Origin: a virus
Reading direction: 5' to 3' (one strand)
DNA: 22,396 bases
Virus record (IMG/VR): IMGVR_UViG_3300021957_000345
Location: 1 to 22,396 of that record
Position numbers and translations under genes: made by a program. This document shows, one piece after another, positions 1 to 22,396 of the stretch. The notes beneath the pieces were generated by a model. It had not been told where the DNA came from and did no database searches. It saw only the letters and a program-made list of their open reading frames with translations. Every line of letters starts with the position of its first letter. Position 1 is the stretch's first letter.

Positions 1-144
1 ATACATGCCAAACAGGTCTGATACCTTAGTTCCCATGCCTCCACCGTTCATGTGGGCATAAACTACGGTTTCATTTTCGGGCATACAGCCCTCTAATCTT
101 ACTTGGCAAGGCATACCCCTTGCTGATGCTGTGATTTTACTCAT
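1..144 (-). CDS. DUF1364/YbcO-like nuclease, partial (3' end outside window)
   Basis: Only the first 48 residues are in the window. The start is an ATG at 142-144 that overlaps the stop of the upstream gene by 8 bases, so translation is probably coupled. The N-terminus has the pattern ARGMPCQVRLEGC, then a VYAHMNGGGMGTK segment. From memory this resembles E. coli prophage protein YbcO (DUF1364), a small zinc-containing putative nuclease found beside recombination genes in lambdoid phages. The later Cys/His residues that would confirm the metal site are beyond the window edge. The position, downstream of the helicase and in the same operon as an ERF annealing protein, fits a role in processing recombination or replication intermediates. 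Family assignment is by recall; activity is inferred. Confidence 0.7.
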   Translation of the reverse strand, partial: MSKITASARGMPCQVRLEGCMPENETVVYAHMNGGGMGTKVSDLFGMY

Positions 145-322
145 CTTTTTTACTTAAATTAAGTTCAAATTGTGCTACTGATACATAAGTTCTACCAATC
201 ATGTCAAGCACATTTTGTGCATTCTCACGACCATACTCACCTACTGATTCATCATCAGCCATATCTTTTAATACGCCAGTAACTATTTTTAACACTTCAC
301 TATCTAACTTTTGATAACTCAT
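137..322 (-). CDS. hypothetical protein, 61 aa
   Basis: A 61-residue protein of unknown function. The ATG is preceded by AAGGAG at 6-nt spacing, which supports the start. It is mixed-charge and probably helical, with an acidic middle (DMADDESVGEYGREN) and a Lys/Asp/Glu C-terminus. There is no signal peptide, membrane segment or Cys/His cluster. It sits 3 bases after the DnaB-type helicase and overlaps the YbcO-like gene by 8 bases, so it is the linker gene of the replication operon. I do not recognise its family. Confidence 0.75.
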   Translation of the reverse strand: MSYQKLDSEVLKIVTGVLKDMADDESVGEYGRENAQNVLDMIGRTYVSVAQFELNLSKKDE

Positions 323-325
323 ATA

Positions 326-1603
326 CTACTCCTTGTTATAAATATCTATTTCCATGTCTGAGAATTTAGAATACTCACCCTCAAACTTACACTTAACCCA
401 ACCAATTTGCCCCATTCTATTTTTGGCAACAATGATTTCAGCTAATCCTCTGTCATCTGATTCTTCCTTATTGTAGTATTCATCACGGTACACCATAATA
501 ATACAGTCTGCGTCTTGCTCAATTTCACCAGAAGAGCGTAGGTCACTCATAAGAGGGCGTTTGTTTTCCCTCTGCTCTACTCCTCTACTTAATTGTGATA
601 GTAGAATTATAGGTATGTCTAGTTCTTTAGAAAGATATTTTAGTTCTCTAGTAATGTTACCTAGTTCTGATATCTCTCTTCCTTTATCGTACTTCATAAT
701 CTGTAAGTAGTCGATAACTATACAATCTAATCCTGTCTGACCATTAACTTGTCTAGCTTTAGATACTACATCACCTACTGTTATGTTACCTCTGTCTAAT
801 ATAGTCATGTTTTTTTCATTAGCTTTGGCAAGTGCTTCATAAAATCTTGTGTTTTCTGACTCTGATAAATCGTTCCTGTCTACTTTGTTAAGATTAATTT
901 CTGTTTGACAAGCTACCATCTTCATCATTAGTTGTACTTGTTGCATTTCTAATGAGTAGAACAGAACATTTTTAGTCTTACTAATGTTGTCTGCTATGTT
1001 AAGTGCTAGTGTACTCTTGCCCATGCTTGGTCTACCAGCAAGAACAGTTAATGTACCCCCTCTCATTCCCCCGAGAAGGCTATCGATAGATTGAAAGCCA
1101 GTTGATAAACCTGTTCCATTCTCGTGCATGTCTTGTATGTAGTCAACAGTTTTACTAATGACATTAACCATAGAGCCTTCTTCATCATTTGCTTTTAATA
1201 CTTCTAGCTTGTGAATTTCTTCTACTGTAGTTTGATAATTGTCATAGTTGATATTCATTTTCCATACTGAAATATCATTTTCAATTCTTGTGTTACGAAT
1301 ATGATTTGCATAACTTACTATGTTTCCTACACCTACACATTCTTCCATCATAGTACAAAGAAATGGAAAGCCTGTCCAGTCACCACTATGATTACCTTGC
1401 ATGTCTATCCAGTTTCGTAGATGTAGTGCGTCAATGTGTTCGCCCTCTTCTTTCATTTCTAATATGTAATCAAGTAAAGTACCTAAATTGCTAAGACCAA
1501 AGTCTTTTGGAGTCAATCCAGTTGACAGGACTTGTGGTAATACTGACTCATCAAGTAAGATACCACCTATAACTTGGCGTTGTGCGTCTATAGAATTTCT
1601 CAT
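326..1603 (-). CDS. DnaB-family replicative helicase
   Basis: A hexameric replicative DNA helicase that unwinds the fork for phage DNA synthesis. At 425 residues it is close to full DnaB length. Residues 1-105 form the N-terminal DnaB domain (SIDAQRQVIGGILLD). The RecA-like domain begins near 165 (GLSTGFQSIDSLLGGMRGG). Walker A is GRPSMGKS (190-197), Walker B is CIVIDYLQI (294-302), and motif H4 is LLSQLSRGVEQR followed by SDLRSSGEIEQDAD (334-366). A VAKNRMG segment near 392 is the usual arginine-finger region. The start has GGGAGG 6 nt upstream, inside the end of the preceding 55-aa gene. A helicase-loader-like gene lies just upstream, which is a common phage pairing. All key motifs are intact. 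Confidence 0.97.
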   Translation of the reverse strand: MRNSIDAQRQVIGGILLDESVLPQVLSTGLTPKDFGLSNLGTLLDYILEMKEEGEHIDALHLRNWIDMQGNHSGDWTGFPFLCTMMEECVGVGNIVSYANHIRNTRIENDISVWKMNINYDNYQTTVEEIHKLEVLKANDEEGSMVNVISKTVDYIQDMHENGTGLSTGFQSIDSLLGGMRGGTLTVLAGRPSMGKSTLALNIADNISKTKNVLFYSLEMQQVQLMMKMVACQTEINLNKVDRNDLSESENTRFYEALAKANEKNMTILDRGNITVGDVVSKARQVNGQTGLDCIVIDYLQIMKYDKGREISELGNITRELKYLSKELDIPIILLSQLSRGVEQRENKRPLMSDLRSSGEIEQDADCIIMVYRDEYYNKEESDDRGLAEIIVAKNRMGQIGWVKCKFEGEYSKFSDMEIDIYNKE

Positions 1604-1604
1604 A

Positions 1605-1772
1605 TCAAACCTCCCAACCTACGCCTTGTATCTGTCCAAATTCATCTGTGATATATTCCATATCATCTCTAAATTCTTCATCATAATCTTCTATTTTTGC
1701 ATCATGGAAAAATTCAATTTCCCAATCATCTCTATTTATTCTTTTGCCATTTACATATAGTATCTTGTTCAT
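1605..1772 (-). CDS. small hypothetical protein, 55 aa
   Basis: A 55-codon gene that a 60-aa length cutoff would miss. It starts at an ATG at 1770-1772 that overlaps the stop of the upstream gene (ATGA), with GGAGG 5 nt upstream, and ends one base before the helicase ATG. The protein begins MNKILYVNGKRINRDDW and is acidic and aromatic (DYDEEFRDDMEYITDEFG). The tight junctions on both sides and the strong ribosome binding site make it a real gene. Function is unknown. Its place between the loader-like protein and the helicase suggests, without proof, a helper role in replication. Confidence 0.8.
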   Translation of the reverse strand: MNKILYVNGKRINRDDWEIEFFHDAKIEDYDEEFRDDMEYITDEFGQIQGVGWEV

Positions 1773-2167
1773 GATTTCCTCCAGTCGTGTTGTTGTCCGT
1801 ATGGGTTAACAACAGGCTTAACATCCTCTATCATTTCCCATCTGCGTTGGTTAATAAATGTTTGTAAGTGTGGTATAAATTTTTCTTCACATCCCCATTT
1901 GATATTCATCGCATGAAGTTTAGGTAGTACAGTCCTCCAATCTTTATGTTTCTTAAAGTTGTTAAACTCTGTTTCCAGTCCACGCTTCTTACCTTTGTAG
2001 TTAGTTCTAAATGTTTCAAAGGCTACTTCTTCATGGGGCTGATGTGCTTTAATGTTTTTTTCTGGTGTTATTTCTTCTGTGTGTCCACAACACGGGCATG
2101 TATATTCCATATCAGTAACTCCTGTTCGTTGTATGTGCCACATTAACCTTCTAAGTCTTTTGTTCAT
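1769..2167 (-). CDS. putative helicase loader / replication accessory protein with N-terminal zinc site
   Basis: The C-terminal half has the pattern I associate with phage helicase-loader or replication-initiator C-terminal domains: a FETFRTNYKGKKRG segment, then KFIPHLQTFINQRRWE, equivalent to the common 'hPaTWLNqgRWed' motif. The N-terminal part has CPCCGH with C24 and C27, and H42/H45 downstream, a plausible single zinc site. It is encoded directly upstream of the DnaB-type helicase apart from one 55-aa gene. Two starts are possible. The ATG at 2165-2167 overlaps the upstream stop (ATGA) but has no clear Shine-Dalgarno. An ATG at 2108-2110 has AGGAG at 8-nt spacing and would give 113 aa starting just before the zinc motif. 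Motifs are seen; the loader role is inferred. Confidence 0.7.
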   Translation of the reverse strand: MNKRLRRLMWHIQRTGVTDMEYTCPCCGHTEEITPEKNIKAHQPHEEVAFETFRTNYKGKKRGLETEFNNFKKHKDWRTVLPKLHAMNIKWGCEEKFIPHLQTFINQRRWEMIEDVKPVVNPYGQQHDWRKS

Positions 2168-2451
2168 ATTGATTTTAATGCTAGGTTCATCATCTCTCTA
2201 GCAGTATCCTCTTCAGTTTTAGTTAATATAGTTCTAGGTTTTGTTTTAATAGGTTTAGCAAAGATAACTTCTGGGTTCGAGGACTTGTTTAATCTACCTC
2301 TCATCATAGGTATTGAAGTATCTTTTCTTTTCCACTTGGCATTTAGTTTATTAGAGGCTTGTTGCACTGTCCATTTTGTGCCATCATCGAGAGTGTAAAC
2401 TCGCAACGCTCTGCCTCTAGCGTTACGAGTTATAGCCTTCTTATCTACCAC
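2164..2451 (-). CDS. hypothetical basic protein, 95 aa
   Basis: A 95-residue, Lys/Arg-rich protein of unknown function. The start is GTG at 2449-2451, overlapping the stop of the SSB-like gene by 7 bases. No Shine-Dalgarno is visible, so translation probably depends on coupling. The segment LDDGTKWTVQQASNKLNAKW looks like a small helical DNA- or RNA-binding region, and the many Lys residues (KPIKTKPRTILTKTEE) fit nucleic acid binding, but I recognise no family. It is the third gene of the replication block between the SSB-like protein and the loader-like protein. Confidence 0.7.
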   Translation of the reverse strand: MVDKKAITRNARGRALRVYTLDDGTKWTVQQASNKLNAKWKRKDTSIPMMRGRLNKSSNPEVIFAKPIKTKPRTILTKTEEDTAREMMNLALKSI

Positions 2452-2705
2452 GGCAAATCGTCATCATCTGCATGTGTGTTTGCAGTTGGTGGTGTTTCTG
2501 TAACTGGCTGATTATCTTTTGCCTTAAAGCTAAAGGTTAGTTCGGGTGCTTTTGGATTGCCTCCCTTGTCTTTAGCCCATGCTGATATCCAATACTCAGT
2601 ACCATCTACATTAGCAGTACCAGTAAGGTGAGGATGTCTATCACTTTCACGCTTTGGGTTCTTCCAAATGCTTCCTCTGTTTGTGTTGTCGTACTCTGGT
2701 GGCAT
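2445..2705 (-). CDS. single-stranded DNA-binding-like protein with SSB-type acidic tail
   Basis: An 86-residue protein. The body (residues 8-64) has alternating beta-like segments: GSIWKNPKRE, PHLTGTANVDGTEYWISAWAK, ELTFSFKAKD. A short Pro/Thr-rich linker is followed by the C-terminal tip DDDDLPW. That tip closely resembles the acidic Asp-Asp-x-Pro-Phe tail of bacterial SSB proteins, which recruits replication and repair partners. The body resembles small phage proteins I recall (a DUF736-like beta fold), not a full-length OB-fold SSB. AGGAGG 5 nt before the ATG gives strong initiation, and a promoter-like TATAAT lies just upstream. The context, between ERF-associated genes and the helicase, fits ssDNA binding. 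The tail is seen; the function is inferred. Confidence 0.7.
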   Translation of the reverse strand: MPPEYDNTNRGSIWKNPKRESDRHPHLTGTANVDGTEYWISAWAKDKGGNPKAPELTFSFKAKDNQPVTETPPTANTHADDDDLPW

Positions 2706-2731
2706 ATTTTCCTCCTATGCTTGGTTGATTA

Positions 2732-2748
2732 AATAACTATTATACACT
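2732..2748 (-). promoter_or_regulatory. candidate promoter -10 element (AGTGTATAATAGTTATT)
   Basis: On the minus strand TATAAT (2739-2744) lies just after the stop of the 73-aa gene and about 35 bases before the SSB-like ATG. The 17-base context matches a second site at 4090-4106 at 16 of 17 positions. No good -35 is visible 17 bases upstream. It would serve the SSB-like gene, the loader-like gene and the helicase. Confidence 0.4.
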
Positions 2749-2968
2749 AGAAAGTAGGGGAGTTAGTAGTAAGTTGTATACTTGCTCCATTAAATCCGAT
2801 AGTATCTATCATGTCACATGAGCCTTGCTCATAATCAAAGACCATGATTCTATCTCGATTTATTTCTATCAATCTAAGTACATCTGAGAGTGGTATATTG
2901 TTTGCTAAATCAATAAAGCTATCTTCAATATCCTCTTCAATTTCTTTTTGGTTTCTGTTCTTTGCCAT
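2747..2968 (-). CDS. hypothetical acidic protein, 73 aa
   Basis: A 73-residue acidic protein of unknown function. Its ATG overlaps the stop of the upstream gene (TAATG), with GGGAG about 6 nt before it. The N-terminus is charged and helical (NQKEIEEDIEDSFIDLANN). A SDVLRLIEINRDR helix and a short Thr/Asn-rich end follow. There are no cysteine clusters or membrane segments. It lies between the 126-aa phage protein and the SSB-like gene. No family is recognised. Confidence 0.7.
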   Translation of the reverse strand: MAKNRNQKEIEEDIEDSFIDLANNIPLSDVLRLIEINRDRIMVFDYEQGSCDMIDTIGFNGASIQLTTNSPTF

Positions 2969-3348
2969 TACGCACTCCCTAAGTTATCTGCTACTGACTG
3001 TCTAAGTCTAAAGAAGTCTTTGTGTTGTGGATGTTCAACAATAAATAACCTAGAGTAAAAAGGTTTGTAGTCATTGTTGATTTTATAATCTTTATCAGTT
3101 GTTACAACTTTGGTTTCCCATCTGATACGATTGATAATCATCTCAGCCGATAGTTGTTGATGTCCTCTGTTCATTGCTTCAAAGGTAAACCTCTTAAACA
3201 ATTCATAGACTTTGGGGTTAGCTTCGTGAAAGATTCTAAACTTCTGCTCACTAGCTGACACTCCTGTTGGATTAAACTCCATACCGAACTGTTGCTCGAA
3301 TGCTGATTGTAGTTTTTTGTTTGGCATATCTATAATTAAACTTCCCAT
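2968..3348 (-). CDS. conserved phage protein of unknown function, 126 aa
   Basis: The central part (RIFHEANPKVYELFKRFTFE, then IINRIRWETKV, then KINNDYKPFYSRLFIVEHP, then FFRLRQS) is a pattern I remember from many phage and prophage genomes, usually labelled hypothetical and found near replication or recombination genes. I know no proven function. The reading frame extends to a TTG at 3360, inside the end of the ERF gene. I prefer the ATG at 3346-3348, one base after the ERF stop, because GGAG lies 6 nt before it. It follows the ERF gene directly and precedes the 73-aa gene with a TAATG junction. It is rich in aromatic and basic residues, which would suit nucleic acid contact, but this is inference. 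Confidence 0.85.
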   Translation of the reverse strand: MGSLIIDMPNKKLQSAFEQQFGMEFNPTGVSASEQKFRIFHEANPKVYELFKRFTFEAMNRGHQQLSAEMIINRIRWETKVVTTDKDYKINNDYKPFYSRLFIVEHPQHKDFFRLRQSVADNLGSA

Positions 3349-3349
3349 G

Positions 3350-3904
3350 TTATTCTCCAAATAGTTGTATGTGTTTGTCTTGTACTTGGGTGTGTCCGTT
3401 ATCTTCTGCCCACTCCCAAATTTGCGTAGCCTTTTCTATGTCTTTGTTCTTGTGTGCTTCCACCAACTTGTCCATTGCCTTGTTAATCTCAAGGTTTCTT
3501 TTCTGTGTTGGTGTTGGTTTCTTACTAGCAGAGTTACCATCATCATCTTCGGTTGGTAATCCTAGCATACTTATAAGTGCATATCTCCGAGCGTAAGTTA
3601 TACTCGCCCCCTGCACTTGGGGAGTGGGGTTTGGCATTAACAATCTAACTTCCGAATCAATGAATTGTTCGGGGTTATCTTGAAGAGATAATCTTGTGTA
3701 AAGTATATCTTGATTTTCCTTTGTTACTTTCGGGCATTGAGTCCACACTAATCCTAATGATTCACAAACAGGATTGATGGTATCAATCACATTGTTAATG
3801 TCTGCGTAATTAGATTTAAAGAAAGGGTTCTTTGCATTCTTACTGACTGCACCAATCATCCCTCTTGCCTGTAATATTACTGAGTATATATTTCTATCTT
3901 TCAT
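3350..3904 (-). CDS. erf: ERF-family single-strand annealing recombinase
   Basis: An essential-recombination-function type protein that anneals complementary single strands in phage recombination. Taking the ATG at 3902-3904 gives 184 residues. The typical ERF core is visible: NPFFKSNYADINNVIDTINPVCESLGL, then a beta-rich stretch, then VQGASITYARRYALISMLGLPTEDDDGN, the most recognisable ERF signature. A Lys-rich linker and an acidic helical tail follow. AAAGGAGG lies 4 nt before this ATG. The frame stays open back to a GTG at 3961, but that codon lies inside the T-arm of the tRNA-like RNA and lacks a ribosome binding site, so it is rejected. It is followed one base later by the 126-aa phage protein and belongs to the same leftward operon as the SSB-like protein and helicase. 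Confidence 0.93.
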   Translation of the reverse strand: MKDRNIYSVILQARGMIGAVSKNAKNPFFKSNYADINNVIDTINPVCESLGLVWTQCPKVTKENQDILYTRLSLQDNPEQFIDSEVRLLMPNPTPQVQGASITYARRYALISMLGLPTEDDDGNSASKKPTPTQKRNLEINKAMDKLVEAHKNKDIEKATQIWEWAEDNGHTQVQDKHIQLFGE

Positions 3905-3938
3905 CTTGCCTCCTTTGGCTTTGTTAAAATTGCTTAAA

Positions 3939-4075
3939 GGTATAGGGTGGACTTGAACCACCGACTCAGTACTTCTGTGTGTATACCCACTTCATACTGC
4001 GTTCCTTATCTAGTAACAGGATGGTTTGCATGAGAAATATCTTCCTCCCTTCCCCACTAGCTGAACTACTATACC
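3939..4075 (-). ncRNA. oversized tRNA-like RNA (137 nt), anticodon unresolved
   Basis: Read 5' to 3' on the minus strand, this segment starts GGTATAG-TA-GTTC-AGCT, like a tRNA acceptor strand, linker, D-stem and A-box. It ends with T-stem GGTGG, T-loop TTCAAGT, CCACC and acceptor strand CTATACC. The 7-bp acceptor and 5-bp T-stem are perfect. GTTC (10-13) pairs perfectly with GAAC (72-75). One base later CAGTA (77-81) pairs with TACTG (105-109), then AGTC and the T-arm, a cloverleaf-compatible order. The D-loop would be 58 nt and the anticodon loop 23 nt, about 60 nt longer in total than a tRNA, and no standard anticodon loop is clear. Flanks extend the acceptor to a 12-bp inverted repeat. No CCA is encoded. 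It could be a degraded tRNA, an intervening-sequence tRNA, or a tRNA mimic. Confidence 0.6.
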
Positions 4076-4087
4076 TTTAAACAATCT

Positions 4088-4360
4088 CTAATAATTATTA
4101 TACACTTTCTTTACTGACTTAGGAATATTTTTTTCCTTCCTGTAATATTGCTTTGCCATTTTATGTACCATCTTGACTGCGTACATCATCTGTCTTGGTG
4201 TGTCGTACTGTTCTAAGTGTACGACTGGCGTTCCATTTGCTATCTTCCTTACTCTGATTGGGTGTTCGTAGTATACAACATGTGTCCACTTACTACCCTT
4301 GCTTATCTGTAAGGCACAACGCCATCCTTCTTTAGTGTGGTGATTAATTACTTTATACAT
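4088..4360 (-). CDS. hypothetical basic protein, 90 aa
   Basis: A 90-residue basic protein of unknown function and the first gene after the strong promoter at 4395-4423. The ATG has AAAGGA about 10 nt upstream. The N-terminal half is beta-like with aromatic residues (MYKVINHHTKEGWRCALQIS, then WTHVVYYEHPIRVRKI). The C-terminal half is helical and Lys-rich (MMYAVKMVHKMAKQYYRKEK). The end of the coding region contains a TATAAT that may be the promoter for the tRNA-like RNA just downstream. I recognise no family. The high positive charge would suit nucleic acid binding. Confidence 0.75.
   Translation of the reverse strand: MYKVINHHTKEGWRCALQISKGSKWTHVVYYEHPIRVRKIANGTPVVHLEQYDTPRQMMYAVKMVHKMAKQYYRKEKNIPKSVKKVYNNY
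4090..4106 (-). promoter_or_regulatory. candidate promoter -10 element upstream of the tRNA-like RNA
   Basis: On the minus strand AGTGTATAATAATTATT has TATAAT at 4097-4102 and differs at one position from the site at 2732-2748. It overlaps the last codons of the 90-aa gene. Transcription from it would start about 15 nt before the tRNA-like 5' end. There is no good -35, so it could be chance, since it also codes for Val-Tyr-Asn-Asn-Tyr. Confidence 0.35.
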
Positions 4361-4394
4361 ATAGCTTCATCCTTTCTTAGTTAAACTTAGTTCC

Positions 4395-4423
4395 AGTATA
4401 TCAGAGTTCTACACATTTGTCAA
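4395..4423 (-). promoter_or_regulatory. strong sigma70-type promoter of the replication operon
   Basis: On the minus strand a perfect -35 TTGACA (4418-4423), a 17-bp spacer and -10 TATACT (4395-4400) with an extended TG element (TGATATACT) form a near-consensus sigma70 promoter. It overlaps the stop of the upstream gene at 4420-4422 and lies about 35 bases before the ATG at 4360. It should drive the 90-aa gene, the tRNA-like RNA, ERF and the replication genes with host RNA polymerase. Confidence 0.9.
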
Positions 4424-4686
4424 CTAAATAAATCTTGTTGTTCTAATGGTGGTACATAAACTGTTACTGGCTTGTCGCCTACTGTTTCTAATATTAAATT
4501 ATTAACATCATCAGCAGTAGAATCTTCGGGCAACCACATAGAATAGTAACCTGTTTCAGTTACAGAACATGGAACACTTCGCCATTCTACATGGTCACTA
4601 CTACAAAGATATCGGGGATGATGGTAAACAGTAACATCAACCCCATTAAAATTAAAGTTATAAGTTAATGTTTTCGATTGAGCCAT
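4420..4686 (-). CDS. hypothetical protein with C-terminal clamp-binding-like motif, 88 aa
   Basis: An 88-residue protein. The N-terminal part is beta-rich (KTLTYNFNFNGVDVTVYHHPRY, then SVPCSVTETGYYSMWLPE). A short helix with acidic residues (STADDVNNLILETVGD) precedes the tail VPPLEQQDLFS. The end QQDLF fits the bacterial beta sliding clamp-binding pentapeptide (consensus Q-L-S/D-L-F) at four of five positions and sits at the exposed C-terminus. That suggests, but does not prove, recruitment to the host clamp. The ATG has GGAG about 8 nt upstream and overlaps the previous gene by 22 bases. No family is recognised. Confidence 0.75.
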   Translation of the reverse strand: MAQSKTLTYNFNFNGVDVTVYHHPRYLCSSDHVEWRSVPCSVTETGYYSMWLPEDSTADDVNNLILETVGDKPVTVYVPPLEQQDLFS

Positions 4687-4988
4687 TCTTTTAACTCCTT
4701 TATTCTTTTTGCTTCTGATTTTTTTATAAAATCTTCTTGCTCTTTTATTTCATGCTCAAACTTTTTGACATACTTAGGTGATAATAAATGTCTAGCATTA
4801 TCTATAATTTCCTGTACTATTATTTCACAACACTCTTGTCTGTCATCATCAGCATGTAAGAATACACCATTCAATCTAGCATCTATTGTTACATCATCAA
4901 TCCATTCACTAACTTCCATTGATGTTAAACCAGTTATTTCTTGGATATCATCTTCCCTTTCTAAATCATATAGGCTTTCAAGTTTCAT
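4665..4988 (-). CDS. hypothetical acidic helical protein, 107 aa
   Basis: A 107-residue protein of unknown function, rich in Glu/Asp and Lys. The N-terminal half is acidic (YDLEREDDIQEITGL, VSEWIDDVTIDARL). The C-terminal third (FEHEIKEQEDFIKKSEAKR) looks like a charged helix or short coiled coil. HADDDRQECCEIIVQEIID has two adjacent cysteines but no metal-site pattern. The ATG overlaps the previous stop by 4 bases and has a GGGGGTGA purine tract upstream. It is part of a leftward block of small genes. Confidence 0.75.
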   Translation of the reverse strand: MKLESLYDLEREDDIQEITGLTSMEVSEWIDDVTIDARLNGVFLHADDDRQECCEIIVQEIIDNARHLLSPKYVKKFEHEIKEQEDFIKKSEAKRIKELKEWLNRKH

Positions 4989-5218
4989 AACTCACCCCCT
5001 TGAGTTACTTCCTCTAATATTTTTTGAGTAATAGTTAAGCTATCTTTTTGCTTGACCAAATCAATTATCATACAAGCGTGATACTTACTTAATGGTAAAG
5101 AGTAATCCAATCCTTCTCTATGACAGAAATCATTTATCACCCATAGTTGTTTTGATGTTGCAAGTTCTTTGCTTTCTTTCAATGCTCTTAATATTTTTTC
5201 TCTGCGTTCAGTAGTCAT
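4985..5218 (-). CDS. hypothetical protein, 77 aa
   Basis: A 77-residue mostly helical protein of unknown function. Segments such as REKILRALKESKELATSKQLWVINDFCHREGLDYSL and KYHACMIIDLVKQK suggest a compact helical fold, possibly with a small winged- or helix-turn-helix-like arrangement, though I see no firm match. The ATG overlaps the preceding stop (TAATG) and has AAAGGAG 8 nt upstream. The stop overlaps the next gene (ATGA). It is co-transcribed with its neighbours. Confidence 0.75.
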   Translation of the reverse strand: MTTERREKILRALKESKELATSKQLWVINDFCHREGLDYSLPLSKYHACMIIDLVKQKDSLTITQKILEEVTQGGEL

Positions 5219-5496
5219 TATTTATTCTCCTTTGTAAAATGTAATTGAGTTCCATCTTCATTGAAACTAATGTCAACTTTAATTTTATGTTTCTCATCAT
5301 CCCAATCTTTATGCTTTGACATTTCCAATTGTCTGCCATCTTCAATAGCAACAATAATATTATTCAATAATTCTTTTTTAGTTTGGGCTTGTAATTTTTT
5401 TCTCGCCCTCTCTGATTTTCTTCTTTCCTTTCTAAGAATTTTTGATGTTCTTTTCATATCATTAAAGTGCATTCCGTAACTTGATGTTGTTCCCAT
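5218..5496 (-). CDS. hypothetical basic protein, 92 aa
   Basis: A 92-residue protein of unknown function. Residues 13-42 form a strongly basic helix (KRTSKILRKERRKSERAR and onward) that could bind nucleic acid. A beta-like part follows (KIKVDISFNEDGTQLHFTKENK). The ATG has GGAG 6 nt upstream. A GC-rich hairpin (5516-5545) lies 19 nt before the ATG and closely resembles one before the gene starting at 7096. The gene is followed by a TAATG junction. It is the second gene of the leftward set that begins at 5790. Confidence 0.75.
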   Translation of the reverse strand: MGTTSSYGMHFNDMKRTSKILRKERRKSERARKKLQAQTKKELLNNIIVAIEDGRQLEMSKHKDWDDEKHKIKVDISFNEDGTQLHFTKENK

Positions 5497-5515
5497 TTGA
5501 TACTCCTTATTTTTC

Positions 5516-5545
5516 GGGGGCTAGATCCTAACGGAATTCGCCCCC
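5516..5545 (-). promoter_or_regulatory. intercistronic GC-rich hairpin near the ribosome binding site, copy 1
   Basis: On the minus strand GGGGGC pairs with GCCCCC around a conserved internal loop and an upper stem of TCC/GGA with loop GTTA. It ends 19 nt before the ATG at 5496, immediately before the A-rich tract and GGAG. No U-run follows on either strand, so it does not look like an intrinsic terminator. It matches copy 2 at 7115-7145 almost base for base. Confidence 0.65.
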
Positions 5546-5553
5546 TAATTAAA

Positions 5554-5790
5554 TTACATAAAGACTTCTATTAAGTCTAAGATTTTTTGATTGTCATCAA
5601 ACCAATCTTCCTTTTGAATGTAGCTAATGAAATCTGTTTTTTCTATTGACAAATATTCGAGTGTTTCTTCGAGTGCTTCTTCATCAATCCAGTTGTTTAA
5701 TAATTGTGTAGCAAGTACATCTAAGTTAGTATCTAATCTAGTTTTAAAAACTAACATCTCAACCTGTTGTGTTACTGCCTTGATATTCAT
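5554..5790 (-). CDS. hypothetical acidic protein, 78 aa
   Basis: A 78-residue acidic, mainly helical protein of unknown function: NLDVLATQLLNNWIDEEALEETLEYLSIEKTDF, then IQKEDWFDDNQKILDLIEVF. The high Asp/Glu content gives a strong negative charge. The ATG has AAGGAA about 10 nt upstream. It is the first gene of this leftward set, and I see no convincing consensus promoter in the 300 bases upstream. The next gene is separated from it by the GC-rich hairpin. Confidence 0.7.
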   Translation of the reverse strand: MNIKAVTQQVEMLVFKTRLDTNLDVLATQLLNNWIDEEALEETLEYLSIEKTDFISYIQKEDWFDDNQKILDLIEVFM

Positions 5791-6011
5791 AATAATTTAT
5801 TCCTTAAATAGTTAAAAGTTTTTTTGTTACTAAGTCCATGTTACCATAGTGTATAGTTCTTGTGTACTTATTTACTAAAAAAAGTTGAATCGATTTTAAG
5901 CTATCAAACTCTTTGATATAGCCTACTTTATTTTTAGCCATACAAAGCTATAGGTACAAGGGAGTTCGTTGAATTGATACTCTCAGTATAAAAAGTTTCT
6001 TCTTAGGAAAC

Positions 6012-6025
6012 ATAAATTAATTTAT
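6012..6025. repeat. 14-bp perfect palindrome ATAAATTAATTTAT upstream of a promoter
   Basis: A perfect palindrome centred between 6018 and 6019 that ends 7 bases before the -35 element of the rightward promoter. This is a typical operator position. AT-rich palindromes also arise by chance in this base composition, so the call is tentative. Confidence 0.35.
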
Positions 6026-6032
6026 AAATGAG

Positions 6033-6062
6033 TGAACATTTCCTATTTACCTATGCTATAAT
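6033..6062 (+). promoter_or_regulatory. promoter of the two-gene plus-strand island
   Basis: An extended -10 TGCTATAAT with TATAAT at 6057-6062 and a weak -35 TGAACA at 6033-6038 (18-bp spacer). It lies 31 bases before the ATG at 6094 and is the only visible promoter for the two rightward genes. Confidence 0.7.
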
Positions 6063-6093
6063 ATAATCTCATTAACTAAGAAAGGAAATACAA

Positions 6094-6327
6094 ATGTCAT
6101 ACGATACTAATACTAAAATCCCGATGTCAAAAACTGCGTCATTATCTGACGCTGAATTTATGGCAGAGGAAACATGGGCAGAAGTTGGGAACAATCCTAT
6201 CAATAATTTTTCTAGCGAGGGCGAACATAAAGAATTTGAAAAACTTGTTTATGCTCATGCCATGTATGATGAAAGTTATATCAAATCATTTATGGAAATT
6301 TATACAAACTACAAGGGGAAAAAATAA
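6094..6327 (+). CDS. hypothetical acidic protein, 77 aa (island gene 1)
   Basis: A 77-residue acidic protein of unknown function: SLSDAEFMAEETWAEVGNN, then SSEGEHKEFEKLVYAHAMYDE, with a Lys-rich end. No signal peptide or metal motif is visible. The ATG has AAAGGAAA upstream and the gene follows its own extended -10 promoter. The stop overlaps the next ATG (TAATG). With its partner it forms a separate rightward transcription unit between leftward genes, which suggests an independently controlled accessory or early host-takeover function. Function is inferred only from context. Confidence 0.75.
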   Translation: MSYDTNTKIPMSKTASLSDAEFMAEETWAEVGNNPINNFSSEGEHKEFEKLVYAHAMYDESYIKSFMEIYTNYKGKK

Positions 6328-6572
6328 TGTCATCATTTATAAATCATTTTAAAAAGACTGCTGAACAAAACGCAAAAGATTTGCAAGACAATGAACATGG
6401 AGTTGTTGGTCAATGGCAAGACTACCCTACCAACTGGGAAGAAATGCAAACGGCAGACATTGACGAGATGGAACAAGTCAAGCTAGAACAAATCAAACAA
6501 GATAACCGAGAGCCTATCGAGGAAGAAAGCGAGGAAAGGCAATACTGTATCAGTCGAGCCGACACCCTATAA
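6327..6572 (+). CDS. hypothetical strongly acidic protein, 81 aa (island gene 2)
   Basis: An 81-residue protein of unknown function, rich in Glu, Asp and Gln: KTAEQNAKDLQDNEHG, GQWQDYPTNWEEMQTADIDE, QVKLEQIKQDNREPIEEESEE. It is probably helical and strongly negative. Its ATG overlaps the stop of the previous gene, and a strong intrinsic terminator follows 8 bases after its stop. Negatively charged small early phage proteins can act as DNA mimics or bind host enzymes, but nothing here identifies a target. Confidence 0.75.
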   Translation: MSSFINHFKKTAEQNAKDLQDNEHGVVGQWQDYPTNWEEMQTADIDEMEQVKLEQIKQDNREPIEEESEERQYCISRADTL

Positions 6573-6579
6573 AATATCT

Positions 6580-6611
6580 AATACCCTACTAATTTGGTGG
6601 GGTATTTTTTT
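6580..6611 (+). terminator. intrinsic terminator of the plus-strand island
   Basis: The stem AATACCCTAC pairs with GTGGGGTATT (10 bp with one T-G pair) around loop TAATTTG, followed by seven T residues at 6605-6611. This is a strong rho-independent terminator directly after the stop at 6572. Confidence 0.9.
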
Positions 6612-6783
6612 GCCCTCACAAGTTCGGGCTAAGTAAGGATTCGCTAGTCGCTCAGTAAAAGCTAAAAGCAAAAGCAATAAGGTAAAGCCTGTCGGCTTTG
6701 TCTATGCTCTTAATGTTTCAAAGAGCAGAAACAACCGAGCGAAAGCAAAAGATAATCGACAAGAAAAGGTGCGAGAATCTGAC
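6612..6783. other. noncoding segment with short hairpins between convergent terminators
   Basis: This stretch between the two convergent terminators has no credible gene. It holds small hairpins (GCCC/GGGC at 6612-6629, AAAGCC/GGCTTT near 6684-6699, GCTCTT/AAGAGC near 6706-6726) and many AAAGC words. It shares words (CTCACAA, AAGGATTCGC, GTCG-CTCAG, CGGGCTA) with the block near 7990-8090, suggesting diverged copies. Confidence 0.5.
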
Positions 6784-6818
6784 AAAAAAAACCCCCCGTT
6801 AATAAATCTGTGGGGGGT
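6784..6818 (-). terminator. intrinsic terminator of the leftward three-gene set
   Basis: On the minus strand ACCCCCC pairs with GGGGGGT around a 14-nt loop, followed directly by a run of T (complement of the A tract 6784-6791). It lies about 27 bases after the stop at 6845, so it ends the 7692-to-6845 transcription unit. Confidence 0.9.
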
Positions 6819-6844
6819 AAAACGCGATGGTTTTATTTACGGAG

Positions 6845-7096
6845 TTAGTTTAAATTTACAAGTTTATATTCTCCAGATATAATTTTTTGTTCTGTTTCTT
6901 TTTTTGTTTCACCTAAAAATATATTTCTGTATCGGCTTGTTGTCCTTGAATAATTCCAGTAATGTTCATCAAGTTGAACAGTTCCCGAATACCATTTGAT
7001 AGCTATCTTTGATTTATAACTTTGAAATGTTTCCGTTCCGTAGTTATCAGTTATAATAAATTGGTTCGGTCTATCGTTAATATTTTCTACTCTCAT
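6845..7096 (-). CDS. hypothetical protein, 83 aa
   Basis: An 83-residue protein of unknown function with a beta-rich look and many aromatic and charged residues: NDRPNQFIITDNYGTETFQSYKSKIAIKWY, then VQLDEHYWNYSRTTSRYRNIF. It is the last gene before the minus-strand terminator. The ATG is preceded by CGGAGCAATT, the same leader as the gene at 7378, and by a GC-rich hairpin 18 nt upstream (7115-7145). It is part of a leftward three-gene unit. Confidence 0.75.
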   Translation of the reverse strand: MRVENINDRPNQFIITDNYGTETFQSYKSKIAIKWYSGTVQLDEHYWNYSRTTSRYRNIFLGETKKETEQKIISGEYKLVNLN

Positions 7097-7114
7097 AATT
7101 GCTCCGTTATTTTT

Positions 7115-7145
7115 GGGGGCTAGATCCCTACGGGAATTCGCCCCC
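7115..7145 (-). promoter_or_regulatory. intercistronic GC-rich hairpin near the ribosome binding site, copy 2
   Basis: On the minus strand GGGGGC/GCCCCC encloses the same internal loop as copy 1. The upper stem TCCC/GGGA with loop GTA has one more C-G pair than copy 1, a paired change that supports a conserved RNA fold. It ends 18 nt before the ATG at 7096. No U-run follows it. Confidence 0.65.
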
Positions 7146-7153
7146 TGTTAAAA

Positions 7154-7378
7154 TTAATTAAATGTTTCTAATGTGTGTTTATCAATCCAGTTTTTAAACT
7201 GCTCGTAAACTTTTTGCTTGTTACCTTTAAAACCAAACTCTGATTTAATTCTAGCGTAGCAAGTGCGACCTCTCGTCAATTGCATACCCTTAAATTTAAT
7301 TTCAGTTTCTAAACCAATCAATAAAGTTTTTAATCTATAAAGATTTATTTGTTCTGGCTTGTCTAAAATAATACTCAT
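7154..7378 (-). CDS. hypothetical protein, 74 aa
   Basis: A 74-residue basic protein of unknown function: NLYRLKTLLIGLETEIKFKGMQLTRGRTCYARIKSEFGF, then KQKVYEQFKNWIDKH. The middle resembles small phage proteins of about 70 residues, often annotated hypothetical in marine phages, but I cannot name a family. The leader CGGAGCAATT-ATG is identical to that of the next gene, and a short hairpin lies 18 nt upstream (7397-7412). It is the second gene of the leftward unit. Confidence 0.75.
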   Translation of the reverse strand: MSIILDKPEQINLYRLKTLLIGLETEIKFKGMQLTRGRTCYARIKSEFGFKGNKQKVYEQFKNWIDKHTLETFN

Positions 7379-7396
7379 AATTGCTCCGTTGTTAGT

Positions 7397-7412
7397 GGGG
7401 GATTTCTCCCCC
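7397..7412 (-). promoter_or_regulatory. intercistronic GGGGG/CCCCC hairpin near the ribosome binding site, copy 3
   Basis: A simpler 5-bp G-C stem with a 6-nt loop. It ends 18 nt before the ATG at 7378 and so keeps the same spacing as copies 1 and 2. It is preceded by TTTAACAGGGGG, as is copy 2. Confidence 0.55.
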
Positions 7413-7419
7413 TGTTAAA

Positions 7420-7692
7420 TTAATCTTCTGTTTCTTCTTTTGTTTCTTCTTCAGCTAAGAAGTCCAATTCTTCAAACAAATCTAAAATTTCTCTTACTTT
7501 ATAATTTTCACTTGATTGAGTGAAAGAAAGATTAATTGTAATTTTGTACTCGTCAAGATTTCCTTGAATAGTATTAGTATCATATTTTAAATGCGAGTCT
7601 AAAAAGTTAAATGCTAGATTTAAAATTGTGTTAGCTTGAAAATATGAACGAGCGTCTTTGAATTGTAATGTTAAGGTATTTAATTTTTTCAT
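7420..7692 (-). CDS. hypothetical protein, 90 aa
   Basis: A 90-residue protein of unknown function and the first gene of the leftward unit. An N-terminal mixed region (KKLNTLTLQFKDARSYFQAN, then LDSHLKYDTNTIQGNLDEYKITINLSF) is followed by a very acidic tail (DLFEELDFLAEEETKEETED). The ATG has CGGAG 6 nt upstream and lies about 46 bases from the promoter at 7739-7767. The stop is followed by the copy 3 hairpin. Confidence 0.75.
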   Translation of the reverse strand: MKKLNTLTLQFKDARSYFQANTILNLAFNFLDSHLKYDTNTIQGNLDEYKITINLSFTQSSENYKVREILDLFEELDFLAEEETKEETED

Positions 7693-7731
7693 GATATCTC
7701 CGTATTATTAAAAAGTGTCTTTCTTTGTAAC

Positions 7732-7782
7732 TGGTTCTATTATATCAAATTGGTAGAGGTGTATAAAGTTTATATAGAACCA
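7732..7782. promoter_or_regulatory. 9-bp inverted repeat bracketing the leftward promoter
   Basis: TGGTTCTAT (7732-7740) and its exact reverse complement ATAGAACCA (7774-7782) flank the promoter. The first arm overlaps the -10 element and the second lies 6 bases upstream of the -35. This is a likely operator pair for a repressor or activator, though no regulator gene is recognised in the window. Confidence 0.5.
7739..7767 (-). promoter_or_regulatory. promoter of the leftward three-gene unit
   Basis: On the minus strand TATAAT (7739-7744) with extended TG (TGATATAAT), a 17-bp spacer and a weak -35 TTTATA (7762-7767). It lies about 46 bases upstream of the ATG at 7692. Confidence 0.75.
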
Positions 7783-8004
7783 CAGGAGACAAGTTGGTAG
7801 TCCAGATTAAAATATAGTTGTTTAACCTGTTGACTGTTTTCTAGTTCATCAGCTAAAATCTTACATAGCTTTTAAGCAGTCGCCAAGTAGCTAGAAAATT
7901 ATATGTTTAGTAATAGTTTTGTATTTTGTGCGTTGCTCTTTCGTGGTAGATAAATTAGGAAAGATTCTCTATCCCTCTTACATTTACTTTGCTCTCACAA
8001 ATGG

Positions 8005-8037
8005 GCGACACTATGCTCCGTTGTCGCTAAGTGTCGC
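8005..8037. repeat. hairpin with two mutually exclusive pairings
   Basis: GCGACACT (8005-8012) can pair with AGTGTCGC (8030-8037) over 8 bp. Its first six bases can instead pair with TGTCGC (8022-8027). Further hairpins follow: TCAGCT/AGCTGA (8069-8074, 8098-8103) enclosing CTAGG/CCTAG, and CTTAGCT/AGCTAAG at 8168-8183. The strand of any transcript is not known. Confidence 0.5.
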
Positions 8038-8198
8038 AAGAGCGTGAAGGATTCGCCTAAGAGTCGGCTCAGCTCGGGCTAGGATAAGCCTAGAATAAGC
8101 TGAACTGTATAGGGGTTCTGTTATTTCCAGCCTTATCTCCAGCCCTTCGCTTTGTGAAAGGCATGGGCTTAGCTAAAGCTAAGTGTTTATTTGTTAAG

Positions 8199-8219
8199 AG
8201 CAAAGCAAAGCAAAGCAAC
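8199..8219. repeat. AAAGC pentamer tandem repeat
   Basis: A run of GCAAAGCAAAGCAAAGCAA, about four copies of the AGCAA/AAAGC unit, at the right end of the structured block. Similar AAAGC words occur at 6660-6690 and 6737-6750. They could be origin iterons or simple slippage. Confidence 0.5.
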
Positions 8220-8333
8220 AGCTTACTGCTTTACTTACCGTGTTCTAGTACATGCACTGGGGGGAGGCTCATACTATGTACCTACACACATATATTACCT
8301 CCAACTTACAAAAAACAGAATTTCACTTTTTAC

Positions 8334-8345
8334 TTGTGTTATAAT
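8334..8345 (+). promoter_or_regulatory. late promoter, extended -10 TTGTGTTATAAT
   Basis: TATAAT at 8340-8345 with extended TG. The same 12 bases occur upstream of the portal gene (10261-10272). No convincing -35 is present. Transcription would begin about 23 bases before the TerS-like ATG. Confidence 0.7.
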
Positions 8346-8374
8346 ACCCACAAGACAACTCTAATCTGAGCCTT

Positions 8375-8785
8375 ATGGCAGAACCTAAAAGAAAAGCAGG
8401 AAACCCTAACTTCCACAAAGGGATGAAATCACTTAATGGACAGGGTAGACCAAAGGGTTCTGTTAACAAGTATACTGCTTTGGCACGAGAGTTAATGTCA
8501 AACAAATCTCCAGAGATAGTAGAAAAGGTTATAGAGAAAGCTATGGAAGGGGATGTGCATTGTCTAAAGATGTGTTTGGATAGAATTCTCCCTGTTCACA
8601 AAGCTGTAGACTCTACACGCACTAAGGCTGATGCCCAAGTGATAATTAATGTTTCCTCTCTGGATAACATTCAACAAAAACTTGATGTGACTCCAGAGGG
8701 TGAACTTATTGAACCAGAAGAGAAAACAGACGATGAAGTAATTGTTAATATAGACTCAACACCAATGGCAGAAAAGTTTGGCTGA
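8375..8785 (+). CDS. putative terminase small subunit (DUF5681-like N-terminus)
   Basis: A 136-residue protein. The N-terminal region (AGNPNFHKGMKSLNGQGRPKGSVNK) resembles the Gly/Pro/Lys-rich DUF5681 motif often encoded near terminase genes. A helical part follows (YTALARELMSNKSPEIVEKVIEKAMEGDVHCLKMCLDRILP), as in small terminase DNA-binding domains. The C-terminus is acidic. It is directly upstream of TerL and overlaps it by 8 bases, so a packaging role, recognising phage DNA for the motor, is the best inference. The ATG lies about 30 bases after the promoter and has no clear Shine-Dalgarno. The family is recalled; the TerS role rests on context. Confidence 0.72.
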   Translation: MAEPKRKAGNPNFHKGMKSLNGQGRPKGSVNKYTALARELMSNKSPEIVEKVIEKAMEGDVHCLKMCLDRILPVHKAVDSTRTKADAQVIINVSSLDNIQQKLDVTPEGELIEPEEKTDDEVIVNIDSTPMAEKFG

Positions 8786-10031
8786 ATTAGACATTAATTT
8801 ACACCCTGCTCAACTGCAAATATTCCAATCCAACAAAAGATTCAAGATAGTCGCTGCTGGAAGGCGATTTGGAAAGTCCTACCTATCTGCTTGGTTATTA
8901 CTCATAAATGCTATACAGTCAGAATCTAAAGATGTATTCTATATAGCACCGACCTTTCAACAAGCCAAAGACATTATGTGGTCTATGCTGAAAGAACTAG
9001 GAAGAGATTTAATAGTACAAGCATACGAGAACACCGCAGTTCTTACTCTGATAAATGGTAGGAAAATATATTTAAAAGGCAGTGACCGACCAGAAACCTT
9101 GAGGGGCGTGGGTTTGTCATATGTCGTGCTTGATGAGTACGCCAGTATGAAACCTATTGTATGGGAACAAATCATACGACCTACACTTGCTGATGTAAAA
9201 GGTAGAGCCTTATTTATAGGTACACCTGCTGGTAAAAATCATTTCTTTGATTTGTATCAAGACGCAATAGAAGATGAAGAAAACTGGGATGCGTTCCAAT
9301 TCACCTCTGTTGATAATCCTTTTTTACCCCAAGAAGAGATAGAGGCTGCGAGTAAGTCAATGTCGTCTATGTCTTTTAGGCAAGAGTTTGAAGCGTCATT
9401 TGAAACTTTTAGTGGTGGTATATTTAAAGAAGAGTGGTTTACAGAAGATGAAGAACCAGAAGAGGGTAACTACTGTATAGCTGTTGACCCAGCAGGTTAC
9501 GAGGATAGTGAGAAAGAACGCAATCTTAAACGCTCTCGACTAGACGAAACATCTATTGCTGTAGTAAAAATAGACCGTGATAAGTGGTGGGTTAAAGACA
9601 TTATACATGGTCGCTGGAACATTAAAGAAACGGCTAAAAAAATTCTTGGTGCTGCGGTTAGGGTTGAATGTAGTTCTGTAGGTATAGAAACTGGAGCATT
9701 GCGTAATGCTATATTACCTTATTTGGAAGATGAAATGAGGACAGAAAACAAGTGGCTGTCGCTCGTAGAGTTGCGTCACGGTGGTAAAAAGAAAATAGAT
9801 AGAATAACATGGTCGCTACAAGGTAGAATGGAACATGGTCAGATAACATTTAATCCAGATAAAGACTGGAGGGCGTTTAAAAACCAAATGTTAGATTTTC
9901 CAAACAAGATGGCACATGACGATTTACTCGACTCGTTAGCGTATATAGACCAAGTGAGCGTAAGTGACTTCGCCCACACAATAGAACTAGAGGAAGAATG
10001 GAGTCCAGTAGATGATATTGCAGGATATTGA
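8778..10031 (+). CDS. terL: terminase large subunit
   Basis: The ATPase-nuclease motor that packages phage DNA into the prohead. It has 417 residues. The ATPase domain has Walker A VAAGRRFGKS (25-34), Walker B LSYVVLDE (113-120) and the coupling motif IGTPAG (147-152). The nuclease domain has acidic centres in IAVDPAG (D237), GIETG (E304) and HDDLLDSLAY (D381, D382, D385). The only start that keeps Walker A is TTG at 8778, overlapping the TerS-like stop. No in-frame ATG lies between the upstream stop (8751) and the motor motifs. Translation is probably coupled to the upstream gene. No motif is missing. Confidence 0.97.
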   Translation: MAELDINLHPAQLQIFQSNKRFKIVAAGRRFGKSYLSAWLLLINAIQSESKDVFYIAPTFQQAKDIMWSMLKELGRDLIVQAYENTAVLTLINGRKIYLKGSDRPETLRGVGLSYVVLDEYASMKPIVWEQIIRPTLADVKGRALFIGTPAGKNHFFDLYQDAIEDEENWDAFQFTSVDNPFLPQEEIEAASKSMSSMSFRQEFEASFETFSGGIFKEEWFTEDEEPEEGNYCIAVDPAGYEDSEKERNLKRSRLDETSIAVVKIDRDKWWVKDIIHGRWNIKETAKKILGAAVRVECSSVGIETGALRNAILPYLEDEMRTENKWLSLVELRHGGKKKIDRITWSLQGRMEHGQITFNPDKDWRAFKNQMLDFPNKMAHDDLLDSLAYIDQVSVSDFAHTIELEEEWSPVDDIAGY

Positions 10032-10251
10032 AGATTTAAACGATAAAGATTATGAAGATGTATTAGAATTTAGTGCTGATGAGTCTACCTTAAAGTTAAG
10101 GTATGTTGCAGCGTTATCTATTATTGCAAATTTTGCTAATGACATAGACCCTACTTTAATACCCGATGATGAAAAAGTAGACTTATCTATATGTAAGATG
10201 ATTATGGATGGTCACATTGAAATAGAAGAATTGAGTGACAGCATACATTAA
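10012..10251 (+). CDS. hypothetical acidic protein, 79 aa
   Basis: A 79-residue, very acidic protein of unknown function: MILQDIEDLNDKDYEDVLEFSADE, then FANDIDPTLIPDDEKVDL, then IEIEELSDS. The ATG lies inside the last 20 bases of TerL in another frame. It ends just before the late promoter of the portal gene. Its place between terminase and portal suggests a packaging- or head-related helper, but I know no family. Confidence 0.7.
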   Translation: MILQDIEDLNDKDYEDVLEFSADESTLKLRYVAALSIIANFANDIDPTLIPDDEKVDLSICKMIMDGHIEIEELSDSIH

Positions 10252-10260
10252 AACTGTCTT

Positions 10261-10272
10261 TTGTGTTATAAT
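10261..10272 (+). promoter_or_regulatory. promoter upstream of the portal gene, TTGTGTTATAAT
   Basis: TATAAT at 10267-10272 with extended TG, 12-of-12 identical to the site at 8334-8345. It lies 28 bases before the portal ATG, in a 49-base gap. The repeated sequence supports a real promoter class. Confidence 0.7.
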
Positions 10273-10300
10273 CGCAACAATTTCTTAGGAATAAACTTTT

Positions 10301-12235
10301 ATGCTTGACAAGAAAGAACAACAATACCAAGCCCTAGCTAGTTGGTTGATGTATAGACTAGATGGATGGCGAAACCATAGAGAGCAAAACTATTCATCTA
10401 AGTGGGATGAATATTATCGTCTGTGGAGAGGTATTTGGTCAGAGCAGGATAGAACAAGAACAGCAGAACGCTCAAGAATTATATCACCTGCACTACAACA
10501 AGCAGTAGAATCATCTGTAGCTGAACTCGAGGAAGCAACATTTGGCAGAGGGCGTTGGTTCGACATACAAGATGACATGCTTGACGCTGATAATTCAGAA
10601 GCAGAATATATCAGAAATTTATTACAAGAAGATTTAGAGAAAACTGGCTGTAAAGATGCTATATCAGAAGTATTTTTGAATGGTGCTATTTATGGAACTG
10701 GTATTGCAAAGATTGTTGTTAACCAAACAGTAGAAAGAGCACCAGCAGAACAGCCTGTTGAGGGTTCAATGACTGGAACTAGAGGTATTACTGAATATGC
10801 TTCTATAGATGTTAAAGTTGAACCTATTTCTCCTAGTGAATTTCTTATTGACCCTGCTGCAAACTCTATAAATGAAGCATTAGGCGTTGCCCACGAAGTA
10901 ATTAAACCTAGATATCATGTAGTACAAGGTATACAATCTGGTATTTATCGTGATGTACCTCTTGATGGTGACTATGCTACCGTTAATATGGGTTTTAATG
11001 GCGAAAGCAAACAAGCTGATGAGTCAGATAATGTAAAAATTACAGAGTATTGGGGATTAATACCAAAAAGATTTATTAAACCTAAGGCTGACAAGGATGA
11101 TTTTGAATATAATACAAAAGATATTTTAGTAGAAGCAGTTGTTACTATATGTAATGACGAATACATTTTGCGTGTAGAAGAAAACGCTTTTATGATGGAA
11201 GATAGACCTTTTATTTCATACCAACACGACATTGTGCCTAATTCTTTCTGGGGCAGAGGTGTTTGTGAAAAAGGCTATAACCCACAAAAGGCTTTAGACG
11301 CTGAAATGAGAGCAAGAATTGATTCATTAGCTATGACAACTACACCAATGATGGCTGCTGACGCAACACGCCTACCACGAGGCACTAAATTTGAGGTTCG
11401 TACAGGTAAAACGCTACTTACTAATGGTAATCCTAGAGAAGCTATTATGCCTTTGGATATGGGGCAAACAGACCCATCTACATTTAATCAAGTTGCTAGT
11501 TTACAGAACATGATACAAATGGGAACAGGTAGTTCAGACATGGCAGTCAATTCTGATACTGCAAGTGGTATGTCAATGATGCAATCAGCGTCAATTAAGC
11601 GTCAAAAACGTACACTTATGAACTTCCAAAATACATTTTTGATACCTATGATTAATAAATCTATGTATCGCAAGATTCAGTTTGATGTTGATAGATATCC
11701 TGTAACAGATTACAAGTTTGTGCCTTACTCTACTATGGGTATTATGGCCAAAGAACTAGAAATGCAACAAATGGTACAAATGTTACAAGCTATACCTAAA
11801 GATTCACCTGCATTTAATGTTATATTACTTGCAATGATGCAAAATTCTAGCATACATAATAGAGATGCTATTGTTGCTGGTTTGCAACAGGGCGAACAAG
11901 TAGACCCACAGATGGCAGAGATGCAACAGATGGGAATACAACTACAAGTCCAACAAGCACAAGCTGATATTAACAAAACAAACGCAGAGGCACAAGAAGA
12001 ACAAGCAAGAGCATTGTTACATCAAGCACAAGCTGGTTCATTACAGCCTACTGAAATGGATATGGTTAAAGAACAGACACAAATTGCTAAAATGAGTGCA
12101 GATGTTCAAAGACAGCAGTCTGAAACTGCTAGAAATGTACCAGAAGTAGAACATCTTAAATCTGAAACAATTTTAAACCTAGCCAAAGCTAGAGCAGAAG
12201 GAACTAAATCTGTTATTAGTCAAAGAGTCCAATGA
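10301..12235 (+). CDS. portal protein (podovirus-type head-tail connector)
   Basis: The dodecameric portal at the unique capsid vertex through which DNA enters and leaves. At 644 residues it is long, as podovirus portals often are. The N-terminus (YRLDGWRNHREQNYSSKWDEYYRLWRG) and the segment SRIISPALQQAVESSVAELEEATFGRGRWFDI match what I recall of marine podovirus portals. Later segments DRPFISYQHDIVPNSFWGRGV and KALDAEMRARIDSLAMTT are the typical portal core. From about 535 to the end it is Gln/Ala/Glu-rich and coiled-coil-like (QMGIQLQVQQAQADINKTNAEAQ), as in the portal barrel. Position after TerL and before scaffold and capsid supports the call. It is preceded by its own promoter, and AGGA is the likely ribosome binding site. 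Confidence 0.93.
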   Translation: MLDKKEQQYQALASWLMYRLDGWRNHREQNYSSKWDEYYRLWRGIWSEQDRTRTAERSRIISPALQQAVESSVAELEEATFGRGRWFDIQDDMLDADNSEAEYIRNLLQEDLEKTGCKDAISEVFLNGAIYGTGIAKIVVNQTVERAPAEQPVEGSMTGTRGITEYASIDVKVEPISPSEFLIDPAANSINEALGVAHEVIKPRYHVVQGIQSGIYRDVPLDGDYATVNMGFNGESKQADESDNVKITEYWGLIPKRFIKPKADKDDFEYNTKDILVEAVVTICNDEYILRVEENAFMMEDRPFISYQHDIVPNSFWGRGVCEKGYNPQKALDAEMRARIDSLAMTTTPMMAADATRLPRGTKFEVRTGKTLLTNGNPREAIMPLDMGQTDPSTFNQVASLQNMIQMGTGSSDMAVNSDTASGMSMMQSASIKRQKRTLMNFQNTFLIPMINKSMYRKIQFDVDRYPVTDYKFVPYSTMGIMAKELEMQQMVQMLQAIPKDSPAFNVILLAMMQNSSIHNRDAIVAGLQQGEQVDPQMAEMQQMGIQLQVQQAQADINKTNAEAQEEQARALLHQAQAGSLQPTEMDMVKEQTQIAKMSADVQRQQSETARNVPEVEHLKSETILNLAKARAEGTKSVISQRVQ

Positions 12236-12471
12236 AAACAGATGAACAATTCTTGATGGACAGAATGTCTATGATGGAAACAAGTGGTTGGTTAGATTTA
12301 AAAGAAGATATATCAAATTTAGAATCTAATATTACTAATGTAGATAATATTAATTCTGAGCAAGACCTTTGGGCAGTCAAGGGTCAGTTGCGAGTTATAA
12401 ACTTTATATTAAGTTTAGAAACAGCAACTACAATAGCGTTGGAAGAACTCCAAGATGGAAATCCAACATAA
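12232..12471 (+). CDS. hypothetical small protein between portal and scaffold, 79 aa
   Basis: A 79-residue acidic helical protein: DEQFLMDRMSMMETSGWLDLKEDISNLESNITNVDNINSEQDLWAVKGQLRVINFIL. It starts with an ATGA overlap of the portal stop. Small genes of this size and place, with the GQL..I..IL..E pattern, recur after portal genes in many podoviruses. I do not know the function. A role in head assembly is inferred from position. Confidence 0.75.
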   Translation: MKTDEQFLMDRMSMMETSGWLDLKEDISNLESNITNVDNINSEQDLWAVKGQLRVINFILSLETATTIALEELQDGNPT

Positions 12472-12484
12472 TTAAACTTCATAA

Positions 12485-12495
12485 CCCCACAGGGG
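12485..12495 (+). promoter_or_regulatory. CCCC-ACA-GGGG hairpin before the scaffold ribosome binding site
   Basis: A tight 4-bp G-C hairpin ends one base before GGAG (12497-12500), the Shine-Dalgarno of the scaffold gene. It recalls the three minus-strand hairpins but is smaller and closer to the start. Confidence 0.35.
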
Positions 12496-12505
12496 CGGAG
12501 AAAAA

Positions 12506-13324
12506 ATGAGTATAGTAGTAGATGGTACACCAGAAACAGGAGCACCTGTAGAACAAGCAGTAGTAGAAGAGGCAGTTGAGGTACAAGCAACAGCAGAACC
12601 AGAGGGTAATGTAGTTGAAGAAACCACAGAAGTCGAAATACCTGCTAAATATTCGGGAAAAACTCTTGGAGAGGTAATTGAGATGCACCAAAATAGCGAA
12701 CAGCTATTAGGTAAACAAGGAACAGAGGTTGGTGAACAACGGAAGTTAATCCAAAGTTTACTTGAGGCGCAAAACAAAGCACAAACTACTATAGAAACGC
12801 CACAAGAAGATGCACCTAGTTTTGAAGATGTTTTTTATGATGACCCTGCAAAAGCAGTCAACTCAGCTATAGAAAATCATCCAGATGTTTTAGCTGCAAG
12901 AAAAGTACAAGCCGAACAACAACAACAACAGCAGTTGAATGTTCTTGAAAAGGCATATCCAGACTGGGAAACTCGTGTTGCAGACAAGAATTTCCAAGAT
13001 TGGGTAGGTGCTAGTGAAGTGAGGAAAGATATTTTCCGTAAAGCTGATACTGACTTTAGACCAGACTTTGCTATTGAACTTTTTGATATGTACGATAAAA
13101 TAAATATGGTACAAAAAACACAAGAAGTACAAAAGAAAGAAAAGGCTAAAGTTGATAAAGCATTACGACAAACTGTATCTGAAACTCGTTCCACACAATC
13201 TGTCGGTGGCAAGAAAATGTACCGCAGGTCTGATTTAATCAACTTGCAAATTACAGACCCGAATCGTTATGCTTCACTTGCTGATGAAATTCAGGAAGCG
13301 TATGCAGAAGGTAGGGTTAAATAA
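12506..13324 (+). CDS. capsid scaffold protein
   Basis: A prohead scaffolding protein of 272 residues. The first 50 residues are very acidic and Val/Glu/Thr-rich (VVEEAVEVQATAEPEGNVVEE). Next comes IPAKYSGKTLGEVIEMHQNSEQLLGKQGTEVGEQRKLI, the pattern seen at the start of many podovirus scaffold proteins. A long charged helical region follows with a run of six Gln (QAEQQQQQQLNVLEKAYPDW). The basic C-terminus with KKMYRRSDLINLQITDPNRYASLADEI is likely to contact the coat protein. It is placed between portal and major capsid protein, the usual order. GGAG 5 nt before the ATG supports the start. Confidence 0.88.
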   Translation: MSIVVDGTPETGAPVEQAVVEEAVEVQATAEPEGNVVEETTEVEIPAKYSGKTLGEVIEMHQNSEQLLGKQGTEVGEQRKLIQSLLEAQNKAQTTIETPQEDAPSFEDVFYDDPAKAVNSAIENHPDVLAARKVQAEQQQQQQLNVLEKAYPDWETRVADKNFQDWVGASEVRKDIFRKADTDFRPDFAIELFDMYDKINMVQKTQEVQKKEKAKVDKALRQTVSETRSTQSVGGKKMYRRSDLINLQITDPNRYASLADEIQEAYAEGRVK

Positions 13325-13344
13325 TCATTTAATGGAGAAGTAAA

Positions 13345-14274
13345 ATGGCTTTAGGTTCAAACCAAGTAACGACTTCCGTAGCTAATAACTTTATCCCCGA
13401 ACTATGGAGCGATGAAGTTATTGGTGCGTATAAGTCAAATTTAGTGGTTGCTAATTTAGTAACTAAACTATCTCACAAAGGAAAGAAGGGTGACACTATT
13501 TATATCCCAGTTCCAGCAAGAGGTAGTGCAAGTGCAAAAGCAGCAAACACACAAGTAACATTATCAGCAGCTACTAATACGAAAGTAACAGTGTCCGTTG
13601 ATAAACATTATGAGTATTCAAAGCTAATCGAAGATATTGCTGAAGTACAAGCACTAGCATCAATGCGTAAATTCTACACGGATGACGCAGGTTATGCTCT
13701 TGCTAAGCAAGTAGATACTGACTTGTTTGCCCTTACAGAGGGTTTACAAGGTGGTACAGTAGGTGGTTCTGGTGCAGCTTCTTTCGAGAAAGCAGTAATC
13801 GGTTCTAATGGTTCTACTGACTACACAGGTAATTCATCAAACGCTGCTGACATTACAGATGCAGGTATTCGTAGAATGCTCTTAACTCTTGATGATGCAG
13901 ATGTACCGATGGATGGGCGTGTAATGGTAGTTCCACCAATCTGTGCTAATGACATGCTAGGAATCAGCAGATTCACAGAGCAGCAGTTCATTGGTTCTGG
14001 TGATGCTATCAAAACTGGCAAGATTGGACAAATTTATGGTGTTGATATCTTTATCTCATCTAATTGTCCTTCAGCTTCAGGTAACTCTGGTGCTGATAGA
14101 GTAGGTGTATTAATGCACAAAGATGCTCTAGTACTTGCTGAACAAGTGGGCGTCAGAAGTCAGACACAATATAAGCAGGAGTACTTAGGCGACTTGTTCA
14201 CCTCTGATACTATTTATGGAGTTGCAGAACTTCGTAACGATGCTGGTGTTGCGTTTGTAGTTCCAGGAACTTAA
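13345..14274 (+). CDS. major capsid protein
   Basis: The main head shell protein, 309 residues, HK97-like fold expected. The N-terminus (TTSVANNFIPELWSDEVIGAYKSNLVVANLVTKLSHKGKKGDTIYIPVPARG) and the DKHYEYSKLIEDIAEVQALASMRKFYTDDAGYALAKQVDTDL segment match the podovirus and P22-coat-like capsid proteins common in marine phages. The C-terminal part has MVVPPICANDMLGISRF and YGVDIFISSNCP, typical of the same proteins. GGAG about 7 nt before the ATG gives strong initiation, and an intrinsic terminator hairpin follows the stop, as for many highly expressed capsid genes. Its codons look well spread and the ORF is intact. Confidence 0.94.
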   Translation: MALGSNQVTTSVANNFIPELWSDEVIGAYKSNLVVANLVTKLSHKGKKGDTIYIPVPARGSASAKAANTQVTLSAATNTKVTVSVDKHYEYSKLIEDIAEVQALASMRKFYTDDAGYALAKQVDTDLFALTEGLQGGTVGGSGAASFEKAVIGSNGSTDYTGNSSNAADITDAGIRRMLLTLDDADVPMDGRVMVVPPICANDMLGISRFTEQQFIGSGDAIKTGKIGQIYGVDIFISSNCPSASGNSGADRVGVLMHKDALVLAEQVGVRSQTQYKQEYLGDLFTSDTIYGVAELRNDAGVAFVVPGT

Positions 14275-14289
14275 TAGTTAATTAAGTTG

Positions 14290-14313
14290 TAACCCCTTCT
14301 CACGAGGGGGTTA
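14290..14313 (+). terminator. terminator-like hairpin after the major capsid gene
   Basis: TAACCCCTTC pairs with GAGGGGGTTA (10 bp, one T-G pair) around tetraloop TCAC. The run after it (TTATTCTG) is only weakly T-rich, so termination may be partial, letting capsid transcripts dominate while downstream genes are still read. Confidence 0.75.
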
Positions 14314-14336
14314 TTCTGAATTAATTAGGAGTTTAC

Positions 14337-14558
14337 ATGCCTTTCTACGATTTTAAATGTGAAAACAACCATGTTAGCGAAACATTGACTTCTTATGATG
14401 CAATGCAAAAAGGAATAAATTGTCCTATATGTAGTAAACATGCAGAACGAATATTTTCAATTAACGATTTAAGACCTAGTTTTGGTTATGATAGCACTAG
14501 GTTTAACCAAAGAGAGAAAAAAAGATTAAGCAAGGATAAATTTAATGGACATATTTGA
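14337..14558 (+). CDS. FmdB-like zinc-ribbon protein
   Basis: A 73-residue protein that starts MPFYDFKCENNHVSE and has C8, H12, C29 and C32 (CPIC). This is the layout of FmdB-type zinc ribbons, with His in place of the second Cys. A SFGYDSTRFNQREKKR region follows. The protein probably binds one zinc. Its role in a phage is unknown; small zinc ribbons beside capsid genes occur in many phages. The ATG has TTAGGAG 6 nt upstream. It overlaps the next gene by 14 bases. Confidence 0.8.
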   Translation: MPFYDFKCENNHVSETLTSYDAMQKGINCPICSKHAERIFSINDLRPSFGYDSTRFNQREKKRLSKDKFNGHI

Positions 14559-15108
14559 CGATACATGCGAACATGACACAGTAGAAAACCTTGAACTAGA
14601 AAGGTTTAAAGCTAAAATAAGAGAAATCTGGTCAAGGTTACTCGATGAATGTTATGCTAAATATCCTACAGAAGGTATGGACTTAGAGCATTTTAAAGAA
14701 CATAACGCTTTACATTTTGCTGATGAACCACAACCTGTAGATGAAATAGACAATCTTATGGCAATGTTAGATGATTTAATGAATCCCAAAGAAGAGTTAG
14801 ACTCTGTTTCGGGTGAAGGTAAAGCACCTAAATACGGTAGTAGTACTCTAAAATCAAATAACGAACAAGGAAAGAAAGAAGCAGGTACATATGAATATAA
14901 ACACACAACTACAAAAACTCCAAGCGACTCTCGTTCTGGAGGTAAAGGTGGCTCGTATGAGGGTACGCCATCTGGCAAACTCAGTAAAGGAAAAGATGCT
15001 AGGGTTATTAGAAGTTTCTCGCCAATGGCTGAACAACTTAAAGAAGAGTTAAAAGATTTAGCTTCAAGACAAGCTATTGGTAAAAGACGAATCCTGTTTA
15101 GAGCATAA
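14545..15108 (+). CDS. hypothetical protein, 187 aa
   Basis: A 187-residue protein of unknown function in three parts. The first is an acidic helical N-terminus (DTVENLELERFKAKIREIWSRLLDECYAKY, DEIDNLMAMLDDLMNPKEEL). The second is a flexible Gly/Ser/Thr/Lys linker from about 88 to 150 (KAPKYGSSTLKSNNEQGKK, SDSRSGGKGGSYEGTPSGK). The third is a short helix with a basic end (AEQLKEELKDLASRQAIGKRR). It overlaps the zinc-ribbon gene and has a TAATG junction with the next gene. A virion or head-completion role is possible by position only. Confidence 0.75.
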   Translation: MDIFDDTCEHDTVENLELERFKAKIREIWSRLLDECYAKYPTEGMDLEHFKEHNALHFADEPQPVDEIDNLMAMLDDLMNPKEELDSVSGEGKAPKYGSSTLKSNNEQGKKEAGTYEYKHTTTKTPSDSRSGGKGGSYEGTPSGKLSKGKDARVIRSFSPMAEQLKEELKDLASRQAIGKRRILFRA

Positions 15109-15695
15109 TGGCTAAAAAGACTCGTATTGACCGAAGAGGTAAGATTAGGAGCATTGTAAGAAGATTTCCTCCTGTCAAAAAAGCTCATTGGACAATTGTA
15201 AAAAGAGCAGCTAATTGGAAACGCAGAAGATTTATAGATGAAGTATGGTTAACTGATGGTATTACTTTATCAGATGTTATATTAATTACATATAATAGAA
15301 ATTTTGCAGATACACTTACAACTTCTGATACTGTATCGCTTAATGATGCAAAAGTTTTAATTTCTAGTACGACTGTTGCAGATACAGATGGTGTATCTAA
15401 ACACGCACAGCCGAGTAGTACAGATTCTATATCTATGTCTGATAGTGTTGGACTAGATATGCAAAGTTTAAACACGCAGTTTAATAACTTTAGTTTTAAT
15501 TTCTGTTTGTTTAATGGTATTGGATATGACCAAGAGTTTTATACAGACTCAGTAACAATGTCCGATTCAGTTTCCTTACACGCAAGTAAGTCAGTAGGTG
15601 ATTCTGTTAGTGTTAGTGACAGCATTGGGTTTTCATTCCAAATTGGAAGTGTGTTTAACTCTAGTGCTATGAACTTATCTCAATATAATAGTTAA
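15108..15695 (+). CDS. structural repeat protein with D-S-V-S-x-S-D-S-V repeats, 195 aa
   Basis: The N-terminus (MAKKTRIDRRGKIRSIVRRF, VKKAHWTIVKRAANWKRRRF) is strongly basic. The rest carries at least four imperfect repeats of about 12 residues: DTLTTSDTVSLND, TDSISMSDSVGLD, TDSVTMSDSVSLH and GDSVSVSDSIGFS, separated by Asn/Phe-rich linkers. Such D-S-[VI]-[TS]-x-S-D-[ST]-[VI] repeats occur in phage surface or fibre-like proteins and suggest a repeated beta structure. It starts at a TAATG overlap and is followed by fibre-type genes, so a virion role is likely. No receptor function can be read from the sequence. Confidence 0.75.
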   Translation: MAKKTRIDRRGKIRSIVRRFPPVKKAHWTIVKRAANWKRRRFIDEVWLTDGITLSDVILITYNRNFADTLTTSDTVSLNDAKVLISSTTVADTDGVSKHAQPSSTDSISMSDSVGLDMQSLNTQFNNFSFNFCLFNGIGYDQEFYTDSVTMSDSVSLHASKSVGDSVSVSDSIGFSFQIGSVFNSSAMNLSQYNS

Positions 15696-15705
15696 AGGAG
15701 TAAAG

Positions 15706-16134
15706 ATGTTAAACGAAAACTTTAAAGTTACTGGACAAGTAACTATCCAGAAGAACGGAGAAGTTGTTAGAGATATACCTAACACTATCGTGACTGCTGG
15801 AAAAAATAATATAGCTGCATTAATTACAGATGCAGGTGCAAAAATGACACATATGGCTGTCGGTACTGGAACAACAGCAGTAGCAGCAGGTGATACTACA
15901 TTAGAAACAGAAACAGATAGAAATGCTTTGTCTGTATCTGGTGGTGCGCCTTCAACTAATACTGTAGTACATACAGCAGTTTGGAACGCAGGTGATGGTA
16001 CTGGTTCATTAACAGAAGCAGGTTTGTTTTCAGCTTCATCTAGTGGTACTATGATGGCAAGAACAGTATTTAGTGCGGTTAATAAAGGTGCGAGTGATGT
16101 TTTAACAATCACTTGGACTGTTACAATTTCTTAG
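15706..16134 (+). CDS. phage structural protein, tail or fibre associated, 142 aa
   Basis: A 142-residue beta-rich protein with few charged residues after the N-terminus. The patterns FKVTGQVTIQKNGEVVRDIPNTIVTAGKNNIAALI, HMAVGTGTTAVAAGDTTLETE and GTGSLTEAGLFSASSSGTMMARTVF are ones I remember from phage structural gene blocks beside fibre genes. It is probably a tail-fibre or tail-associated component. AAAGGAG 6 nt before the ATG supports the start. It sits between the repeat protein and the long fibre gene. Confidence 0.8.
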   Translation: MLNENFKVTGQVTIQKNGEVVRDIPNTIVTAGKNNIAALITDAGAKMTHMAVGTGTTAVAAGDTTLETETDRNALSVSGGAPSTNTVVHTAVWNAGDGTGSLTEAGLFSASSSGTMMARTVFSAVNKGASDVLTITWTVTIS

Positions 16135-16145
16135 GAGGTTAGACA

Positions 16146-17297
16146 ATGCCTGTAATTTATTCAAACAATGCCTCAACTACTTTAAGTTCAGGTATTAATA
16201 ACTCAACAACTACAGTACCTATTGCTAGTGCTAGTGGTTTTCCAAGTATAGGAAGTGGTGAATACTATTTTGCTACAATTGCAAATACTAATAATACAAA
16301 GATTGAAGTAGTTAAAGTAACAGCAGGAACTACATCACTTACAGTAACAAGGGCGCAAGATGGTACATCAGCACAAGCCTTTGACTCTGGTGACAACTTT
16401 CAATTGCGTGTTACAGCAGCTACTTTAGAAGCAGCTAGTAAGACAGATGTTAATATTACTGGCGGTGCTATTGCAGGTGCAGCGATTACTAATGATGTTA
16501 TTGACAGTCAACATTATGCTGATGGTTCTATTGACTTAGCACACTTATCAGCAGATTGTGTAGATGGTACAAAGATAGCAGATGATTCAATTAATTCTGA
16601 ACATTATGTAGACGCTAGTATAGATACTGCTCACATTGGTGATGACCAAGTAACAGCAGACAAACTAGCTAACTCAATTAATACTGAAATTGCTGCTAAT
16701 ACAGCTAAAGTTACTAATGCTACACATAGTGGAGAGGTTACAGGAGCAACAGCCCTTACTATTGCAGATGATGTAGTAGATGAGGCTAATCTAAAAATTT
16801 CAAACGCAGGTACAAATGGATATTTCTTACAAAAACAATCAGGTAATACTGGTGGATTGACTTGGGCAGAAGTACCTGAAGGAGAAGATTACATACCTAA
16901 TGGTTCTGTTATGGCTTTCTTTCAAGCTAACGCACCTACAGGTTGGACTAAAGTAACAACACAGAATGATAAAGTATTAAGAGTAGTATCAGGAACTGGT
17001 GGTGGTACAGGCGGTTCGGCAGCAACTTCAGCTCCTGCTCATAGTTTATCAGCAGGCGCACATACACTATCAACTGCTGAATTAGCTTCTCACAACCACA
17101 GTGGTGTTATAACTGGTTTAACTGTTTCAAATCCAGGAAATTATGCACTTTGGCCAGTATCATATCAAATTGTGTCAGGCGGAAGTTCTGGAAGTACAAG
17201 TTCTACGGGTAGTGGTAATTCTCACTCACACAGTTTATCTGGCTCAATAACAACACCACAATACATTGATGTAATCATTTGTAGTAAAGACGCATAG
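16146..17297 (+). CDS. tail fibre protein with tail-collar-type C-terminus, 383 aa
   Basis: The N-terminal 100 residues (TTLSSGINNSTTTVPIASASGF, then VVKVTAGTTSLTVTRAQDGTSAQAF) are a virion-attachment type found in many phage fibres. Residues 105-180 have repeats such as DGSIDLAHLSADCVDGTKI, DDSINSEHYVDASIDTAHI and DDQVTADKLANSI, typical of fibre shafts. The C-terminus from 250 has IPNGSVMAFFQANAPTGWTK, then Gly/Ser-rich runs and His-x-His motifs (SHNHSG, SHSHSLSGS), as in short tail fibre and tail-collar proteins where such His residues bind metal in the trimer. It likely binds the host surface. TTAGGAGG before the ATG supports the start. Confidence 0.88.
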   Translation: MPVIYSNNASTTLSSGINNSTTTVPIASASGFPSIGSGEYYFATIANTNNTKIEVVKVTAGTTSLTVTRAQDGTSAQAFDSGDNFQLRVTAATLEAASKTDVNITGGAIAGAAITNDVIDSQHYADGSIDLAHLSADCVDGTKIADDSINSEHYVDASIDTAHIGDDQVTADKLANSINTEIAANTAKVTNATHSGEVTGATALTIADDVVDEANLKISNAGTNGYFLQKQSGNTGGLTWAEVPEGEDYIPNGSVMAFFQANAPTGWTKVTTQNDKVLRVVSGTGGGTGGSAATSAPAHSLSAGAHTLSTAELASHNHSGVITGLTVSNPGNYALWPVSYQIVSGGSSGSTSSTGSGNSHSHSLSGSITTPQYIDVIICSKDA

Positions 17298-17305
17298 GAG
17301 ATAAT

Positions 17306-17758
17306 ATGGCAACATTAACAATAATTAAAGACGATAAGTTTGTAAGCGTAGATGGTGTTGGGTTAATCCTAGATGCTGTTGTTTTACCTGCAAACGTACA
17401 CGCAATTCAATGGGATGGTTCAGCAGGATGGATTGAACATAATGATGGTACTGCTAATGCAACAATAGACAGTATATCAGCATACTCAACAATAACAGAT
17501 GACCACGCGACTAAAAAAACAGCTAATGAAACAGCAGCAGCAAAAGTAATATCAGATAAAGCAGCAGCAGATAAATTAGCAGAAGATGAACAAACTGCAT
17601 TACACGCAACATATGGCTGGAAAAGACAATACGATGAAACAACTAGCTATGCTTCAGTTGGCGACCAATTAGACCAACAATATAAAGATGCAGTTAATGG
17701 AACTACCACTTGGAAAGATGGTATAGCTGCGGTTAAAGCAGCACATCCTAAACCGTAA
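17306..17758 (+). CDS. fibre-associated protein, possible tail fibre assembly factor, 150 aa
   Basis: A 150-residue protein directly after the fibre gene. The N-terminal half is beta-rich (TLTIIKDDKFVSVDGVGLILDAVVLPANVHAIQWDGSAGWIEHNDG). It is followed by an Ala/Lys/Asp helix (HATKKTANETAAAKVISDKAAADKLAEDEQ) and a C-terminus QLDQQYKDAVNGTTTWKDGIAAVKAAHPKP. A short protein with a W-x-x-x-I-x-x-V-K-x-x-x-P-K-P ending right after a fibre is common in phages and is often a fibre chaperone or tip protein. The role is inferred from position and this pattern. Confidence 0.75.
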   Translation: MATLTIIKDDKFVSVDGVGLILDAVVLPANVHAIQWDGSAGWIEHNDGTANATIDSISAYSTITDDHATKKTANETAAAKVISDKAAADKLAEDEQTALHATYGWKRQYDETTSYASVGDQLDQQYKDAVNGTTTWKDGIAAVKAAHPKP

Positions 17759-17772
17759 ATAACAGTAGATAA

Positions 17773-17796
17773 AGTCTATTAGACTCCTACAAGGAG
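17773..17796 (+). promoter_or_regulatory. hairpin sequestering the ribosome binding site of the 104-aa gene
   Basis: CTCCT (17784-17788) pairs with AGGAG (17792-17796), the Shine-Dalgarno of the ATG at 17801. An adjoining hairpin AGTCT/AGACT (17773-17785) shares two bases with it, so the two stems compete. This could tune translation or couple it to upstream ribosomes. Confidence 0.4.
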
Positions 17797-17800
17797 ATTT

Positions 17801-18115
17801 ATGCCGAAAGGTAAAAAAGATTTAGAAGTTGAATTTACTTGCCCTCTTGGAAGTGAATGTGAAGAAATAAGAAATAATAAAATCTACAGATGTATGTGGT
17901 ACACAAAAGTAGTAGGTACAGACCCTAACACGGGTGATACAGTAGATGATTGGTCTTGTGCTATAAGTTGGATGCCTACATTACAAATTGAAATGGCAAA
18001 CACTAATCGACAAACTGGTGCTGCTGTAGAAAGTTTTAGGAATGAAACTGTTAAAGGACAAAAACAATTTAATGAATTAGTAAGCAGTAAAAAAGGAATA
18101 CCTTTTCAGTCTTAA
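17801..18115 (+). CDS. conserved phage protein with four cysteines, 104 aa
   Basis: A 104-residue protein of unknown function. CPLGSEC (C14, C20), RCMWY (C31) and WSCAISWMP (C53) with DPNTGDTVDDW between them match a phage family I recall from many marine and enteric phages, where the pattern is 'CP.gseC...rC.WY....G.dP.tG...D.WsCAi.WmP'. The four cysteines could bind a metal. The later AVESFRNE segment is also typical. The gene lies between fibre genes and the oxygenase. AGGAG 4 nt before the ATG is in a hairpin. Confidence 0.8.
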   Translation: MPKGKKDLEVEFTCPLGSECEEIRNNKIYRCMWYTKVVGTDPNTGDTVDDWSCAISWMPTLQIEMANTNRQTGAAVESFRNETVKGQKQFNELVSSKKGIPFQS

Positions 18116-18121
18116 TAGAAT

Positions 18122-18700
18122 ATGAATAGTCTTTTTTATGTAAACAATATTTCTTCATTTAGTAGTAATACAATGCTTGAAACAATTATTACAGAATGTA
18201 ACAAGTTAACATTAGAAGAAGGACTTATTGGTTATGAAGACAAACCTAATGAGGTATTTAGAAAGTCACAGATTGCGTTTTTTAAAGATAAAAACATTCC
18301 TTTAAATAAACTAATGTACAACATTGCTACACAAGTAAACGATGAACATTTTGGTTTTGATATAAACAATACAGAACATATACAATATAGCGTTTACAAT
18401 GAAAATGATAAAGGAAAATATGATTGGCATATTGATACTAACTTTTTTAATAATAACTTTACTCAACGAAAACTTTCAATTGTTTTGCAATTATCAGACC
18501 CAACCGATTATGAAGGCGGACAATTAGAATTAGATGTACACACATATGGCGTTAAGTTGGCTAATGATTTTAAAAAATATGTAAATCAAAAAGGTACTGT
18601 TATAGTTTTTCCTTCTTTTATAAGACATAGAGTAACTCCAGTTACAAAAGGTATTAGAAAATCATTAATTACTTGGGTTACAGGAGCAAATTTTAGATGA
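18122..18700 (+). CDS. 2-oxoglutarate/Fe(II)-dependent oxygenase (PKHD/PiuC-like)
   Basis: A 192-residue dioxygenase-like protein. The iron-binding motif is WHIDTN (H103, D105) and SFIRHRVTPV (H169). R179 in GIRKSLITWV is the expected 2-oxoglutarate-binding Arg. The core strands RKLSIVLQLSDPTDYEGGQLEL and KGTVIVFPSF match the double-stranded beta-helix of prolyl-hydroxylase/PiuC-like enzymes. All catalytic residues are present, so it is probably active. Such genes are frequent in marine cyanophages and pelagiphages and may modify protein or nucleic acid; the substrate cannot be read here. No clear Shine-Dalgarno precedes the ATG. It overlaps the next gene by 4 bases. Confidence 0.92.
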   Translation: MNSLFYVNNISSFSSNTMLETIITECNKLTLEEGLIGYEDKPNEVFRKSQIAFFKDKNIPLNKLMYNIATQVNDEHFGFDINNTEHIQYSVYNENDKGKYDWHIDTNFFNNNFTQRKLSIVLQLSDPTDYEGGQLELDVHTYGVKLANDFKKYVNQKGTVIVFPSFIRHRVTPVTKGIRKSLITWVTGANFR

Positions 18701-19263
18701 CTAATAGACTGCGTAACAATGTAATAGCTGGGTTTATAGTTGTAGCATTTTGGATAGTATCGTTTTCAGCTATAGCTGCTGACCCTATCGTTACAGATTC
18801 AACAAGTGTTGTTACAACGACAGGTAGTCAAAAGACAGAAGTAATAAGTCCACCGCCAAGTGCAATAGCGCCTCAGTTTGGAAGTGGTAATAACTCAGAT
18901 TTATGTACGATTTCTTCTAGTGGTTCAGTACAGACACAGATACTAGGATTGTCAGTAGGTACGACATACACAGAAGAAAATTGTTTAAGGTTAAAAAAAG
19001 CACAAAAGTTGTATATGTTTGGAATGAAAGTCGCAGCAGTTAGTGTGATGTGTCAAGACCCAGATGTTTGGGCAGCAATGATGTCGGCTGGAACGCCTTG
19101 CCCTATAGATGGTTTAATAGGCGACCAAGCAAAAAGAGCATGGGCAGTTAAGACAGATGAAATACCAATGCCAAAGGAAATAAATGAAGCAACTTTACAA
19201 GAAAAACGTGACAAGGCTCTTAGCATTATGGGTACTGTTGCTGCTGCCTTTATATTCTTTTAG
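18697..19263 (+). CDS. exported four-cysteine protein of the marine phage cassette, 188 aa
   Basis: Residues 1-28 are a signal peptide (RLRNNVIAGFIVVAFWIVSFSAIAA) with likely cleavage before DP. The mature part has SPPPSAIAPQFGSGNNSDLC, then SVQTQILGLSVGTTYTEENC and KVAAVSVMCQDPDVWAAMMSAGTPCP. Cysteines at 70, 96, 119 and 135 could form two disulphides in the periplasm. The last 15 residues (ALSIMGTVAAAFIFF) are hydrophobic. I recall relatives in marine T4-like and pelagiphage genomes, always of unknown function. The start overlaps the oxygenase stop (ATGA). The 3' end overlaps the next gene by 80 bases in another frame. Confidence 0.85.
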   Translation: MTNRLRNNVIAGFIVVAFWIVSFSAIAADPIVTDSTSVVTTTGSQKTEVISPPPSAIAPQFGSGNNSDLCTISSSGSVQTQILGLSVGTTYTEENCLRLKKAQKLYMFGMKVAAVSVMCQDPDVWAAMMSAGTPCPIDGLIGDQAKRAWAVKTDEIPMPKEINEATLQEKRDKALSIMGTVAAAFIFF

Positions 19264-20062
19264 TTACGACTTTGGCTATACAAGTAATGCTGCTATATAT
19301 GGCAATACTTGGAAGATGAATACAGGCACTTTAGGTGTCAGCGTTGAAGAAGGTTTAGATATAAGTGGTGTGCTTTACAACTACACAACAGTTAAGAATG
19401 TAGTCGATGACTTTACAGTAACAATAGAAAGCGACAAAGTTGGTGGTGGTTATGTGTTTCAAGAAGAGCATGATTGGGATGGTCAGTATGGCGGTACAAT
19501 ACAGAATGTTATACCCTTGCCTTACACACCAATAGAGCAGTTTGGTGATGGTAGGATTAGAGGTACAGGCACAGGCAGTATTGAAGATGTAACCATACTT
19601 TATATGTACAGATGGGATTTATGTAGGAATGCACAAAATGATGAAAGTTGCCCAAATTACATACCGCCCTTACCAGTTATACCAGTTATAGAAATATATG
19701 ATGCCTTAGACGATGAGTTTGTTGAACAGGCAACAGAGAAGTCGGATGATAAACTTCTGGATAAAGAAGAAGAAGAAAGAGAAACAGAAGAAGAAGATGA
19801 AGAAAAAGAGCGATTAGAAATTGCATTAGCCTCTACTGGAAATGCTTTGACAATAGCAAACGCGTCAAGTCAAGCAGCTATTTTAAAAGCAATGAACTTA
19901 GTAGCTAATATAAATTCTTACTATACTGCTAACATACCTAGTACAACTTATAGAGATACAATTGTACTACAAGACAAGGATATAGTGGATAATAGGTTAG
20001 TATTTAGAAGTTTAACACAAGAGCAGTTACACAACGAAATGATACAGGAGCAGTATAAATGA
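19184..20062 (+). CDS. exported protein with acidic tail region, 292 aa
   Basis: The start lies 80 bases inside the previous gene in a different frame. It has AAAGGA 5 nt before the ATG and encodes a clear signal peptide (KKNVTRLLALWVLLLLPLYSFS) with cleavage near residue 27. The mature N-terminal part is beta-rich (DFGYTSNAAIYGNTWKMNTG and onward to about 145), with two cysteines in LCRNAQNDESCPNYIPP. A very acidic stretch spans 174-212 (Glu/Asp/Lys-rich). The C-terminal part (LTQEQLHNEMIQEQYK) is helical. The protein is probably periplasmic or outer-surface. No domain is named with confidence. It is followed by a 4-base ATGA overlap. Confidence 0.85.
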   Translation: MKQLYKKNVTRLLALWVLLLLPLYSFSYDFGYTSNAAIYGNTWKMNTGTLGVSVEEGLDISGVLYNYTTVKNVVDDFTVTIESDKVGGGYVFQEEHDWDGQYGGTIQNVIPLPYTPIEQFGDGRIRGTGTGSIEDVTILYMYRWDLCRNAQNDESCPNYIPPLPVIPVIEIYDALDDEFVEQATEKSDDKLLDKEEEERETEEEDEEKERLEIALASTGNALTIANASSQAAILKAMNLVANINSYYTANIPSTTYRDTIVLQDKDIVDNRLVFRSLTQEQLHNEMIQEQYK

Positions 20063-20583
20063 ACAAATTAATAACTTTATTTTTAATCGTAGGACTAACT
20101 GGGTGTTCTTTATTTGCAAAAAAAGTAGAGGCTAATACTAATATTAATGGCAATGTAGAATCAAGATGTACAGTTAATACTGATACTGTTGGTTATTACG
20201 GAAACCCTAATGCGTATACGCTTACGACCTTACCTGCAAGTGATGGTCAAGTACCTGTTATTCGTGTTGATACATCTCTCGCTAATGCTTACAAAGCACA
20301 AATAAGTTACCCTACTTCTTTTAGTTCAAGTCCAAGTTTAGGTGACTCTGTTACATGGACAGGAACAGTTGCATATGCTTCTGGAAGTGTTTCTGATATG
20401 AGTGGTTATCAAGCAGCCAGTACAACAGCAGATGGCGGTGCAATGCGAATTTATAATTTAACACTAGCAGGGGCAACTTGGTTTAATGTTACTTCAGTTG
20501 CTACCTACGGTGGTGGTTCACAGAAAGCATTTCCTGGTGGTTCATATTCGGCAGTTGTAGTAGCAGAATGTATCGCCCAGTAA
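20059..20583 (+). CDS. putative lipoprotein with pilin/SCPU-like beta domain, 174 aa
   Basis: Signal peptide with lipobox LTGC: C16 would be the lipidated residue after MNKLITLFLIVGLTG. The mature region begins with a short linker and then NINGNVESRCTVNTDTVGYYG. This looks like the start of pilin or spore-coat-protein-U domains, with a Cys soon after the first strand and a Gly/Tyr-rich second strand. The C-terminus GGSYSAVVVAECIAQ holds another Cys, as in those folds. A fimbrial-like beta sandwich is inferred, not proven. The start overlaps the previous stop by 4 bases. The gene is followed by a small exported protein with a chaperone-like look. Confidence 0.8.
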   Translation: MNKLITLFLIVGLTGCSLFAKKVEANTNINGNVESRCTVNTDTVGYYGNPNAYTLTTLPASDGQVPVIRVDTSLANAYKAQISYPTSFSSSPSLGDSVTWTGTVAYASGSVSDMSGYQAASTTADGGAMRIYNLTLAGATWFNVTSVATYGGGSQKAFPGGSYSAVVVAECIAQ

Positions 20584-20939
20584 TACTGTGGTTGTTGCTA
20601 TGTGGTAGTGTAGCAGCACATGATATGACACCCACTTACCCTAAGTGGAAAATGTCTTTTATACCAACTGCTAAAATGACTACAATGAAAGTGTTTAATA
20701 AAAGAGCAGATGTACAATGGTATCAGATAGGGGTTTTTGATAAAGAATTTAAACCGATACCTTTTGTAACTAGATATAAAATACTTAGAATTAAGTACTT
20801 AAGTCATGTAAAGTTTGATATATACATAAATGATGACAATGTTAAAAAAGCAGAATATGTGTGTACTACATCAAAACTTAGAGGCAATGATGACTTTAAA
20901 CCTATTGTAGAGTCTAGGATATGTTCGAGGTTTAAGTGA
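20568..20939 (+). CDS. exported protein with Ig/chaperone-like beta pattern, 123 aa
   Basis: Residues 1-17 are a signal peptide (YRPVILWLLLCGSVAA). The mature part MTPTYPKWKMSFIPTAKMTTMKVFNKRADVQWYQIGVFD, then KPIPFVTRYKILRIKYLSHVKFDIYIN, alternates hydrophobic and polar residues in the way of a small immunoglobulin-like sandwich. The N-K-R-A-D-V-x-W-Y-x-I-x-V pattern recalls the N-terminal domain of periplasmic pilus chaperones. I recall relatives in marine T4-like phages and pelagiphages with the same 'PTYPK' start and 'SRICS' end. Cysteines in YVCTTSK and SRICSRF may pair. It overlaps the lipoprotein gene by 16 bases in another frame. No clear Shine-Dalgarno is present. Confidence 0.8.
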   Translation: MYRPVILWLLLCGSVAAHDMTPTYPKWKMSFIPTAKMTTMKVFNKRADVQWYQIGVFDKEFKPIPFVTRYKILRIKYLSHVKFDIYINDDNVKKAEYVCTTSKLRGNDDFKPIVESRICSRFK

Positions 20940-21352
20940 AACGGGTATTAATTTTGCTGTTGTTAGCGACACAAACAATAGCAGACAGCAACTCAATGAG
21001 TTTTTCATTACCAAGTATTAGTTCAGTAAGTGGTTCAGATAGTATTAGAGCAGGTGATTTAGATTGTAAGAACGCTATAGGTGGTAGTACTAACTTTGAA
21101 GTAGGAATGACAGGTGTAATTAACAATGCTGTTGTTCCAATTATAGGAAAAGCTAGTGATTTAAACCCACAAACTAAGGATATTGGATTATATGCTAGGA
21201 TAATTATTCCTTTAGATGGCCCAAAAGAAAGAATAAACTGCAATACTTTGTACCAATTAGAGTTACAACGCAGAAGATTAGAGGTAGAAAGACTCAAACA
21301 AGAGATAGAATACCTAAAAATGATACAAAATGAAGGTGCATTTAATAACTAA
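20936..21352 (+). CDS. exported coiled-coil protein of the marine phage cassette, 138 aa
   Basis: The start is GTG at 20936 within GTGA, overlapping the previous stop. The signal peptide is MKRVLILLLLATQTIA. The mature part has SGSDSIRAGDLDCKNAIGGSTNFEVGM and DIGLYARIIIPLDGPKERINCNTLY with two cysteines. The last 40 residues form a charged coiled coil (QLELQRRRLEVERLKQEIEYLKMIQ). I recall similar proteins in pelagiphages beside the PTYPK-type protein, function unknown. The coiled coil may pair with the coiled coil of the next, membrane-anchored protein. It ends with a 1-base overlap of that gene. Confidence 0.82.
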   Translation: MKRVLILLLLATQTIADSNSMSFSLPSISSVSGSDSIRAGDLDCKNAIGGSTNFEVGMTGVINNAVVPIIGKASDLNPQTKDIGLYARIIIPLDGPKERINCNTLYQLELQRRRLEVERLKQEIEYLKMIQNEGAFNN

Positions 21353-21819
21353 TGGCAGACTTAGAGGACATTGTAAGGCAAGGCGAAGGACTTAAAGATA
21401 GAAAGTTAAGGATTTTTGGTATAAAATTAAGTGGTGCTAGTATAGTTGGAGCATTAGCCTTTATTTCAACGATTGTTGGTACGCTGTACGGTGGCTTTCT
21501 TATGTACCAGAAAGTCGAAGGAATCGCAAATTTGGACTTAGACGCTATAGCTGGACAGATGTCAAAGACTTCAGCAGATGTTATAAGAATAGAAGAACAT
21601 GCTAACGCAATTAAGATAGAATTAAAGAAAGATATGACCGATTTGCGTAATGCACAATGGAACTTAGAGTCAAAAGTTGATGGTAAACTACAGTCAGTAG
21701 ATACAAAACTTACTAGCTACGATACAAAGCTAGATAGATTTGAAGTAAAAGTAGAAAAGACTAAAGTAGATATGGAAAAAAGAATACAAGAGTCTTTAGA
21801 TAACCCACTAGCAAATTAG
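21352..21819 (+). CDS. membrane-anchored coiled-coil protein, 155 aa
   Basis: The first 28 residues are charged (ADLEDIVRQGEGLKDRKLRI). One membrane segment spans about 29-51 (GASIVGALAFISTIVGTLYGGFL). The remaining 100 residues are a long charged helix (SADVIRIEEHANAIKIELKK, SKVDGKLQSVDTKLTSYDTKLDRFEVKVEK) with heptad-like repeats of VD-KL. Depending on topology the coil faces either the periplasm, as in an inner-membrane spanin, or the cytoplasm. A spanin or lysis role is possible but unsupported by any neighbouring lysin in view. The start overlaps the previous stop (TAATG). Confidence 0.78.
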   Translation: MADLEDIVRQGEGLKDRKLRIFGIKLSGASIVGALAFISTIVGTLYGGFLMYQKVEGIANLDLDAIAGQMSKTSADVIRIEEHANAIKIELKKDMTDLRNAQWNLESKVDGKLQSVDTKLTSYDTKLDRFEVKVEKTKVDMEKRIQESLDNPLAN

Positions 21820-21827
21820 GAGATTAT

Positions 21828-21926
21828 ATGCCATACGGAAAAGGAACATACGGAAGCAAAAGAGGTAGACCACCTATGAAAAAAACTGCTAAAAGAAAAG
21901 CACCAATGAGGAAAGGTAAGAAGTAA
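21828..21926 (+). CDS. very small basic protein, 32 aa
   Basis: A 32-codon gene: MPYGKGTYGSKRGRPPMKKT followed by a Lys/Arg-rich end. It is supported by GGAG 5 nt before the ATG and a TAATG junction with the next gene. The 'MPYGKGTYGSKRGRPP' pattern is one I recall from many phages. The protein is almost half Lys/Arg, which suggests nucleic acid binding or a structural helper. It is too short for most automatic callers. Confidence 0.8.
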   Translation: MPYGKGTYGSKRGRPPMKKTAKRKAPMRKGKK

Positions 21927-22186
21927 TGGCTAAAGATTCAAGATTAGCTAGGGCAGGTGTATCTGGGTTTAATAAACCAAAGCGTACACCTAATCACAAA
22001 ACTAAAAGTCATGTAGTAGTAGCTAAAGAAGGTGGTAAAGTTAAGACTATAAGATTTGGACAACAAGGTGTTACTGGTGATAGAAAAAGTACAGCTAGGT
22101 CTAAATCATTTAAAGCTAGACATGGTAAAAACATAGCAAAAGGCAAAATGAGTGCTGCTTTTTGGTCTAACAAGGTGAAATGGTAA
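21926..22186 (+). CDS. DUF6321-like basic phage protein, 86 aa
   Basis: An 86-residue Lys/Arg-rich protein. The patterns SRLARAGVSGFNKPKRTPNH, HVVVAKEGGKVKTIRFGQQG and KSFKARHGKNIAKGKMSAAF match what I remember as DUF6321, a common phage family of unknown function. It has no cysteines or membrane segment. The high charge would suit binding to DNA or RNA or a place in the virion interior. It starts at TAATG after the 32-aa gene and ends at TAATG before the 41-aa gene, so the three are translated together. Confidence 0.88.
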   Translation: MAKDSRLARAGVSGFNKPKRTPNHKTKSHVVVAKEGGKVKTIRFGQQGVTGDRKSTARSKSFKARHGKNIAKGKMSAAFWSNKVKW

Positions 22187-22311
22187 TGGCTAAACGAGGA
22201 CTATACGCAAACATTAATGCTAGAAAAAAAGCTGGTACAAGTAGAAGTAAAAAAAAATCTACTATTAGCAAAAAAGCCTATGCAAAAATGAAAAAGGGGT
22301 TTAAAAAGTGA
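22186..22311 (+). CDS. very small basic protein, 41 aa
   Basis: A 41-codon gene: MAKRGLYANINARKKAGTSR, then a Lys/Ser-rich end (KKAYAKMKKGFKK). The 'KRGLYANI.A...AG' pattern is familiar from small phage proteins found next to the previous family. The ATG overlaps the preceding stop, and the stop overlaps the following GTG. It is strongly basic like its two neighbours. Function is unknown. Confidence 0.8.
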   Translation: MAKRGLYANINARKKAGTSRSKKKSTISKKAYAKMKKGFKK

Positions 22312-22396
22312 TTGAAGATAATAGAATACAGTTACAATTAGACAAACATTCTGGTCAGATAGCTAAGTTATTTAGTAAGATTGATGACACTAACGA
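22308..22396 (+). CDS. hypothetical protein, partial (3' end outside window)
   Basis: The frame opens with GTG at 22308, overlapping the TGA of the 41-aa gene (GTGA). It stays open to the window edge, giving about 29 residues: MIEDNRIQLQLDKHSGQIAK, then LFSKIDDTN. The start looks like a helical or coiled-coil region. The same GTGA junction is used at 20936. Identity cannot be judged from this fragment. Confidence 0.6.
   Translation, partial: MIEDNRIQLQLDKHSGQIAKLFSKIDDTN

Follow-up and report, generated by a model that had tools for sequence, protein, structure and literature searches.

A conserved and exchanged family of marine phage RNA cassettes with a predicted tRNA-like core and subtype-specific palindromic loops

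What is the RNA that lies between two early genes of a phage, carries the sequence boxes of a tRNA and shows no clear anticodon? The window analysed here, a stretch of viral DNA of 22,396 nt, contains such an element at 3939–4075, and a sequence-only reading had offered three explanations for it: a decaying tRNA, a tRNA with unknown intervening sequences, or a tRNA mimic. That reading gave no strand. The RNA strand is the minus strand, running from 4075 to 3939; the segment 4090–3925 folds on this strand with −59.1 kcal/mol (z = −6.5), equalled by none of 200 shuffled sequences, and the plus-strand fold of the same locus gives z = −3.6. The whole cassette, delimited by its fold and by its absence from the relative L003, covers 3926–4087 (minus strand). 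It fills the intergenic gap from the stop codon of a 90-aa gene to the ribosome binding site of an ERF gene, its 5′ end directly abutting the stop codon and its 3′ end stopping ∼10 bases short of the Shine–Dalgarno (SD) sequence.

All of the neighbouring features are on the minus strand. The downstream gene (3350–3904) encodes an ERF single-strand annealing protein (PF04404, E = 2e-25; phrog_2324, E = 4e-31), and its SD sequence, AAAGGAGG, is located at 3916–3909. The upstream 90-aa gene (4088–4360) is conserved as a neighbour in relatives, and had no significant protein family match in searches that included the PF and phrog collections. Upstream of the 90-aa gene is the sequence that most resembles a promoter in the whole stretch, TTGACA-17-TATACT with an extended −10 element (4423–4395) and 11 of 12 consensus matches; judged by consensus only, it is the probable start of the transcript that contains the cassette.

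The predicted fold is based upon four helical elements. From its 5′ end the RNA forms the first strand of a long clamp, P1 (4069–4087), made up of an outer extension followed by the acceptor sequence GGTATAG (4075–4069) and paired with 3945–3926. The 7-bp acceptor GGTATAG/CTATACC was correctly recognized from the sequence; its outward extension is also real, and the total length comes to 18 bp, including a U·G pair. After U8 and A9 (4067–4068) the strand enters the D arm (4001–4066), where the D-stem GTTC/GAAC is followed by A14 and G15, an inserted helix CTAGTG/TACTAG and a distal hairpin. A 1-nt joint leads into the arm at the position of the anticodon arm (3967–3999), which comprises the 5-bp stem CAGTA/TACTG, an internal loop GAA/AGAA, and a 3-bp stem GTG/CAC that closes an 8-nt loop. 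The D-stem, the joint and the 5-bp stem are as first described. The two large loops are not: the 58-nt ‘D-loop’ holds the second helix, with compensatory changes, and its hairpin cap, and the 23-nt ‘anticodon loop’ is the internal loop together with the short stem and octaloop. The octaloop (3980–3987) is GGTATACA, with the palindrome GTATAC at its centre; as RNA it reads G-GUAUAC-A, and the self-complementary hexamer (3986–3981) is a predicted kissing loop. The strand then continues through the variable region AGTC (3963–3966), ending with C48, the Levitt partner of G15, into the T arm GGTGG-TTCAAGT-CCACC (3946–3962), which had likewise been identified and has a canonical T-loop UUCAAGU (3957–3951). 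It terminates with the 3′ strand of the acceptor (3945–3939) and of the outer clamp (together 3926–3945), with no CCA.

Further members of the family were reached in IMG/VR by means of DNA patterns and protein neighbours. Matches in the first pattern scan were mostly chance coding sequence. Of 33 records searched over their full length, 17 contain a member, always as a single copy; the members come from uncultured marine phages, and the RNA ranges in size from 110 to 172 nt. A covariance model trained on five members (R1) recovered five further members, all in ssb leaders, and detected the divergent L007 with E = 4e-6 although built without the L006/L007 type. A retrained model (R2) scores L006 at 62 bits, L006 being a near-twin of L007, which was in the R2 training set. 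The 16 matches to R1 amount to 13 distinct sequences in the alignment.

The pairing is well supported by these relatives. In an alignment of five sequences made with MAFFT, both partners vary in 14 of 35 pairs, and pairing is possible in 93.5% of the cells, compared with 34–46% when the partner strands are slid. With 13 sequences there are both-side changes in 24 of 35 pairs, and the paired fraction of cells is 88.7%, the slid controls giving 33–47% and none of 500 shuffles matching the observed pairing; this alignment was fitted to the structure and is hence biased in its favour. Both-side changes are found in 8 of the 12 modelled pairs of the P1 clamp (family alignment) and in 3 of 5 pairs of the T arm, where 96.9% of cells are paired (13 sequences), and compensatory changes occur in the D-stem and the inserted helix. 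The distal hairpin of the D arm differs in length among members, and the module at the anticodon-arm position varies by subtype. U8, A9, A14, G15 and C48 are invariant in all members (L153 after correction for a one-base register shift), and 12 of 14 members have the T-loop UUCARU. The invariance of the D box was partly selected, because some of its letters were used in the search patterns; members found by the model only are unaffected. The comparison thus shows a fold in which four helical parts, namely the acceptor and the D, third and T arms, make up a tRNA-like core that a long P1 clamp closes. A conserved, riboswitch-like aptamer in the D arm was considered and rejected, the distal part being free in both length and sequence.

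Of the three initial explanations it is the mimic that survives. Relatives were searched for loss of the pairings or for an intact tRNA homologue, and the acceptor, D, T and third-arm pairings were found to be conserved with covariation. The palindrome in the apical loop, the optional nature of the insert and the annealing-protein gene that follows it had escaped the sequence-only reading. What the alignments show is an RNA family, conserved and exchanged, in which a tRNA-like core is combined with palindromic loops specific to each subtype. Overall we favour, with some reserve, the interpretation that these are accessory, horizontally exchanged, self-pairing tRNA-mimic cassettes that marine phages carry in their early mRNAs.

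The accessory and exchanged character is best seen from the genomic contexts. In L003 the site is empty and the flanks of the window site are joined directly (GAGATT to TTAAC). In a different phage group the RNA is located in ssb leaders, most of which are 120–129 nt in length and which measure 278–301 nt with the RNA, placed between the 5′ hairpin and a second hairpin. The RNA is dispensable there, since ∼90% of related ssb leaders are without it. The third context is the leader of a Gp2.5-like gene (L144 and L153). The three contexts are mutually unrelated, and the RNA of L034 closely resembles that of the window in surrounding DNA that is unrelated except for the terminase region. Every context lies directly upstream of a gene for a single-strand annealing or binding protein: ERF, a protein with a weak single-strand-annealing match (E = 1e-3), or the Gp2.5-like protein.

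This shared position, together with the length of the P1 clamp, could indicate a cis-acting leader or intergenic element that controls the processing, stability or translation of the downstream annealing-protein gene, through RNase III acting on the clamp or through RNase P, with dimerisation, if any, coupling two mRNAs. We consider this possible but rather unlikely. The flanking hairpins of the ssb leader and the pairing of its SD sequence are predicted not to differ between leaders that have the insert and those that lack it, the SD sequence in the window lies outside the RNA and is predicted to be largely unpaired, and most relatives have no RNA at all. It may simply be that replication leaders tolerate inserts, and three contexts are a small number. 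A selfish cassette, spread among such sites by recombination or transposition with no benefit to the phage and using the clamp as a terminal inverted repeat, would be consistent with the near-precise presence and absence at the same site, with the same cassette in unrelated contexts that have no flanking similarity, and with the other structured cassettes that share the ssb-leader site (L117, L123 and L135). It is nevertheless improbable, for the conserved tRNA core and the compensatory changes in every arm exceed terminal repeats, and there is one copy in each of the 17 positive records, which also led us to reject a multi-copy mobile element.

The self-pairing character of the favoured interpretation rests upon the arm loops. 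Six different 6-nt palindromes are found in an arm loop, one for each subtype. Four are presented in octaloops of the form G-N6-A: GUAUAC in the window, L001, L034, L075, L083 and L151; GUCGAC in L010; UUGCAA in L153; and AGUACU in the D arm of L006/L007. ACUAGU is in a 7-nt loop in L144, and UCUAGA in loops of 13–17 nt in L052, L072 and L124; for one UCUAGA member the unconstrained minimum free energy structure favours an alternative pairing by 1.7 kcal/mol. Folding of the same phage DNA gave 935 octaloops, a conservative background because it includes a few family members; 12 of them are centrally palindromic (1.3%) and 121 are flanked by G and A (13%). The probability that the octaloop palindromes coincide by chance is ∼5e-7 before correction for the choice of loop, with GUAUAC and GUCGAC counted as one event plus a factor of 1 in 4 for the changed centre. 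The six palindromes are not fully independent events, because the arm that carries GUAUAC is homologous to the one with GUCGAC. Apart from GUCGAC, the hexamers by themselves form weak duplexes, with energies computed for 20°C of −6 to −7 kcal/mol.

In the dimerisation initiation site (DIS) of HIV-1, purines flanking the loop palindrome are required (PMC7357161), and in OLE and GOLLD palindrome switching has been used as an argument for symmetric bridges (PMC12286853). From the resemblance of the palindromes with their G and A flanks to the former, and of the switching to the latter, two copies of the RNA are predicted to homodimerise via a kissing loop. The hexamers might instead be sites in the DNA, such as an operator or a recombination core, and the octaloop with its stem does form an imperfect inverted repeat in the DNA as well (GTGgGTATACaCAC). 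That is very unlikely, given that the G and A mismatch around the hexamer is retained in all four octaloop subtypes, the stem in L006 requires G·U pairs available to RNA only, the other pairs of the arm covary, and the hexamer changes with subtype as the site of a single protein would not.

The RNA is not a decoding tRNA, though it has the same architecture, namely a 7-bp acceptor, D-stem, T arm, the core nucleotides U8, A14, G15 and C48, and the T-loop. The acceptor helix continues as the P1 clamp, of 10–22 bp across members, so that pairing runs several base pairs past position 73 and there is no free 3′ end to accept CCA, which is absent. Base 73 is T, A or C, paired or bulged inside the longer helix. 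Since the helix is paired so far beyond 73, it is doubtful that RNase P or RNase Z would recognize the RNA, as had been suggested. The D arm forms a long helix. A 7-nt anticodon loop is also missing: the third arm is an exchangeable module of several kinds, differing in sequence and length, and the impression that no normal anticodon is present extends to the family, whose members have no consistent one. Neither Rfam nor standard ARAGORN gives a tRNA or tmRNA at the locus, the Rfam tRNA model being silent in the window even at E = 10; a tmRNA was rejected on the negative tmRNA mode of ARAGORN and the lack of a tag ORF. A tRNA gene with introns, or one in decay, is scarcely credible: despite the canonical D- and T-box sequences and the tRNA-His, tRNA-Thr and tRNA-Ser that ARAGORN calls in three members when introns are permitted, those anticodons conflict between homologues, the same search finds nothing in the window, no intact homologue was found, and decay is excluded by the strong covariation. 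The tRNA-Pyl (CTA) called by ARAGORN inside a family member (L124, 4836–4922) is probably a chance call, because it leaves the covarying acceptor unused and is absent from close homologues.

Rfam searches of the window returned chance matches only, even at E = 10, and no match to GOLLD, ROOL, OLE or group I or II introns was obtained for the window and the members scanned. The family is not described in the literature covered by our partial search. Together this would make it a structured phage RNA family that is absent from Rfam and undescribed in that literature. A bacterial chromosomal origin was also sought: one D-arm pattern gave six matches in 84,980 bacterial and archaeal species genomes, none of them a member. 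BLAST searches of cultured phages and plasmids gave nothing, or just tRNA T-arm and other short matches, and the replication regions of HTVC103P and HTVC115P contain no member. The closest cultured relatives of the DNA polymerase of one carrier are pelagiphages (∼50% identity), and the host is therefore probably a marine bacterium.

How might a self-pairing tRNA mimic act? The RNA would be transcribed along with the early operon, and the cassette would fold independently of it. Two copies could then join at the self-complementary hexamer, which lies at the end of one arm, into a symmetric dimer of tRNA mimics. Such a stable mimic might engage a host factor that binds the elbow or T-arm surface of tRNA, such as a nuclease or modifying enzyme directed at tRNA, and dimerisation would add avidity or stability. 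Action on a host factor is the most likely role, if a weakly supported one. More specifically, and tentatively, the family may consist of small mimics that homodimerise through interchangeable palindromic kissing loops, each subtype pairing with its own kind only, and that move as insulated cassettes between the leaders of annealing-protein genes, possibly serving as RNA-based counter-defence against tRNA-targeting systems.

Other RNAs share parts of this design. Y RNAs (YrlA) are bacterial noncoding tRNA mimics bound by Rsr/Ro; tRNA mimicry is common to both, and the phage family has no Rfam match. The similarity with tRNA itself extends to the acceptor, D-stem, T arm, U8, A14, G15, C48 and T-loop UUCRARU; the differences are the missing anticodon and CCA, the extended acceptor and the enlarged D and third arms. 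As in tmRNA a tRNA-like domain lies inside a larger RNA, here with no tag ORF. The HIV-1 DIS has a 9-nt loop and belongs to a retroviral genome leader, unlike the 8-nt loops in a tRNA-like RNA of dsDNA phages. It has in common with them a 6-nt palindrome in an apical loop with conserved flanking purines (PMC7357161). The pRNA of phi29 is also a phage RNA that multimerises via kissing loops, but uses two distinct complementary loops and not one palindrome (PMC7357161), and has no tRNA core. GOLLD, ROOL and OLE are likewise structured phage or bacterial RNAs of unclear function, GOLLD and ROOL often being near phage tRNAs, and in OLE and GOLLD the palindromes of symmetric kissing loops switch in evolution (PMC12286853), as the six hexamers do here. 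These RNAs are large, GOLLD often exceeding 800 nt, with folds of their own, in contrast to the 110–172 nt and tRNA-like core of the present family.

If the favoured interpretation is true, the architecture of tRNA has been repurposed as a transferable, self-pairing RNA module of marine phages. Natural RNA homo-oligomers would be extended to RNAs of ∼110–170 nt, suited to structural work, with one scaffold offering a panel of natural, differing kissing loops, and RNA-based interference with the host enzymes that act on tRNA would have a concrete candidate. These questions can be put to the test directly with the alignment, the model and the relatives that have an empty site.

Other structured RNAs occur in the same leaders or elsewhere in these phages. 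A conserved ssb leader occupies the 130 nt before the ssb-like start in L064, L070, L077, L084, L091, L101, L127 and relatives. It has a long 5′ hairpin at the start of the transcript, followed by a hairpin with the loop GAGACC, GAGTCC or GAGGAC that is complementary to a stretch adjoining the SD sequence (GGTCTC, GGGCTC or GTCCTT), giving a covarying pseudoknot. This may autoregulate the ssDNA-binding protein, as T4 gene 32 does. The ssb leader of L117 and L118 (L117, 4041–4436) has a different structured insert of 260 nt at the same site. L006/L007 have a terminal stem similar to that of the insert (GGAAGCACTTGG/AAGTGTTTCAC), and the sequence TATGAAGATGGTCG, in one arm of the insert, recurs in L010; the L117 insert gave only sub-threshold matches to Rfam and was not assigned to a known RNA. 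A near-identical structured cassette with a likely pseudoknot (AGTAGTTTGTTTAGA..AACTACT..GAGTT..GGTAGTTTTAAACTC..) is found in two unrelated contexts, the ssb leader of L123/L125 and positions 3455–3560 of L010, where it comes after the tRNA-like RNA. A fourth structured insert, of ∼90 nt, is located at about the same leader position in L134–L136. Type II hammerhead ribozymes scoring above the Rfam gathering threshold are present in L101 (2096–2161), L077 (647–710) and both L123 and L125 (425–488), phages that belong to the same ssb group.
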